DNA of 64,000 nt from a virus. Shown piece after piece: positions 1 through 64,000 of this stretch. The first letter of the stretch is position 1. The number at the start of each line of letters is the position of its first letter. The DNA lies in IMG/VR virus record IMGVR_UViG_3300020469_000008, positions 1 to 64,000 of that record. One strand, 5' to 3'. A program made the translations under genes and the position numbers. A model generated the notes under the pieces. It made no database searches. It was not told the DNA's origin and saw only the letters and a program-made list of their open reading frames with translations.

Positions 1-1557
1 CCTGCCGCTGCACCTGCATATGCAGAAGTTGAATTAGAAATAGTTGTACCTGCAAAACTAGACTCAACAGGTATCGCTGTGCCAGATGAAAGTGCTTTAC
101 CTGTTATTAAAAAGAACTCTATATTTTCCACACCAGGCGGAACAAGGTTTTATTTGTTAGAAGACGTAGACTTTAAAGATAGAGATAATTTAAACAGACT
201 AATTGCAAATCAATCTATTGGACAAACGTCAGGTTCAACAATAATTAATTTTCTACTGGTTAGAAAAGGATTAGTATCAAGCGCACGCATCATAACTGAA
301 TCATTTACAATTGAAGATAACAACGTTCCGTTTAGAACTGTTACATTAACAGAAGACAATGTAAACGAAATTATCTCAGTTGTTGATAGTTTGGGAGATA
401 AATATTTTGAAGTTGATTCTCTATCACAAGACACAGTGTTTAAAGCCCTCGACAATCACAGGTATGACTCATCAGATGTTCCGTCAAGATTGGAACTCCT
501 ACATGCACCAAAAAGATTTGTAGCCACAAGAAGTGTCAGTAGCGGAAAAACTACTCTGCGTTTTGGTGCAGGTAGTGAAACTAGCTTTGACGAAGATGTA
601 ATTCCCGATCCAAGTGAACATGCAATTCGCTTATTCGGAGACAGAAAAACATTTACAACTGTAACAATTGATCCTAACAGCTTTTTAGATACACAAACAC
701 TTGGAATATCGCCTAGGAATACAACATTAAACATCAACTATCGATCTGGGGGTGGTTTAGGTGATAATGTATCAGCTGGAGAAATTAATTCGGTCGAAAC
801 TCTTTTAACTACTTTCAGAACGAGCACTACAGCATCAGACGAAGCAGCAGTCAGATCGTCATTGACTGTCTTTAACAAAAAATCAGCTTCGGGTGGCGAA
901 GATGAACCAACACTTGAAGAACTAAGAAATATAGCTATTTTTAATAGAAGCGCTCAAAATAGAATTGTAACACGTGAAGATTTAATAGCAAGAGTTTATT
1001 CGATGCCAGCTCAGTTTGGTCGAGTATATAGAGTAGCAGTTTCAGATAACCCAAGAAATCCAAGAGGTGCTGAACTTCACGTCATTTCTCGAAATTCTAA
1101 AAAGAACTTAGTAACATCATCGGATACTTTAAAGCAAAATCTAGCTAAGTATTTAAATCATTTTAGACTAGTATCAGATGCAATCGACATACTCGATGCA
1201 TCTGTTGTTAACATAGGTGTTAATTATACTGTAACGATAGAAAAAGGATTTCGTCAAGAGACTGTATTAAGTAGTATTAACTTAAAAATTAAATCTTATT
1301 TTGACCTGAAAAATTTCCAAATAAACAAACCGATAACTTACGGAGAAATTGAAAATTTAATATTAAATGTTCCAGGTGTAGTTTCTAGAATATCACTTAA
1401 CATTCTTGGTAAAACAGGCATAATTGATGGGAATGCTTACAGTGACTTCGATTTCAGTGTACAACAGAATTTAGATCGAGGATTTATATTTCCACCAAGC
1501 GGGGGTATATTTGAGTTAAAGTATCCCGATGATGATATTGTTGGGAAGGTAATATAA
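1..1557 (+). CDS. gp6: Baseplate wedge protein, T4 gp6-like (5' end outside the window)
   Basis: The frame is open from base 1 (PAAPAYAEVELEIVVPAKLD...), so the true start lies upstream; the GTG at 79 is internal. At about residues 310-335, numbered from that GTG, it has the block NRIVTREDLIARVYSMP followed by FGRVYRVAV. This is the hallmark of the gp6/baseplate-J family, where the protein forms the wedge ring around the hub. The C-terminal part (VSDAIDILDASVVNIGVNYTV, then ITYGEIENLILNVPGVVS) also fits J-type wedge proteins. The stop overlaps the next ATG by one base (TAATG), so translation of the baseplate genes is probably coupled. Assignment is by recognised motifs only. Confidence 0.8.
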   Translation, partial: PAAAPAYAEVELEIVVPAKLDSTGIAVPDESALPVIKKNSIFSTPGGTRFYLLEDVDFKDRDNLNRLIANQSIGQTSGSTIINFLLVRKGLVSSARIITESFTIEDNNVPFRTVTLTEDNVNEIISVVDSLGDKYFEVDSLSQDTVFKALDNHRYDSSDVPSRLELLHAPKRFVATRSVSSGKTTLRFGAGSETSFDEDVIPDPSEHAIRLFGDRKTFTTVTIDPNSFLDTQTLGISPRNTTLNINYRSGGGLGDNVSAGEINSVETLLTTFRTSTTASDEAAVRSSLTVFNKKSASGGEDEPTLEELRNIAIFNRSAQNRIVTREDLIARVYSMPAQFGRVYRVAVSDNPRNPRGAELHVISRNSKKNLVTSSDTLKQNLAKYLNHFRLVSDAIDILDASVVNIGVNYTVTIEKGFRQETVLSSINLKIKSYFDLKNFQINKPITYGEIENLILNVPGVVSRISLNILGKTGIIDGNAYSDFDFSVQQNLDRGFIFPPSGGIFELKYPDDDIVGKVI

Positions 1558-3083
1558 TGTATAGAATATTAACAGCATCAAAAGACACTTATATCACTAA
1601 TAAGATCATTAATAAAAGTTTTAGAGCGACAGACGCAAATGTTGGTAATGCAGGGACACTTGACTTATTTAAGCTTTTTAACGAAAACACACTTAACGGA
1701 TCAACTGGCTCGATAGAGTTGACTAGACTTTTAATAAAGTTTCCAATTGATGAAATAACAACACTTGACAATCAAAAAAAGATTGATATAAATGATAGTT
1801 CATTTAAATGTCAAGTTAAATTACACGATGTTTATGGGGGACAGACAACACCCGCAAACTTTACAGCGATTCTTTTTCCCTTAGCAAAAGATTTTGATGA
1901 AGGACAAGGTTTTGACATCGTTAATTTTTCTGATGTAATGAGTACTAATTATATAACATCATCTATTGTTGGTGGCACCCCTGTAACTTGGAACAGCCCG
2001 GGAGCAATGGCATCTGGTTCTCTCAGTGACTCAGGTGTCGATGTTTATTCAAGCGGAACATTGGCAGGTCCTGCAGGAAGTTCAAATGTTTCTTTATCAC
2101 CAACTTTTCAGTTTGAAACTGGTGAAGAAGATCTACTAATAGATGTAACAACCATTGTTTCAGGTACTGTTTCAGGACAAATTCCAGATAGAGGCTTTTT
2201 AATCGGTTTTTCTGGAAGTTTTGAACAGAATGATAAAAGTTATTTTGTAAAAAGGTTTGCCTCGAGAGAGGTGCAAGTTGCAGCACTGAGACCAAAGTTA
2301 ATTGTAAAATTTGATGATACCACAATAGACAGACACGCTGATTTTATTTTTAACGTTACTTCTTCACTGTATTTGAGAAATTTTCACCATAGTAATCTTG
2401 CAAATATTGTATCAGGTGCAGCAGGAACTGAGTTGACAGGCGCTAATTGTATGATTTTAAAACTTGAAAGTGGTTCTTTTAAGAAAACGTACGATGTTTC
2501 TCAAGCGCGCTTAGGGAGACATGCGCAAGCCGGTGTATATAGTGCATCTTTTGCTGTTTCTAGTTTTGAAAGCGCGCTTTATCAGCAAGCAAACATCACA
2601 GGCTCGGTTGTTTTTAATGAGGTATGGAGTAGCAGCGACGAATCTGTGACATATCTTTCATCGTCATTAACTATAAAAAGAGAAAATAGATCAACTACAA
2701 ACTTGCAAAATCAAAACAATATTTTGATCTCTGTTTTAAATATTAATGATGAGTACCGTCCGGGAGAATTTGTAAATGTAAGAGTTTTTGCAGAAAATCG
2801 TGATAGACCAGTTACTTTTGTAAAGACACCCTATGAAAAGAGAAGTCAGATATTTTCTGAAATGTACTACCGCATCCGAGACGTTGTAGATGGTAAAATC
2901 ATTATTGATTTTGATAAAGTAAATAATTCAACAAGACTGTCTACAGATGAAGGTGGTATGTTTTTTAACTTTTACACTGATTCTCTCCCAAAAGGGAGAA
3001 CATATGCTTTTGACTTTTTAATAAGGCGTAACGGTCGAGACACTGTTATTAAGGATGCAGCATCAAAATTTAAGGTTGTATAA
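1557..3083 (+). CDS. Tail/baseplate structural protein, DNRLRE-like N-terminus
   Basis: 508 aa. The N-terminus (ILTASKDTYITNKI... NVGNAGTLDLFKLFN ... ELTRLLIKFPID) looks like the opening of DNRLRE-type beta domains, which begin with a similar 'xxDTYI...NxG' pattern and occur on fibre and surface proteins. The rest is Ser/Thr/Gly-rich and predicted beta-rich, with no catalytic motif visible. It overlaps both neighbours by one base (TAATG on each side), so it belongs to the baseplate operon. A structural role is inferred from context; the exact position in the tail is unknown. Confidence 0.6.
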   Translation: MYRILTASKDTYITNKIINKSFRATDANVGNAGTLDLFKLFNENTLNGSTGSIELTRLLIKFPIDEITTLDNQKKIDINDSSFKCQVKLHDVYGGQTTPANFTAILFPLAKDFDEGQGFDIVNFSDVMSTNYITSSIVGGTPVTWNSPGAMASGSLSDSGVDVYSSGTLAGPAGSSNVSLSPTFQFETGEEDLLIDVTTIVSGTVSGQIPDRGFLIGFSGSFEQNDKSYFVKRFASREVQVAALRPKLIVKFDDTTIDRHADFIFNVTSSLYLRNFHHSNLANIVSGAAGTELTGANCMILKLESGSFKKTYDVSQARLGRHAQAGVYSASFAVSSFESALYQQANITGSVVFNEVWSSSDESVTYLSSSLTIKRENRSTTNLQNQNNILISVLNINDEYRPGEFVNVRVFAENRDRPVTFVKTPYEKRSQIFSEMYYRIRDVVDGKIIIDFDKVNNSTRLSTDEGGMFFNFYTDSLPKGRTYAFDFLIRRNGRDTVIKDAASKFKVV

Positions 3084-6000
3084 TGTCTAAAAAAAGTTTA
3101 TTTGAACGACAGACTGGCCGACTCTTTAAGCCAAAGATTTTCCGAACAACCAGTAAGGCAACAAGTTTCCTGCAGGCTCCTTCTAAAACTGACTTAAAAC
3201 TATCTGATAGTTTTTTTAACACTAATTTAGAAAGTAGTTCTTCTTTTAGATACGGTGATAAGAAAAACCAGGGAATAGTGTCAACACAACAACTAAGAAT
3301 AGAATGGGAAAGATTTGAAAATCACACATTTTTCCATTCAGCAGTTGCAAAAGTAAACGAGTCTTTTGATAAGTTAATAAACTTCTATCCTTTTGAAAAA
3401 AGCAGAAAAAGAATAGAAAAGTTTGAAGATGATCTGACAGGCTATGAAAAATATGTCTTAGATGTGTTTCCAAAAAATGTTGGTTATTTAAATTTTTCAG
3501 GAACGCAAGTAGGAGAAACAACAACAAATGGTACACAGATTAGTGTTGTTGACAAAACAGGTTTTACAGTAAAATCTATATCAGACGTCAAAGACGGTCA
3601 ACCGGTGCTTGATCCTAAAGGTAACGCGTTTTCAGTTGACTTTTTTGTAAAAATACCAACACAGATAAACGACAATCAAGTAATATTCCAGAAAAGAAAT
3701 AGTCTGGCCAATAATTTAACAATAGCATTATCTGAGAGTAACAGTACATCCAAATGTGAAGTTCATTTCTTCGTCAATTCCGGATCGAATTATTCTGTAG
3801 TAAGTGGTTCTGTAGAAAAAGGTGGTTTTTCTCACATATATGCAATGTATGATTTAGAAAACGATCAAAGACTGAAACTATTAATTGACAATAACGTCCA
3901 CTCATCAAGTCAGCAGACTAATTTTGGATTTTTAAATTATAACGGATCAGACTTGACGATTGGTAACGGGCAGAACGCACGTGTCGGAAGTACGATTTTT
4001 ACAAACAAACAAACGTTTTCTGGTTCAATTGACGACTTGAAATTTTTCCACTCTGTAGATCCAGTAGCAACAGTTAAAAAGCGTAAGCTTAAATCTTTTT
4101 ATGGAAACGATAGCGACAACAGCTTGAAACTGCATTTAAAGTTTAACGAACCTTATGGTGCATATGCAGGAAATAGTTTAGTTTTAGATTCTTCTGGTAA
4201 TTCACTGCATTCGTATATTACAAATTTCACAGTTTCAAATCGTCTAACCGGATCTGATGTACCTTTAACTGCAGAAGACAAAGAGAGGAACCCAATTCTT
4301 TTCCCTGCATTTTCTAAAGTATCAACATTAAATACGCGGCTTTTAACAACAGCTTCTTTGTATGATGATTATAATCCTAATTTAATCATAAATTTGATAC
4401 CTCGTCATTATTTTAAAAATGGAACACAATTTAGAGACTATGAGGAAGAATTAGAAAGGCTACAAAATAACTTTAGTACATTCAGTTCAAATCAACCTGG
4501 AAAAAACATATCGGAAATACCTGAAACACAACTTTTGATAAAGTTACTTTTAAGCTATAGTAAATATTTTGATGAATTGAAGTTGTTAATAGATGGTATT
4601 ACTAGCTTTAGACACACAAGTTACAATGATTATGATACAACTCCTGACCCATTACTTGAAGAAAAATCAAAAATACTTAATGTGACTTTGCCAAACTTGT
4701 TTTCTTACGGTAGTGTAGAGCAATTATTTGAAGGTGTTAACTTAAAAAATGATTCACGAAAATCAAGAAGATCGCTAGTAGAGCTCCAAAATTTAATTTG
4801 GCGTAGAATTATTAGTGAAGCACCAAGAGTTAACTTAAGTCGGGGGACTATTAGATCTATAAAGAGTGTATTTAGGTCTGCTGGAATTGAGCCTGATAAT
4901 ATTTTAACAATTAGAGAGTATGGTGGTTCTAAAATTAAAAGTTTGAGTGCATCAAAAGAATTAAAAAGAGATGTGTTTAAGTTTCTTACTTTCAGCGGCT
5001 CAATCTCAAAGACAACAACAGGTAATACAGCACAAGGTTACCCGACAAATATAGAAATACCAAAGTTAAAGACCTCCTTTTTATCCGGATCCCGAACACA
5101 AATTGGTCGCCCAAACCCTCGCGGTACATTTATTAACAAGGACGATACTAATGTTCACGGTGTAAGTAATAATGTTTCTGACGGTTTGCTGACATCGGGT
5201 AGTTTTACATTTGAAGGTTTTTATAACTTTCCTGGTGGATATAGAAAGAACCAGAGTTTAATCAGGCTACATACAACAGGTACGTCGAACCCAAGTAGTA
5301 CTGAATCTGTTATTACAAATTTAATCGCTTCAAATCATTACTTGCGACTGTATTTTAAAGATAGCCCAACTGATACAACTACACGTGAACTATTCTTAAC
5401 AGGCGTTAACATTTTTGATAGCGACACTTGGTACGTATCATTTGGTAAAGAAAATACACACGATATCAAAGCTGTGGGTACCAGTTCATATTTTTTAAGA
5501 GCAGCAAAACAGCTAAACGGCGACATAATCGCCCAGTATCATACTGCGTCAATATTTAGCGAGCACAATGATAGTGTTTTTAAAAATATCAGCGCGTATA
5601 ACACTTCTGGAAGTTTTTTAGTGATAGGCAGTCAATCCTTTCAAAATCCAGGCGCTGGAAATCTTTTCTTAAACGGTGCCAGCACACCATCTGATGCGAA
5701 AGTAACTAGTTTTCACGGTATGATCACTAATTTAAGATTTTTCTCTAAAAATACGAATCTGAAAGAATTTAGAAATCGTTCAAAAAATTACGATAGTTTT
5801 GGTGTAGAAAACCCATCAATTAATTACAATTTCACACCTGCGTCGACCGGTTCATTTGAGAGATTAATATTAAACACAGATTCAAAGCAATTTACAACAG
5901 GTACGGATGTTTCAGGGAATATTCAATTGTTTGATTTTTCTCAGAACAATTTTCACTTTGTTGGCACTAATTTCGAATCAAATAAAAACGTATTTAAAAA

Positions 6001-6589
6001 TTTAAGAGTCAACTTTGAAGTTTTGTCAGATAAATTTGACTTAAATTATACACGTGACAAGATAAGAATTAGATCTTTTGAAGAAATAGAAAATATTGAA
6101 GACGGTCATTTTAGTACAATTGCTCCAGTGCACGAAATATTGCCAAGCGAAGAATCTGTCGACGATAACAGACTATCAGTGGATATGTCAGTAATGAAAG
6201 GGTTAAACGATAACATGCTGAGAATGTTTGATGATTTTGATAAGTTAGAAGACGCGTTTGGGAATCCTAATTTGATTTTTGGAGAATCTTATCCAGAAGT
6301 TAGACATTTAAGAGATGTGTATTTTAACAATGTCTTAGACGTGTTAAATCTGCAAAAGTACAGAGAGTTATTTAAGTGGGTTGATAATGCGTTTGAAGAT
6401 GTTTTGTACACTTTGGTTCCTCGAACCACAAACTTTTTAGGTGTCAATTTTATATACGAATCGCATGTATTAGAAAGGAACCGTTTCAGATATTTGTATG
6501 ACGAAATTTATATGAAATCAATTCAACGAGACGGAAATAGAGGTAACTTGTTTTTATCACAATTCGTAGCACATTTGAAAAAACACTAG
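3083..6589 (+). CDS. Large tail/baseplate protein with two LamG-like domains
   Basis: 1168 aa. Two laminin-G/concanavalin-like beta-sandwich segments are visible: residues about 180-325 (VDFFVKIPTQ...QVIFQKRN ... FSGSIDDLKFF) and about 700-890 (SFTFEGFYNFPG...LIRLHT ... FHGMITNLRFF). Both have the strand order and closing 'G.I..L..F' of pentraxin/LamG folds, which bind sugars. The N-terminal 110 residues are basic and Phe-rich. The last 170 residues are helical and carry TLVPRTTNFLGVNFIYESHVLERNRF, probably a docking region. It is most likely a receptor-binding or baseplate-attached adhesin. Carbohydrate binding is inferred from the fold only. Confidence 0.6.
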   Translation: MSKKSLFERQTGRLFKPKIFRTTSKATSFLQAPSKTDLKLSDSFFNTNLESSSSFRYGDKKNQGIVSTQQLRIEWERFENHTFFHSAVAKVNESFDKLINFYPFEKSRKRIEKFEDDLTGYEKYVLDVFPKNVGYLNFSGTQVGETTTNGTQISVVDKTGFTVKSISDVKDGQPVLDPKGNAFSVDFFVKIPTQINDNQVIFQKRNSLANNLTIALSESNSTSKCEVHFFVNSGSNYSVVSGSVEKGGFSHIYAMYDLENDQRLKLLIDNNVHSSSQQTNFGFLNYNGSDLTIGNGQNARVGSTIFTNKQTFSGSIDDLKFFHSVDPVATVKKRKLKSFYGNDSDNSLKLHLKFNEPYGAYAGNSLVLDSSGNSLHSYITNFTVSNRLTGSDVPLTAEDKERNPILFPAFSKVSTLNTRLLTTASLYDDYNPNLIINLIPRHYFKNGTQFRDYEEELERLQNNFSTFSSNQPGKNISEIPETQLLIKLLLSYSKYFDELKLLIDGITSFRHTSYNDYDTTPDPLLEEKSKILNVTLPNLFSYGSVEQLFEGVNLKNDSRKSRRSLVELQNLIWRRIISEAPRVNLSRGTIRSIKSVFRSAGIEPDNILTIREYGGSKIKSLSASKELKRDVFKFLTFSGSISKTTTGNTAQGYPTNIEIPKLKTSFLSGSRTQIGRPNPRGTFINKDDTNVHGVSNNVSDGLLTSGSFTFEGFYNFPGGYRKNQSLIRLHTTGTSNPSSTESVITNLIASNHYLRLYFKDSPTDTTTRELFLTGVNIFDSDTWYVSFGKENTHDIKAVGTSSYFLRAAKQLNGDIIAQYHTASIFSEHNDSVFKNISAYNTSGSFLVIGSQSFQNPGAGNLFLNGASTPSDAKVTSFHGMITNLRFFSKNTNLKEFRNRSKNYDSFGVENPSINYNFTPASTGSFERLILNTDSKQFTTGTDVSGNIQLFDFSQNNFHFVGTNFESNKNVFKNLRVNFEVLSDKFDLNYTRDKIRIRSFEEIENIEDGHFSTIAPVHEILPSEESVDDNRLSVDMSVMKGLNDNMLRMFDDFDKLEDAFGNPNLIFGESYPEVRHLRDVYFNNVLDVLNLQKYRELFKWVDNAFEDVLYTLVPRTTNFLGVNFIYESHVLERNRFRYLYDEIYMKSIQRDGNRGNLFLSQFVAHLKKH

Positions 6590-6596
6590 GTAAATC

Positions 6597-7691
6597 ATGA
6601 CAAGACTATCACCATTATTTTTAGATAAAGCATCATCAGGCGTTCGAACAATACTTGAGTTTTCACCGTCTATACAGAATTTAGTAACATCCGAAATATC
6701 TGGCACCATGTCGCCAGCAGCAATCGCTAGATTAGGCGTAGCAGTGGTTTCGGAGACACCTGTGAGTCGATCGTATGAAAACGCCGGCGTTGGTGGTGTA
6801 AGATTAGGTAATGTCACAGTTTATGAAAACGGTGAGCCGGCAGAACAGATCGATATGAGGCATTTTGATATATTTAGAACAGGCAAGAATATAAAATTGT
6901 TCAAACACTTTGGTGTCCAGTGTGGAAGTCCGATGGTAAGGATATCACCTGAAGGTTTTTTTGAGGAAAACACGCCAAACGTTATTAATCATCAAATGCA
7001 GTTTAACAGCTTTGGGATGGGATTAAACTATAAAACAGTTGATGAAAATTATGTGTTTATACCTTTTGTTGATTTTTCACAAGTAGTTGCTGCTGATGCA
7101 GTAAGCGGCTCAGTTGCTGCGTATCCTTTTGTGCACGACAGACACAGAAACATTGATCATTATATGGATCCGAGTAAACCAAAACATGACGGTGCCATTG
7201 ATACATTTGAGGTACGATCTTCATTGACAAACCTTTCAGTCAGTGATATTATGTTGTTTGGCGCCAAGTCAAGTTTTGCCGGCGGTGGTATCGACCAAGC
7301 CCAAAAAGGTGGCGTTGCAATCGCTAATAAGTTTGAAATAACAAAACCTGAAGAGGGTAGAGAAATATTTGATGATTCACAGGAGACAATGTTTTCAGGC
7401 GTCAATTTTAAGAAAAGAGGTGTAAACACATCACTAAGTGAAAATATGTTTCCATTACCTGGTTTTGTTGACAATTCAAGATATAAATTGTCACCATTTA
7501 AAGAAAATGTTGATTATATTAGCGGTAGTTATACATTTGCAACATCAAATATGAATGATTTTTTATCTAGTTCAAGAAATTCTATAGGTGATCTAGGTAC
7601 GCGTTTTAAGTCTGCAACTTGCGGGTTAGTATTTAATGAAAGCAATAAATATGGAACTGATTCAATTGCGTTCGGGGGTTTAAAAAAGTAA
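6597..7691 (+). CDS. Structural protein of unknown function
   Basis: 364 aa, not recognised. The start at 6597 follows the preceding stop by seven bases; the ribosome site is weak, and coupling is likely. The sequence alternates Gly-rich turns and short strands (NAGVGGVRLGNVTVYENG, FGGLKK at the C-terminus) and lacks signal peptide, membrane segment or enzyme motif. It sits between two LamG-bearing tail proteins and overlaps the next gene by one base (TAATG), so a tail or fibre role is likely from position alone. Confidence 0.5.
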   Translation: MTRLSPLFLDKASSGVRTILEFSPSIQNLVTSEISGTMSPAAIARLGVAVVSETPVSRSYENAGVGGVRLGNVTVYENGEPAEQIDMRHFDIFRTGKNIKLFKHFGVQCGSPMVRISPEGFFEENTPNVINHQMQFNSFGMGLNYKTVDENYVFIPFVDFSQVVAADAVSGSVAAYPFVHDRHRNIDHYMDPSKPKHDGAIDTFEVRSSLTNLSVSDIMLFGAKSSFAGGGIDQAQKGGVAIANKFEITKPEEGREIFDDSQETMFSGVNFKKRGVNTSLSENMFPLPGFVDNSRYKLSPFKENVDYISGSYTFATSNMNDFLSSSRNSIGDLGTRFKSATCGLVFNESNKYGTDSIAFGGLKK

Positions 7692-10600
7692 TGCCAAAGA
7701 AAAAGCCAGATATAATATCTTTAAGCCAGTATTCATTACTGTCAAACTTTACTGCTGCTGATCTTGCGGGAAACGCATCCTCGTTTACTTTTAGTAGTAG
7801 TAGTAATTTAAAACTATGGTTAGACATTACAAGTACGATATCCGACAGGTCAGACCAAAGTTCAAATATAAGCTCAACTGAATACGAACACACGGCGCCG
7901 TCATTACCTTCTTCGAACTTTTTTACGACAAATTTAGGCGGGAACTATACATTTAATACAGCAAAGTTTGATGATAGTGAAAACATAAATGCAAAAATTA
8001 CATATTCTTCCCGTACTCTTTCCCCAACTGATGGCTCTGGAAATAATAGATCTTTTTCTATAAGCTTGTGGTTCCAGAGGAATAGTGACCACGCCACATC
8101 AAGCTTTAGTGTGGGTGGTTTGTTTTCTTTAGGTAGTGCGTCTCTATTGGAAGAAGTTCAAGTAAAAATTAATGAGAATAATGGTAGTTTAACCTTTAAT
8201 ATTAGAGATACAAACAATGGTCAGTTTTTTCAAGCACTGTGCACAGTGGCTACTGCTTCTTTTCACGATAAATTTGCACATTTAGTTTGCACATATGATC
8301 ACACACTTGGTACCCACGTGGGTTTAAAAGTTTACATCAATGGGGTAGATCAAAGTGCAACAACATCCGCCGCCGGAACGCCTGTCGTTAGAGGTGATGT
8401 AACTACTTTGCTCATTGGAAGCATCGCCAACGGCTCATCTGAGTTTGATGGAAATATTTCCGAAGTTGCTTATTTTCTTGACAAGGCGCTGGGCGCATCA
8501 GAAATTTCCGCTATATATAACGCAACATTATATGGTGTAGCAGGCATAACAACAGATCATAATTCCGGAATACTTAATAGTCCGACAAGACTACTAATAC
8601 GTGATGACGATAGCAGTTCAGGAAGGTACCCCACAATACACAGAATGAACCGGTTTGGTACTGATGGTATAAAACAAAACATTGCATTCGACGATAAACA
8701 CACAGTAAGATACGGGACTCGTATCACAGACAATTTTGACATACTTAATATCCGCAAAAAAACGCAAAGAACAAAAGCAGTTGACGAAAAAAAGTGGGTC
8801 GTGTCAACGAAGGATGTGCAACTGCAAAGAGAGAATGAGGGTGCGCTAATATCCGCATTTGGAACAACATCGGATGATCCCACTGCAGTCAAAAATGGAA
8901 TATTGATGTTAGGCGGTGTGTCTGATGGCGAAGGTAGGTGGGTCCGGACAAAAGAAAAGGTATCAAAACCAACACTTATTTTTTCTTTACTCCAGGGTCC
9001 ATACAACACCGGTGCAGACAACGACTTCGCGACTTTAAGGCTCCATCAGGGGCTACCAACAGATACTTTGGCGGTTCAAGTTAGTACAACAGGAACTGTA
9101 GGAAGTTGGAAAACAATACCCTTGATAAAAGAATTTATTTCAAACAATGCGAGTTCGTTGCTTATAAATAGTTCTGGAGAACTAGTACACCAACCACTTG
9201 AGCTTATAATAAATGACGTAACAACATCTACCGGTGTGACCGTCGGTGTACCGGGTATAAAGCTTAACGAAAGACGTCCAGAGTTAAAAATCAAAATTGA
9301 CATGCATGTGTTTAGTTCTGCAAATTACAGTGAACCATTTTACATTCGTTTTATACAACAATCGATATCAGATACGTCTAAGATTCACTGGGCATTAACA
9401 AATGTTGATATAATTTCCAGAGATCAAAAAATAAGATATCCGTTCCTCGACGAAACAAATGATGTCGCAACTTTATTTCACAGAAGCGGCTCAATCGCAC
9501 ACCCAAATTTTCCTGGAGAGATTATCAGTACTGGGTCTTCAATTTCAGGGATATCTGACACAAGGAGTCTACCTTTTGAAGAACAAAAACATGTGCCTTT
9601 CAAAGATGACCAAGTTTTAGTTGTAACACCAGATAGTTTCTTTGGGCCTGTGACTTCACCTCAAATCGTTCCAGGCTTTGGGTCGAACTTGTTAACTAAG
9701 ACTAAGTTTGAATACGACCTAAGTACAACAGAACAAACAACGATTGGCGTAGTCACTCCAATGCCAGTAGGTAATGCTGACGAGTTTAGCCCGCCGGCTG
9801 ATATACCGCAACCTATGATGTGCTATTGGAATGACCAACTTAAAAGGTGGGAAACAATCGGTAGTATACGCCCAAATGTCAAAGCTGGATTTAATGAAAA
9901 TAGTGCACGAGAAGTAGTTACTTCATCAATGGTCGGTTTTTCAAATTTTGGCGTTTGTGCAAGAGGAACAGGTAATGATACGAGCAATGATCCTACACTT
10001 ACCCTGTTTGATCAAAATGCAATAAGTGCCCAGAATAGAGTTACTGATGTATTTGGTTTTCCTTTTTCAGGTAGATATTTTGCTTCATCGAGCCAAGTTG
10101 TAAAAGCTAGTAGTCTTGGAATCACAAAACCCTTTTTACTAGAGGCATTGCGCATTGATTACCAAGCAATGCACGGTACACCACTTGCAAATGGTTTTTT
10201 CATGACCAATAATGATTCCAACGCAAACAACAATGCTGAAACAAGTATTTCCAATGCAATTAATCAAAAAGTAAATAATTTTTTTATACTAAGACAAGGT
10301 AAAAACAATTATAATGTTAGAATAAAAGTAACCGGTTCCGCCGACGAGTTTGAGTATTCTGAACAAATCCCAGGATTTTATGATTTAGATATAGACGGAG
10401 TAGCTGAAACTTATGTTGACAGTGTGAGAGACCTAGTGACTTATGCACAAAATGTATTTGTACATTCAAACTCTGCTGGCTTGGATCGATCAGCAGGAAA
10501 TATTACATTTCAGAACATGTTGGACGCACTTTCGGACCGAGACTCTGTAATTGTTTTACCTGGTGAATCTAAGACTAACTATACAGGAAGCTATAGTATC

Positions 10601-12034
10601 AATGCAAGAACAAGGGTCACCCCACCACTACCAGGTGTATCAAATGTAAGTATCGGATTTGTTACTAGTTCTACAGCAAGTGATATTACGACAAATGCCA
10701 TACTTCTTGAAAAGACAAGAATTGGCAGATCTAACGGAATAATTACAAATGACTCGCGCGCCTTGACAAATAATTACAGTGCGTTTAAAAGATCAGATGA
10801 GAAAATAAGAACTGACTTCCCACTTCAGTCAGGTTCGCCTCAAGGTTTTAGATCAAAAACTGTTCTCTTGCCTGAGGCAGACAACATTGATCTGAGGTCA
10901 CCTTATATCATATTTCCTGAAGATGATTTAGTTTTCGGATGGGGCTTTTCTTTGCCAAACTATAATTTAAGCTTCCAATCCTTTCTATTGAGATCTGGTT
11001 ATTCCAACCAATTTAAGTTATTTGGAAATTCTAAGTTAACACTATTTGGTTCTCAGATAAAAGACCTTGAAGAATTTCACGAAGGATTGAATCAAAACTT
11101 AACAACCAATGCTGTGCATGAGGTTATAGGTAGTGAACCTGTAATAGACCAGTATCAGATAGCTACTAGAGGTGAGATGACAGGCAGTATGTCAGATAGA
11201 TTTCCTTATGCGTCGTTTTTCCGACCTGTAGAAACAGGCCCAGCTCAGGTAGCTTATGTAATTGGAAGAATTATTGTTCCTACTAGAAACCTCCCAACAT
11301 TACCAGACGGAGCTTTCAGCTACCAAGCGCTCTGGATTAAAGGTAATTTACCGATTGCCAGAGTGTCAGCAGAATGGAACGTGGCCAACGATAATACTAC
11401 TTTTAGCATAATCGCAGGCACATCCGGGAATGCTGCTCGCGACTTGTTGATCAATGTTTTCGAAGATGTAGTGTACAGTGGCGCGCCAGCCTCAGCGATG
11501 CGTGGCCTCGACAAGCCTGTCGTTGGAAAGATACTGCACCAGATCCAGCCTTTTTCAGCTGCACATGAAATAGGAAGAACATATCAAGACGCAACAATTG
11601 ATAATCTTAGTAAGAATGAAACAGACGGCAGTGCACAGAATTTCGGATACTTTTTATTAGCCAACCCAAATTATGCTGTCCGTCTCGGAGGAAGTCCTAA
11701 GCATTATTTTAATTCAAAGAGGTACGGAATGTTTTCAGACTATGTAAAGCAGGGTCATGATAGTCGTTTTTTACGAATACCCGGGGGTCTTGGAGCCAAT
11801 TTAGCTGCAGCAACAAATGGCCCAGTCAGCATTAGATTTGTTGAACAGACTGTGATAAGTGATGGAACTGAAATAACAGGATCACAACAAAGTAACAAAG
11901 TTTTTAAGCTGATATCAGCGGGTGATGTAAACGGCACAAAAGCTTCAAAATTCCAGAGTTCGAACATAAGTTTGGCAGCGACCTCTTCAATTCCGTTTAA
12001 GGAAGATACTATAAGCAACAGAACTTACGCATAA
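7691..12034 (+). CDS. Very large tail protein with N-terminal LamG-like domain
   Basis: 1447 aa. Residues about 55-285 form a LamG/concanavalin-like domain: FSISLWFQRNSDH, then LVCTYDHTLGTHVGLKVYINGVDQ, then FDGNISEVAYFLDKALGASEISAIYN. This is the classic 'I.LW..R...H...Y...VYING...G.I.EV..' pattern. The remaining ~1100 residues are beta-rich, with Ser/Asn/Gly-rich stretches and no motif I know. Size, position and domain suggest a fibre or baseplate adhesin that contacts surface glycans, but it could also be an inert tail spacer. The gap before the next gene is 27 bases. Confidence 0.6.
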   Translation: MPKKKPDIISLSQYSLLSNFTAADLAGNASSFTFSSSSNLKLWLDITSTISDRSDQSSNISSTEYEHTAPSLPSSNFFTTNLGGNYTFNTAKFDDSENINAKITYSSRTLSPTDGSGNNRSFSISLWFQRNSDHATSSFSVGGLFSLGSASLLEEVQVKINENNGSLTFNIRDTNNGQFFQALCTVATASFHDKFAHLVCTYDHTLGTHVGLKVYINGVDQSATTSAAGTPVVRGDVTTLLIGSIANGSSEFDGNISEVAYFLDKALGASEISAIYNATLYGVAGITTDHNSGILNSPTRLLIRDDDSSSGRYPTIHRMNRFGTDGIKQNIAFDDKHTVRYGTRITDNFDILNIRKKTQRTKAVDEKKWVVSTKDVQLQRENEGALISAFGTTSDDPTAVKNGILMLGGVSDGEGRWVRTKEKVSKPTLIFSLLQGPYNTGADNDFATLRLHQGLPTDTLAVQVSTTGTVGSWKTIPLIKEFISNNASSLLINSSGELVHQPLELIINDVTTSTGVTVGVPGIKLNERRPELKIKIDMHVFSSANYSEPFYIRFIQQSISDTSKIHWALTNVDIISRDQKIRYPFLDETNDVATLFHRSGSIAHPNFPGEIISTGSSISGISDTRSLPFEEQKHVPFKDDQVLVVTPDSFFGPVTSPQIVPGFGSNLLTKTKFEYDLSTTEQTTIGVVTPMPVGNADEFSPPADIPQPMMCYWNDQLKRWETIGSIRPNVKAGFNENSAREVVTSSMVGFSNFGVCARGTGNDTSNDPTLTLFDQNAISAQNRVTDVFGFPFSGRYFASSSQVVKASSLGITKPFLLEALRIDYQAMHGTPLANGFFMTNNDSNANNNAETSISNAINQKVNNFFILRQGKNNYNVRIKVTGSADEFEYSEQIPGFYDLDIDGVAETYVDSVRDLVTYAQNVFVHSNSAGLDRSAGNITFQNMLDALSDRDSVIVLPGESKTNYTGSYSINARTRVTPPLPGVSNVSIGFVTSSTASDITTNAILLEKTRIGRSNGIITNDSRALTNNYSAFKRSDEKIRTDFPLQSGSPQGFRSKTVLLPEADNIDLRSPYIIFPEDDLVFGWGFSLPNYNLSFQSFLLRSGYSNQFKLFGNSKLTLFGSQIKDLEEFHEGLNQNLTTNAVHEVIGSEPVIDQYQIATRGEMTGSMSDRFPYASFFRPVETGPAQVAYVIGRIIVPTRNLPTLPDGAFSYQALWIKGNLPIARVSAEWNVANDNTTFSIIAGTSGNAARDLLINVFEDVVYSGAPASAMRGLDKPVVGKILHQIQPFSAAHEIGRTYQDATIDNLSKNETDGSAQNFGYFLLANPNYAVRLGGSPKHYFNSKRYGMFSDYVKQGHDSRFLRIPGGLGANLAAATNGPVSIRFVEQTVISDGTEITGSQQSNKVFKLISAGDVNGTKASKFQSSNISLAATSSIPFKEDTISNRTYA

Positions 12035-12061
12035 TTTTCTGTAGAGAGATAATTAAAGAAT

Positions 12062-13123
12062 ATGGGTATATTAGATAAGAAAACAAGATTTATAGATTTA
12101 GTTGTCACGCAGGAAGGTAAGCGCCAAATCGCAGCCGGAAAATTACGTGCTGAGTTTGCATCATTGTCAGACTGTAACGCTTTTTATGAAAAAGGTGAGG
12201 AAGATTCTGTTGCAGAAAGATTATACTTTGAAGCTATGGAACGTCCTGAAAATTCGATTGTTTTGGAAAAGGATGACAGTGGCCGCTTATTTACTTTTAA
12301 TTTTTCCCCAACAGGAAGTCTCGTAGGCAACGATATTTTTGTAAAAGACACAGCAACAACGGATGCCTTAAAATTAAAGCCAGCAAGAGGTGCAGACTTT
12401 AAAATTGGAGAGAACTCTGTGCTTGACGCGTCACTTAGACATTTTGTCCAAAATTACTTTATTGGAACAGATGACAATCTTAACAAGAATGAGTTTGAGG
12501 TAGAGCCTAAAGAAATAACATTTTCGATAGAAAATGGGCAACCCTTTGAAGGGTCACCGCTAAGAGAAATTATTAACGTAAATGACGCAGACCCATTTTT
12601 TCTAGATGCAAAACTAGCACATCTATCTAATTTTCAATTTTTACCGCCAAAAAACAGTGATGGGACAAATTACGGTACTTATACTGACATAAGGAGTACT
12701 AGTCGAGAAGAGTGGAATGACATTAAAGTTTTGTTTGGTGAAGAAGCAAATTTACCTGAGGACACAGCTAGTTCTGGAAACGATGGTGACATAACAAAAA
12801 ATCTTGCTGGCGCACCAGGTTACTTAAGTCAAAAGTTGTTACAACAGGGAAAAATACCAAACCCGCCAGGCGTAACCCCGAAACAATTTGAGACTATAAA
12901 TTTCCTTAAAACTTCTACTGATAATAACTTATTAGTACAGATTTATGAAGATTCAATTGGTGCAACGATGACCAAGTTAGACATCGTTGACGCCGGCGTG
13001 TTTACAGATAATAATGATGTTAATAGAAGGTATGAAAAGCGCGTATTTTATGTAGGGAAAGTCATGTATGATGAATTAAATGTACCTACATTCATAAATA
13101 TTTTTACTATTGTAATGGATTAA
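12062..13123 (+). CDS. Virion structural protein, MGxLD family (paralogue of 22802..23533)
   Basis: 353 aa. The N-terminus (MGILDKKTRFIDLVVTQEGK, then RQIAAGKLRAEFASLSD) is related to that of the protein at 22802..23533: MG-x-LD, then Asp and a 'T-x-x-G-[KR]' turn followed by an Ala-rich helix. I remember this opening from structural proteins of large myoviruses, but no function is known to me. No enzyme motif is visible. Both copies flank the run of three large proteins between them, which suggests matched roles in a repeated tail substructure. Confidence 0.55.
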   Translation: MGILDKKTRFIDLVVTQEGKRQIAAGKLRAEFASLSDCNAFYEKGEEDSVAERLYFEAMERPENSIVLEKDDSGRLFTFNFSPTGSLVGNDIFVKDTATTDALKLKPARGADFKIGENSVLDASLRHFVQNYFIGTDDNLNKNEFEVEPKEITFSIENGQPFEGSPLREIINVNDADPFFLDAKLAHLSNFQFLPPKNSDGTNYGTYTDIRSTSREEWNDIKVLFGEEANLPEDTASSGNDGDITKNLAGAPGYLSQKLLQQGKIPNPPGVTPKQFETINFLKTSTDNNLLVQIYEDSIGATMTKLDIVDAGVFTDNNDVNRRYEKRVFYVGKVMYDELNVPTFINIFTIVMD

Positions 13124-13127
13124 TCAA

Positions 13128-15887
13128 ATGTATGTAAAAATGACAAAGCAAAATTTTCCGGTGATCGATTTGACACCACAAACTGCTGTAATCGAAAACA
13201 TTCCAAGTATCACACCAAAAGTAATATCATTCAAGGAGACAACAGATCTAAACGGTAATTCTGATATTTTTTTAGAGCTTGAATTATATGCCCCGGTAGA
13301 TGTTAAAAGTTTAGCAAAAAACAAAGAAGATCCTAATTCGCTAACACCTGATAAGATAGAAGTGAGATTATCAGAATATTCAACGTCTTACTTTAGTAAA
13401 AAAGCAACTGAAAAAGCATCTGATAAAATAAGAAATAAGTCTAGATCTAGAAGAAATACAAAAAAAGATTCACGCAGATCTAGTAAACCCACCTTAAGAA
13501 GTGGTACTTTAAAACCAGGCCAGTTACTCGCAGCTGCATCAGCCAGTAGTCAAAGTTCAATCGATTCAAAAAGAAACTTATATAGTGATACAATTTTAGT
13601 TGGTAACATTGACTTAGCAAATGTCACTAAGTCAGTTAAAAAAGAAAAACTTGATATTCAAAAAATCAATGATTCAAAGTACAAAGCTATAGCAAATAAA
13701 AACATAGACTTAGACAACCATGCGTTTTCTCGGATGTACAACACTATGATTGAAATGAACGAAGATCCTGCAAAGATATTTCAGTTAGGATTTAATAAGA
13801 CATCATATAAACATAAAAAAAATGGGATTATAAATTCTACTAACAAAAAAGATGACAGGCATCAAAAAGTCTTAGTGCCAATGTTTGAAAGCATTGAAAG
13901 AAGTATTAAAACAATTTCAAAAAATCAGTACGTGATCAAAACTAAAATGGTCGAAGAGGTTATAACAAATTTAAATACAAAAATCAACATACACCTGTCA
14001 AAATTACAAAATCTTGGAAGTAAATTTTACGTCTTATTGCTGACAAAAAACCATCTTGGTATAAGCTTAGAAACACAAAGTTATGAAGTCATTTTAAGTG
14101 ATATCGAAGATCAACTTGAAGAAAAATCAACCAAGTATAGTATTACACCAGTAAGATTAAACACCGGCGTATCAGTACTGAATATTGGAACAAGTGATGA
14201 AAGGAAAAGCGTTGATCTAAACTTATACGTTAAAAAGCTTAAAGTGAGCAAACCTTTTGACATGTGCTATTATAAAAGTTTTGGAACTGTAACTGTTCCG
14301 CCAAATAAAAAAATTAAAATATTAGACGGTAAACTCGGAGTTAGTACTAGAACACCATCAAACATTAAGAGCAGTGAGAGCGCGTTTTATAGAACAACGC
14401 TTAATTACAAACAAAAAAGTTATTTTAATGCAAAATCTGTAAGTGATAAAAGCAGACACAAAAATGAAATGACGCCTCATTTGACCATTGTTGCAAAAAT
14501 CAGTAAAGAAGACGAAGCTTTCAACATAGAAGTTAGCAGTATATCTGAAAATGTTTTAGCAATCCGACCACGCAAGTGTGAGTTCAAGGGCGATACACGA
14601 GCCACGTCAGCGCTGAAGCCGATTTTTTTCGAAGAAGATGGTAGACCTTTAGAGCGTTTTACCAGCGTTAGCACAACACGTTTTTTAAAATTTAAAGACT
14701 TTGATGTTTACCGCACAAAAAATTATAAATATGTCGTAGAATGTATTATGAAGAATGGAGAGAAAAAGCTTGCTAGCGCTTATTTTATTGAAAAATTTGA
14801 AGAGCGCACGGGAATTTTAAGAATAGATAACTTTGAAACACTTAACGTTGATTATACTCCGGATGTGGGAGGTTCTGATTTAAGTGATACTGATGATATA
14901 AATAGCATAACAAGAAGAATTACCGGTTCTTTTTTAGTGACACAAACTTCAACACAAATGGACGACATATTGAGAAGCATGTTTGGAAACCTGTTTGAAC
15001 TTTTCAAAGATAAACTGAAAACAGTAAGATCAATTACATCTACTGTGAAATCAATTCAAATCGATAGAATCGATCATGCTACTGGAAATATGGTTTCTGT
15101 TGATATCGTAACGCCTGATGAAGGCGGATTATGTAGGTTTGTAGACAGCTCGGCACCAGTTTATTCAGACATTACTTATAAAATAATACCGAGGATGGCA
15201 CCAACGCAAGATCTTATAACTGAAATACAAGAAATATTAGGCTCACTTAGTGCAACAAACATATTCCAAACATCAATATTTAACTTAGCATCTTCCAATG
15301 TTTCACAAGAAGAGAACAGACAAAATATAGTTAGTCGTGTAGGAACAAAGTACTCTAAGCGAAATACTTTTTTAAAAGGATTGATTCCATCACCTAAGTA
15401 CACAGCAAATCGAGAAGGTTTTGATTTATTTGTAGATAACTCCACCGGTGACGTCGCATATTTTGATGTGGGAGGAATAGATATTGTAAATACTAGAAAA
15501 GATATTTCTGTTTTTGGGGCTGAAATCTCATTAATTAACGAAGAACAAGATTTGACGTACCGTACACTTGCAAAACCGTTGCAACAAAAAGGTGCTACGA
15601 AAATAAGAGACATAAAGTCGCGAAAAACCTGTTATTACGATTTATCTTTTGATGTATTAGGCAATGATGCTTTCGTAGATTTTTATTTGTTTTTTATAAA
15701 AGAAAATAATGAAGTTTATATGGACGGAATAATGCATAGTATTGATAGTTATGCACCATCGGTAAGGTATTCTTATCTTGTTACGCATAACGGAAGTTTT
15801 GGTCTTGCTGAATATTATGTCGTTCCATTTTACAAAGATGGGATGTTTAGTTCACCTAAGTTTATAACAGCACAAAAATTGTATTAA
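13128..15887 (+). CDS. Large structural protein, unknown
   Basis: 919 aa, not recognised. ATG at 13128 is used (MYVKMTKQ); an in-frame ATG at 13140 is equally possible because neither has a clear ribosome site. Residues about 95-150 are a very basic, Ser-rich, low-complexity linker (KSRSRRNTKKDSRRSSK). Residues about 825-915 look like a fibronectin-III or similar beta domain (CYYDLSFDVLGNDAFVDFYL ... SYLVTHNGSFGLAEYYVVPF). It lies in the tail cluster. A structural role is inferred from context. Confidence 0.5.
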   Translation: MYVKMTKQNFPVIDLTPQTAVIENIPSITPKVISFKETTDLNGNSDIFLELELYAPVDVKSLAKNKEDPNSLTPDKIEVRLSEYSTSYFSKKATEKASDKIRNKSRSRRNTKKDSRRSSKPTLRSGTLKPGQLLAAASASSQSSIDSKRNLYSDTILVGNIDLANVTKSVKKEKLDIQKINDSKYKAIANKNIDLDNHAFSRMYNTMIEMNEDPAKIFQLGFNKTSYKHKKNGIINSTNKKDDRHQKVLVPMFESIERSIKTISKNQYVIKTKMVEEVITNLNTKINIHLSKLQNLGSKFYVLLLTKNHLGISLETQSYEVILSDIEDQLEEKSTKYSITPVRLNTGVSVLNIGTSDERKSVDLNLYVKKLKVSKPFDMCYYKSFGTVTVPPNKKIKILDGKLGVSTRTPSNIKSSESAFYRTTLNYKQKSYFNAKSVSDKSRHKNEMTPHLTIVAKISKEDEAFNIEVSSISENVLAIRPRKCEFKGDTRATSALKPIFFEEDGRPLERFTSVSTTRFLKFKDFDVYRTKNYKYVVECIMKNGEKKLASAYFIEKFEERTGILRIDNFETLNVDYTPDVGGSDLSDTDDINSITRRITGSFLVTQTSTQMDDILRSMFGNLFELFKDKLKTVRSITSTVKSIQIDRIDHATGNMVSVDIVTPDEGGLCRFVDSSAPVYSDITYKIIPRMAPTQDLITEIQEILGSLSATNIFQTSIFNLASSNVSQEENRQNIVSRVGTKYSKRNTFLKGLIPSPKYTANREGFDLFVDNSTGDVAYFDVGGIDIVNTRKDISVFGAEISLINEEQDLTYRTLAKPLQQKGATKIRDIKSRKTCYYDLSFDVLGNDAFVDFYLFFIKENNEVYMDGIMHSIDSYAPSVRYSYLVTHNGSFGLAEYYVVPFYKDGMFSSPKFITAQKLY

Positions 15888-15895
15888 GGATAAAA

Positions 15896-18800
15896 ATGGC
15901 ACAAAAACCAGCAAATGTATCAGTTAACACAACACCAACACCAACTCAGCATTTAGCAACAGTCGGTAAATTAATTGAAGTGTTAAGAGACGAAACACAG
16001 ACACAAGGCTCTAGGGCAGCAGAAATAGCGTTTACAAATCCAGACACTTCAGCTCGATATCAAGTTTTGGCAGCAAAGGGATTAAATAATTTAAGATCAG
16101 AATTAATTGCTGTATGTGAATTTTTACCTATTGGTTCGGGCGATACTTCCGAAGACAGTGCACAATTACAATTTACACTAGGTGACAATAATTCGATGAC
16201 TGTAAATAACATCGCAAGAGTCATCGAATTACACAGGCAAATTAGGAGTTACATACTAGAAACAGCAAATCAAATTTTGACTCGAGTATATCCTGATTTA
16301 AGCGATCCAAAATTTTTAAAAGATGTTGAAGCTTTTGTAAAGAATAATTTTGAAAATTTATTAGGCAGTACAATTGACGAAACTGTGACAAATATATTTG
16401 AACGCATACAGCAAACGGGACCTCGCTCAATCCGTGGAGTTGTTACTACAAACCAGAGTAACCCTTTTCTTTTAGCACTTATTGAATACTATATCTACGA
16501 CAACGCGCTTGATCATATCTTTGTTTTTCTTGGAACAACTGCAACCGTTGATAGAACACTCTCGGGTTACTGGGGAATAGATCGTTATAGACAAGTTAAA
16601 ATGTTCAACCCACCTTCATCAATTTTAAATAGTGATATGCTGCAACTTTATTCTAATTTAGGTGATGATTACAGTTCAATATCGAGAATTATTGATACAG
16701 ATGAAAGGATATTCGGCAAGTCTTTGTACGGTTTTAATTTACCGACAAATGCCAGCAATACAGATTCATTTTGTAATGCGATAGGTTCACTAGCAAGCGC
16801 GATGTCTTTTAGAGATTCAACATCTGTTTTAAGGACGTTGCAAAATATGCCTGAAGAAAACTCAAGAGTAGATCCTGGAAAAGTTAGAATTGGTTCTGTA
16901 GGAGATCTTGCAAAGTCAATATCACTATTAAAAAATATTAATTTTGCAGGTATGTTTGCGCAACTGCCAGCCGGTGTAGCACAGGATGAAACAAGTACAT
17001 CACCAAACATAACATATACATCATCCCGGTCTTTATCAGGACCGACGTATACTAATATATTTAACTCTATAAAATCAAACGGTGGTACCACCTCAGTAAA
17101 TGAAAGCAGTGCTGCTAATGAACTTTTGGCAACAGTATTGATAGACATGTACACCTACGATGTTTGCAACATGAATAGTAGGCGCCCAAGCACTGGCGCC
17201 GGCGCTGGTTATAATGAGTATCCTCCCGTAAACATAGCAAATGAAATGCCAACCGTTGGTAATTTCGACATGTCAGCGCTAGATGTTTTCGCCGGTTATA
17301 CGGGGGAAGCTGCAACTCAAACCTACTTGGGGGACGATGATGAAGCGTATCAGGGCGCTCAAGCTGAAGCGATTGATTTTGAGGATCAACAATTAGTCCC
17401 TAGGGGAGGACTCTATTTTGATTTTATAAGAAAAGTACTAGGTTCTCCAGAGACAGCTATTTCATCCCCAAGAGGTCAAATCATCACCGGGAGAGAAACT
17501 TTTAAAAGAGCAGAGATCCCAGGCGTTGATATTAAATTTAATAGTGCTCCAGATGCTAATAATTTAAAAGGATTTGGTGCTTTTGGTGCAGCAGTAGGAG
17601 GACTCAGAGAACAAATCATACCAGAAAACTTCACTAGTGGTCCTAATACAGGAGGTACAACTGGAGGCTTCATAGCACCTCTAGAGTCTTCTTCAAAAGA
17701 ATTGAAAACATCCAATACTACTGGGAATTCAGTTAATTTTCCGCCTGCTACTAAATACTATATCATGGATACAGTTTCACGCCTAGGCGAATTTTCGTCT
17801 GGTGACATTAATTTTGACGAGTTGAAAGATTTTGGAGAAGAGTACAAAGAAACAAGCAATAACTTGCTAAACTGTGTTAGTACATTATTTCCTCACGAAG
17901 AAGTCGTAAATTCACGAGCGATTGGTGATAATCCGACTGTGTTAGCACCTATGGGAGACAACAGCCCTGTCTCAGCCGGTGTAAAGTTATTAAAACGTCT
18001 AGTAGCGGATTTAAACAATATAATTGATAGTCCAACACGTGAGAGTAGGAGCAATTACATACCTCTTTTATCTGTTTTTACCAGAAGAGTGACAGAAGAT
18101 AGTATCGCACACATGTGCTGTCAAGTTTTCTTTGATCAAGTTCTTTTTAACTGCCCGATCCGTGTTAGCCGGCACTACACGGAACTGGACGGTGCCTTTA
18201 ATCTCAACGAGTATATTGGATCAGCTCAAAACTTTGCAAGAATTAGTTTGTATCATAGTGAACGCATGTTTAGAAATTATCTAAAATATAACGTAGGCCT
18301 GAGTTTTAATGTAGGTACGCCAGAAAAGTTTTATTGGAGCGAGTCTGATTTACCAATATATCTCGCATCAGACTCCCAACTATTGAAAAACAATCAGGTT
18401 ACAGGTAAGATTAATAGCAGGAAGGTCATAAGCCACCGTCAAAATGCGTTAAATCCTGAGTCACCAGGTTTTGAAAAACAAAGCTACACTGCCAATCGAG
18501 TTGACAATGCATTTGAGGCAAGTTTTGGAAATAAGGGTGGTATGGATGGACTACAACAAGATTCAGGATTCAGCAAAGAGTTTGGCGCTAATAGTTCTGA
18601 GAGGACAACTGGGTTTAGCAAACTTTTTGATAATTATTTTAGAATGTTATATAAGGGTAATTCCTCCGCAAACGGAGCCACACTAGGTCACACCCCTGAT
18701 GAAGAGGCCAATGCTGGACCTTACATTGGAGAAAGCTCAATAAGTAAACGCGTTTTCGATACCAGTCAAGTGGTATTAAAAGCTGACAGGCACGGATGCC

Positions 18801-20596
18801 TGGGTGGTATTATTGACTATAGTGCTCAGCATAGAATTATTGCGGGCTTTCGTTGGCTACATCAATTAATAACTAGTGTTGTTATGTTTGAAGTTAAAAC
18901 AAAAGACAACAAACTTGAAATTTATTATGACATAGACCAGCTTAGGGGAATTGTTGATGGGTTATTAGAGGCTTCCGGTGAAAGTTTACAATATAGCGGC
19001 AAGTCAAGTGTACCTAGTTACGATGATGCAAGAACAAAAAGTAAAAATAAGGCATCTAGCTTTTTAGAGAGTATAAGAACACACATTCAAACAATAACAG
19101 ACAGGGCGGCTGGTTTCTGCGCACACGCTGATGCTTTAGTTTCTTCAGCTGACAACACAATTAACATTTTAGAGGGTCGAACTTTTGAAGGTGAAGTAGT
19201 AAAAGAAAATGAGTTAGCAGTTAGTGTCTTAAAAGATTTAGGTATTTTCGGTTCATCTATAACTTTAAATAGCAGAGAAACGGTAACACAGTTTGCTGCA
19301 ATGAAAAAACGAGTTTATGATTTAGAACCTGGAAAATTATTCCCAGCAAGCGTAAAATACAATTTAGCCAAGAATAAATTAATGACCAAAGTTTTGTCAC
19401 AGCCTGGTTACGGATTTTTAGCAAATGAAAAGTTTGGTAGGAAATCAATTTTAAATATTGGGCTTCCGAACTCTATGGTTTCGTCACTCCAAAAAATTGC
19501 TTATGATAGAACAGGTGATGTTAACTTTTTAGATTCGCCGTATGTTTGCATCTCAATTTTTAAAAAAGATCACATTAATCCAGAACTTGAGTTTTTACCT
19601 AAAAACTTTATTTTTGATACAAGCGCAAACATATTGGATTATGAAAAACCAGATAAATTAGCATATCACTTAAGAAACATAACAGCAAATATAAGTTTTG
19701 AGAATATTCTAAGAAGTATGCAGATCTTTCGGTACGAGCTTTCTGATCAAGGAGAAGCCTTGACAAACCAAAAAATTGGCTTCCCGGTGGGGATGTTTAA
19801 TAGACAAGTAATGATCAACCACGTTCACGATTATTGTCTAAAAGAGTATATGAAATTAGTTTTAGGTATAGATACTTCAGAGGAAAGCTTTTTGTTGACA
19901 GAGTTGTTAGACTTTACAAAGATAGAATCCACAACGTTCACGTCAGGTGCATCTGGAAATGATTTAGTTGAAAACTTTAAACAAATGTTAGCGCGCATAG
20001 AAAGATTGTATCCAAAAGTTCAGAGTGATGAACAATTAAGAGGTGAAGTGTTTAGATTGACAAGAATGTTAAAACAATCTGCACCCTACTCTTTTGTAAA
20101 TAGATTTAAAAAGGTTATATCACCTAAATCTTTTGATAAGGTTTATTCTATATTTATAAATGAAAATGATTTTGTAATTGACTTAGACTTCGACAATACA
20201 ATCGAGCCAGGCGATCTAGAGGATGTGTATTCAGACGTTTTTGAACAAGAAATAAACATAAATGTAACTTCTAAATTAGAACGCCCGGTAAACTTAAATT
20301 TTAATCCTAGTCAAGTTTTAAACACAATGGGTAATGAAAACTTCGCTGCAGCAATTGCTGACATTTCAAATTATGCTTGGTCAGGTGAAGAAAATGTACC
20401 AGGAGTGTTTCAATACAAAGCCCAAGTTTCATTATTACCTTTAAATTTTCAAATAGACGGAGACATAGCAACTTTAAAAAAGCCGTCCAGACAACCACAA
20501 GTTCAAGTTTCCATTGCCGGAGCAGTTCGTCCGAATGAAAACGTGTTATCAAGCTTATCAGAAGTAGGTCTCGGGTCGGACCTATTTAAAATTTAA
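15896..20596 (+). CDS. Very large structural protein, unknown
   Basis: 1566 aa, the largest protein in the window, not recognised. The start is supported by AAGGA upstream. The N-terminal 160 residues are mostly helical. The middle has Gly/Ser/Asn-rich low-complexity stretches (around residues 425-460 and 560-620). A helical segment lies near residues 1055-1100 (SIRTHIQTITDRAAGFCAHA). No lysozyme, peptidase or transmembrane signature was seen. Its length would fit a tape-measure role, but it lacks the long repetitive coiled-coil typical of tape measures, so I do not assign one. It is probably a tail or baseplate protein. Confidence 0.5.
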   Translation: MAQKPANVSVNTTPTPTQHLATVGKLIEVLRDETQTQGSRAAEIAFTNPDTSARYQVLAAKGLNNLRSELIAVCEFLPIGSGDTSEDSAQLQFTLGDNNSMTVNNIARVIELHRQIRSYILETANQILTRVYPDLSDPKFLKDVEAFVKNNFENLLGSTIDETVTNIFERIQQTGPRSIRGVVTTNQSNPFLLALIEYYIYDNALDHIFVFLGTTATVDRTLSGYWGIDRYRQVKMFNPPSSILNSDMLQLYSNLGDDYSSISRIIDTDERIFGKSLYGFNLPTNASNTDSFCNAIGSLASAMSFRDSTSVLRTLQNMPEENSRVDPGKVRIGSVGDLAKSISLLKNINFAGMFAQLPAGVAQDETSTSPNITYTSSRSLSGPTYTNIFNSIKSNGGTTSVNESSAANELLATVLIDMYTYDVCNMNSRRPSTGAGAGYNEYPPVNIANEMPTVGNFDMSALDVFAGYTGEAATQTYLGDDDEAYQGAQAEAIDFEDQQLVPRGGLYFDFIRKVLGSPETAISSPRGQIITGRETFKRAEIPGVDIKFNSAPDANNLKGFGAFGAAVGGLREQIIPENFTSGPNTGGTTGGFIAPLESSSKELKTSNTTGNSVNFPPATKYYIMDTVSRLGEFSSGDINFDELKDFGEEYKETSNNLLNCVSTLFPHEEVVNSRAIGDNPTVLAPMGDNSPVSAGVKLLKRLVADLNNIIDSPTRESRSNYIPLLSVFTRRVTEDSIAHMCCQVFFDQVLFNCPIRVSRHYTELDGAFNLNEYIGSAQNFARISLYHSERMFRNYLKYNVGLSFNVGTPEKFYWSESDLPIYLASDSQLLKNNQVTGKINSRKVISHRQNALNPESPGFEKQSYTANRVDNAFEASFGNKGGMDGLQQDSGFSKEFGANSSERTTGFSKLFDNYFRMLYKGNSSANGATLGHTPDEEANAGPYIGESSISKRVFDTSQVVLKADRHGCLGGIIDYSAQHRIIAGFRWLHQLITSVVMFEVKTKDNKLEIYYDIDQLRGIVDGLLEASGESLQYSGKSSVPSYDDARTKSKNKASSFLESIRTHIQTITDRAAGFCAHADALVSSADNTINILEGRTFEGEVVKENELAVSVLKDLGIFGSSITLNSRETVTQFAAMKKRVYDLEPGKLFPASVKYNLAKNKLMTKVLSQPGYGFLANEKFGRKSILNIGLPNSMVSSLQKIAYDRTGDVNFLDSPYVCISIFKKDHINPELEFLPKNFIFDTSANILDYEKPDKLAYHLRNITANISFENILRSMQIFRYELSDQGEALTNQKIGFPVGMFNRQVMINHVHDYCLKEYMKLVLGIDTSEESFLLTELLDFTKIESTTFTSGASGNDLVENFKQMLARIERLYPKVQSDEQLRGEVFRLTRMLKQSAPYSFVNRFKKVISPKSFDKVYSIFINENDFVIDLDFDNTIEPGDLEDVYSDVFEQEININVTSKLERPVNLNFNPSQVLNTMGNENFAAAIADISNYAWSGEENVPGVFQYKAQVSLLPLNFQIDGDIATLKKPSRQPQVQVSIAGAVRPNENVLSSLSEVGLGSDLFKI

Positions 20597-20630
20597 AATT
20601 CAAGTACTCAATTAAAATAGGAAACTTATT

Positions 20631-22742
20631 ATGCCTACAGAAGATTTATACGAAGCAAACAGTGAACCACCTGAGCAAGAAGATAAAGTCGTTGAAGTTA
20701 CAAAAATCTCAAAAACATTACAGCTAGCTGGAGTTTCTGAGTTGAACATAGAACAAGCGCCAGCGCCGTCTAGACCAGTTAATAAAATTAATATTCCTGA
20801 AGTAATCAAACCTAAAGCTAAATTTGTTTATAACTACTTTACGCGGGATGAGAGGATTAGGCCCGACAGTACAAACGATAATGAAAGAATTATTGTACTT
20901 GACGCGTCAAATACAGATGAGATATTTCACAGAACAAGGAATAAAAAACTCGCGAGGTTTGTTCGTTTAGAATTTAACAGTCCACAGGTACCCGCGGCAT
21001 TTAATAATAGATTTAATCTTACAAAAAGGTTTAACTTAACAAATGCTTTAAATCAAATAATTGTTGAAGGCGCAAACTCTGACAAAGTTTTCACCGGTAT
21101 CGAGTTCATGGACACGGGTAAAGAAAATTTCGTTTACAAAATGTTAAACAGCGCTTTGTTTTTTCAAGATATACCTGTTGAAAAAAACTCAAATAGAGAA
21201 GCGATCGCAAAACTCCATGCAACTTTAGAAGAGAAGGGAGGTCTTAAAGGACAAGACAAGAAGCTGTTATTTGAAACCTTTAGAAATTTTAACCCGTCAA
21301 CTGGTGGTAATGATTCTCAACAATACGTTTTAGCACCTTCAGACGTTCCCCCAGAGGTCGCTAAATTTGCGGATGACCCTGTCAGTAAACAAACAGTATC
21401 AGTCCAGTTTAATAATTTATTTATTTCTGAATTAATATCGAGTGCAACTGCAATATCTGACAATGTGTTCCAAGATGAATTAAGATCGCTAGTATCACCT
21501 GCGCGCAACATAACAACTGCCCTTTTAGCAGATTTACCACCAGTTCACACTTTTCGAGAGCTTGATTATGAGTTAGAAGTAAAAGCAGTAAAATTACAAA
21601 GTTTACCCGAAACATCACCAGCAGAAAAAGAAAGATTGTTAGCCAAGTACCCAGAGATTAATTTTGCAGGATATCTCATAGAAAAATTTGAAGTATTACC
21701 TGATGAAACAATTGAGTTTTTGGGGAGAAGGTACATCAAAGATCACGACACAAACTATGCAATAGATTCAGAAGTTAGATACGGTGGTGTGTATACATAT
21801 AAGATTAGAACAGTATGTCAAGTAAAGGTTGTAATTCATACAATTGCTGATAATCCTGCATGTGACCAGGCTGTTTTAGCTACTTGTTTTATGGCTTCAG
21901 AAGGTGAAAATTTCAGTATAAATTGTGTTGAGAGGGTACCTCCCCCACCACCTAGCAATTTAAGGGCAACATTCGATTTTGAGACGCTTTTCCCACGAAT
22001 TTCTTGGCAATTTCCCTTAAATAAACAAAGAGATATTAAACGTTTCCAGATATTTAAAAGATTATCTGTTCAAGAACCTTTTATTTTACTACAAGAATAT
22101 AATTTTGACAATTCACTAGTTAAAACACAAGTAGCAGAATTAGCGTCTGATGGTAAAGTTGTAACAATGACAAGACCGAGAACATATCATGTTGACGTAA
22201 CCCATAAACAAGGTGAAAAGCCAATTTACGCAATTGCGTGTGTTGACGCCCATGGATTAAGTTCTAATTATAGTCCACAAGTAATGGTCGAACGCGATAG
22301 ATACACTAATAAAGTAAAAAGAACAGTTATAAGCAGAGCAAACGCACCAAAACCATACCCTAACATGTTTTTAAATGTTGATACATTCCAAGATGCAATT
22401 AAGGTAAGCAATTATGATAGAATTAAAATTATATTTGATCCTGAATATTACAGAGTGATGAAAAACGACATAGAAATAAGGAAAGGTGCTGGGGGTTCAG
22501 CTGGTGATTCATTTAATACTTTTAACACAAAGGTAGAACGCGACACAAACTTGCTAGCAATTGATAATCAAAACTTCAGGTACAAGTTTCATATAATCAA
22601 TATCGACAATCAACTTGATCAAATTGTTAAGGTTAAACTTTTTAATTTTACGTCGGCAAACGGTATAGACGAAGACACATTTGAAGTACCGGTAACTGAT
22701 TTATCGGAAGATAATTTAAGTTTTCAGTACGGAGTTGAATAA
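20631..22742 (+). CDS. Structural protein with fibronectin-III-like segments
   Basis: 703 aa. The start has AGGAA upstream. The N-terminal 50 residues are acidic and Pro-rich. Residues about 436-560 start with a PPPPP linker and continue as an FnIII-like beta domain (SNLRATFDFETLFPRISWQF ... RTYHVDVTHKQGEKPIYAIACVD). A second beta segment at about 345-410 (AGYLIEKFEVLP ... VYTYKIRTVCQVKVV) has similar strands. Such domains are common on phage tail and fibre surfaces. No catalytic motif. It precedes the second MGxLD protein. Confidence 0.5.
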   Translation: MPTEDLYEANSEPPEQEDKVVEVTKISKTLQLAGVSELNIEQAPAPSRPVNKINIPEVIKPKAKFVYNYFTRDERIRPDSTNDNERIIVLDASNTDEIFHRTRNKKLARFVRLEFNSPQVPAAFNNRFNLTKRFNLTNALNQIIVEGANSDKVFTGIEFMDTGKENFVYKMLNSALFFQDIPVEKNSNREAIAKLHATLEEKGGLKGQDKKLLFETFRNFNPSTGGNDSQQYVLAPSDVPPEVAKFADDPVSKQTVSVQFNNLFISELISSATAISDNVFQDELRSLVSPARNITTALLADLPPVHTFRELDYELEVKAVKLQSLPETSPAEKERLLAKYPEINFAGYLIEKFEVLPDETIEFLGRRYIKDHDTNYAIDSEVRYGGVYTYKIRTVCQVKVVIHTIADNPACDQAVLATCFMASEGENFSINCVERVPPPPPSNLRATFDFETLFPRISWQFPLNKQRDIKRFQIFKRLSVQEPFILLQEYNFDNSLVKTQVAELASDGKVVTMTRPRTYHVDVTHKQGEKPIYAIACVDAHGLSSNYSPQVMVERDRYTNKVKRTVISRANAPKPYPNMFLNVDTFQDAIKVSNYDRIKIIFDPEYYRVMKNDIEIRKGAGGSAGDSFNTFNTKVERDTNLLAIDNQNFRYKFHIINIDNQLDQIVKVKLFNFTSANGIDEDTFEVPVTDLSEDNLSFQYGVE

Positions 22743-22801
22743 AAAATTTACTAGTAATCTTTGAATGAGTATATTTAATATAAAAATAAGTGGAGATATA
22801 A

Positions 22802-23533
22802 ATGGGTTTCTTAGATCATAGCACGAATAATATTATCGTTGATGCAGTATTAACAGACGCGGGCAGGAGAGCACTAGCTCGAAATGACGGTTCCTTTCAG
22901 GTTTTTCAGTTTGGATTAGGCGACGACGAAGTTGATTATGAAATAATCAAACATTTTGGGAGAACAGTAGGGAAAGAAAAAATTGAAAAGAATACACCAG
23001 TTTTAGAAGGTCTAACTGCTGGAAGTTTAGCTTTAAAGCACAGGCTAGCGAGTATCGACAATGAATTTGTAACACATTTTCCTTCATTTAGTATTTCAGC
23101 AAATGGTACTTCCACTGCTAATACCTCAGTTGATTTTACTAGAAACAGTACTGAAAACAACTTAAAAAGAAAGAAAATAGTTGTAGAAGTTCAACCATTT
23201 TCAGGCGCACCTGAAGTAGATGTACAATTGATTGATAGTGCGTTTAGAGTTGAAATGAATCACTTGTTTTTACGAATAGAACGTGATCAACCAAATGTTA
23301 TTTTTACAGATAATATTGCTGTTTACGATGTTGATGCGAATGAAGGTTCAGGAAACATAACGTCAACATCTGCTTTCGCACTTGCAGTAAAACAAATTAC
23401 AAATACAACATTTAATATTTATGCTACGTCAGGTGGTAACTTTATTAAAACTTTTGTTAAGGTAACAGGTATTAATTCAGGTTTAACAACTACATTTGAA
23501 GTAAGAATTAACAATCCTGCATCAGCAACATAA
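22802..23533 (+). CDS. Virion structural protein, MGxLD family
   Basis: 243 aa, GGAG before the start. MGFLDHSTNNIIVDAVLTDA, then GRRALARNDGSFQVFQFGLGDDEVDYEII, is a pattern I associate with structural proteins of large myoviruses. The C-terminal half is beta-rich (FALAVKQITNTTFNIYATS ... FVKVTGINSGLTTTFEVRIN) and reads like an Ig-like domain. It is related at its N-terminus to the 353-aa protein at 12062..13123. No enzyme motif. Its place between large tail proteins suggests a tail or baseplate part. Confidence 0.55.
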   Translation: MGFLDHSTNNIIVDAVLTDAGRRALARNDGSFQVFQFGLGDDEVDYEIIKHFGRTVGKEKIEKNTPVLEGLTAGSLALKHRLASIDNEFVTHFPSFSISANGTSTANTSVDFTRNSTENNLKRKKIVVEVQPFSGAPEVDVQLIDSAFRVEMNHLFLRIERDQPNVIFTDNIAVYDVDANEGSGNITSTSAFALAVKQITNTTFNIYATSGGNFIKTFVKVTGINSGLTTTFEVRINNPASAT

Positions 23534-23539
23534 ATAAGA
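23530..23539 (+). promoter_or_regulatory. Late-promoter-like element
   Basis: ATAAATAAGA, overlapping the stop of the previous gene and 18 bases before the next ATG. The identical 10-mer lies before the major capsid gene (45855) and before the gene at 52167. The core resembles the T4 late promoter TATAAATA. Promoter function is inferred from sequence and placement. Confidence 0.35.
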
Positions 23540-23556
23540 GAAGAGGGAAATAAATT

Positions 23557-24759
23557 ATGGCAACTTTTAAGACCATCACTAGTGATGATATAAAAACGAC
23601 AACATCAATTCTAAATCAGTTAGTTGACTTTGTTGAGGAAGATGTATCAGGATCAAACACAAGAAAGAAATTTCAGGTATTTGTCACTAGTTCAGCAACA
23701 AACGCAGTGACATCTTCGCTTTTTCAAACAGTATATGATCAAAACTTTACTTTGCAAACAGCAAATGAGTTATTTGATATGACGATGGGTGTTTATTTTA
23801 ATTCTGATACAGTTACGGGATCAGCAGCTTCTCCCTCTCAAGATGCAAATCAGAAGTTATTATTTAAAGAAACTTCATTAATGATGCGAGAAAAAGTCAA
23901 CATTTACAGGCAACATGCACAATTATTGTTAGGCAATGCACAATCAAGATTTACAGCACCAAATTCAAATCTGCCAGCATCAAACAACAACAATATTAAT
24001 GAGGCATTATTTATTAATTTTAAAAGACTTTTTGTTCGAGACGGAATTAAGCGAGAAACATTTGCGATGAAAATGTTTGCTAGCTCATCTAGAGGCCTCG
24101 CAGGTGACGCACATGCATCAAATTTAACAGTAACACGAATTAATCCAGCCACTGGGTCAGTAATTTTAACAGACGTAGGTTCTTCAACAAGTGTTGAACG
24201 TTCAGAATCTGGTGGCGATGTTGGAAACATTGTGTTAGCAAGTAACACAAATACTTCAGTTGGTCTAATGTACTACCAACAAGGTATTGCTGTTTTAGAC
24301 ATGAAGAAAGTTTTTGATGCTAATCAAGTAATGTCAGGTACAATTTCAAGAGTAGGATCAGCTGCTACTGTCGTAATGAATGATAAGTTTATTCCAGGGT
24401 TTGTCACGTCCGCTTCTATTGACGAAGTTTTAGATCACGTCGCGACAACAAGATTCGGTTCCGGTTCAAATACGTTTGCTACATTTCAAAATAATACTAA
24501 ATTAAATTCAACTTTGTATTTCTGTAGGGCAACAGCAGACGAGTTTAACTATTCCACAAACCCAACGTATACTGACACATCCGGTCGACTAGTTGTAGTT
24601 GATGAAGGCGCAGGTAGAGATGAGAAATCATTTTCTTTTGTAACAACTGTTGGTTTATACGATGCAAACGAAGAATTGTTAGCTGTGGCAAAACTTAGTC
24701 GTCCAGTTGAAAAGAATGATGAGAAGGATTTGACATTTAGAGTGCGTTTAGATTTCTAA
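23557..24759 (+). CDS. Structural protein with 'VGLYD...FRVRLDF' C-terminus
   Basis: 400 aa. The C-terminal 40 residues (TTVGLYDANEELLAVAKLSR, then PVEKNDEKDLTFRVRLDF) form a block I remember from structural proteins of other large myoviruses. The next gene's product ends with a diverged copy. The N-terminal half is helical, the rest beta-rich. GAGG lies upstream of the start. Likely a virion, probably tail or fibre, component; no enzymatic feature is seen. Confidence 0.55.
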   Translation: MATFKTITSDDIKTTTSILNQLVDFVEEDVSGSNTRKKFQVFVTSSATNAVTSSLFQTVYDQNFTLQTANELFDMTMGVYFNSDTVTGSAASPSQDANQKLLFKETSLMMREKVNIYRQHAQLLLGNAQSRFTAPNSNLPASNNNNINEALFINFKRLFVRDGIKRETFAMKMFASSSRGLAGDAHASNLTVTRINPATGSVILTDVGSSTSVERSESGGDVGNIVLASNTNTSVGLMYYQQGIAVLDMKKVFDANQVMSGTISRVGSAATVVMNDKFIPGFVTSASIDEVLDHVATTRFGSGSNTFATFQNNTKLNSTLYFCRATADEFNYSTNPTYTDTSGRLVVVDEGAGRDEKSFSFVTTVGLYDANEELLAVAKLSRPVEKNDEKDLTFRVRLDF

Positions 24760-24768
24760 AGGTGGGTA

Positions 24769-27132
24769 ATGTCATTTATTAAAATAGGTAAAAATAATTT
24801 TGAACATGTATCAGTTGCGTTAAGACCTCAAACTAATTTTGTATCTTCATCAGCAGGTATTACGGGTTCGAATTTTGTGTCGCCTCTTAGATCTCCTACA
24901 CTTAAGCAAATTTTTCCAAACTTAAGTTTAGATAACATAGATCCAAACGACAGACAGACAATGGCAGAGTTAAGATCAAAAGTTCTTGCTAGTCCAGAAG
25001 CTAAAAGAGGAGAGTTCATTGCTGCTGACCGTAATACAAGTAAAACAAATATTAATGTCGAAGCACAAAATTATTTAAATTCAGTTAATTCCGCCCAGAG
25101 AGTCGAAAAATTTTCTAAAGCAATAAATATCTTTAGATTTGATTTGCCTGTTACAATAAACGCAAATAGAAATATTAAAAACATCGTCAAGAAAACATTT
25201 ATGCCATATCATAAACATAGATATGATAATTGTAATTTTGCATATTCAAACTATCACACACTTAATTTTTTCCATTCAACAACTGTACCAACAGGGTCAG
25301 CTTTAATATATCCTAACGTAAATCGTGCATATGACTTGCCAACTAATTTCTGTGTAAATTTTTGGATTAACCCACGTTATTCGTATGACAATTACAGGGC
25401 GGGTACTATACTACATCTGTCGTCATCACTAGCAATATCTCTAGTCTCAGGATCTTCAACAGATAAATTCGGTCAACCCGATACATTTAAAATACTCGTA
25501 CAACTAAGCCAAAGTGCAGACAAAGCACCATCAAGTGTAGACTTAAGGAATCCATCGACAAGTTATCCAAATGATCTTATTTTTACTTCATCACATTTTT
25601 TAAATAAAAATCACTGGCACAATGTGACAGTCCAGTGGTCGCCAGATGTTAATAATTCGTCTGGTTCGATATTTATTGATGATAAAGAAACTAGATTTCA
25701 TGTGCCTTCATCTTCACTTGCTGTTAACACATCAATACCATACTCGGGATCAGTTGTTGGTAACTATTATGACGGTACGCGTAGGAACTTAGCATTCTTA
25801 CTAAATAATGCATCAGGTACAGCTGAAGGTTTTACCGGTATGGCACCCACTGATGAAGGGGATCCATTTTTCAGTGGTAATACGTTTGGGCACCCACTTA
25901 ACGCTGAAATGCATGAGTTGAAAATTTACAACAAGGTGCTTTCAAATACTACTGGCGCAATTAAGCTCAAGTCAGATTTGCAGCTCATAAAAGAAACTGG
26001 ACCGTCAAACTTTGACAATTTAATTTTTTATGTGCCTCCTTTCTTTTACCCAACATCATCTTTAAGGCAGGTACTCACAACCCCTTTCGAAAAGACCATA
26101 ACATCAACAGACGACCCACTTAACGTTGCTTTTTCTCTTGGTAAAAATGGTAAAATGATAAATTTAGAAAATTTTACAAGGGAGTTTATTGTAGGCCAAC
26201 AACCACGTTTATTTGGTCTTGTGCCTGAAACAATAAATACAACAATACAAAACATAACAGCAGATCAATTTGTCTATGACACGGGATCACATAAAAAGAG
26301 AAATTTCTCAATACTACCAAACGACAACGGTCTATTTATACCTAACTATTTTGCACTTAAAAGCTCAGAAATGTCTGGTAGTGCTAAATTTTATGAAGAT
26401 TCAATTGACAAAAGAGGTTCGATTGATTATTCAATGATATCACTTGAAGATTTAATACCTAGTTCATCTTTGCACCCGGGATTAATACAATCCCGAGGTC
26501 AAGTTTACAATGCAATTGTTTCAGCCAGCGCTCAAAACCCGGGCGTTAACAAAGGTGCAGTGTTAACTATAGCGCAGAGAACAAAAGATAGGAGCACAAA
26601 CGAAATTGTTATCTACGATATATCTAATCTTTATTATGGGAACAGAATAAACCCAGGTTCATTTGAATTATTTGAAGATAACTTAACAGGATCCGAACAT
26701 AAGATTAGTATTAAAATTAAAGATAACGAACGCGGCTCATTATATCGTGCGGATGCTGTAACAAAACATGCTACTTGGAACAATATCGGTAATGTATTTT
26801 ATGATGAAGGCATTGCAATAATCAAGACACCCCATCTTTTGTTTTTTAATAAGGATAAAACAGACATAAAGTTTAAAGGGGAACAAAATTTACACACGAT
26901 GATACTAAACATTCCAGCATATGCAAATATGATGAATTCGTCATCAAACCCTACATTTAAATCATTGTCACCGTCCACCGGTGCCAACGATGAAGATATA
27001 TCCACATTATACGTCACCACAGTTAACATTCATGACGATAACTTTAATATTATAATGAAGGCAAATTTTGCACAACCCATCTTTAAAACAGAAGAAGATG
27101 AATTTATTATAAGACTAAAAGAGGATTTTTGA
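24769..27132 (+). CDS. Tail protein with LamG-like domain and 'FxxRLxxDF' C-terminus
   Basis: 787 aa. Residues about 190-392 form a LamG/concanavalin-like domain: NFCVNFWINPRYSYDNYRAG, later HWHNVTVQWSPDVNNSSGSI and MHELKIYNKVLS. The last 40 residues (TTVNIHDDNFNIIMKANFAQ, then PIFKTEEDEFIIRLKEDF) are a diverged copy of the upstream protein's C-terminus, so the two may sit on the same scaffold. AAGGTGGG precedes the start. Probably a glycan-contacting tail appendage. Confidence 0.6.
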   Translation: MSFIKIGKNNFEHVSVALRPQTNFVSSSAGITGSNFVSPLRSPTLKQIFPNLSLDNIDPNDRQTMAELRSKVLASPEAKRGEFIAADRNTSKTNINVEAQNYLNSVNSAQRVEKFSKAINIFRFDLPVTINANRNIKNIVKKTFMPYHKHRYDNCNFAYSNYHTLNFFHSTTVPTGSALIYPNVNRAYDLPTNFCVNFWINPRYSYDNYRAGTILHLSSSLAISLVSGSSTDKFGQPDTFKILVQLSQSADKAPSSVDLRNPSTSYPNDLIFTSSHFLNKNHWHNVTVQWSPDVNNSSGSIFIDDKETRFHVPSSSLAVNTSIPYSGSVVGNYYDGTRRNLAFLLNNASGTAEGFTGMAPTDEGDPFFSGNTFGHPLNAEMHELKIYNKVLSNTTGAIKLKSDLQLIKETGPSNFDNLIFYVPPFFYPTSSLRQVLTTPFEKTITSTDDPLNVAFSLGKNGKMINLENFTREFIVGQQPRLFGLVPETINTTIQNITADQFVYDTGSHKKRNFSILPNDNGLFIPNYFALKSSEMSGSAKFYEDSIDKRGSIDYSMISLEDLIPSSSLHPGLIQSRGQVYNAIVSASAQNPGVNKGAVLTIAQRTKDRSTNEIVIYDISNLYYGNRINPGSFELFEDNLTGSEHKISIKIKDNERGSLYRADAVTKHATWNNIGNVFYDEGIAIIKTPHLLFFNKDKTDIKFKGEQNLHTMILNIPAYANMMNSSSNPTFKSLSPSTGANDEDISTLYVTTVNIHDDNFNIIMKANFAQPIFKTEEDEFIIRLKEDF

Positions 27133-27672
27133 TTGTTACTAGCACTAGATATATCGACAAGCTGCACTGGGTATTGCATCTTTGACGAGGATAAACTTAT
27201 AGACATTGGAAGTATAAACTTAAGTAAACATAAGGGGTTGTTCGAGAAAGCAACACAAGTTAAATTAGACATTGTAAAGATGTACAAAAAATATGACATA
27301 ACTCACGTTGCTGTTGAAGAAAACTTGCAAGCATTTAGGCCCGGGTTGAGCTCAGCAAAGACGCTAATGACATTGGCACAATTTAATGGTGTTGTGCGCT
27401 GGATATGTCATGAAAGCCTATCAGTTCCTGTTGAATCGATAAACGTAAACACAGCCCGGAAAAATGTAGGTTTGAAAATTAATAAAAAAGATAAGTCAAA
27501 GTCAACAAAAGAAAAAGTGTTAGATTGGGTGTCCGCAGATGAACCGTCTATAAAGTGGCCAACAAAGATATTAAAGAGTGGACCAAATAAGGGTCAGAAG
27601 CGAATCTGTAATGAAGCATACGATATGGCAGATGCTTATGTCATAGGTAGATCTTTTTTAGTTGAAAATTAA
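27133..27672 (+). CDS. RuvC-like Holliday-junction/branch nuclease
   Basis: 179 aa, TTG start immediately after the preceding TGA, with GAGG eight bases upstream. The RNase-H-fold acidic residues are visible: Asp6 in LLALDISTSCTGYCIF, a Glu pair in THVAVEENL, and the C-terminal Asp residues in AYDMADAYVIG. The basic stretch before the last motif (KSGPNKGQKRICNEAYD) suits DNA contact. RuvC-family enzymes cut branched DNA; in a phage this would trim recombination intermediates before packaging, the job T4 gives to the unrelated gp49. It lies directly before the primase. Confidence 0.75.
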   Translation: MLLALDISTSCTGYCIFDEDKLIDIGSINLSKHKGLFEKATQVKLDIVKMYKKYDITHVAVEENLQAFRPGLSSAKTLMTLAQFNGVVRWICHESLSVPVESINVNTARKNVGLKINKKDKSKSTKEKVLDWVSADEPSIKWPTKILKSGPNKGQKRICNEAYDMADAYVIGRSFLVEN

Positions 27673-27696
27673 AATAGTGCTCGATACAATTCCAAT

Positions 27697-28665
27697 ATGG
27701 AAATTGTTACTAAGCAACAAAAAATAGATGTTTTAGAAGGTATATTTGGTGAAGCCACGTTAGCAAACAGTGGTAAGAACATATCAGTAATATGCCCTGT
27801 TTGCCGTGCCAATTCAAAATCAAGTGCCAAGAAGCGTAAACTATCAATCTGCCTTGAAAAAGGTATATATCATTGCTGGGTGTGCGAAACAAAAGGTAGG
27901 AACGTTGCAAAATTCGCCATTAGAAACGCTAGTGCAAATAAAAACGACTTCGTAACCCTAAATGAACTTTTTGCATTCGATAATACAAACGAAGAAAAAG
28001 AACCAGAATACATCCTCAGGCTACCTGACGATTTTTGTCTACTAGTAAATGCAACTGGTAGATTAGGAAGTATAGCAAACAGTTATCTGCACAAACGAGG
28101 TTTAACACAGAATGACTTGTTACGTTATAAAATAGGAATAAGTAACGAATACGAATATGTTAACAGAATTATCTTTCCGTCATTTTGCGAAGATATGAAG
28201 CTTAATTACTTTTTATCACGAACTTATGATGAAACTGAAAAAAGAAAGTATAAGAATTGCAAGATTCAGCGTAGAGATATTATTTTTAACGAATATCTAA
28301 TTGATTGGGATCAGCAAGTAGTACTAGTTGAAGGCGTTTTTGATGCGATTAAAGCAGGTGACAACTCTATTCCGATGCTAGGTAGTTGGATAGATGAAAG
28401 TCATTACTTGTTTAAAAAGATAGTGCAAGAAAAAACACCTGTTATTCTAGGTTTAGATCCGGATGCGATAGAAAAGACAATGAAAATTGCTAAAAATTTT
28501 AAGCAATATGGTATTGATGTAAGAATTACACAACACGAAGATAAAGATTTTGGAGACATGACAAAAGACGAAGCAAATTATTACATACAAACTGCGCAGA
28601 AGTATGAACTTACTGATAGAATAGGATATTTAATACAGAGTATCAGTTCCGGTTCGATATTTTAG
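27697..28665 (+). CDS. DnaG-type DNA primase (zinc ribbon + Toprim)
   Basis: 322 aa. An N-terminal zinc ribbon is visible (CPVC near residues 33-36; YHCWVCETKG near 64-73), followed by an RNAP-like region and a Toprim domain with VVLVEGVFDAIKAGD (catalytic Glu) and ILGLDPDA (DxD-type motif). The order and size fit T7/DnaG-type primases and T4 gp61, which make RNA primers for lagging-strand synthesis. No helicase domain is fused, so the helicase must be elsewhere. The start lacks a good ribosome site. Confidence 0.8.
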   Translation: MEIVTKQQKIDVLEGIFGEATLANSGKNISVICPVCRANSKSSAKKRKLSICLEKGIYHCWVCETKGRNVAKFAIRNASANKNDFVTLNELFAFDNTNEEKEPEYILRLPDDFCLLVNATGRLGSIANSYLHKRGLTQNDLLRYKIGISNEYEYVNRIIFPSFCEDMKLNYFLSRTYDETEKRKYKNCKIQRRDIIFNEYLIDWDQQVVLVEGVFDAIKAGDNSIPMLGSWIDESHYLFKKIVQEKTPVILGLDPDAIEKTMKIAKNFKQYGIDVRITQHEDKDFGDMTKDEANYYIQTAQKYELTDRIGYLIQSISSGSIF

Positions 28666-28673
28666 GAGATATA

Positions 28674-29273
28674 ATGAGTAATTTGACGAATTCTAAACTT
28701 CGTAGAATGATTATGCAAGAATTAGCAAAAATGGTGGGTGAGGACGCTTTAGTTTCACCTGATAGAAGAGATTCATACAGAGACACAGGTTATCGCCCGC
28801 AAACAATGGAACCACACAGTTTTACTTTAACAAAGTACGGTGACAATTACGACGATTTCGGCGGTGGTGAAGAAGAGACTTGTGAACAATGCGGTAAAAT
28901 GTCATATGATTGTGAATGTTTTGAATCAGGCTGTGGATCCACCACCTCGAGTAGTGTCACACTGCAAGAAGGTGATTGTGGTTGTGGATCGTCGTCTAAT
29001 GACGGTACAGATTATTCAATAGATACAATGGAAATGCTTGACAGTGTCTTAGGGGATATGATACATACTCACCCTGACAAGCACAGTCACAACAATTATA
29101 TGGCGAAACCTGCGCTATACAAAGTTGCAAAGTATGCACAAAAGCTTTTACATATGATACCAGACGGGTATGAATTAGATGATTGGCAACGACACAAAAT
29201 TGCGCAGATATCTGATGACATATCTGAGGTATATCATTCACTAGATTACGATTTTCATGACGACGAGTATTAA
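28674..29273 (+). CDS. Small Cys/His-rich acidic protein with capsid-targeting-like leader
   Basis: 199 aa, good AGGAG before the ATG. The N-terminus KLRRMIMQELAKM (from residue 8) matches the leader shared by ten other proteins here, with [M]-Q-E at residues 14-16. The middle has CEQC, CEC and CGC clusters that could bind a metal, plus a His-rich stretch (MIHTHPDKHSHNNYM). The last 60 residues look helical and acidic. The stop overlaps the ATG of the PAP2-Fic gene by one base, so the two are co-translated. Function unknown. A virion-packaged partner of PAP2-Fic is my inference. Confidence 0.6.
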   Translation: MSNLTNSKLRRMIMQELAKMVGEDALVSPDRRDSYRDTGYRPQTMEPHSFTLTKYGDNYDDFGGGEEETCEQCGKMSYDCECFESGCGSTTSSSVTLQEGDCGCGSSSNDGTDYSIDTMEMLDSVLGDMIHTHPDKHSHNNYMAKPALYKVAKYAQKLLHMIPDGYELDDWQRHKIAQISDDISEVYHSLDYDFHDDEY

Positions 29274-30574
29274 TGAGGTCTATACAAGAATTATTTGATG
29301 AGACAAAACACGATATCGACAAAGGACACTTAGATAGGGTGTCTCGTAGATATCGTTACTTTGATAGTAATTGTTTTGATGACGTCCCTAAAATGCGGCA
29401 CCCAACTGAGCAAAGTAAGGCATTCACAAATGACATGAAAGAAGTCATAAGGTGTCACAATCATCCTAGTCTTTCCACAAAATTCTTGCGTGACAGTGAC
29501 GATTCAGTAGAAAAAATATTTAAAAGATACTGTAAAGAGAATGGTTATCATCTTATAGACTGGAAAAAATTAAAAGATATTCTTCGTGATGTCGACAGCA
29601 TTGTTTTAAAACTAAAATATAAAAATAATAGGCCTAGACCATTACATTATCTACGTGATTTAAGCGATGATGAACAACAAATAAAGTATAAAAAGTCGCC
29701 AAGTTTTCCAAGTGGTCACACCGCGATTGCATACTTTTTATGTGACGTCATATCAAACAGCATACCTGAAATCCAGCAGGATCTCCAAACTTTGGCCTCA
29801 TTGATAGGACAAACAAGAATTGAGAACGCTGTACATTTTCCAACAGACATAGACTATGGCAGGTTGGTGGGAGAAACTTTGGCAGATTTATTTTTACAGC
29901 AGTCAGGCACCCGTATTTACTCTGGTTTAAAAACAAAACACTACGCAGACTTTGCAAAGAAATTGTGTGACAAATCCAAACAAATTTATGTAGATGATTC
30001 AGAAAGTGCTGCTTATGATAAATATGCAGATGATTTAGCAGATTTTCTACACCGCACAAATGAAATAGAGTTTTATAATGTACCATACAATGAGTGTCTA
30101 GACGCAGCACGACATATAATGATGGGCTTTCCAAGCAGCTATATAACACAGAACGCATACATCCAGTCCCAGTTAGACGGTTTAACAATGTCTCACAAGT
30201 GTGGGGTAATAGATAACAACTTTAAAGTTGTTCGTATTCACGAATGCTTCTTGTCAAGTGTTCTAGAGAAAGGAACACCAGGCGAGTTTCGAAATTTTTC
30301 TCACGCTTCTCGAGCAGGTGTACAGTTTCCTGAACCTTGCAACTTGCACAATAAGCTACGTTTATGTCACGGATATAAAGATAAAGCTTGGTTAAGACAT
30401 TTATTGTATGAATATATTCATCCTTTCTGTGACGGGAACGGTCGTTCAGGGCGAATTATTCTTGCAAATGATTTAGACTACGATTTCTCAAAAATTAACC
30501 AATTGATAGGGCAGAACTATATACCTACAATTGTAAAGCAAATGGTTGGGCCTAAATTAGAAAAGCTGTTATAG
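29273..30574 (+). CDS. PAP2-type phosphatase fused to a Fic domain
   Basis: 433 aa. The PAP2/vanadium-haloperoxidase active site is complete: K113-x6-R120-P121, PSGH at 146-149, and T181-R182-x5-H188-x3-D192. From about residue 250 a Fic domain follows, with IHECFLSSVLEKGTPGEFRN upstream and the full motif HPFCDGNGRSGR at 383-394. Fic enzymes transfer AMP or other phosphate-containing groups to protein hydroxyls; PAP2 enzymes remove phosphate from lipids, sugars or nucleotides. A TNEIEF segment (262-267) resembles the inhibitory [ST]xxxE[GN] helix, with Phe in the last place. The N-terminus MRSIQELFDE resembles those of T4 Alt and the T4 internal proteins as I recall them, suggesting delivery with the DNA. 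Targets unknown. Confidence 0.8.
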   Translation: MRSIQELFDETKHDIDKGHLDRVSRRYRYFDSNCFDDVPKMRHPTEQSKAFTNDMKEVIRCHNHPSLSTKFLRDSDDSVEKIFKRYCKENGYHLIDWKKLKDILRDVDSIVLKLKYKNNRPRPLHYLRDLSDDEQQIKYKKSPSFPSGHTAIAYFLCDVISNSIPEIQQDLQTLASLIGQTRIENAVHFPTDIDYGRLVGETLADLFLQQSGTRIYSGLKTKHYADFAKKLCDKSKQIYVDDSESAAYDKYADDLADFLHRTNEIEFYNVPYNECLDAARHIMMGFPSSYITQNAYIQSQLDGLTMSHKCGVIDNNFKVVRIHECFLSSVLEKGTPGEFRNFSHASRAGVQFPEPCNLHNKLRLCHGYKDKAWLRHLLYEYIHPFCDGNGRSGRIILANDLDYDFSKINQLIGQNYIPTIVKQMVGPKLEKLL

Positions 30575-30602
30575 TGTAATCCTTGTAATTGCATATTATA
30601 CT
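30574..30602 (+). promoter_or_regulatory. Sigma70-like promoter
   Basis: GTGTAA (30574-30579), 17 bases, TATACT (30597-30602); the ATG of the next gene is 20 bases downstream with AAGGAGG between. The -35 box overlaps the end of the PAP2-Fic gene. The same layout recurs before 31135 and 32250, which supports it as a real promoter class, probably read by host RNA polymerase. Confidence 0.5.
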
Positions 30603-30621
30603 ATATTTGCAAGGAGGAAAT

Positions 30622-31080
30622 ATGCCACGAAGATTTAAAAATAACCAGTTAAGCCATGTCAAGGAAGCCTTAAACCAACAAAAAGCAGAGGAAGCAGAAG
30701 CAATTGCTGTTGAACAAGCTGAAACAGACGAAGAACAACAAGCACCTACATCTGTAGCAGATGTTAAAAAAGCTTTTAAAGAGTCTAGACAACCAGAAGA
30801 GGCTGTTCAAAGTGTCAAAAAACAAATGCGTAAGGTTCGTAAGCATTTAAAAAGACAAAGTGTAGGTCAGAAAAGAAAAGTAGCTTGGCAACATGAAGTT
30901 GGTGACTTAGTTCAAATACCAGTAAAAGCCAGTAGATTGAACGAAGAAGACTTTGGTATTATTGTGCAAATGACAGACCCAGACAAGTATAACGAAACAC
31001 ACATCCGCGACTCACAATCGCTTGTATTATCACCAGCAGGACGCAATTGGTATAGAACTAAAAACTTAAGAAAAGTGTAA
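30622..31080 (+). CDS. Small charged protein with C-terminal SH3/KOW-like barrel
   Basis: 152 aa; start chosen at the ATG eight bases after AAGGAGG rather than an upstream in-frame start. Residues 1-95 are highly charged and helical, ending in a basic patch (KQMRKVRKHLKRQSVGQKRK). The last 60 residues (WQHEVGDLVQIPVKASRLNE ... SLVLSPAGRNWYRTKNLRKV) look like a small beta barrel of the kind that binds nucleic acid or protein. Not recognised. It has its own promoter and precedes the MoxR/VWA pair, so it may be part of that module. Confidence 0.6.
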   Translation: MPRRFKNNQLSHVKEALNQQKAEEAEAIAVEQAETDEEQQAPTSVADVKKAFKESRQPEEAVQSVKKQMRKVRKHLKRQSVGQKRKVAWQHEVGDLVQIPVKASRLNEEDFGIIVQMTDPDKYNETHIRDSQSLVLSPAGRNWYRTKNLRKV

Positions 31081-31103
31081 CTGTAAAAACAATAAAATAT
31101 AAT
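31075..31103 (+). promoter_or_regulatory. Sigma70-like promoter
   Basis: GTGTAA (31075-31080), 17 bases, TATAAT (31098-31103), 31 bases before the MoxR ATPase ATG. The -35 box covers the stop codon of the preceding gene. Same architecture as the promoters at 30574 and 32199. Confidence 0.55.
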
Positions 31104-31134
31104 AAAACCACAACCAAAACATCCAGGAGAAATA

Positions 31135-32196
31135 ATGGATATCAAAACATTCGTTCAAGTAATTTCAAAGCTCCCACCACAAATCGCAGTTCTTGCCAAA
31201 GGACCAACAGGTATTGGTAAATCACACATTGTTCACCAAGTTGGCGAACGATTAGATATGCAAGTTATTGACCGCCGTTTATCACAAATGACTGAAGGTG
31301 ATATTATTGGCTTACCAGAACTAGTTGATGGTGTTACACGCTTTGCACCAATTGATTGGTTTGTTCGTGCTTGTAATGAACCGGTTATCTTGTTCTTTGA
31401 TGAGTTAAACCGTGCTACTATTGAGGTTCAACAATGTGCTTTCCAAATTGTTCTTGATAGAGAACTTAATGGTCACAAGCTTCATCCAGAAACCCGTGTT
31501 TATGCTGCAGTTAATGAAGGTAGCGAGTATCAGGTCACTGAAATGGACCCGGCTCTATTACGTCGTTTCTTTGTTACAAGTTTGGAACCAACAGCTCAAG
31601 ACTGGTTAGACTGGGCTCGCAAAAGTAAAAAGATTGACCCACTCGTCATCACTTTCATTGAGAAATACCCGGCTCGATTGCGTCATGCAGGCCAAATGGA
31701 ACCAGGTAAGGTATACCCAAATCCTGCTTCTTGGGATCGATTGAATACAGCTCTAGAGTACGCTGGTATGAAACCGTCAAACTCTTGTGGCGATAGCTAC
31801 AACCCGTTGTTCTACTCAATGTGTACAGGTTTTATTGGTACAGAAACAACAATTGCATTTGTTGACTTTGTTAAGAACCATGAGTTTAAGTTTAGTGCCG
31901 AAGATGTTCTCAACGATTACGACAAAAACAAAGACATGATTAATGTTTTGACAACTGACAAGAAAAATGATTTATTGAGTATTATCGTTACTTATACAAC
32001 AACAGATAATGTTGAGGTAACGATTAAACAAGTAGAAAACGCTTGCGCATTCGTCAATACTTGCTCTGACGAAATGTTAGTTAATTTTATGAATATGATT
32101 ATGGAAACAAAGAACCTTCCTACAATTAGAAAATTTCACAAACTCTTAAGTAGTAAAGTTGTAGAAGCAGTTAATGCGGCAAACACAATAACTTAA
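31135..32196 (+). CDS. MoxR-type AAA+ ATPase
   Basis: 353 aa, AGGAG before the ATG. Walker A is GPTGIGKS (23-30), Walker B VILFFDELNRA (D89-E90); a sensor-1-like VYAAVNEG follows near residue 125, then MDPALLRRFFV, which holds the probable arginine finger. The short first domain and 'FFDELNRA' wording place it with MoxR/CbbQ-type ATPases, which remodel protein complexes together with a VWA partner. That partner is encoded next, each gene with its own promoter. Codon use (many CGT/CGC Arg codons) resembles the capsid gene more than the tail genes, suggesting strong expression. The substrate is unknown. Confidence 0.8.
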   Translation: MDIKTFVQVISKLPPQIAVLAKGPTGIGKSHIVHQVGERLDMQVIDRRLSQMTEGDIIGLPELVDGVTRFAPIDWFVRACNEPVILFFDELNRATIEVQQCAFQIVLDRELNGHKLHPETRVYAAVNEGSEYQVTEMDPALLRRFFVTSLEPTAQDWLDWARKSKKIDPLVITFIEKYPARLRHAGQMEPGKVYPNPASWDRLNTALEYAGMKPSNSCGDSYNPLFYSMCTGFIGTETTIAFVDFVKNHEFKFSAEDVLNDYDKNKDMINVLTTDKKNDLLSIIVTYTTTDNVEVTIKQVENACAFVNTCSDEMLVNFMNMIMETKNLPTIRKFHKLLSSKVVEAVNAANTIT

Positions 32197-32198
32197 TT

Positions 32199-32227
32199 GT
32201 GCAACCGCTAAAACTATGCTATATAAT
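32199..32227 (+). promoter_or_regulatory. Sigma70-like promoter
   Basis: GTGCAA (32199-32204), 17 bases, TATAAT (32222-32227), 22 bases before the ATG of the VWA gene with AGGAGG between. Third member of the GTGyAA-17-TATAmT set. Confidence 0.55.
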
Positions 32228-32249
32228 ATAAACAACCACAGGAGGTTAT

Positions 32250-33578
32250 ATGAGTGAAGTATTGGAAAAAGTAGAAGAAGTTGAGTTAATGTCAAAAGAA
32301 AGATTTGACAAAATTATGTTAAAATTCTTAATTGACGAACCGTTCTTCTCCGACATCATGCGCCATATTAGAAAGGAAATGACAAATATTATTCCTACAG
32401 CAGGTGTTATGTGTCAAGATGACAATATTGTTATGTACTGGAATCCTAAGTTTGTTGCTAGCCTGACAGTTAAGAAGGTGTTTGGTTTACTTAAACACGA
32501 ATGTTATCACTTGATATATCAACACTGTACATCCAGAAAGCAAGACCCACACTTGATGTGGAATATCGCTACAGACTTGGCAATTAATTGCACATTACTT
32601 GAATCAGAACTACCTGACGGTGGTTTGGTACCAGGTAAACCCACTAAGCAGCCAGAAGATGTGTCACATTTACCAAAAGAGTTACTTGAGCAATCGCAAA
32701 AAATGTCAGATTTTATTGAGTCTTTACCTTCGCATAAATCATCTGAGTGGTACATGGAAACTATCATGAACAATGATGAAATGCAAGAGGCAATAAACGA
32801 CTGTATGGGACCCAAATCAATTATGGTTGGCAAACCTGGAGATGGCGATGGTGAAGGTCAAGCGGGAACATGTGCAGGTTTTGACTATCACTTCGACAAT
32901 GAAGACATGTCCGAGGGTGACAAGGCACTAATTGATGCAAAAGTCAAAGATATCATTGAAAAAGCAGCAAAGCGAGCAGATAGAACAAATAGCTGGGGTT
33001 CAGTAAGTTCAGATGCAAGAGGCCAGATTCGCTCAATGATGTCCAAATCAATTGACTGGAAATCAGTTCTTCAGTACTTTTGTGGTACAAAACAACGTGC
33101 TAATCGTTCACGTAGTTTTAGAAAGATTAATCGAAAGTACCCATATATTCACCCCGGTCGAAAGACTAGTCATACTTCTAACATTGTAATCTACATTGAC
33201 CAGTCTGGATCTGTAGGTGATGATGACTTAGAATTGTTCTTCAGTGCACTAAATGACTTGGCTAGTCGCGTAACCTTTACAATCTTTCACTTTGACACTT
33301 CAGTCGATGAAAATAGCAAGCATATTTGGCGAAAGCGCAAAAAGATTGATAAGGCTTACCGAACACGTGGTGGTGGAACTTGTTTTAACGCTGCTGAAGA
33401 CCACTTTCGAAAGGTAGCAGGTGAGTATGACGGTTATATTATTATGACTGATGGGTATGCACCTAAACCAAAAACTTGTATATCTAAAAGATGCTGGGTA
33501 TTATTACCAGGTATAAAACCATCATTTCAAATTGACAAAAGAGATACTGTTGTCTTGATGGAGCGAGATAAAAAATAG
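32250..33578 (+). CDS. VWA-domain protein with N-terminal HExxH metallopeptidase-like region
   Basis: 442 aa. Residues 83-87 are HECYH, followed by MWNIATDLAIN (104-113), the layout of DUF2201-type putative metallopeptidase domains. Residues about 311-442 form a VWA domain with a complete MIDAS: D317-x-S319-x-S321, T377 and D401 (IIMTDG). A Gly/Asp-rich linker separates the two (around 195-215). Proteins of this form are partners of MoxR ATPases. The pair here is a stand-alone ATPase plus metal-ion-dependent adaptor, perhaps a maturation or host-takeover chaperone. Whether the HExxH is catalytic cannot be told. Confidence 0.8.
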   Translation: MSEVLEKVEEVELMSKERFDKIMLKFLIDEPFFSDIMRHIRKEMTNIIPTAGVMCQDDNIVMYWNPKFVASLTVKKVFGLLKHECYHLIYQHCTSRKQDPHLMWNIATDLAINCTLLESELPDGGLVPGKPTKQPEDVSHLPKELLEQSQKMSDFIESLPSHKSSEWYMETIMNNDEMQEAINDCMGPKSIMVGKPGDGDGEGQAGTCAGFDYHFDNEDMSEGDKALIDAKVKDIIEKAAKRADRTNSWGSVSSDARGQIRSMMSKSIDWKSVLQYFCGTKQRANRSRSFRKINRKYPYIHPGRKTSHTSNIVIYIDQSGSVGDDDLELFFSALNDLASRVTFTIFHFDTSVDENSKHIWRKRKKIDKAYRTRGGGTCFNAAEDHFRKVAGEYDGYIIMTDGYAPKPKTCISKRCWVLLPGIKPSFQIDKRDTVVLMERDKK

Positions 33579-33585
33579 GGGAAAT

Positions 33586-36500
33586 ATGAAGATATTGCAC
33601 ATTGCAGACGTCCACTGGCGAGGATTATCCAGACATCAAGAGTATGTACTTGCATTTAAAGATATGTTTAGACAAGCAAAAGAACTTGAACCTGACATAA
33701 TTTATGTGGGCGGTGATATCGTTCATTCTAAGACCCAAGGGATATCCCCAGAGTTAATTGAATGTTTGTGTTGGTGGTTTAATGGTCTAGCTGAGATAGC
33801 ACCAACACACGTTATTCTTGGGAATCACGACGGTTTAATTCTAAATAAGGATAGACAAGATGCAATTACACCGATTATTGAAGCATTGGATAACCCTAAT
33901 ATTTTCTTATACAAATATTCAGGAACATATGAGTTCGCGCCAGGATATGAATGGTGTGTTTTGTCGTGTTTCGATGAAGAAAACTTCCACAGAGCAAGAC
34001 CTAGCAAAGATAATATCAGTATTGCACTATATCATGGTGCTGTGAGGGGTAGTCTGACTGACGTAGATTGGCAGTTAGAAGGTGAATCTGACCTAGATTT
34101 GTTTAAATCATATGATTTTGCAATGTTAGGTGACATACACAAAAGACAGTTTTTGAATAAGAAGGGTACTATTGCATATAGTGGTTCAACGATCCAACAA
34201 AATTTTGGTGAAGATAGTGAAAAAGGTTTTCTTTTATGGGATATTCGATCTGCTGATGACTTTTCTGTAGAATTCTATGAAGTAGAAAATCAATACCACT
34301 TTGTGACTGTTGACTGGCAAGGTGATGTTCAAAAAACTGTTAATAAATGTCGGGAATATCCTAATCTTTCTCGTTTTCGAATTAGAGCAGACAATTACAT
34401 AAGTCAGACGGATGCTCGTCGATTACAAAAGATATTAACAAAACAAAAAGCTGCTACGGAAGTTGTTTTTAAAGTTGATTCCAAATTTGATTCTGATAAG
34501 ATAGAAACGTCGACGACGTCAGGTATGTCTATTGATTTAAGAAGTCCAGAAAAACACAAAGAGCTGTTAAGCGAGTATTATAAAAATAACATGCTGTTGC
34601 CTGATGATGTAAAAAAGCTTGATGACTTAGTTGATAGAAGTTTATCTGAAATAATACAAACAGATAGCGATTTACGTAATGTTAAGTGGGCAATCAACAG
34701 TTTAAAATTTGATAATTGTTTCTCATATACCGACAGCAATTACATTAATTTTGAGAATCTGCCTGGAATTACAGGTATTTTTGGAAGAAATGCGCGCGGC
34801 AAATCATCAATAATTGGTACGATAGCGTACGCGCTATTTAACACTTCTGACAGGGGCAGTATTAAAAATATCCACTTGATTAATACACGAAAAAATTCAT
34901 GCAAGGCACAACTGGATATATCAATTAATAATGTGCCATATCGTATCACCAGACAAACAGTAAAGAAGCAAACCAAGAAAAATCTGTGGGCACCCACTAC
35001 ACTTAAATTTTATCGTTTAGATAAAACAGGTGAGGTGATAGAAGATTTAACAGAAGAACAACGTCGTGAAACAGAGAAGATTATTCGAGGTATGATTGGT
35101 TCGTCAGAAGAGTTTTTAATGACATCGCTAGCGTCACAAGGCGATATGAATAATTTTATCAAAGAAAAGGCAACTGCGAGAAAGTCAATATTAGCAAATT
35201 TTCTTGACTTGACTGTTTTTGATGCTATGAATGAGTTTGCTAAAAAAGAATGTGCTTTATTAAAACAACAAGCATCAACAATCAACCGAGGTGACTGGGA
35301 TAAGCAAATCAGTATTAAGGAGAATAGCATTGAATCGATTAAATCGTCTATAACTACTGAAGAACAAAATATAGCAAAACTTAAAAAAGATTATGAAACA
35401 TATGTTAAAGAATTACACTCAAGTGCTGATGATGATTACATAAGCGAATCTGAAGTTGCGTCAGCAAAAACAAAGTGGTTAAAGAGTATACGTCAGGTGG
35501 AAAAAGCAGAAAAGCAACTTGACATATTAAAGGATGAAATATTTGATACTGAACAAAAAATAGAAAAAGTTGAGTTATTCTTGTCCAATTTTGATGTTGA
35601 AAAAATCAAAGAAAAAAGAGACGCGCAAAGAAAAATAACACAATTACTAAAAGATATGCAAAGTGACCTAAGAATTGAAAGAAAAGAATTGGACTCAATT
35701 GAGAAGTTAAGTAAAAAACTTACACCTTGTGATTGTTTCGAACACAAACCTAGTTGCAAGTATTTAAAAAAATCAAATGAAAGCAAGCAAAAGTTTAACA
35801 AGCAGCGAGATAAAGTAACAGCACTTAAAATAAAAGTGGATGATCTAAAGGTCGCATTTAAAAAGTTAGGAAAAGAAGATTATGATGAAAAGCTTGACAA
35901 ATATAATGCGATTGTCCAAAGAAAGTCACAATTAGTAACATCAATTACAGAAACAAGAATTAAAATTAACGGTTATGAAAAAGACATAGAAAATATCAGC
36001 CCACATGTTCCTGAATTTAGAACTACGTATGTTGACTTAAAAGAGAAGTTTGAAAGTCAAGACTCAAATGAAGGACAACTTCTTTTAGAGCGAAAAATCA
36101 AACAAACAAATAATGATATAAAGATAAGTGATAAGAGTAGAACATCATTAATCACAAATTTAGCAAAAGAAAAAGCTGAGAAGAATTTACTAGCAAAGCA
36201 AAAACGTGAATTTGAAAGAATAAGCAAATCATTGCGCGCTTACGACTTGTTTTTGCAAGCAACTTCGCATAAAGGTATACCTGTTCAAATTATCCACTCA
36301 ATGTTACCACAAATCAATGCTGAAATTTCAAAAATTCTTAAAGGTGTTGTGGGGTTCACAGTGGAACTAGAAGCAGATCTAGATAGTAATTCAATGGATA
36401 TATTTATTAATTACGGTGATAGTAAACGCATTGTTGAATTAGGTTCGGGTATGGAGAAGATGATGGCATCACTCGCAATCCGTGTTGCTTTAATTAATGT

Positions 36501-36717
36501 TTCTTCATTGCCAAAGACAAGCATGCTGATGATTGATGAAGGTTTTGGTGCATTAGATGAAACAAACTTAGAAGCTTGTGGTAAACTATTACAGTCACTT
36601 AAAAAGTGGTTTAAAAATATATTAGTAATATCGCATATCGATGCGATTAAAGATATCGTTGACAACAACATCGATATAATGAAGAAAGGTGTAGATTCAT
36701 ATGTTTATCAACCCTAA
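33586..36717 (+). CDS. Single-chain Mre11-Rad50 (SbcD-SbcC; T4 gp47-gp46) fusion
   Basis: 1043 aa, GGGGAAAT before the ATG. Residues 1 to about 320 are an Mre11/SbcD calcineurin-like nuclease: IADVHW (D8, H10), GGDIVHS, GNHDG, LYHGAVRG, LGDIHKRQ. From about 365 a Rad50/SbcC ATPase begins: Walker A FGRNARGKSS near 400, long coiled coils, signature ELGSGMEKMMASLAIR near 950, Walker B MLMIDEGFGALDE near 980, and the H-loop VISHID. The hook region reads CDCFEHKPSC near 714-723, not a plain CxxC. In T4 these are two genes whose products resect DNA ends for recombination-dependent replication. No stop or frameshift separates the halves here. Confidence 0.85.
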   Translation: MKILHIADVHWRGLSRHQEYVLAFKDMFRQAKELEPDIIYVGGDIVHSKTQGISPELIECLCWWFNGLAEIAPTHVILGNHDGLILNKDRQDAITPIIEALDNPNIFLYKYSGTYEFAPGYEWCVLSCFDEENFHRARPSKDNISIALYHGAVRGSLTDVDWQLEGESDLDLFKSYDFAMLGDIHKRQFLNKKGTIAYSGSTIQQNFGEDSEKGFLLWDIRSADDFSVEFYEVENQYHFVTVDWQGDVQKTVNKCREYPNLSRFRIRADNYISQTDARRLQKILTKQKAATEVVFKVDSKFDSDKIETSTTSGMSIDLRSPEKHKELLSEYYKNNMLLPDDVKKLDDLVDRSLSEIIQTDSDLRNVKWAINSLKFDNCFSYTDSNYINFENLPGITGIFGRNARGKSSIIGTIAYALFNTSDRGSIKNIHLINTRKNSCKAQLDISINNVPYRITRQTVKKQTKKNLWAPTTLKFYRLDKTGEVIEDLTEEQRRETEKIIRGMIGSSEEFLMTSLASQGDMNNFIKEKATARKSILANFLDLTVFDAMNEFAKKECALLKQQASTINRGDWDKQISIKENSIESIKSSITTEEQNIAKLKKDYETYVKELHSSADDDYISESEVASAKTKWLKSIRQVEKAEKQLDILKDEIFDTEQKIEKVELFLSNFDVEKIKEKRDAQRKITQLLKDMQSDLRIERKELDSIEKLSKKLTPCDCFEHKPSCKYLKKSNESKQKFNKQRDKVTALKIKVDDLKVAFKKLGKEDYDEKLDKYNAIVQRKSQLVTSITETRIKINGYEKDIENISPHVPEFRTTYVDLKEKFESQDSNEGQLLLERKIKQTNNDIKISDKSRTSLITNLAKEKAEKNLLAKQKREFERISKSLRAYDLFLQATSHKGIPVQIIHSMLPQINAEISKILKGVVGFTVELEADLDSNSMDIFINYGDSKRIVELGSGMEKMMASLAIRVALINVSSLPKTSMLMIDEGFGALDETNLEACGKLLQSLKKWFKNILVISHIDAIKDIVDNNIDIMKKGVDSYVYQP

Positions 36718-36961
36718 AATAAAAGTTATCGGTGATTGTAAAAAAGAGAGATTTTATTGTGACATATGTCATTATCCCCTTTTGTCATCTGAAGACTTTG
36801 AAAAAGACAGCGAATACGATTGTTGTCACAAATGTTATTTGCAATTTGCTGAGTCACGCAGAGATGAGTGGAAAAATGGTTGGCGACCAAAAAAAGCAGT
36901 TGTGAATAGTTATATATCTATAAGACGTAAACTTTATAAGCAGTCTAGTAAGGAGAAATAA
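36701..36961 (+). CDS. Small zinc-finger protein
   Basis: 86 aa. The ATG lies inside the end of the Mre11-Rad50 gene (17-base overlap) with AAAGG upstream. FYCDICHYPL and YDCCHKCYLQ give a CxxC...CxxC zinc site in a basic protein whose C-terminus (SYISIRRKLYKQSSK) is positively charged. Function not recognised. Its place just before the packaging genes is compatible with a DNA-binding or terminase-associated role, but that is inference only. Confidence 0.55.
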   Translation: MFINPKIKVIGDCKKERFYCDICHYPLLSSEDFEKDSEYDCCHKCYLQFAESRRDEWKNGWRPKKAVVNSYISIRRKLYKQSSKEK

Positions 36962-36962
36962 A

Positions 36963-37421
36963 ATGGCATTAAGTTTTGAAGAAGTAAATGTGTTAGGAAA
37001 TTTAATTAATGACACGTATGGAAAACCCTCAACACAAACGGGTTACAATTCAACCGATCAAGGGGGTAATCCGAGGTACAGTGGTTACTCATCTGCTGGT
37101 CCCGGCTCAGTTAACTCAGTAGCAACTAAAGCTAGTCTTCAGGGAGAAAACCTTTGTGTTACTTCACTTTGCATTGTTAACTTAGGCCCCCACGGTCATC
37201 AACATCAAGTAATACAACAAACTGAAAATGAGTTAAATCAGCACATTAATGCGTATATGAAAGAGCTGAAGAAAAATTTTAAAAAGAAAGAATACGCGGG
37301 TCGTGCTTTAAAAGCAAAAGAAGATAAAAATAAAAGAACAACTGACGTTCAAATGATTAATCATTATGCTGAAACACGTCAAGCCTATATTTATAGAAGA
37401 GCTTATTTCGAGATTAATTGA
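36963..37421 (+). CDS. Possible small terminase subunit (by position)
   Basis: 152 aa, AAGGAG before the ATG. The N-terminal 60 residues are Gly/Ser/Asn-rich; residues about 80-152 are strongly helical and basic (NELNQHINAYMKELKKNFKK ... TRQAYIYRRAYFEIN). It ends on a TGA that overlaps the ATG of the large terminase, the place of T4 gene 16. Small terminase subunits are short, helical and poorly conserved, so the match is by position and composition only. Confidence 0.4.
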   Translation: MALSFEEVNVLGNLINDTYGKPSTQTGYNSTDQGGNPRYSGYSSAGPGSVNSVATKASLQGENLCVTSLCIVNLGPHGHQHQVIQQTENELNQHINAYMKELKKNFKKKEYAGRALKAKEDKNKRTTDVQMINHYAETRQAYIYRRAYFEIN

Positions 37422-39046
37422 TGGCGCGCCTGAGTAAACAAGCACAAGTAAAAGAAATAATAAGGTGTGGTAAAGATCCAAACTATTTCTTTAAAAATTA
37501 CTTGAAGATACAACATCCTGTTAGGGGTTTGATACCGTTTCAAATGTACCCCTTTCAGGAAGAGTGTGTTGAAGAATTTAACGACCACAGATTTAACATT
37601 ATACTTAAGTCACGTCAGTTAGGAATATCAACGCTCACTGCTGCTTACTCAGTTTGGATGGCAATATTTAAAAAAGAAAAGAATATTCTTATTATTGCAA
37701 CAAAACTTAAAGTTGCTCAGAACTTTATCATCAAAGTAAAGACTATGATTCGTTCTTTACCAAAATGGTTGCTACTTCCAGAGATTGTATCCAACAACAA
37801 GCAAGAGATAATGTTCTCGCACGGTTCACAAATTAAAGCAATTCCAACTTCAGATGATGCCGGACGATCTGAGGCATTGTCACTTCTCATTATAGATGAG
37901 GCTGCTTTTGTTAGAAACTTTGACACGATTTGGACAGGTATCTATCCCACAATCTCAACGGGTGGTCGGGTCGTAATTTTGTCAACACCCAATGGAGTTG
38001 GAGGTCAATATCACAAACTATATACAGAAGCTGAAGCTGGTGTTAATGAGTTTAATCCTATTAAGCTCATGTGGGATGTGCATCCAGAACGCGGTGAAGA
38101 GTGGTTTAGTCAAGTAACAGCAAACTTATCTAAAAGACAAATAGCACAAGAATATTTGTGTGACTTTGCTATCTCTGGAGAAACGTACTTAGATACGAAT
38201 ACATTAGAATGGATCAGCAAGATTGTCGAAGCTCCGAAAATGAGAGAAGGCCCAGATAACAACGTTTGGATATGGAAGCAACCATTAACAGAACATGAGT
38301 ACGTTATATCTGCTGATGTATCTCGAGGTGATGCAAAAGACTTTTCTACTTTCCATATTATTGACGTTAATGAATCAGAGGTTGTTGCTGAGTATAAAGG
38401 AAAAATTCGTCCTGACACTTTTGCCGAACTCATTAATACGTACGGAATGAAGTACAATAAGGCTTTAGTATGTCCAGAAAACAATAGTTACGGATATGCA
38501 ACAATATTAAAGTTGCAAGAATTAAAGTATCCTCGACTGTATTACCGACGTAGAAAAGGCGCGTATATCGGCAATTACGTTCCACAACAAACGCCAGATG
38601 TAGCCGGTTTTAACACAAACGGAAAAACACGTGGGACAGTTTTGGCAAAGTTAGAAGAAGTTTTAAGAAATAAACAACTCGCAGTATACTCTAGTAGGTT
38701 TTATGAGGAATTGAAAGTGTTTGCTGTAGGTTCAGACGGTCGTGCTTCAGCACGTCGCGGTTACAATGATGATTTAGTCATGAGTTTGGCAATTGGGACG
38801 TGGTTGTTTGATGCATCAGCTGACTACAGTAAAAACTCAAAAGCTTTAAACGATGCAATGTTAAAAGCAATGTCTCGGAATGCTACGCCTTACGGTGACA
38901 CGCCTGAAGCTGTGACAGCACCAATCAGTATTTTTGGTAGAGGTAGTGTTTCAAGTCAAAATAGAGATACAGGGCCTAGAAAGAGTGAGTTTACAAGTAA
39001 AGCTAGGGATAAAATTAACATAAAAGACCATAAATGGTTGTTTTAG
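37421..39046 (+). CDS. gp17: Terminase large subunit, T4 gp17-like
   Basis: 541 aa. I chose the ATG at 37421, overlapping the previous TGA, over the TTG just before it. The ATPase part has MYPFQEECV (Q-motif-like), Walker A variant SRQLGIST (64-71), Walker B LLIIDEAAFV near 155 and the coupling motif VILSTPNGVGG. The nuclease part has VISADVSRGDAKDFSTFHII near 297 and RRGYNDDLVMSLAIGTWL near 445, giving the RNase-H-type acidic residues. It is the packaging motor that docks on the portal, encoded next. T4 gp17 is about 610 aa; this one is somewhat shorter. Confidence 0.9.
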   Translation: MARLSKQAQVKEIIRCGKDPNYFFKNYLKIQHPVRGLIPFQMYPFQEECVEEFNDHRFNIILKSRQLGISTLTAAYSVWMAIFKKEKNILIIATKLKVAQNFIIKVKTMIRSLPKWLLLPEIVSNNKQEIMFSHGSQIKAIPTSDDAGRSEALSLLIIDEAAFVRNFDTIWTGIYPTISTGGRVVILSTPNGVGGQYHKLYTEAEAGVNEFNPIKLMWDVHPERGEEWFSQVTANLSKRQIAQEYLCDFAISGETYLDTNTLEWISKIVEAPKMREGPDNNVWIWKQPLTEHEYVISADVSRGDAKDFSTFHIIDVNESEVVAEYKGKIRPDTFAELINTYGMKYNKALVCPENNSYGYATILKLQELKYPRLYYRRRKGAYIGNYVPQQTPDVAGFNTNGKTRGTVLAKLEEVLRNKQLAVYSSRFYEELKVFAVGSDGRASARRGYNDDLVMSLAIGTWLFDASADYSKNSKALNDAMLKAMSRNATPYGDTPEAVTAPISIFGRGSVSSQNRDTGPRKSEFTSKARDKINIKDHKWLF

Positions 39047-39054
39047 GATGAAAA

Positions 39055-41022
39055 ATGGCAAATAATGACAGAAATTTATTTAAGCGCTTAACAAGGCTTT
39101 TTAGAAGTGGGCCAGTTGTCAAGCGTAATGTTTTAAGAAATGCAGACAAAAACTACACATCAACAGCGTTTGACCAGTTTAGAAAAAATCAGTCGCAAGT
39201 GTATAGTAATGCAATGTCTGCATATGGTACGTATGACAGAATGGCACGTTACTCTGATTTTTCAGAAATGGAATACACACCTGAGATTGCTAGTGCACTG
39301 GACATATACTCAGAAGAAGCAGTTTCTGCAGATGAAGCGGGTAAAACCTTACACATTTATTCAGATAATACAAAGATTAGACAAATACTTACTGAGCTAT
39401 TTTATGATACACTTAATGTTGAATTTAATATGTCTTCATGGGTGAGAAATCTAGTAAAATACGGTGATTGCTTTCTGTTTAATGATGTTCATCCTAAACA
39501 CGGTGTAATTAATTGCATGCCTTTGCCTATATCAGAAGTAGAAAGAGAAGAAGGTTTTGATCCTAACGATCCTATGGCAGTTCGTTTTAGATGGGTAACA
39601 CAGGGTAATCAGGTATTAGAAAACTGGCAAGTATCACATATGAGGCTTTTAGGAAACGATGCATTTTTACCTTACGGTTCTTCTATTTTGGAACCAGCAA
39701 GAAGAATATGGCGCCAGATGATTTTATTAGAAGACGCAATGATGGTGCACAGAATTGTTAGAGCACCTGATCGCCGTGTTTTTTACATTGATGTTGGTAA
39801 TGTACCTCCCGAAGAGGTTGCAAATTATATGGAACAAGCACAGTCATCGCTTAAACGTACTTCTATTGTTGACAAGAACAACGGTCGGGTTGATTTACGA
39901 TATAACCCACTTTCTGTTGATGAGGACTATTTTATTCCTGTTCGAGGTGGAGAAAGTGGGACAAAAATTGATGTTGTGGGTGGCCAGACAATTCAAGGTG
40001 AAACACAAGACGTAGAATATATTCAAAAGAAATTATTTGCTGCTCTTAAAATACCGAAAGCTTACTTGGGTTATGACGAGGGTTTAGGCGCCAAAGCAAC
40101 ACTATCACAAGAAGATATACGATTTAGTAGAACAATTGCCAGAATTCAAAGAACAATCTTATCAGAGATGAACAAGCTTGCAATTGTTCATCTATATTGT
40201 AACGGATTTAGCGATGAAGATCTACTAGACTTTAAATTAATGTTGTCAAATCCGTCGACAATTGCACAACAACAAAAATTAGAACTGTATAAGTCTAGAT
40301 TTGATGCTGCTGGTGCTGCCTTAGGTGTTTCTGGTGTTGTTGATAGAATTTGGGTGCAAAAAAACATACTAAGGTTTACAGACGAAGAAATCAAAGCAAT
40401 TCAAAGCGGTCTTCGTCAGGACAAAGTCTCTGACTTAGAAATTGAAGCCACACAGATAACAGCTCCTGAAGGGCCGGAAAATCCAGCAGCTGGTGCACCT
40501 CAATTTGACGGAGGAAACGTTGAACTTGGTGGTGGTGGTATTGATTTAGGTGCACTTTCTGAACAGCAGTCAATAGAGGATGATGAATTTCCAATTCGTG
40601 TTCAAAAATTAATTGAGCTCAATGTTGGTGCTTTAGAAGAAGAAGAAGATGATGATGACGATTTAAACAAAAGTAGCACTGATAATTCAAGCTCTTTAAG
40701 GACAGGTGTTAATCCGTCCTTAAAGACTAGACGCAGAGATGATCCTGTTGACGCCGGAATGAGCAAGTTAAATTATGATCTAAAAGCATCGATTAAAGCA
40801 CCAAAGGCACCTTCTGCTAAAGATTTGCTTGAGTCAGATGATGATTTTAATATTGAAGATTATCTAGACGAACAAATAGTTGTTAATGCAACAATGAATA
40901 ACACATTAAAGTCGACATTACAGCGTTTTGATAATACTTATGGTACGCAACAACGCAACGTTAAGAATTCCATTATAATTTCTGAGAACAATTCTTCAGG
41001 AGAGGACACAGATGAAACATAA
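39055..41022 (+). CDS. gp20: Portal protein, T4 gp20-like
   Basis: 655 aa, GGATG before the ATG. Recognised from ARYSDFSEMEYTPEIASALD, ALDIYSEEAVSADE, DRRVFYIDVGNVPPEEVANY and IQKKLFAALKIPKAYLGYDE, all characteristic of the T4-type portal. It forms the dodecameric ring for DNA entry and the start site for head assembly. It is longer than T4 gp20 (about 520 aa); the extra ~150 C-terminal residues are acidic and low-complexity (LEEEEDDDDDLNKSS, then SSLRTG). The end overlaps the next gene by 11 bases. Confidence 0.92.
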   Translation: MANNDRNLFKRLTRLFRSGPVVKRNVLRNADKNYTSTAFDQFRKNQSQVYSNAMSAYGTYDRMARYSDFSEMEYTPEIASALDIYSEEAVSADEAGKTLHIYSDNTKIRQILTELFYDTLNVEFNMSSWVRNLVKYGDCFLFNDVHPKHGVINCMPLPISEVEREEGFDPNDPMAVRFRWVTQGNQVLENWQVSHMRLLGNDAFLPYGSSILEPARRIWRQMILLEDAMMVHRIVRAPDRRVFYIDVGNVPPEEVANYMEQAQSSLKRTSIVDKNNGRVDLRYNPLSVDEDYFIPVRGGESGTKIDVVGGQTIQGETQDVEYIQKKLFAALKIPKAYLGYDEGLGAKATLSQEDIRFSRTIARIQRTILSEMNKLAIVHLYCNGFSDEDLLDFKLMLSNPSTIAQQQKLELYKSRFDAAGAALGVSGVVDRIWVQKNILRFTDEEIKAIQSGLRQDKVSDLEIEATQITAPEGPENPAAGAPQFDGGNVELGGGGIDLGALSEQQSIEDDEFPIRVQKLIELNVGALEEEEDDDDDLNKSSTDNSSSLRTGVNPSLKTRRRDDPVDAGMSKLNYDLKASIKAPKAPSAKDLLESDDDFNIEDYLDEQIVVNATMNNTLKSTLQRFDNTYGTQQRNVKNSIIISENNSSGEDTDET

Positions 41023-41851
41023 TAAAAAAAGAAACGTAGGTATTATATACGAGCTTTTATTAAATCATATTAGTACAAAGCTTCTGGAAGGGAAGAAAAG
41101 AGAAGCAAAAACTGCAACTAAATTAATTGAAAAGCACTTTAAAAAAGGCACAGAGCTTTACAAAGAATTTAGGCTTTTTAACGCGCTTGCGAAATCAGAT
41201 ATAACACAAACACATGTTGTTGCATCAATATTAAATGAGGCAAAAATTGCTAGCAGAAATCTTAACGAAAGACAGTTAGAACGTGAAAAATCATCGCTAC
41301 TTAAAGACATAAACTATAAAATTAATGAGAAAGATTTCTATTATAGAAGTATTGACAATTATCGCGATCTAGGTTTAGTTCAACTGACACTCAATGAGTG
41401 GCGCAAAGATGATAGAGATATTAAGCGTCTAGTCGACTTCGAAACACGATTGGGTGCATTAATGTTAAAAGAGAAGAATAAAGTAAATGAGCAAAAGTAT
41501 GATGCGTCTCACAGTGACAGATTGGTTTTAAAGATCATGACTGAAAAATTTAATAAACGTTACGGTGAAGAACTAACCAGAGATCAACAAAAAATTATTG
41601 AAGGTTATGTTTTCTTATCTGATAAGGAACCTGACAATTTAAAAAAGTTTTTTGAAACCAAAAAAGAAGAAGCTTTGAACAGTTTAGAAAACTTTGAAGA
41701 TATATCTGATAATCGTTACTTGTTATCAAAATTGGACGAAGTTCGAAAGAAAATTAATAATTTACCCTCTAATGACATTAACGATGCAAATGTTGTTAAG
41801 TTTTTGACTCTTACAAAGATGATAAATGAAATTAAAAAGGAGATATCATAA
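41012..41851 (+). CDS. Helical head-assembly protein between portal and protease
   Basis: 279 aa, CAGGAGAGG upstream within the portal gene. Nearly all helical and strongly charged (LLEGKKREAKTATKLIEKHF ... LLSKLDEVRKKINNLP), with no enzyme motif. T4 has its small prohead-core genes 67 and 68 in this place. ASILNEAKIA contains an [L]-x-E|A site of the kind cut by gp21. A core or scaffold-assistant role is inferred from position; I do not recognise homology to gp67/gp68. Confidence 0.5.
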   Translation: MKHNKKRNVGIIYELLLNHISTKLLEGKKREAKTATKLIEKHFKKGTELYKEFRLFNALAKSDITQTHVVASILNEAKIASRNLNERQLEREKSSLLKDINYKINEKDFYYRSIDNYRDLGLVQLTLNEWRKDDRDIKRLVDFETRLGALMLKEKNKVNEQKYDASHSDRLVLKIMTEKFNKRYGEELTRDQQKIIEGYVFLSDKEPDNLKKFFETKKEEALNSLENFEDISDNRYLLSKLDEVRKKINNLPSNDINDANVVKFLTLTKMINEIKKEIS

Positions 41852-41852
41852 T

Positions 41853-42455
41853 ATGTCTGCAGAATTAAATGTTTTAAGAGAATGGACACCTATTTCTTGT
41901 TCAAAGGAAATGTTAAAGGAATCCCGCGAGCAATATGGAAAAATAATGTTGACGGGAATCATCCAAAAAGCAAACACCTTAAATCAAAATGGGCGAGTAT
42001 ATCCTAAGCCGATTCTAGAAAGAGAAATAATGAATTACCAAAAGATGATTCGTGAAAATAGAGCGCTGGGAGAATGCGATCATCCTGATTCGTCTGTAGT
42101 TGAATTAAAAAATGTATCACATATTGTGAGAGAAGCTTACATGCAAGGTGATGATGTCTATGGTAAGATAGAGATACTAGACACTCCTAGCGGTAAAATT
42201 ATACAGTCTTTAATTGAAAGTGGCATTACGCTTGGTATTTCATCACGTGGCGTAGGCTCAACTGTATCACAGGGTGGTAATCAGGTTGTACAAGACGATT
42301 TCCAGTTAATTTGTTTTGATATGGTGTCTGAACCGTCAACTCCCGGTGCATTTATGCTAAAGGAGCACAAAGTTTTAAGAAAAGATTTAGATAAAATTTT
42401 TAACCAAACAGATAAAATCGATAGAATGTTTAATGAGATTCTGAGGTGGGAATGA
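41853..42455 (+). CDS. gp21: Prohead core protease, T4 gp21-like
   Basis: 200 aa, starting at the ATG after AAAGGAGATATC rather than at an upstream in-frame start. The herpes/T4-type serine protease layout is visible: NGRVYPKPILEREI, then GECDHPDSSVVELKNVSHIV (catalytic His) and ITLGISSRGVGS (catalytic Ser). gp21-family enzymes assemble inside the prohead and cleave scaffold, capsid and internal proteins at [L/I]-x-E. That rule matters here because the same pattern ends the leader found on many small proteins. It overlaps the next gene in an ATGA. Confidence 0.88.
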   Translation: MSAELNVLREWTPISCSKEMLKESREQYGKIMLTGIIQKANTLNQNGRVYPKPILEREIMNYQKMIRENRALGECDHPDSSVVELKNVSHIVREAYMQGDDVYGKIEILDTPSGKIIQSLIESGITLGISSRGVGSTVSQGGNQVVQDDFQLICFDMVSEPSTPGAFMLKEHKVLRKDLDKIFNQTDKIDRMFNEILRWE

Positions 42456-42982
42456 ATAGTAAAAGCAAGACAGCACTCAAAAATATTGTTAAAGAATGTT
42501 TAATTGAAATATTGGCAGAAGGTTTGGTAGGTAATAACAAAGCTACACTTAGAGAAGCGAGAGAGCTTCGTGGGACCATACAAGAGTCATATGAGAAAAA
42601 CGCGAGTCGAAGAATTGTTGAAACAAAATTCCAACAACCAACCCAAGTTACAAAATCGCGACAGACTGCACAACGAAGACCGTCATACTTAGATAGTATT
42701 AAGATGGGTGTTGATTCAGCTTCAGAAAGACAATCAAGCATGATTAAAAATACAGTTAAAAATTTAACCAATGATCCAGTTATGAGTGATATATTAGCTG
42801 ATACTGCTATGACAACCCTACAAGAACAGAAAGAGGGGTCTAGACCATCTGGTCCAAGCGTAATGGCAGGGGGAGATCAAGCAGCAAAAATTGTTGATCA
42901 ATCGTCACCTGACGAGTTGTTCGGGGGTCAAGCTAGTAAATGGGCTGATTTGGCATTTTCACCATCAATTAGAAAGGGATAA
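42452..42982 (+). CDS. Head-assembly protein with leader-like N-terminus
   Basis: 176 aa; start at the ATG five bases after GAGG. The N-terminus SKTALKNIVKECLIEILAEG resembles the shared leader and contains V-K-E (13-15) and L-A-E|G (21-24), both good gp21-type sites. The rest is polar, with RRPSYLDSIKMGVDSASERQ in the middle and SSPDELFGGQASKWADLAFS near the end. Not recognised. Its place between protease and scaffold suggests a prohead core or internal head protein. Confidence 0.55.
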   Translation: MNSKSKTALKNIVKECLIEILAEGLVGNNKATLREARELRGTIQESYEKNASRRIVETKFQQPTQVTKSRQTAQRRPSYLDSIKMGVDSASERQSSMIKNTVKNLTNDPVMSDILADTAMTTLQEQKEGSRPSGPSVMAGGDQAAKIVDQSSPDELFGGQASKWADLAFSPSIRKG

Positions 42983-43026
42983 ATTTCTTTTTAGTCGATA
43001 GTTATTGATGACCCCGGAGGTAGATT

Positions 43027-43239
43027 ATGCGTCGTATTATTAAGTTAACACCTGCAGCCATTCAAAGAATAATTGTAGAAGAAAAAGAAAAATTACAAGT
43101 TGAAAATAAGCAAAAGCTTTTAGAACAACTTAGACTACTTAAAAAGATTAAAAATAGACAAATTAATTCACTTAGTGAAGCCAAGCAGCTTCATAACATG
43201 AAGAAAAAATTAATTAAGTCGATTAAAGGTGAAAAGTAA
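43027..43239 (+). CDS. Small coiled-coil core protein with leader-like N-terminus
   Basis: 70 aa, very strong CCCCGGAGG ribosome site. The N-terminus LTPAAIQRIIVEEKEKL matches the leader (I-V-E at 16-18). The remainder is a Lys/Glu/Leu-rich helix (KLLEQLRLLKKIKNRQINSL). Size, charge and position recall T4 gp67, a small prohead-core protein cut to fragments by gp21. Homology is not shown. The stop overlaps the next ATG (TAATG). Confidence 0.55.
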   Translation: MRRIIKLTPAAIQRIIVEEKEKLQVENKQKLLEQLRLLKKIKNRQINSLSEAKQLHNMKKKLIKSIKGEK

Positions 43240-43736
43240 TGCCTGAACAAAGACAAACTATTGTAGAACCTTCAGCCGCGCCAACTAAAAGTAAAGGTGC
43301 AAGAAAAGATCTTAATGTTAGGTCTTCGTTCCCTAACTCACCAATTCACTCCGGTGAGCTCACTGACCAAGAAAGAAGAAAGCTTTTTCAAGAATTAGCC
43401 CTTGATGGTACTGTTACGGGCGGTCACGGAGTTAACTCATACAACAGAGACTTTAAAGATGCACCAGACTTAACACAGGTTGAAACAGGTGGCGGTGGTT
43501 TACCTGCATCACCTTTTGTTCCTAATCTTACATCTCCCGGTCCAGGTAGTGTTAACGCAGCAGATATGCCTGAATATAGTGGAGAATTACCGGATCCGGA
43601 GTTTAATGTTGAGTTTGGTAGCGGCCAAGGTGGTTTAGTTTCCCCATCAAAAACTTCTGCTGAACTAGCTAAACAAGGTACACTAGGTACTTATATTTCC
43701 GGTCGATCATATCAAGGTTCTGATGGGAAAGCGTAG
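43239..43736 (+). CDS. Head-cluster protein, Pro/Gly-rich, unknown
   Basis: 165 aa, one-base overlap with the gene before. Low-complexity and Pro/Gly/Ser-rich (GGGGLPASPFVPNLTSPGPG), with one helical stretch, GELTDQERRKLFQELALDG. No motif I recognise. It lies within the prohead gene run and its end overlaps the start of the next gene by 14 bases, so it is probably expressed with them. Confidence 0.5.
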   Translation: MPEQRQTIVEPSAAPTKSKGARKDLNVRSSFPNSPIHSGELTDQERRKLFQELALDGTVTGGHGVNSYNRDFKDAPDLTQVETGGGGLPASPFVPNLTSPGPGSVNAADMPEYSGELPDPEFNVEFGSGQGGLVSPSKTSAELAKQGTLGTYISGRSYQGSDGKA

Positions 43737-44337
43737 TAATCTATACGAAATTTATTTCGGACCAATATCAAGAAAAGGTCATGGTTACGGTGTAGATGGA
43801 AATGCATCAAAAATATCACTTGGAAGCGAGTATCCTCTTGGAGGTAATTTTGGTATTTACGATGAACCTGATGTTTACGATGTCGAAGATGAAGAAGATA
43901 TTGATAACGCAGATATAATTTCCAAAGTAGACGGTCAAAAACCGTATGTTGACATTGGGCACAAAGGTAACAGGATGAGTAATTTTACCGGTGCATACAC
44001 AAATCTTGCAGAAGAAAAGCATACAACGACTGCTGTACAAGGTATATCACCAAATATGACATATCGCACTTCAAAAGGTGGGAAGGCTACAAAGACAGCA
44101 GGAAATCCAACATCGTATCCTAAAATATATCAACGGCCGAGAGTAGACATGACAGCCACACAATATGGTACGTCAAGGGCGCCGTTGCCCCGACACAATC
44201 AAATGGATGATAACCCAATATTTTCATTAGATGATTTATTAGATAAGCACGAAATGTCACTAGTCAAACACACTAATAACGTTAATAGAATAAGAAATAC
44301 AATAAATGAGATAAATGATAATTTTTATGATATTTAA
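43723..44337 (+). CDS. Head-cluster protein, unknown
   Basis: 204 aa; the ATG lies inside the previous gene with GG(T)TCTG only weakly resembling a ribosome site. The N-terminus MGKRSNLYEIYFGPISRKGH is followed by an acidic Asp/Glu stretch (VYDVEDEEDIDNADII) and a basic, disordered middle. The C-terminal 40 residues form a helix (SLDDLLDKHEMSLVKHTNNV). No known motif. Position suggests a head protein. Confidence 0.5.
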   Translation: MGKRSNLYEIYFGPISRKGHGYGVDGNASKISLGSEYPLGGNFGIYDEPDVYDVEDEEDIDNADIISKVDGQKPYVDIGHKGNRMSNFTGAYTNLAEEKHTTTAVQGISPNMTYRTSKGGKATKTAGNPTSYPKIYQRPRVDMTATQYGTSRAPLPRHNQMDDNPIFSLDDLLDKHEMSLVKHTNNVNRIRNTINEINDNFYDI

Positions 44338-44344
44338 TAATCAG

Positions 44345-44355
44345 CTAAATAATTA
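44345..44355 (+). promoter_or_regulatory. Late-promoter-like element before scaffold gene
   Basis: CTAAATAATTA, 25 bases before the scaffold ATG. The identical 11-mer precedes the gene at 48617, at nearly the same distance (23 bases). Resembles the T4 late consensus TATAAATA. Confidence 0.4.
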
Positions 44356-44379
44356 AATGTAGAGCAAGAGGTTTATAAA

Positions 44380-45852
44380 ATGAGTAAACTATTCGAAGAA
44401 GCAATAGCAGATGCAAAAAAACTCAAAGAGGTTGCAGAAGAAAACGCAAAAAAAGCGATTCTAGAATCTGTAACACCTCAAATTAGAGAGTTTATCGAAG
44501 AACAATTATTAGAAGAAAACAAAGAGGAAACATACTCGTTAAAAGATGAGAATAAAGACGAAATGTTTGATACTCTTGAAGAAGAAGTTTATCTTGACGA
44601 GAGCGCTTTGGCGTCCTTAGTTGAGCTAATTGGTGAAGATAATTTAGATTCCCTAAATGAGTCTAAGTCACAAGAAGCACTTTTTAGTGCTGTAAAAGGT
44701 GCAGTTGCCACAATGGACGACGACCAACGTGAACAACTGTTAAATTTATCGCACAAATTAAATGAAAGTGCTAATCATTTATCTAAGACAGAAAAAGGAG
44801 AAAACATGTCTAAGAAATATTATGAAGTTGACCTTAGAGCACTGAGGGAAGCATTAGAAGAAGACGCATATGATCAAACTGATGAGACTATGCATGAAGA
44901 AGAAACTGATATGGCAGAAAAGGCAGATGATGAGTTAAAAGAACTTTACGAAGAATTTTCTGCTTTACTAGAACAAGACGAAGAACCAGAAGCTGATGTA
45001 GAAACCCCAGAAGCGGGTGCAGCAGCAGAAGGCGGAGAAGACATGATTGCAAAAGACGAAGTTGAAGATGCAATTCGTGCTCTTTTAGATGATTTAGCAT
45101 TAGATCTTGAAGACGAAGGCGCAGGAGCAGAAGGTGGAGCTGCTGAGGCTCCAGCCGGCGATGAGGCACCTGAATTTGATTTAGCTGCTGCTATGGGCGG
45201 TGGTGATGATGAAGAAACTTTAAACGAAGTATTTGAAGTTGATCCTCGTGTTTTACGTCAAGAATTAGGAAGAATTAGAAGAATGGTTGCTGAAGGTAAA
45301 GTTGATCACCACTTCGGTGGTAAAGGTGGCGGAAACGCTGGAGTCGACGGATCTTACGGTGGTAAAGGAAAACAAAACGCTGGCGTTAACGGCGCATTTG
45401 GTGGTGGTAAGGAAGGACAAGATGCTTTCACAAACCCACCCCAGATAAACAAACTTAACGAGGCAATTCGCCAACTGAGACGTCAAAATCGATCTCAGAA
45501 CGAGAAACTGAACAAATACAGAGGAGCTGTTAATTCTCTTCGTGAACAGTTGGAAGATCTCAATTTATTCAATGCAAAGCTTTTGTATGTTAACAAATTG
45601 TTGCAAAACAAAGGCCTGAATGAGAGTCAGAAGAAGTCTGTTATTAAGGCTTTGGATGAAGCACAATCTTTGACTGAAGCAAAATCTTTGTATAAGTCAC
45701 TAACTGAAACGTTTAGTCGTGGCGGTGAAAGAAAAACAATCTCAGAATCTCGTGTTCTTGGAAGTTCTTCTCGACCAACCACTTCTTCTCAGTCAAGCGC
45801 AACATCTAATAACGGTGAGTTAAGTAGATGGCAACGTTTGGCCGGTTTATAA
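44380..45852 (+). CDS. gp22: Prohead scaffold protein, T4 gp22-like
   Basis: 490 aa, AGAGG before the ATG. Very acidic and helical. The C-terminal segment LEDLNLFNAKLLYVNKLLQN and the following SQKKSVIKALDEAQSLTEAK are the conserved part of gp22-type scaffolds. Internal repeats: YEVDLRALREALEED (about 147-161) and FEVDPRVLRQELGRI (about 285-299), and two GGKG..NAGV.G..GG units near 310-345. Many [L]-x-E sites (LNES, LNEA, LTEA, LTET, ILES) fit destruction by the prohead protease before packaging. T4 gp22 is about 270 aa, so this is much longer. A strong internal start is noted separately. Confidence 0.8.
   Translation: MSKLFEEAIADAKKLKEVAEENAKKAILESVTPQIREFIEEQLLEENKEETYSLKDENKDEMFDTLEEEVYLDESALASLVELIGEDNLDSLNESKSQEALFSAVKGAVATMDDDQREQLLNLSHKLNESANHLSKTEKGENMSKKYYEVDLRALREALEEDAYDQTDETMHEEETDMAEKADDELKELYEEFSALLEQDEEPEADVETPEAGAAAEGGEDMIAKDEVEDAIRALLDDLALDLEDEGAGAEGGAAEAPAGDEAPEFDLAAAMGGGDDEETLNEVFEVDPRVLRQELGRIRRMVAEGKVDHHFGGKGGGNAGVDGSYGGKGKQNAGVNGAFGGGKEGQDAFTNPPQINKLNEAIRQLRRQNRSQNEKLNKYRGAVNSLREQLEDLNLFNAKLLYVNKLLQNKGLNESQKKSVIKALDEAQSLTEAKSLYKSLTETFSRGGERKTISESRVLGSSSRPTTSSQSSATSNNGELSRWQRLAGL
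44794..44808 (+). promoter_or_regulatory. Strong internal ribosome site and in-frame ATG in the scaffold gene
   Basis: AAAGGAGAAAAC directly precedes an in-frame ATG at 44806 (residue 143 of the scaffold). Translation from here would give MSKKYYEVDLRALREALEED and about 348 aa, equal to the scaffold without its first 142 residues. The site is as good as those of the real genes around it. Nested scaffold products are known in other phages (for example lambda Nu3 within C), but use here is unproven. Confidence 0.5.
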
Positions 45853-45854
45853 AA

Positions 45855-45864
45855 ATAAATAAGA
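45855..45864 (+). promoter_or_regulatory. Late-promoter-like element before the capsid gene
   Basis: ATAAATAAGA, 31 bases before the major capsid ATG, inside TATAAAAATAAATAAG. Identical 10-mer at 23530 and 52123. T4-late-like core. Confidence 0.45.
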
Positions 45865-45894
45865 ACTCAAACTATTCAAAAAAGGAGAATTAAC

Positions 45895-47847
45895 ATGAGT
45901 AAGTCATTTACTTTGAATCAGTTGACTGAAGGTATCCGTGATCGTCACGTAGGCCAAGAAGCAACAAGAATTCAAGAAAAGTGGACCAGAACTGGTCTTC
46001 TTCGTGGTCTACAAAACCACGCTCGCGAAAACATGTCACGTTTACTTGAGAACCAAGCAGCTCAAGTACTTCGTGAAGCAAACACCTTAGGTGGCACATC
46101 TGGTGACGCTGGTCGTGTTGATGGATTTTCAAACATCGCATTCCCAATCGTTCGTCGTGTATTTGGTGGATTAGTTGCAAATGAATTGGTATCTATTCAG
46201 CCTATGTCTCTTCCAAGTGGACTCTTGTTCTACTTAGATTATACATACGGTTCTGATGTAGGTGGTGATGCAACTGCTTCAGGAAATGCATTGACAGCAA
46301 CTGGTGGATCAACTTATAATCAAGGTGATTCTATTTACAACAACCCAGGTGGAGCCGGTGTTCGTACTGGTTCTGACGCAACTGGTGGTCAATACGATCT
46401 AGTTGGTTCTGGTTACTCTAAAGTGCACGGTAATGTTGCATTTAGCGCAACTGGTAATGCTCTTAACGGTGCAATGGGTGGAGCTGCAAATCAATCTTTT
46501 ACAATTGCAGCAAATCTAACTACAAGTGGTGCTGATGGTAAACTACTTCATTTTGATCCACAACTTTCACGTGAAATCAGTGAAGGTACTAACAACTATC
46601 AAGTTCTTTTCCTCTCTGCTTCTCTCTTGCGCGAAGCTTCTGGAAGACAAAGAAGAGTTGATCCTACTTTGATTAAAGAAGTTGCTCTTTATTCTGAAAA
46701 CGGTACTAATGGACGAGGTCCCGGTAATTTAGTATCAGGACTGACTGTTCCTGGTAGTAACATTCAAGGTGGTAGCAACATTTGGAACGTTAGACGTCTT
46801 AATGAGCTAGGTACTTTGACACACAGTGCTGCTGGTACAACTTTCACTCCTGATCCTTTCGCATCAGTAAGTGCAACAGGAACTGTACTTAAGACAATCG
46901 TACAAGGTGCAGCTACTTCGATGGCAGCTGTCGATACAGGATTAAACTTGTCTGCTTCATTCCCAGTAGCTGATCAATTGTCTGAATCTGGAGACGCTGA
47001 TACTGGTTCTGTTGTGGTAATTCCATCATTCGAATCAAACTTTGCTTCTGAACCTACACCAGTAATTCCAGAAATTGATATCAAAATTGAGTCAATTGCT
47101 GTTACAGCTACAACTCGTAAGTTAAGAGCTCGTTGGTCACCAGAACTCGCACAAGATCTTAATGCTTATCACTCAATGGATGCTGAAGTTGAATTGACTC
47201 AAATCCTTTCTGAGCAAATCGCATTAGAAATTGATCGTGAAATTCTTAATGACCTTCTTGTTGAAGCGAAAGGTGCTAACTTCTTCTGGTCACGTGCTCC
47301 TGGTAAGTTCGTTAACAAGAGAAGTGGTGTTGCTGAAAACTTGGCGTCATCTCTTTCAACTGGACCACAATTTACTGGTACAGTTCGTGAGTGGTACGAA
47401 ACATTGGTTGAAACTATCATTGACGTTGCTAACGAAATCCATAGAAAGACTCTTCGTGGTTCTGCGAACTTTATCGTAGTTTCACCTGAAGTTGCTACTA
47501 TCTTCGAAGCTTCTGTATTGTACAAGCCAAGTGTTAAGATCGATGGTCAAGGTCAAGTTGCCTTAGGTAGCATTGGTGCTGAAGCTATTGGTTCTCTTTC
47601 TAACAGATTTACTGTTTACAAAGATCCTTACTTCCCACGCAACAAGATTCTTGTAGGATACAAAGGTGGTTCATATCTTGAGTCTGGATACGTCTATGCT
47701 CCATATGTACCGTTGATTGTAACTCCAACAATCTTCGCACCAGAAGACTTCACACCAAGAAAAGGTGTAATGACTCGTTACGGTAAGAAAATGGTTCGCG
47801 CCGACTTCTACGGAACAGTTACTTGCTTGGATATGGATATTATCTAA
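45895..47847 (+). CDS. gp23: Major capsid protein, T4 gp23-like
   Basis: 650 aa, AAAAAGGAG before the ATG. Recognised from PIVRRVFGGLVANELVSIQP, then VTATTRKLRARWSPELAQDL, EVELTQILSEQIALEIDREI and the end APEDFTPRKGVMTRYGKKMV. It forms the hexamers of the head shell (T4 gp23 is about 520 aa; the extra length lies in a Gly/Thr/Ser-rich insertion around residues 120-360). A propeptide is likely: L-R-E61|A62 fits the gp21 rule and lies close to the T4 cut after residue 65; L-T-E12|G13 also fits. Codon use is more regular (CGT, GGT, GCT) than in the tail genes, as expected for a very abundant protein. A terminator follows. Confidence 0.93.
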   Translation: MSKSFTLNQLTEGIRDRHVGQEATRIQEKWTRTGLLRGLQNHARENMSRLLENQAAQVLREANTLGGTSGDAGRVDGFSNIAFPIVRRVFGGLVANELVSIQPMSLPSGLLFYLDYTYGSDVGGDATASGNALTATGGSTYNQGDSIYNNPGGAGVRTGSDATGGQYDLVGSGYSKVHGNVAFSATGNALNGAMGGAANQSFTIAANLTTSGADGKLLHFDPQLSREISEGTNNYQVLFLSASLLREASGRQRRVDPTLIKEVALYSENGTNGRGPGNLVSGLTVPGSNIQGGSNIWNVRRLNELGTLTHSAAGTTFTPDPFASVSATGTVLKTIVQGAATSMAAVDTGLNLSASFPVADQLSESGDADTGSVVVIPSFESNFASEPTPVIPEIDIKIESIAVTATTRKLRARWSPELAQDLNAYHSMDAEVELTQILSEQIALEIDREILNDLLVEAKGANFFWSRAPGKFVNKRSGVAENLASSLSTGPQFTGTVREWYETLVETIIDVANEIHRKTLRGSANFIVVSPEVATIFEASVLYKPSVKIDGQGQVALGSIGAEAIGSLSNRFTVYKDPYFPRNKILVGYKGGSYLESGYVYAPYVPLIVTPTIFAPEDFTPRKGVMTRYGKKMVRADFYGTVTCLDMDII

Positions 47848-47876
47848 TCCAAACACCTTCTGGTGAATTTAACAAG

Positions 47877-47906
47877 AGGCGTCTCCTTCGGGAGGCGTCT
47901 TTTTTT
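47877..47906 (+). terminator. Rho-independent terminator after the capsid gene
   Basis: A 10-bp stem, AGGCGTCTCC pairing with GGAGGCGTCT through two G-U wobbles, closed by a very stable C(UUCG)G tetraloop and followed by a T run. It would end the head-gene transcript 30 bases after the capsid stop. Confidence 0.9.
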
Positions 47907-47955
47907 ATGTAAACAGCAAAACTATAAGATATTTATAAAAGTACAAGAGGTAATG

Positions 47956-48270
47956 ATGAAAACCACAAGAAAGCAGCTACAAAAACTAATATTAGAGGCA
48001 ATGACAGGTATAGCATCGATGCCGTCAGCAGAAGGTGTTGATCAAATAGAAGAAAACCCAATTGTCAAAGATATTAATATTGAAATGATTGAGCAAATTT
48101 TAAATGAAGGCATGATAGCAATAGGTAATCAAGGTAATGACTACTATGCTGATACAAAAGCAATGATTGATAATGACAATACTATAATTCTTACTGCAGG
48201 ACCTCTAGATACACCATTTGCTGAAATAATAGTAAATTTTAAAGATTTAAGTCACATCACAAAAACTTAA
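47956..48270 (+). CDS. Small protein with capsid-targeting-like leader
   Basis: 104 aa; start at the second of two adjacent ATGs, five bases after AGAGG. N-terminus MKTTRKQLQKLILEAMTGI carries the leader with I-L-E14|A15, a perfect gp21-type site. The rest is acidic with an alpha/beta pattern (VKDINIEMIEQILNEGMIAI ... NTIILTAGPLDTPFAEIIVN). Function not recognised. First gene after the capsid terminator. Confidence 0.6.
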   Translation: MKTTRKQLQKLILEAMTGIASMPSAEGVDQIEENPIVKDINIEMIEQILNEGMIAIGNQGNDYYADTKAMIDNDNTIILTAGPLDTPFAEIIVNFKDLSHITKT

Positions 48271-48354
48271 AATTATTTTACATTACTTCTTGTTGGTATA
48301 GTGTATTACGTGCATATCGCACAATTCACACATTACATACACACAGGAGGGAAT

Positions 48355-48567
48355 ATGAGTGGAAATCCTTACAGCCTGCGAGCAGGTTTATTGTCACAAG
48401 CAGAAAGTATCTTATCACATAGATATCATTCAGAATACGAAAGAATTAGATGGTTATGTGACAGAAACTTAATCGATCCAAAGACAGTAACGTGGCCAGA
48501 ACCACCAAAGTCTGATGACATTATTGCTGAAGCAGAAAAATTGTATAAGTTTGTACAAACAAAGTAA
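48355..48567 (+). CDS. Small helical protein, unknown
   Basis: 70 aa; start at the ATG after CAGGAGGGAAT, not at an upstream in-frame ATG that lacks a ribosome site. MSGNPYSLRAGLLSQAESIL is followed by a helix and a Pro-rich turn (TVTWPEPPKSDDIIAEAEKL). I recall similar short proteins in other marine myoviruses but know no function. No leader motif, unlike its neighbours. Confidence 0.6.
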   Translation: MSGNPYSLRAGLLSQAESILSHRYHSEYERIRWLCDRNLIDPKTVTWPEPPKSDDIIAEAEKLYKFVQTK

Positions 48568-48583
48568 GAAAAATCATTTCTAT

Positions 48584-48594
48584 CTAAATAATTA
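48584..48594 (+). promoter_or_regulatory. Late-promoter-like element
   Basis: CTAAATAATTA, 23 bases before the ATG at 48617; identical to the element before the scaffold gene. T4-late-like core. Confidence 0.4.
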
Positions 48595-48616
48595 GTAATG
48601 ATATAATGGAGTTATT

Positions 48617-49075
48617 ATGCGTCTAGATAGAAACAGACTAAGAAAATTAATCTTACAAGAAATGACCAGTGCGATGGAATATGGCTCACGTGGGGAAGAT
48701 TCTGGCACCCTTGTTCGACCCCCGGAGCGTAGTAAATTCAGCACAGGTACCGGACCTCTTGGCAGACAAGAGATGAAAATATCTCCTGAACAACTAAGAT
48801 TGCAACAACAAAGTTATAGGTCAAATTTTCTACCGGCAGAAGAAGTAAATCCTGAGTTTGTCAGGCTTGTTGATGAAGCATCAGACGCGATATATGAGTT
48901 AGCTGAATTTATTGGTGGAACCGGGATACGCCCAGAAGACTTTCCAAAGTTCTATGAAGCTTGGCATCCATGGGAATCAGTAATGTCAAAACTACGTAAT
49001 CAGTATGGCAATAAGGTTGATGTTGAACTTAATAGTATGCGAATGAACCCTGATAAGATCCCTGTTTTTGAGTAG
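48617..49075 (+). CDS. Small protein with capsid-targeting-like leader
   Basis: 152 aa, TGGAG before the ATG. N-terminus MRLDRNRLRKLILQEMTSA carries the leader, with L-Q-E at 13-15. A polar, disordered stretch follows (residues about 20-75), then a helical C-terminal part (NPEFVRLVDEASDAIYELAE ... AWHPWESVMSKLRNQYGN). No known domain. Late-promoter-like element upstream. Confidence 0.6.
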   Translation: MRLDRNRLRKLILQEMTSAMEYGSRGEDSGTLVRPPERSKFSTGTGPLGRQEMKISPEQLRLQQQSYRSNFLPAEEVNPEFVRLVDEASDAIYELAEFIGGTGIRPEDFPKFYEAWHPWESVMSKLRNQYGNKVDVELNSMRMNPDKIPVFE

Positions 49076-49134
49076 TCATTAATAATTAATAACAAGCTTT
49101 GCAAATAGAGTATAGTTACTAATAGGAGGTAATT

Positions 49135-49791
49135 ATGCTCTTTTTATATTTTCTATTAACATTTGCAACTGGCCAGGAACCAGAAGTACCAGAAGTTACC
49201 GCAGATGAAACAATTGTTGTTGAGGCACATAGAGATTACGAGGTGTATGTTGCACCGACAGTTATGGATATTCAATCGACTGAGGTTGAAGCTGTAATGG
49301 CAAAGAAAACTGTTTTTAGTTATTCATCACGTTATGCCAACGGTGCAAAAGTTAAGAACGAAAGAGGTACAGGTTACGAAAACGTAACTATAAATCATAA
49401 AATAAAAGTATATGATGAAGACACAATAGAATATGTTTGGGACAACTGCAATTACAAACGTGAACCTAAGAAGTGTGCATATCAAAACAATCACATGTTA
49501 TTAGAAACAATTGTGACCGTTGATGATCATCAAATAGTTGTTAATATGATACTATACGATTCTGATTTGACTGTATTGGGATCGTCTGTTTATACAAGTG
49601 ATTCTAGGATTAGTTGGATTCGACAACAAGAAACAACAGTTATTCAACAACAAGGGATGATGGGTAGCCAAACAATGATTCATCAGCCCAAGGAAGAGTT
49701 ACCACTAAAATGGCTAATTCCTACAAATTTACTTGATAAACATATTTGGCAAGCTAGTGCGCTACTTTGGACAGGCGTAAGACTTAACTAA
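49135..49791 (+). CDS. Exported protein with signal peptide, unknown
   Basis: 218 aa, AATAGGAGG before the ATG. The first ~14 residues (MLFLYFLLTFATGQ) look like a short signal peptide. The mature part begins with an acidic Pro-rich stretch, then ETIVVEAHRDYEVYVAPTVM and a beta-rich region with two Cys (WDNCNYKREPKKCAYQNN) that could form a disulfide. Probably acts in the host envelope or periplasm. It lacks the leader. Its stop overlaps the end of the convergent - strand gene by eight bases. Confidence 0.6.
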   Translation: MLFLYFLLTFATGQEPEVPEVTADETIVVEAHRDYEVYVAPTVMDIQSTEVEAVMAKKTVFSYSSRYANGAKVKNERGTGYENVTINHKIKVYDEDTIEYVWDNCNYKREPKKCAYQNNHMLLETIVTVDDHQIVVNMILYDSDLTVLGSSVYTSDSRISWIRQQETTVIQQQGMMGSQTMIHQPKEELPLKWLIPTNLLDKHIWQASALLWTGVRLN

Positions 49792-50125
49792 TATATTTAC
49801 GCCAAGCGTGTCGCTTTCTTTTTGCTAAATAATCTTCGTCGTACATTTTGCGGTATGCTTCTTGTTCGAAAGGTATGTTCATGTAAGCTTCATCGTTGGT
49901 CATTCCTTTGACTTTACCTTTAAGCCAATACCATACATAGAGAATATAAAAGAATACCACCAGAAGTTCTTTCTGCTGTTCTATGTGTATTATTTCATGT
50001 CTAACAGTAACATCAGACATTTCATCTCTAGAAATAATAAAAGGAAAAAGAGTAATTGCACCAATATTAATAAATATTGAAAGATAAACAGGTAACTTGC
50101 TGTTTTGGATGATTATTGGTTTCAT
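49784..50125 (-). CDS. Small membrane-associated HExxH protein
   Basis: 113 aa, the only - strand gene here. On that strand the ATG follows AAAGGAGAAATCT, an excellent ribosome site. One hydrophobic segment lies near residues 11-31 (LPVYLSIFINIGAITLFPFI). Then VRHEIIHIEQQKELLVVFFY gives HExxH at 43-47, and PFEQEAYRKMYDEDYLAKRK supplies a downstream Glu. Short bacterial and phage proteins of this pattern (HExIHxxQQ, E.EAY) are known as uncharacterised putative zinc peptidases. Activity is unproven. Confidence 0.75.
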   Translation of the reverse strand: MKPIIIQNSKLPVYLSIFINIGAITLFPFIISRDEMSDVTVRHEIIHIEQQKELLVVFFYILYVWYWLKGKVKGMTNDEAYMNIPFEQEAYRKMYDEDYLAKRKRHAWRKYIS

Positions 50126-50155
50126 AGATTTCTCCTTTAACTTTGATAAGTGACA

Positions 50156-50167
50156 GTATAATTATAC
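50156..50167. promoter_or_regulatory. Palindrome GTATAATTATAC between divergent genes
   Basis: Perfect 12-bp palindrome in the 71-base gap between the - strand HExxH gene and the + strand gene at 50197. It gives a TATAAT box on both strands, so it may be a shared -10 region or an operator. No convincing -35 box was found at 17 bases on either side. Confidence 0.3.
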
Positions 50168-50196
50168 ATTGTCATACAAAAAATACGGAGGTTATG

Positions 50197-50397
50197 ATGC
50201 CAATAAAAAAGACAGCAGCAGAAGAATGTTGCGCAAAATGTGAAAAAGATGTTGCAGCACTCAGAAAAGAGATTGCTGCGCTTAGAAAAGAGCTTGCAAA
50301 GAAACCTGCAGGTGGTGCAGACCCACGAGTAGATGCGATTGTGCAGTTTTTAAAATCTAATTTTAACCAAAAAGCAGCAAAAGCAGGAATTAAATAA
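50197..50397 (+). CDS. Small coiled-coil protein
   Basis: 66 aa; start at the second of two adjacent ATGs, five bases after CGGAGG. ECCAKCEKDV carries three Cys, then two AALRKE[IL]A heptad-like repeats form a coiled coil, a PAGGAD linker, and a C-terminal helix (VDAIVQFLKSNFNQKAAKAG). Probably oligomeric. Function not recognised. Confidence 0.6.
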   Translation: MPIKKTAAEECCAKCEKDVAALRKEIAALRKELAKKPAGGADPRVDAIVQFLKSNFNQKAAKAGIK

Positions 50398-50406
50398 TAT
50401 ATATAA

Positions 50407-50451
50407 GCAGGCCCGGCACACAGCATAAAGGCGACCCCACCGTCGTGTCGG
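50407..50451 (+). other. GC-rich intergenic element with possible hairpin
   Basis: Between 50397 and the gene at 50491. By hand count 31 of these 45 bases are G or C, against a clearly AT-rich background. CCGGCAC (50413-50419) can pair with GTGTCGG (50445-50451), seven pairs with one G-U, leaving a 25-base loop. There is no T run, so it is not a standard terminator. A structured 5' leader or small RNA is possible. Confidence 0.3.
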
Positions 50452-50490
50452 AATCTTGTGGACAAGTATCTCAAAATTAAGGAGGAAATT

Positions 50491-51000
50491 ATGCCAAAGG
50501 TAACATATACAAATTCGAAAGGATTGTTTCAAGAAACAGGTACAGCGGACGTTAATCTGTCCGGACAAGGAGCATTGTTCGGTCAGCTTTTAAAAATCAA
50601 GACTGTCACAGCCACAACAGTGTTGCGCGATACAGACTCAGGAAAAATTGTTTTAGTTAATCCAGCTGGGACCACACTACTTACATTACCAAGCGTGGCA
50701 AATACAGGATGGACTATCACAATAATTCTTACAGAAGACGCAGCTGGATCTGATCAAGGTATGGGACAAAAAGTTAATATTGACTTAGGTTCAGGCGCTA
50801 ACCTAGCCAATATCGGACAAATACACGAAGTCGATGGGGCCGCCGGCGATTACGCAGTAGCCAATGATGACTTTATTAATTTCTCAGCTAATGCTTCACC
50901 TGGTGACAGAGTCGATATATTTTCAGACGGATCTAGATGGCACATTTACGGTCTAGTAAAGGATGCTACAGAGGCTGTATTCAACACAGCAGCTGGATAA
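50491..51000 (+). CDS. Virion-type beta protein, copy A of a tandem pair
   Basis: 169 aa, AAGGAGGAAATT before the ATG. MPKVTYTNSKGLFQETGTAD, then VNLSGQGALFGQL, then beta strands rich in Thr/Gly, ending DRVDIFSDGSRWHIYGLVKD. The next gene encodes a clear paralogue over its full length. The repeated beta architecture resembles small phage decoration or fibre-tip proteins, but I cannot name the family. Its place in the late region after the capsid gene is compatible with a head or tail decoration protein. Confidence 0.6.
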   Translation: MPKVTYTNSKGLFQETGTADVNLSGQGALFGQLLKIKTVTATTVLRDTDSGKIVLVNPAGTTLLTLPSVANTGWTITIILTEDAAGSDQGMGQKVNIDLGSGANLANIGQIHEVDGAAGDYAVANDDFINFSANASPGDRVDIFSDGSRWHIYGLVKDATEAVFNTAAG

Positions 51001-51012
51001 TAGGAGATTAAC

Positions 51013-51522
51013 ATGCCAAAAGTAACGTATACAAGTTCGAAAGGATTATTTCAAGAAAGCGGAACTGGTGAAGTAAATTTATCAGGTCAGGGTGTTTTGT
51101 TCGGTCAATTAGCAAAAACTGAAGCAATTACTGCTACTACAGCGTTGGCGTCAACTGATACCGGTAAAATATTTTTTGTCGATCCAACAGCAGCAACATT
51201 AATTACTCTACCTGCGCTAGCCTCTTCTTTAAAAGGTTGGTATTGTCGATTTGTGCTCACGGAGAATGAGACAGGAAACGCACAAGCAATGGATGCAAAA
51301 GTTAATATTGACTTGGGCGCTGGAACAGCAAACGTCGGTCAACTTCATGAACTAGACGGCGGGGCTGGAGATTATTTGGTCTCCGGAGACGATTTTGTAA
51401 CATTCTCTGCCAATGCATCAGCAGGAGACAGAGTTGATATCTTTACAGACGGTAATAGATATTATGTTTACGGTTTTGTCAAAGAAATTGCTGAATGTAA
51501 TTTTCATACCGCAGCTAGATAA
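51013..51522 (+). CDS. Virion-type beta protein, copy B of a tandem pair
   Basis: 169 aa, same length as copy A. Matching blocks include VTYT.SKGLFQE.GT.[DE]VNLSGQG.LFGQL, KVNIDLG.G, and DRVDIF.DG.R...YG.VK. AGGAG before the ATG. The copies differ mostly in the middle (VANTGWTITIILTEDAAGSD versus LASSLKGWYCRFVLTENETG), as expected for an old duplication with divergent surface loops. Followed by a terminator. Confidence 0.6.
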   Translation: MPKVTYTSSKGLFQESGTGEVNLSGQGVLFGQLAKTEAITATTALASTDTGKIFFVDPTAATLITLPALASSLKGWYCRFVLTENETGNAQAMDAKVNIDLGAGTANVGQLHELDGGAGDYLVSGDDFVTFSANASAGDRVDIFTDGNRYYVYGFVKEIAECNFHTAAR

Positions 51523-51542
51523 TATCTACATCCTCTATAACT

Positions 51543-51568
51543 AAAGGCACCATTTCGGTGCCTTTTTT
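51543..51568 (+). terminator. Rho-independent terminator after the tandem pair
   Basis: AAAGGCACC / GGTGCCTTT, a perfect 9-bp stem with a five-base loop (ATTTC), running into a T tract. Confidence 0.9.
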
Positions 51569-51644
51569 ATTTTGTAACAAAGCAAAACTAGTGAGACCTT
51601 TGAGCTGTAATTGACCTACTTATACACATCTCTCGGAGATCGAT

Positions 51645-52061
51645 ATGAAGTTAGTTTTTGCTTTGTTTTGTTTAGTCGCAGGACATCTATTAGCGTGGTT
51701 GCAATTAAACGGTCCAATCTTCAATGACTGGTGGAAAGATAACATTTGGATAAGTGCACTATGTATTTCTCCAATGATTTTCTTTTTTAGCATGACATAC
51801 TGGAGTATCACTTACGAGTGGTTGCAAGCTGTGTGGTCAGTTAAATTTATCGCTTATGGCGTAAATATTGTAGTTTTTTCAATTTGTGCCTACTATTTTC
51901 TTGGTGAATCGTTATTTACTATTAGAAACGTTGTTAGTATCATATTTGCAACGTTAATGATTTTATCACAAGCATATTTACCAAAGACGAGTATATTCGG
52001 TGCCGGACAAGAAACCCCAGAGAATGTCGCTGTTAGCGATGGTGTTGATCATTCTGATTAG
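51645..52061 (+). CDS. Four-helix membrane protein resembling half of a DMT/SMR transporter
   Basis: 138 aa, CGGAGATCGAT before the ATG. Four hydrophobic segments: about 1-18, 36-54, 66-87 and 92-110. The third and fourth (FIAYGVNIVVFSICAYYFLG, then ESLFTIRNVVSIIFATLMIL) resemble the C-terminal 'GE.LT..q..g..li..gv' hairpin of small multidrug/EamA-type transporters. I recall short proteins of this type in marine phages and bacteria. The transport substrate is unknown and function is not proven. The C-terminal tail is polar. Confidence 0.6.
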   Translation: MKLVFALFCLVAGHLLAWLQLNGPIFNDWWKDNIWISALCISPMIFFFSMTYWSITYEWLQAVWSVKFIAYGVNIVVFSICAYYFLGESLFTIRNVVSIIFATLMILSQAYLPKTSIFGAGQETPENVAVSDGVDHSD

Positions 52062-52203
52062 CATTTGGTTAACTTATGAGTTTGTAAGGTATGATGTTCA
52101 ATGTTTCTTGAGAAAATACAAAATAAATAAGATAATTAGTAGTGTCTATAATAAAGGAGTAGAACTATGTCATCAATTAATAGAGATAAAATCAGAAAAT
52201 TAA
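52024..52203 (+). CDS. Possible small single-span membrane protein
   Basis: 59 aa from the ATG at 52024, overlapping the end of the membrane protein before it and the start of the gene at 52167. MSLLAMVLIILISIWLTYEF is a clean transmembrane segment followed by a basic tail. The ribosome site is poor, a late-promoter-like element and the next gene's ribosome site lie inside it, and it could be chance. Reported with low confidence. Confidence 0.3.
   Translation: MSLLAMVLIILISIWLTYEFVRYDVQCFLRKYKINKIISSVYNKGVELCHQLIEIKSEN
52123..52132 (+). promoter_or_regulatory. Late-promoter-like element
   Basis: ATAAATAAGA, 35 bases before the ATG at 52167 and at the head of the run of leader-bearing genes. 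Identical to the elements at 23530 and 45855. Confidence 0.4.
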
Positions 52204-52463
52204 TTTTAAAAGAGTTTAAAATGATGGGAATGGCTGATATGGGCCACGGCGGGATGAAGCCAATGGGAATGGTGCACACTGTTGATCACGGCCATGAAGC
52301 TAGTCACGGTCATTCTGTGATGAAATCAGCTAAAAGTTGTGTATCGCGCGAAGATTGCTGTGCTGCAATTATGTGTTTGGTTGAATGTTGCGAATGCCCA
52401 ATCACAAAGCAAGTAATTATGGAATGCTGCCAAGAAATCATGTCTGGTCAACACGATCATTAA
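52167..52463 (+). CDS. Cys/His/Met-rich protein with capsid-targeting-like leader
   Basis: 98 aa, AAAGGAG before the ATG. Leader: INRDKIRKLILKEFKMMG, with L-K-E at 14-16. The rest holds eight His, many Met (MMGMADMGHGGMKPMGMVH) and nine Cys (CVSREDCCAAIMCLVECCEC...ECCQE). This composition suggests binding of copper, zinc or another soft metal; the Cys pattern also recalls four-helix Cys-rich copper-storage proteins, a loose comparison. The stop overlaps the next ATG (TAATG). Confidence 0.6.
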   Translation: MSSINRDKIRKLILKEFKMMGMADMGHGGMKPMGMVHTVDHGHEASHGHSVMKSAKSCVSREDCCAAIMCLVECCECPITKQVIMECCQEIMSGQHDH

Positions 52464-53839
52464 TGAAAATTACTCGACGCCAGCTCCAAATGTTAATACA
52501 GGAGGAGATACGACAGGTGAAACCGGGTTGTTATAAAGTATACCCGAAGAAACCAAAGCGTGGCAAGAAGCGTCGTAAAGCATTATCTAAAAAGTGCAAG
52601 ACTAAGAAAGCAGCAAAGAAGCATTTGGCAGCTATTGAAATTAGTAAATCGATGCGTGAGGATGACAATCCTTGTTGGGATGGTCACAGGCCAGGTGCTC
52701 AAACCGGACAAAAAACAAAAATCGGAAAGAGTGGAAATCGCGTTGCAAATTGTGAAAAGATAAAAGAATCAATTCTTTTAGAGTCCAAATATGAACAACT
52801 CATATCACAATTACCTGGGTTGTCGTTAGTTGTTACTGAAGATATGCCGCGCGGGTTTGCATTAGATTTGCAATACGATGATTACATGATCGCATCTGCA
52901 GAGATAGTAGCTCTTTCTGTAAACCCAGGTGAACCATGTATTCCTGAGACAATGTCAGTTAGTACTATTTATACCTCGCCAGATTATCAGAATTTAGGGA
53001 TTGGTGAACTTTTACTTGATCTGATATTCTACTATGCTAGCACGTTAGACGGAGGAAAAGGACGAGGTATAACAACAGATTTGCGAGGTGGTAACACACC
53101 AATTATTAATTACATAATTCAAAGAGCATTACAAGATCCTGCATACTACAAGCAGACCACCAAAGCCGGTAATGACGAGATGGACTTTTTTGAAAAAACT
53201 AGCGACCCGGATGATGATTGCTACTCCGAATTCCTTGACGGTAAAGGTATATACTGGTTTATTAGTCAAGGTATGTCCGAAGAAGAAGCATTCGAAAAAG
53301 TTGAAATGACAGATGGAGATTTAGGCACGACTAGCTCTTGGCGAAAGAGAGGTATTGAATCTATAAAGCCTATATATGACATGCTCACACAAAGACAGGG
53401 TGCTGATGTACTTTATAGACCAGTCATTAGAAGTCGACAGTTCCAAGATGCTTATCGTAATACACCTACTCCTGAAGAAATACGTTCATTTCAAAGAGGT
53501 AAGAAACTAAAAGAACGCAAAGAACCAAGAAAAGGCACCGGTAAAAAACCAAAAGGTAGTACTAGGCGATTATATACCGATGAGAATCCCAAGGATACTG
53601 TCTCTGTTAAGTTTCGAACTAAGTCTGATATACAGGACACTTTATCAAAAAAAAGCTTTAAGAGTAAAGAACATAAGCGGCAGTCGCAGATAATTAATCT
53701 CATACATCAGCGCGTTCGTGTTGCTTACAAAAATGCAAAAGATCCTGCAACGAAAAAACGCTTAAAGCTTGCGTATGATTATGCTAAACAGAGAAAAGAA
53801 GCCAGTAAGCTTAAAACAAAAAAAATGAGGAAGAAATGA
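52463..53839 (+). CDS. GNAT-type acetyltransferase with leader and basic tails
   Basis: 458 aa; start at the ATG overlapping the previous stop, which exposes the leader MKITRRQLQMLIQEEIRQV (I-Q-E at 12-14). Residues about 20-60 are very basic (KPKRGKKRRKALSKKCKTKK). Residues about 125-235 look like a GNAT domain: SVSTIYTSPDYQNLGIGELL, whose Q-x-x-G-I-G loop and following helix are the acetyl-CoA-binding motif A. The C-terminal 120 residues are again basic and helical. The basic tails suit packing with DNA. Substrate unknown. It overlaps the next gene by four bases (ATGA). Confidence 0.65.
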   Translation: MKITRRQLQMLIQEEIRQVKPGCYKVYPKKPKRGKKRRKALSKKCKTKKAAKKHLAAIEISKSMREDDNPCWDGHRPGAQTGQKTKIGKSGNRVANCEKIKESILLESKYEQLISQLPGLSLVVTEDMPRGFALDLQYDDYMIASAEIVALSVNPGEPCIPETMSVSTIYTSPDYQNLGIGELLLDLIFYYASTLDGGKGRGITTDLRGGNTPIINYIIQRALQDPAYYKQTTKAGNDEMDFFEKTSDPDDDCYSEFLDGKGIYWFISQGMSEEEAFEKVEMTDGDLGTTSSWRKRGIESIKPIYDMLTQRQGADVLYRPVIRSRQFQDAYRNTPTPEEIRSFQRGKKLKERKEPRKGTGKKPKGSTRRLYTDENPKDTVSVKFRTKSDIQDTLSKKSFKSKEHKRQSQIINLIHQRVRVAYKNAKDPATKKRLKLAYDYAKQRKEASKLKTKKMRKK

Positions 53840-54342
53840 AAATATCAAAAAAATACCTGAGAAGATTGATAAAAGAATCGATTAACGAGTCCAACTTACC
53901 TCCGGGAACAAGCCAATCAGATATCGATGATTATTATTATGATGGCGATGATGAGACTAGACAGACAGGATTATCAATTGAAATGGCTTTTTATGATCCT
54001 TCTCATCCTCTTTTCAGAGGCTCACCGACAGGTATGTACGGCGATATTGAATTTTCTGATTACGGTGCTGACAGTGCTGATGAGCTATCTGAAGAGCAAT
54101 ATCGAAAAATAGAAGCTGACGTTATGGCTATCGTAAATCATCCAGCATCTAGACTTGAAGCCAACGAAATATATGAAGCTTCGCAGGAATTTATCGATGC
54201 AATGCAAGGAAACAGTAGTAATACAGGCACGTACTTTTATCCTGTGTTCGAAGAGGATGATAGTTACGATGGCCCTGATGATTTTGATTATGATCCTTAT
54301 GAAACTGCAGGTAATTTTGGACCAGATATGTTTTCAAGGTAA
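53836..54342 (+). CDS. Acidic protein with capsid-targeting-like leader
   Basis: 168 aa, ATGA overlap with the GNAT gene. Leader MKISKKYLRRLIKESINES with I-K-E14|S15. After the basic leader the protein is very acidic (DIDDYYYDGDDETRQTGLSI ... FEEDDSYDGPDDFDYDPYET). No domain recognised. The sharp charge contrast between leader and body suggests the leader is a separable signal. Confidence 0.6.
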   Translation: MKISKKYLRRLIKESINESNLPPGTSQSDIDDYYYDGDDETRQTGLSIEMAFYDPSHPLFRGSPTGMYGDIEFSDYGADSADELSEEQYRKIEADVMAIVNHPASRLEANEIYEASQEFIDAMQGNSSNTGTYFYPVFEEDDSYDGPDDFDYDPYETAGNFGPDMFSR

Positions 54343-54351
54343 GCTTAAAAT

Positions 54352-55152
54352 ATGAAAGTTACACGACGTAAACTTAAAATGATTATTGAGTCTTTCCTTC
54401 ATGAAGAAAAGGAAAAACTTGAGAAAGATCACGGCAAAAAATATGTTTGCCCAAGCTGTGGTCATGTTCATGATTCTAAAGAAGATATTAATGCCCTCTG
54501 GTCAGGAAAAAAGTGTGTAAAGTGCGGTACAAAATTTGACCTAAAGACCGGTAAAGTTCCATCAGGTAAAGGCAAGGGGCAAAAGTGGGGAATTCATGCT
54601 AATACTAAAAGTGAGTCAAAATTAAGAATGCTTCGCGAAAAAAGACATCGTAGAAAAAGAAAACTAAGAGAAACTGCGAAAGAAACTGAATGTCCTACAG
54701 CGACAACAGACATTAGTGTTAACACAGCTAATCGCGACCGAGCTCGCAAACTTGACTGGATTATATACGGCCCTTTAAATGTAGAATTTCCGGGAAAGTA
54801 TTGGGAAAAGATATCAAAAAAGTGGGGAACAGACGTTGAAGCAGCAAAGAAGTCAAACTGTGGTGTTTGTGTTGCTTTTGATCGATCCCCGAAGATGGTT
54901 GATGAGTGCATACCTGCAATAACGTCTGAACCTGTTGCAGATGAGTTCGGTGTTTTAGGGTATTGCTGGATGCACCACTTTAAGTGTCACAGTGCAAGAA
55001 CATGTAACACTTGGGCAGCTGGTGGTCCGATTAAGACTGATGAAGCGTCAGGCGAATGGTTTGAACGTAATAAAGACGGTGCGTTAAAGAAAGATCCAAT
55101 CGATCCTAATATTTATAGGGACGATACTAATACTTCACAGGAGACAGAATGA
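54352..55152 (+). CDS. Zinc-ribbon plus Cys-cluster protein with leader
   Basis: 266 aa. Leader MKVTRRKLKMIIESFLHEE with I-I-E13|S14. A zinc ribbon follows (C33-x2-C36, C55-x2-C58), then a very basic linker (LRMLREKRHRRKRKLRE). The C-terminal half has a second cluster: C170-x2-C173, C186, C205, C212, C218, in SNCGVCVAFDRSP and GYCWMHHFKCHSARTCNTW. It could bind zinc or an iron-sulfur cluster; the aromatic GYCW context recalls high-potential iron-sulfur proteins, but spacing is not a clear match. It overlaps the next gene by four bases. Confidence 0.6.
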   Translation: MKVTRRKLKMIIESFLHEEKEKLEKDHGKKYVCPSCGHVHDSKEDINALWSGKKCVKCGTKFDLKTGKVPSGKGKGQKWGIHANTKSESKLRMLREKRHRRKRKLRETAKETECPTATTDISVNTANRDRARKLDWIIYGPLNVEFPGKYWEKISKKWGTDVEAAKKSNCGVCVAFDRSPKMVDECIPAITSEPVADEFGVLGYCWMHHFKCHSARTCNTWAAGGPIKTDEASGEWFERNKDGALKKDPIDPNIYRDDTNTSQETE

Positions 55153-55826
55153 AAATATCAAGAAGAAGAATTAGACAACTTATAAGAGAATCCCGCGAAG
55201 AACATATCCAGGGAATTAGAAGTAAACTAGTTAGATTAAATGACGAATTAGAAAACAGACAAGAGGCACTTGATGATTTAAACTATCAATCACAAAGTAT
55301 GATGGATTTTTATTCAGATGACCCATATGCTGGTAGAGATGAGATGATGGCCGGTGACCCGATTAGAGATCAAATATATGACATCGAAAACAAGATAACA
55401 TTGTTGCAAAATCAACTAGATGCTTTAGAAGCTGCTAATGGTGGCCCGGTAGGTCAACTACCAAGGGGTAGAATATTCGAAGAAGTTTCTGATCTGACTG
55501 ATGAAAAACAAAAAGAAATAGATGACGCAGTTGCTGATTATTTAGCCAAAGAAGGCGGAGCAGCATCTGAAGAGGGAACCGAAGATATTGTTCGTGACAA
55601 GGTTGATGGCATTGATGCAAAATCGTATCTTTCAAACAATGAAAGATTTAAGCAGCTAACAGTAAATAACGACCCAATGGACTATTATGATACAACTTTA
55701 ACTGAAGCTAGAGTCTTTATTAGAGAGAAATTAGAAAAAATTGGTTTTTACAAGAAGTACGGTTACGGATTAGATGATATACCAAACAAAACAAAAGCGC
55801 ATGACGATATCATAGGGCACACGTGA
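55149..55826 (+). CDS. Leader-bearing coiled-coil protein, cut short by in-frame TGA
   Basis: 225 aa to the TGA at 55824-55826. Leader MKISRRRIRQLIRESREEH with I-R-E14|S15, then a coiled coil (KLVRLNDELENRQEALDDLN ... ENKITLLQNQLDALEAANGG) and an acidic helical part. The same frame stays open after the TGA to 56237, and that distal stop, not this one, overlaps the next gene in the ATGA arrangement typical of this operon. So the gene was, or still is, read as one 362-codon frame plus its final stop. A TGG-to-TGA change (Trp) would explain it. Confidence 0.65.
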   Translation: MKISRRRIRQLIRESREEHIQGIRSKLVRLNDELENRQEALDDLNYQSQSMMDFYSDDPYAGRDEMMAGDPIRDQIYDIENKITLLQNQLDALEAANGGPVGQLPRGRIFEEVSDLTDEKQKEIDDAVADYLAKEGGAASEEGTEDIVRDKVDGIDAKSYLSNNERFKQLTVNNDPMDYYDTTLTEARVFIREKLEKIGFYKKYGYGLDDIPNKTKAHDDIIGHT

Positions 55827-56237
55827 CTGACCCACGTTAAGCGGAAGGATTCTGCTTTAAATGAAGTTGGTGAAGTTTTATGGCACAGCCTTGATGAAAG
55901 TGGTCACATATCTGTTTATGACGTCGAATGGTCAGACGGTACAATTGAAAGAGATATCCCAGCAATTTTATTAGAAAAAGTTAAAGATAGTAATGCTGTC
56001 GACGAGGTTCACGAGGCACACGGTGTAGACGGACATAGACTAGATTCTGCTATCGATGAGAGAAAGTACAAGAAAAAGAAAAAAACAAAGAAACGTAAAA
56101 AGAAAAAGCATAGTTTGTACCCATATGTGTTTGGGTTTGGCTATCACCACGATGCTGAAAATTATGATTATGATATCGGTGGTGATTATGGAGATTTTGG
56201 AGGCGGCTTCGGTGACGGAGGCGGTGGTGGAGAATGA
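55827..56237 (+). pseudogene. Distal part of the 55149 frame beyond the in-frame TGA
   Basis: In the same frame, 136 sense codons run to the TGA at 56235-56237. No ATG or GTG starts the segment: the first such codon is a GTG very near the end, so it is not a separate gene. It encodes a small-barrel-like part (GEVLWHSLDESGHISVYDVE, then WSDGTIERDIPAILLEKV), a Lys-rich linker (KYKKKKKTKKRKKKKH) and a Gly/Asp-rich tail. Coding character and conserved wording argue against random sequence. It may be lost by mutation, made by readthrough, or split by a sequencing error. Confidence 0.6.
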
Positions 56238-56641
56238 AAATAGATAAAGATAGATTACGTAGAATTATAAGTGAAAGTATTGATGAAAATATGGGCACTG
56301 CGATGAAAATTAAAACAGATTTACTTTCAACTTATGATCGTTCGTATGTTTCACAAGCATATGAGCTGTGTGATGCATTAGGACTTGATTTTGCACAAAT
56401 GGTGAGAGAAATGTTAAGTCAAAAGATTGATAGTATAGATTTTCAGAATCACGTTCATGAATGGGTTAACGAGTTACTAGCAATTTTTCATACTGGTAAG
56501 GAAAACGACTTTTACATTGAAGATGAAAAATTCGAATCAGATGTTCAAATGGATTTTGCATTTAAAACTATCGCTGATATAACTAAAAATCTTGAAGATT
56601 ATTATGTCAATTTATTTGTAGCGATAGGTCAAGGTCGATAA
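56234..56641 (+). CDS. Small helical protein with capsid-targeting-like leader
   Basis: 135 aa, ATGA overlap with the frame before it. Leader MKIDKDRLRRIISESIDEN with I-S-E14|S15. The body is helical (SQAYELCDALGLDFAQMVRE ... FQNHVHEWVNELLAIFHTGK) with an acidic surface. No domain recognised. Last gene of the leader-bearing run; the next 102 bases hold no gene and lead into the neck genes. Confidence 0.6.
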   Translation: MKIDKDRLRRIISESIDENMGTAMKIKTDLLSTYDRSYVSQAYELCDALGLDFAQMVREMLSQKIDSIDFQNHVHEWVNELLAIFHTGKENDFYIEDEKFESDVQMDFAFKTIADITKNLEDYYVNLFVAIGQGR

Positions 56642-56743
56642 AATAAACTAGAAAACTAGTTTTAAAGAAGATATATGTAATTGGTCCGTAAAGTTGTAGT
56701 TGAGTTAGCCTATATATTAATAGATACATAACGAGGTAATGAC

Positions 56744-57895
56744 GTGGCTATATTTGCGAACACAATATCCCCAACACCATTTGGCATATACGATAATGAG
56801 AACGATTTTCAGACTGATGCTAACAATATGGTCACATTTGTTAAGAGAAAACTAGGTGATGATGTTTTATCAGTTGAGCTAACAAAGAAGCAGATATGGG
56901 GTAACTTTGAGGAAGCAACACTAGAATATAGTGCAATTTTAAATCAGTACCAAGCAAAATCCCAGCTAGTCAATTTTTTAGGATTTGCCACTGGCAGTAT
57001 TATGAGTGGCAGCGAAGAAAAATATATTCGTGAAAACTTAGAATTTTTAAATCGATTCGCTGAACCCTATGCGATGGAAGCAGGTATCGGGGGCTCCTAT
57101 AACTCCTTATCCGGATCGATTCAACTTGAAGTTGGTCGTCAAGATTATAATCTATATACAGAGTTAAGTGGTGCAAACGGCGGTCTTTTTGATAATACAA
57201 AAGGGAAACTAAAGATTGATGAAGTTTTCCATTACAACCCCCAGGCAGCTTATAGATTTTTTGATACGACATCAGCGATAAACTATTTAAATAATGAGTT
57301 TAGTTTTGAATCATTTACACCTGAGACTGTTTTTTATATTTTGCCTGTCTATGAAGACTTGTTAAGAGGCGGCCAACTGGACCTTTCAAATCGTGTAAGG
57401 CGATCTAATTTTTCATACAAAATTATGGGTACAAATTTTAGAGTATTTCCGATACCTACGAGTGGAAAAAAACTATTCTTTAGAATAAGACAATATCCAG
57501 ACCCAACACAACCTTCTTACCGTGATGATACAATTCATGGCGTTTCAAACATGAATAATCTACCTTTTGGTAATGTGCAATACAACCGTATCAACAGTAT
57601 AGGTCGACAGTGGATCAGAAGTTACACTCTAGCTATTTCAATGGAACAACTAGGTTATATTAGGGGTAAGTTTGGAAGTATTCCTGTGCCTAATTCTGAT
57701 GTTACTTTAAATAGTTCTGACTTAATTAGTAACGGTAGAACAGATCGCGATGCGCTCAAAGAAAAGTTGAGAGAATTATTAGATTCTATGACTTACGACA
57801 AATTGATGGAGATACAATCGACAAGAGCTGAGCAGATTCAAAAACAATTAAAATATGTACCGGTACCAAACGGTAAAGCAATCTTTCTAGGATAA
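56744..57895 (+). CDS. Neck/head-completion protein, T4 gp13-like by synteny
   Basis: 383 aa, GTG start with CGAGG upstream. VELTKKQIWGNFEEATLEYS, near residues 43-62, and a C-terminal MTYDKLMEIQSTRAEQIQKQ stretch resemble neck proteins of T4-like phages as I remember them. It precedes gp14- and gp15-like genes and the sheath, the T4 gene order. gp13-type proteins sit under the portal and close the filled head. Homology to gp13 itself was not tested. Confidence 0.6.
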   Translation: MAIFANTISPTPFGIYDNENDFQTDANNMVTFVKRKLGDDVLSVELTKKQIWGNFEEATLEYSAILNQYQAKSQLVNFLGFATGSIMSGSEEKYIRENLEFLNRFAEPYAMEAGIGGSYNSLSGSIQLEVGRQDYNLYTELSGANGGLFDNTKGKLKIDEVFHYNPQAAYRFFDTTSAINYLNNEFSFESFTPETVFYILPVYEDLLRGGQLDLSNRVRRSNFSYKIMGTNFRVFPIPTSGKKLFFRIRQYPDPTQPSYRDDTIHGVSNMNNLPFGNVQYNRINSIGRQWIRSYTLAISMEQLGYIRGKFGSIPVPNSDVTLNSSDLISNGRTDRDALKEKLRELLDSMTYDKLMEIQSTRAEQIQKQLKYVPVPNGKAIFLG

Positions 57896-57899
57896 TACA

Positions 57900-58562
57900 A
57901 TGGCTCGATTATTTATAACACCCAGAGAAATGAACTTTATTAATGACATTGCAAAAGAAGTTATTAAAGATGTTGTGGGTCAAAAAATCTATCTTTTTCA
58001 AATATCTGAAGTTAAATCAAAAGTACATGATGTATATGAGGAAAGCCCAGATAAAGTTTTTGAATCACCAATTGAACTTGATTGCTTAGTAAAATACAAT
58101 GCACAAGAAATTAAAACTGATAGGTTTGGATCCGAAGAATACTATACAATTGAAGCTTATATTCAATCACGTGATTTGCTTGATAAGGGGATAGAAATAC
58201 TCGAAGGTGATTTCTTTTCTTACGGTAGTACATTCTTTGAAATTATTAAAGCACCTTTAACACAAACGATATTTGGTCAAATAGAACATAAAAGATTTAT
58301 AACGATATCCGGAAGACAATCCAGGAAAGAACAGTTTCTGTCTAAAGTATTTGGGCCAACGTCAGAAGAATATTTAGACAGTGATGCTGTTCAAGATACA
58401 TTTGTTCAACAGCGAGGATTTTCAGAAAACAAGCTTGGAAAAACAGGCGATGTAAGAGACTTGCAAAAGAACGGTGTGCTTGACTCACCGATAACCGGTC
58501 CAAAAGAAGTGTCTTCTAAGGGTGATACTACAGATGCAGGATCTTCTTTTTATGACGAGTAA
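57900..58562 (+). CDS. Neck/head-tail connector protein, T4 gp14-like (tentative)
   Basis: 220 aa, AGGATAATACA before the ATG. YYTIEAYIQSRDLLDKGIEI, then EGDFFSYGSTFFEIIKAP and FGQIEHKRFITISGRQSRK, follow the 'EGD...y....FEI....F.q..h.r' layout of gp14-type neck proteins. It sits between gp13- and gp15-like genes. The C-terminal 50 residues are polar and probably disordered. Confidence 0.6.
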   Translation: MARLFITPREMNFINDIAKEVIKDVVGQKIYLFQISEVKSKVHDVYEESPDKVFESPIELDCLVKYNAQEIKTDRFGSEEYYTIEAYIQSRDLLDKGIEILEGDFFSYGSTFFEIIKAPLTQTIFGQIEHKRFITISGRQSRKEQFLSKVFGPTSEEYLDSDAVQDTFVQQRGFSENKLGKTGDVRDLQKNGVLDSPITGPKEVSSKGDTTDAGSSFYDE

Positions 58563-58565
58563 AAT

Positions 58566-59768
58566 ATGAGTAAAAAACAAATAGACCCTAAGCGAGTTAT
58601 TATAAAAGATTTTGATGGTAACAATGTACCTGAAGATTTTGATTTTCCATCAATTGGTATAGAAAATATTGATAGAGCTGTCTTTGACTTGTTTAACGAT
58701 GTACTTAGATTTCAGGTGACTAGTAAAGGCGTTGCAAAAAATGTACCAGTTATATTTGCTACTGGTGAAAGATTTGCACTCACTAGAAGAAAAAACCCAA
58801 TTAGAGACCGAAATAATACAAATATTTTACCCTTGATATCAATTGTTCGTGAAAATATTGACATTGGTGCAAGTCAAGGTGGAAAAGGTACAGCAATATC
58901 GTTTAGAGCACAACCAAATTATGTTGTTAAAAAGAAGCTTTCATCAAAAGATCGACAGTTTCAGAACTTATTAAACAAACAAGGTTTAAAAAATCAAGAT
59001 AATGTGGCAACAAACCAAAATTTTGTTGATACTGGTAACTCATTAATAGCACAACCTGGAAAGAAAGCAACAAGGCGCGAGAAAAATAATCTTAGTTTTT
59101 CTAAAGGTGCACAAATTAATTTAAAACCAGAAATTAACACGAACATATATGAAATCATACAAGTACCTTATCCTTACTTTGTAGCATTAAGTTATAATAT
59201 TACATTTTGGTGCCAATATATGCAACAAGGCAATCAGATGATTGAATATTTGTTAAATAAAATAGATGTGCCAGGCGGCGAATTTGCAATGCAAACAAAA
59301 GAAGGGTTTGAATTGGTCGCTTTTATTGGTGATAATATAACATTTAATAATAATTTTGACAGCATGTCTGACGATGAAAGAATTATTAAATACAACTTTT
59401 CATTAACAGTCCCGGGCTATATCTTAAATTCAAAACTTCCGGGATTGGCAAATCAAATGAGAAGTTACACGTCTGCACCAATGATCGATTTTTCATACAA
59501 CAGTGTAAATGCAAAGGTTTCATTAGATTTTCAACCAGACTCTGAACAACAAGAATTAGAAAAACATGTTTTATCTGACGTCACAAATAAAGAAGAAAGT
59601 GAATTAAGACGTGGTGAAAGCAACGAAACAATAGAAGCTTTTGTTACTAACCCTTTTTCTAATGAAGATGACACAGAATTTTTAAGAATAACTAATTCTA
59701 ACAAACGTACAGGTGAAACTGTTGTTTCAGCAAGAATTATAAAGGAAATTGATCGTCAATACGAATAA
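58566..59768 (+). CDS. gp15: Tail completion/sheath-terminator protein, T4 gp15-like
   Basis: 400 aa. VPVIFATGERFALTRRKNPI, then NTNILPLISIVRENIDIG, NIYEIIQVPYPYFVALSYNI, TFWCQYMQQGNQMIEYLLNK and DERIIKYNFSLTVPGYILN match the order of features in T4 gp15 as I recall it. That protein caps the tail tube and sheath and joins the head. It is longer than T4 gp15 (about 270 aa), with an insert around residues 105-190 and a C-terminal extension. Gene order supports the call. Confidence 0.75.
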   Translation: MSKKQIDPKRVIIKDFDGNNVPEDFDFPSIGIENIDRAVFDLFNDVLRFQVTSKGVAKNVPVIFATGERFALTRRKNPIRDRNNTNILPLISIVRENIDIGASQGGKGTAISFRAQPNYVVKKKLSSKDRQFQNLLNKQGLKNQDNVATNQNFVDTGNSLIAQPGKKATRREKNNLSFSKGAQINLKPEINTNIYEIIQVPYPYFVALSYNITFWCQYMQQGNQMIEYLLNKIDVPGGEFAMQTKEGFELVAFIGDNITFNNNFDSMSDDERIIKYNFSLTVPGYILNSKLPGLANQMRSYTSAPMIDFSYNSVNAKVSLDFQPDSEQQELEKHVLSDVTNKEESELRRGESNETIEAFVTNPFSNEDDTEFLRITNSNKRTGETVVSARIIKEIDRQYE

Positions 59769-59828
59769 TTAAAATAGGATATTACAAGTACAAATGAATA
59801 CTTATATTGGTAAGTTTAGGAGAGATTA

Positions 59829-62800
59829 ATGGCAGAGCAAACATTTAGATCTCCGGGTTTTTTCGAACGTGAGATTGATTTAACTCAGAGAACAGTAGAA
59901 ATCGAAGGTGTACCTGCAGGGATTATTGGGACTGCCGCCCAAGGTCCAGCATTTGTTCCTGTCACACTAGGATCATTTGTTGATTTTGAAAGGAAATTCG
60001 GTTCACTTGATAAAGATAAGTTTGGACCGTACGCGGTAAGAGAATGGTTAAAAAATAGGACAGCTGTCACTTACATCAGAGTTTTAGGTGCTGGTGCTGC
60101 AAATTCAACAGGCGATATTAACAATACGCTTACAAAAGGAATTGTGAAGAATGCTGGTTTTTTAATAAAAGGTACAAAGGTCAATTCAAGAGACGGAACA
60201 GACGCGCGTCACGAGGGCAGTATACAATTTATTGTTGCTTCTCACGATGTTAACGAAAACGAAGTTGCGGGTTATCCTTTATTCACTGATAGTGATTCTT
60301 TTGATACATCAACATCAATAAGAATAGTAAGAGGTATGCTTTTCACAGCAACCGGATCCAGATTTCAAGTTTTGGATCACGACAAATTCTACAGCGCTGT
60401 AAACGCATCTGATGATTTAGCAAAAATTAAACAATACGCAGGTGTTACAACTGACGGTACTTTTAAACTGGTTTTGTCAAGTGCTATTGGTGCTAATTTT
60501 GGTAATGACGAAGGAAATGCAGGAATCAGAATATATACAGCCTCATTAAATCCTACTAGTAATCATTACGTTGGTAAGTTTTTAAATAAAAATCCAGATA
60601 AGTTTGGATCACAGCAACATTTGTTTTATGCAGACTTTGCTGTAGAAGATGAGCTAGCACGTGTTACATACAATGCGTCAAAAGGAACAGTGGGTATTGT
60701 ATCCGGGTCTGCACGAACAAGCGGAAATAGTGGCGATTCGGCCTTGAGCTTTAGAGACGCTTTTGGTAGATTTGATACGCGATACAAAACAGCAAGAACT
60801 ACATCATTTATTTCGCAGCCTTACGGCCTTAGAGAATATGACTTGTTTCATTTTGAATCACTTGATGATGGTGCTGTAGGTAACAAAAGAGTCAAAATAT
60901 CAATTTCAAACATTAAAAGATCTACCAATAAAAGGACAGACTTCGGGTCGTTTACAGTTTTAGTTAGAGATTATAATGATACTGACACAGACATGCGAAT
61001 ACTTGAGCAGTTTCCTCTTTGCACATTAAATCCGAAAGACGAGAACTATGTAGCAAACAAAATTGGTGACATGAAAGTTTTCTACAATTTTGACGCAGAG
61101 ACTGAATCTGAAAGAAGACTTAACGTCGAAGGTAAAAGACCTAACCGGTCTCAGTATGTAAGAATTGTGATGCACAAAGATGTTGAAGAGTTTTTGATTC
61201 CTGAAAACACATTACCTTTTGGCTTTAGAGGTATGCCACTATTAAAAACAAATGATAGTTTGACAGATAGTGACAGCGCACTAGCGGGAGGCTCTAGAAC
61301 AGTTGGTGGTCGTCATAGACTTTCACTATTAACCGGTTCTTCAGGTGTCGCAGGTGAAGACTTAGTACAGTCTATCTTACCACCCGTACCATTTAGATTT
61401 AAAACTACAAGAGGTGCTGTGGCGAGAGCTACAAATCCAGGATTTACCGGTCAACCCGGAGCACTTGAACTTAGCGATAACAGATACTTCTGGGGTGTTA
61501 AGCTCGAAAAATTAGCGCTCACAGGTACTGTTGGTGACGCAATATTACAGTCTAATGCTTCATCAACAAAGAATCCACTTGTAGAAAGTTATAGTAAATT
61601 TTTAGGAATATCAAAGTTAGATACACTACTCACCGGATCAGCCGCTGATGTGTTTAACAATAATAAATTTAGTTTGTCAAAAGTAGCATTATTTAATCAG
61701 ATTGCAACAACATCGACAATTGAAGCTTCTATAGCAAGCGCAATAACAGGTTCAGCAAATGATCATATGAAAGAAGCAGCATACTTAAGAAATGGTGTTA
61801 ATGAAACAAAGAACTATACTATACTCGATGACAATGGAAGTATTCAAAGGGTGACATTTGCAACTCTTGCAGCATCAAGAAACGCTAAATATTTTAATCG
61901 ATTTATAGATTATGCTAAATTTACTAACATAATGTATGGTGGTTTTGACGGTCTAAATATTTTAGATTCTGACAACCGCTTAATGAATGACAGGGCATCA
62001 TCAGTTGACGCTCAAGGGAAAGCAAATAAAAGTAATGGTACATTTACGCACGAAAATCTAAACGCAGTGTCAAGTCCTGGAACTGGAAAAGATAATAACA
62101 TAGTTAATTCATATAGAACTGCAGCAAGAATCATTACTGATCCTTTTGCGTCAAGAGTTAATATTGTGTCAATACCTGGCATTAGAGAACCTTTTGTTAC
62201 AGACTTTGTGTCAGATCTTACACGTGATTATAGTAAAGCGATTTATTTGATGGAATTACCTTCTTATGACGATAATAGTAATCGAATTTACGGTACACAA
62301 AGACCAAGCGTTCGCGAAACTGTTGAAGTTTTTGATGCACGTGCAATTGATAATAGCTATGTAGCGACATACTTTCCAGATGTGGCGTTTAACGATGAAG
62401 TAAACAGACAAATTGTTGATCTGCCGGCTTCGATCGCTGCTTTAAAAGCATTAGGGTATAACGATACTATCGCTTATCCTTGGTTTGCACCTGCAGGATT
62501 TAACAGGGGTGCTTTAGGTAATGTTGTGAATACAAAAGTTAGACTAAATGCAGAAGACAGGAACATTCTTTACGAATCAAGAATTAATCCAATTGCAAAC
62601 TTTCCTAACGGCGGGTTTGTTATTTTTGGTCAAAAGACACTGCAACAAGATAGATCAGCACTGGATAGAGTTAACGTAAGAAGAATGTTACTTGAAGTGA
62701 AAAGAATCGTATCAAACATCGCAAACAACTTAATTTTTGAACAAAACACACCGCAAACTCGTGCAAGATTTGTTGCAGAAGTAACACCACAACTCGCAAC

Positions 62801-62978
62801 AATACAAATTCAGCAAGGTATCGACCAATTTAAAGTTGTTATGGATAGTAGCAACAACACTGATTTAGATATCGAACAGAATAGATTAAATGGTAGAATT
62901 GTTTTAGTTCCGACACGAGCTGTAGAATTTATTGCAATTGATTTCATTATTACGAATTCAGGTGTAAGTTTCGAATAA
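59829..62978 (+). CDS. gp18: Contractile tail sheath protein, T4 gp18-like
   Basis: 1049 aa, AGGAGAG before the ATG. The N-terminus (FRSPGFFEREIDLTQRTVEI, then GVPAGIIGTAAQGPAFVPVT) and C-terminus (NGRIVLVPTRAVEFIAIDFI, then ITNSGVSFE) are standard for contractile sheaths. The conserved core follows at residues about 690-1049, with VNIVSIPGIREPFVTDF and YPWFAPAGFNRGAL. T4 gp18 is about 660 aa; here the outer domains (about 110-600) are much larger. A second sheath gene follows. Confidence 0.92.
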   Translation: MAEQTFRSPGFFEREIDLTQRTVEIEGVPAGIIGTAAQGPAFVPVTLGSFVDFERKFGSLDKDKFGPYAVREWLKNRTAVTYIRVLGAGAANSTGDINNTLTKGIVKNAGFLIKGTKVNSRDGTDARHEGSIQFIVASHDVNENEVAGYPLFTDSDSFDTSTSIRIVRGMLFTATGSRFQVLDHDKFYSAVNASDDLAKIKQYAGVTTDGTFKLVLSSAIGANFGNDEGNAGIRIYTASLNPTSNHYVGKFLNKNPDKFGSQQHLFYADFAVEDELARVTYNASKGTVGIVSGSARTSGNSGDSALSFRDAFGRFDTRYKTARTTSFISQPYGLREYDLFHFESLDDGAVGNKRVKISISNIKRSTNKRTDFGSFTVLVRDYNDTDTDMRILEQFPLCTLNPKDENYVANKIGDMKVFYNFDAETESERRLNVEGKRPNRSQYVRIVMHKDVEEFLIPENTLPFGFRGMPLLKTNDSLTDSDSALAGGSRTVGGRHRLSLLTGSSGVAGEDLVQSILPPVPFRFKTTRGAVARATNPGFTGQPGALELSDNRYFWGVKLEKLALTGTVGDAILQSNASSTKNPLVESYSKFLGISKLDTLLTGSAADVFNNNKFSLSKVALFNQIATTSTIEASIASAITGSANDHMKEAAYLRNGVNETKNYTILDDNGSIQRVTFATLAASRNAKYFNRFIDYAKFTNIMYGGFDGLNILDSDNRLMNDRASSVDAQGKANKSNGTFTHENLNAVSSPGTGKDNNIVNSYRTAARIITDPFASRVNIVSIPGIREPFVTDFVSDLTRDYSKAIYLMELPSYDDNSNRIYGTQRPSVRETVEVFDARAIDNSYVATYFPDVAFNDEVNRQIVDLPASIAALKALGYNDTIAYPWFAPAGFNRGALGNVVNTKVRLNAEDRNILYESRINPIANFPNGGFVIFGQKTLQQDRSALDRVNVRRMLLEVKRIVSNIANNLIFEQNTPQTRARFVAEVTPQLATIQIQQGIDQFKVVMDSSNNTDLDIEQNRLNGRIVLVPTRAVEFIAIDFIITNSGVSFE

Positions 62979-63000
62979 TTAAGATAAACGGAGAAATTTT

Positions 63001-64000
63001 ATGGCAGAAATAACATTTAAGTCAGCAGGAGTAAAAACTAGAGAAATTGACTTGTCACAACCGTCAAGGTTAGGACCGGTCGGTATTCCTGCAGGTATTA
63101 TTGGAACCGCACTTGAAGGTCCCGCTTTTGTACCACTTACTTTTGCAAATTATAATGATTTCATTACCACATATGGTGCTTCTGATGGTGAAAAATTTGG
63201 ACCTATAGCTGTAAGTCAGTGGCTTAAAAATGCACAAGCTGTGACATACATGAGAGTATTAGGATCCGGTGATGGGAAACAAAGAAATACAAACGGTACT
63301 GTTACAAACGCTGGATTTACAGTTGGAAATAGAATTGTTCAAGAAAGTGGCATAATAGGCGACAATGCACATGCAAAATCTGGTGTTGGTGCTGTTGAAG
63401 GTAGAACTTATTTTCTTGGTTGCTTTATGTCTGAGTCTAATGGCTCGACAATATTTAGTGACGCAGGAATTCAAGTTTCTGGGCAAAATAAAGCAGCACC
63501 TATTTTAAGAGGCGTTCTATTAGCACCAAGTGGTGTAGTTTTACATTTAAGTGCGTCAAGGACTCTAAACGGAAGCCAGGCACCACTTAAAACAAACACT
63601 GCCACATCTGCAGATAATGTAATAGTGGGTAGAGAAGGATCGATTACCGGTTCCTTGAATCTTGCAACGCAAGAGTTTGTTTTATTAATGAACGGATACA
63701 GTAATTCTGATGTTAGCAAAAAGACACATATAACAGCGTCATTTGATATGACATCACCAAATTACTTTGCAAATATTTTAAATACAAATCCTTTTAAAAT
63801 TGAAGAAGAAGGCCACTTACTGTATGGTCATTATGACATATATCCTGATTTAGCATCTGTTACTGGTAGCGGTGCACTAGCTGGAGGTGTTTATTCTAAT
63901 CCAGAAAAAACAAAAGAAGATATTGCATTGTTGTTAACATCATCTTTAGCTAGGAACGTAGGATCATCGACTATACCTAATTACGAAGACTTTGTAGATA
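63001..64000 (+). CDS. Second tail sheath protein (3' end outside the window)
   Basis: Starts at the ATG after ACGGAGAAATTTT and runs open to the window edge, 333 codons. MAEITFKSAGVKTREIDLSQ, then IPAGIIGTALEGPAFVPLTF and EKFGPIAVSQWLKNAQAVTY, align directly with the start of the upstream sheath, while the outer part diverges strongly. Two tandem sheath genes could make a mixed sheath or provide alternative surface domains. Completeness cannot be judged here. Confidence 0.88.
   Translation, partial: MAEITFKSAGVKTREIDLSQPSRLGPVGIPAGIIGTALEGPAFVPLTFANYNDFITTYGASDGEKFGPIAVSQWLKNAQAVTYMRVLGSGDGKQRNTNGTVTNAGFTVGNRIVQESGIIGDNAHAKSGVGAVEGRTYFLGCFMSESNGSTIFSDAGIQVSGQNKAAPILRGVLLAPSGVVLHLSASRTLNGSQAPLKTNTATSADNVIVGREGSITGSLNLATQEFVLLMNGYSNSDVSKKTHITASFDMTSPNYFANILNTNPFKIEEEGHLLYGHYDIYPDLASVTGSGALAGGVYSNPEKTKEDIALLLTSSLARNVGSSTIPNYEDFVD

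What the first reader, a model, noticed from the sequence alone, without database searches (positions are those of the whole stretch)
47956..56641. A shared N-terminal leader marks at least 11 unrelated proteins: candidate capsid-targeting signal and virion cargo system
Proteins starting at 28674, 42452, 43027, 47956, 48617, 52167, 52463, 53836, 54352, 55149 and 56234 share an N-terminal pattern close to M-K-[IV]-[ST]-[RK]-[RK]-x-[LI]-x-x-[LI]-I-x-E, then diverge completely. Examples: MKISKKYLRRLIKESINES and MKIDKDRLRRIISESIDEN. All end the motif in [LIVM]-x-E at residues 12-23. In five the next residue is Ala, Ser or Gly, the cleavage rule known for T4 gp21, and a gp21-type protease is encoded at 41853. 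In T4, internal proteins carry short N-terminal capsid-targeting sequences cut at such a site. Ten of the 11 genes lie in or just after the head cluster, two of them among the prohead core genes. Inference: the leader docks proteins on the scaffold or portal, is trimmed during maturation, and the bodies are injected with the DNA. The motif may occur in other marine phages; I cannot check novelty.
Basis: partly seen in the sequence, partly recalled or inferred. Interest (0 to 1): 0.9.

Follow-up and report, generated by a model that had tools for sequence, protein, structure and literature searches.

The report
Shared packaging-type leader on phage proteins
About one gene in ten of this uncultured T4-related phage, and of its relatives, begins with the same ~15-residue helical tag followed by unrelated, fast-changing proteins; the tag copies the start of a protein encoded next to the head protease, so it is most likely an address label that loads many proteins into the virus head.

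Summary
In the 202-kb genome, 28-35 of 269 genes carry the leader (consensus MKITRRQLRKLIxE; shuffled control 0). The densest run (146.8-157.6 kb) lies outside the window. Relatives carry 21-31 each. Exact pattern scans of IMG/VR hit only contigs of this Far-T4-like lineage; a scrambled pattern hit none, and 84,980 cellular genomes gave no hit. Nine of 11 hit contigs of at least 100 kb encode a gp21-type protease; the other two are fragments that begin in the tail genes.

First, the gene just after gp21 (42452) begins with the same kind of leader in 45 related copies: a predicted helix ending in a gp21-type site (LxE|G/A/S in 43 of 45), then a disordered linker. Second, leaders also occur inside fused ORFs, at least 11 without a start codon.

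Best reading: a capsid-targeting sequence that works like T4's but is unrelated in sequence, probably borrowed from the core protein, heading a large variable cargo set. Packaging, trimming and injection were not shown; no virion data exist. Only about a third of leaders have strict LxE|A/S/G at the first site.

The parts
41853..42455 (+). gp21-type prohead (head maturation) protease
   Evidence: phrog_207 head maturation protease E 3.7e-53
42452..42982 (+). gp21-adjacent core-type protein; leader helix residues 3-26 with conserved EILAE|G; family of 45 in related head modules
   Evidence: AlphaFold helix 3-26, pLDDT ~91 over residues 11-20, then disordered linker
43027..43239 (+). small basic protein (70 aa, pI 10.6) in the prohead-core gene run; weak leader
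   Evidence: score 10.7 bits; ortholog in G009; pI
44380..45852 (+). putative acidic scaffold protein (pI 4.45), position of T4 gp22
   Evidence: position before the capsid gene, orthologs in W01, W02 and W03; pI
45895..47847 (+). major capsid protein (gp23 type) with conserved predicted cleavage site VLRE|AN
   Evidence: phrog_138 E 2.6e-75; alignment of relatives shows LxE|[AS]
28674..29273 (+). weak leader MSNLTNSKLRRMIMQELAKMV; zinc-cluster-like body
   Evidence: 5.7 bits; ortholog in G002 has the leader
47956..48270 (+). leader MKTTRKQLQKLILE|A, body unknown
   Evidence: 28.6 bits
48617..49075 (+). leader MRLDRNRLRKLILQE, body unknown
   Evidence: 18.7 bits
52167..52463 (+). leader MSSINRDKIRKLILKEF, Cys/His-rich body
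   Evidence: 17.7 bits; orthologs in G009 and G002 keep a leader-like N-terminus
52463..53839 (+). leader MKITRRQLQMLIQE, basic linker domain, weak GNAT-like domain; ortholog in G002 has LysM and lysozyme instead
   Evidence: 38.9 bits; Acetyltransf_1 E 0.0043, below Pfam cut-off; G002 24664 Phage_lysozyme 2.3e-16 and LysM 4.6e-13
53836..54342 (+). leader MKISKKYLRRLIKE|S, acidic body unknown
   Evidence: 30.9 bits
54352..55152 (+). leader MKVTRRKLKMIIESFLHE|E, zinc-ribbon-like body
   Evidence: 25.8 bits; weak zinc-ribbon matches below cut-off
55149..55826 (+). leader MKISRRRIRQLIRE|S, coiled-coil-like body
   Evidence: 33.2 bits
56234..56641 (+). leader MKIDKDRLRRIISE|S, body unknown
   Evidence: 30.1 bits

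Best explanation
The leader is a capsid-targeting sequence. A short basic helix (about 14-22 residues) docks unrelated proteins onto the growing prohead core, the way the leader-bearing core protein encoded beside gp21 is presumed to do. The gp21-type protease then probably cuts at an LxE site at the end of the helix, leaving the bodies inside the head, from where they can leave with the DNA. Shown here: the shared peptide, its restriction to a gp21/gp23-encoding lineage, its likeness to the N-terminus of the gp21-adjacent protein, the helix-plus-linker prediction, the LxE pile-up, and the hypervariable bodies. Inferred: docking partner, packaging, cleavage, ejection.
For: 28-31 leader genes in each of G000, G009, G003 and G028 and 21 in G002, null 0. 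Exact pattern in 34 IMG/VR contigs, all sharing genes with this clade; scrambled pattern 0 hits; 0 hits in 84,980 cellular genomes. gp21 and gp23 found together in leader contigs that include the head module; the second pattern variant gives the same, with all four hit contigs over 100 kb gp21-positive. gp21-adjacent core family: K10, K14, E15 and E19 invariant, E23 96%, G24 93%; 43 of 45 have [LIVMF]xE[GAS]; 24 of 45 are hit by the cargo-trained matrix, which did not include them. AlphaFold helix 3-26, then linker. LxE counts peak at residues 13-15, 18-19 and 21-22, then drop to background. Leaders without a proximal A/S/G site more often have a downstream one (37% vs 21%, p=0.004). Bodies with a homolog in relatives: 7-33% against 49-80% for other genes. 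Leaders lack signal-peptide hydrophobicity (2 of 320 above 1.6), yet bodies include LysM, lysozyme and L,D-transpeptidase domains. [quoted passage not shown] the first 30 residues of P1 DarB suffice for capsid targeting (PMC9024508).
Against: No virion proteome was found for this clade. Strict LxE|[ASG] near the end of the leader is present in 117 of 320; E is the commonest residue after E14. Bodies are acidic (median pI 4.8), while T4 internal proteins are basic (from memory). The isolate whose capsid protein matches over the greatest length (Microcystis phage Mel-JY01) has gp21/gp23 but no leader cargo. The restriction to gp21 phages is confounded with shared ancestry. No similarity to the T4 CTS itself.
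Confidence: 0.7

Rival explanations
1. The leader proteins are transient prohead-core (scaffold) components, assembled through the leader helix and then degraded by gp21 like T4 gp22/gp67/gp68; they are not delivered cargo.
For: The leader is most conserved on the gp21-adjacent core protein; in W03 (LR756508) about a dozen small leader-type genes flank gp21; many leader proteins are small and acidic.
Against: Many bodies are large (up to 934 aa) and some have enzymatic or wall-binding domains; the bodies turn over between close relatives, unlike a structural core; LxE sites return to background after about residue 24, so the bodies are not dotted with cleavage sites.
Confidence: 0.12
2. The leader docks the proteins onto a host or phage complex in the infected cell (for example a replication or transcription compartment) and has nothing to do with the head.
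For: A basic helical tag could bind many partners; leader genes are mostly far from head genes in the genome.
Against: The same kind of leader heads the gene beside gp21 in most head modules examined; LxE sites accumulate at its end; T4 internal-protein genes also lie far from the head genes.
Confidence: 0.12
3. The leader is an element of DNA or translation (recombination site for gene cassettes, or a strong start region), not a protein signal.
For: Same-codon use between leaders exceeds expectation (0.57 vs 0.48 with 5'-end codon usage in G000), so some leaders were probably copied recently.
Against: Synonymous codons vary widely, for example CGA CGC against AGA AGA; at least 11 internal leaders have no start codon; the peptide is conserved across genomes.
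Confidence: 0.04

Closest known systems
T4 capsid-targeting sequence (CTS) of internal proteins IPI-III and Alt
   Same: Short N-terminal tag starting MK, shared by otherwise different proteins, ending in an LxE-type site for gp21; bodies highly diverse between relatives; genes away from the head cluster.
   Different: No sequence similarity (T4 MKTYQEFIAE|A scores -21.8 bits); 21-31 proteins per genome rather than about four (T4 number from memory and PMC5694885); bodies acidic; leaders also occur inside fused ORFs.
T4 prohead core genes next to gp21 (gp67, gp68, gp22)
   Same: The leader-bearing 42452 family sits in the same gene run beside gp21 and has conserved LxE sites.
   Different: No similarity to gp67/gp68 was seen by eye; orthology was not tested.
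P1 DarB N-terminal packaging signal and phiKZ/SPN3US propeptides
   Same: N-terminal head targeting of ejected proteins, with cleavage after E in the giant phages (PMC9024508, PMC5694885).
   Different: P1 Dar proteins show no shared N-terminal consensus; giant-phage propeptides are mostly longer than 100 residues.
Far-T4 phages (Rhodothermus RM378 and uncultivated relatives)
   Same: This phage and its relatives have RM378-, immuto- and Mel-JY01-like gp23 and gp21.
   Different: A text search of the 2015 description of Far-T4 genomes shows no mention of such leaders.

Membership tests
T4-type capsid-targeting sequence | Short N-terminal peptide shared by otherwise unrelated proteins of one phage | tested here: met
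   283 similar N-terminal pairs vs 2 shuffled; 28 genes vs 0; bodies unrelated
T4-type capsid-targeting sequence | Phage encodes a gp21-type protease and gp23-type capsid | tested here: met
   phrog_207 and phrog_138 in the window and in relatives that contain a head module
T4-type capsid-targeting sequence | Leader ends in a gp21 cleavage site [LI]xE|[AGS] | tested here: inconclusive
   LxE at the leader end is general, partly by construction of the matrix; strict P1' A/S/G at E13-15 in 117/320, anywhere in residues 10-40 in 170/320 vs 54 in shuffles; core family 43/45
T4-type capsid-targeting sequence | Sequence homology to the T4 CTS MKTYQEFIAEA | tested here: not met
   T4 IPI-III score about -21.5 to -21.8 bits; whole T4 genome has no profile match
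T4-type capsid-targeting sequence | Protein present in the virion with the leader removed | not testable with these tools
   No virion proteome for the clade was found
T4-type capsid-targeting sequence | Leader alone packages a foreign protein | not testable with these tools
   Needs an experiment
Sec signal peptide | Hydrophobic core in the first ~30 residues | tested here: not met
   Only 2 of 320 exceed hydropathy 1.6 over 15 residues

The most novel reading that the evidence does not exclude
A whole lineage of abundant uncultured T4-type phages has turned the docking helix of a prohead core protein into a universal virion address. It loads some 20-30 unrelated, rapidly exchanged effector proteins per phage, some as polyproteins with an internal leader per segment that the head protease would separate. 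This would be one of the largest predicted virion-delivered effector sets of any phage.
Probability: 0.4. Interest if true: 0.88.

Novelty: new variant of a known kind. Interest (0 to 1): 0.72.

Why it matters
If true, hundreds of unannotated proteins in common aquatic phages can be assigned at once to a class: carried in the virion and delivered at the start of infection. That is where anti-defence and takeover factors are expected. It also gives a sequence handle for finding such effectors in metagenomes and a candidate tag for loading foreign proteins into T4-type heads.

Tried and rejected
Chance similarity. DNA-level or translation element. Signal peptide. T4-like late promoter TATAAATA ahead of leader genes: none found, uninformative. 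LxE at C-termini of leader proteins: no enrichment. Basic bodies as in T4 internal proteins: not so. An ADP-ribosyltransferase-like body (G009 68324, G024 1-1019) and a kinase-like body (G009 141888, G030 51789) were suspected by eye; Pfam, PHROGs and PDB sequence searches did not confirm them and the fold was poor, so neither is claimed. G003 and G020 looked like gp21-less exceptions; they are fragments that start at tail tube and sheath genes of the same clade. tblastn with the bare leader against phage records has little power at this length. The amphipathic-moment test on the leader was not significant.

Full report
What was checked. The window is the first 64 kb of a 202,054-bp virus record. 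The rest was fetched, so the leader could be sought in the whole genome. A score matrix made from leaders of this genome, allowing only N-terminal placement, finds 27 ORFs at 15 bits or more against 0.15 in shuffled sequences. A test that uses no matrix, comparing N-terminal 20-mers of all genes, gives 283 similar pairs against 2 after shuffling. With a simple gene caller 28 of 269 genes carry it, and about 35 with weak forms. Only one pair of bodies shows homology. The densest run is at 146.8-157.6 kb, outside the window.

Distribution. An exact degenerate pattern for the leader found 34 of 2.9 million IMG/VR contigs. A pattern with the same residues in another order found none, and 84,980 cellular genomes gave none. 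Every one of the 34 contigs shares genes with this phage's clade. Those containing the head module have both gp21 (phrog_207) and gp23 (phrog_138). Two large exceptions, G003 and G020, begin in the tail genes of the same clade and so lack the head region. A second variant (MKIxExxLRxIIxEE) gave 24 contigs, again with gp21 in all four that are over 100 kb. The lineage appears to be the one known as Far-T4, since its nearest characterised capsid relatives include Rhodothermus phage RM378. Close genomes carry 21-31 leader genes each. The huge phage LR756508 carries a divergent form, with about a dozen copies flanking gp21. Microcystis phage Mel-JY01 has none as cargo. Flavobacterium phage immuto has shorter leader families of its own. 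T4, KVP40 and HTVC008M have no profile match; P-SSM2 and phiKZ have one marginal match each (E 0.03 and 0.05).

Link to the head. The gene directly after gp21 (42452 here) was found in 45 relatives. Its N-terminus, K[LI][ST]RxxLKxIVKECLxEILxE|G, is its most conserved part: mean column identity 0.71 over residues 1-25, 0.17 over 26-60 and 0.45 beyond. Forty-three of 45 have [LIVMF]xE[GAS] at its end. The matrix trained only on cargo leaders recognises 24 of the 45. AlphaFold on 36 relatives predicts one helix (residues 3-26) followed by a disordered linker. So the cargo leader looks like the N-terminal helix of a prohead core protein. The major capsid protein of the clade keeps an LxE|[AS] site at the place where T4 gp23 is cut, so the gp21 rule is expected to hold here.

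Cleavage evidence. Over 320 non-redundant leader proteins, LxE ends fall at residues 13-15, 18-19 and 21-22 and drop to background from about residue 24. Residue 15, which the matrix does not use, is A, S or G in 38% of cases with an LxE in the motif, roughly twice the level of those residues in the bodies. Leaders lacking such a site more often have a second one downstream (37% vs 21%, p=0.004). This supports cutting at the leader's end but does not prove it, and nearly half of the leaders have no textbook site in residues 10-40. Twenty-nine leaders lie inside longer ORFs, at least 11 of them without a start codon, and LxE[GSAQ] precedes them more often than in control windows (11 vs 4.4, highest of 300 controls 10; small sample). 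These look like polyproteins with one leader per segment.

Cargo. Leader bodies are the fast-changing part of these genomes: 7-33% have a homolog in the other three large genomes compared, against 49-80% of other genes. Of 136 bodies scanned few match any family: L,D-transpeptidase (146839 of this genome), lysozyme plus LysM (G002 24664), DUF192, 5'-deoxyribonucleotidase and an endonuclease-VII-type match; a LysM protein was found besides (G003 99204). The window protein 52463 and its G002 ortholog share the leader and the basic domain but carry different C-terminal parts (a weak GNAT match against lysozyme). Leaders lack the hydrophobic core of a signal peptide, so wall-acting bodies would need another route out of the cytoplasm, such as the virion. 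None of the families matched is a tail or core replication family.

Level of selection. Synonymous codons differ widely between leaders, so the peptide is what is kept. The modest excess of identical codons suggests some recent copying.

Mechanism and limits. The evidence favours a capsid-targeting sequence that works like that of T4 and P1 DarB but is not related to the T4 CTS in sequence. Docking partner, packaging, trimming and ejection remain inferences. The link to gp21 is confounded with common descent, since all carriers belong to one lineage. No published description of this leader was found, within the limits of an open-access library.

Noticed in passing
genome 130512-131045 (L004:9512-10045): A second kind of N-terminus, MRINFDRLSxLAGLP...RRSLxE|[GASN], occurs once in each of at least nine clade genomes, with a conserved LxE site about 10-15 residues after LAG; similar LAG-type starts occur in immuto and LR756508. 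Possibly another protease-trimmed head protein.
   Followed up: partly
G003:129455-130576, G015:96418-97275, G005:5916-6632, G032:429-1538 and others: ORFs with two or three in-frame leaders, several without a start codon at the inner leader.
   Followed up: partly
genome about 187.0-191.3 kb (L007): Run of about a dozen small genes beginning MKxGDLV..., apparently a paralogous array unrelated to the leader.
   Followed up: no
50491-51000 and 51013-51522: Tandem paralogs (MPKVTYT[NS]SKGLFQE[TS]GT...) just after the head genes; possibly decoration proteins.
   Followed up: no
G028:139110-141020 and 141082-142965: Two adjacent major capsid protein genes in one relative.
   Followed up: no
W02 (immuto) 1803, 103762, 117587, 118588, 125197: An isolated relative has its own repeated leader (MENFDLKKFLVENKLT...), and the gene right after gp21 begins similarly (MENNFDIHKW...): the same plan with a different tag.
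   Followed up: partly
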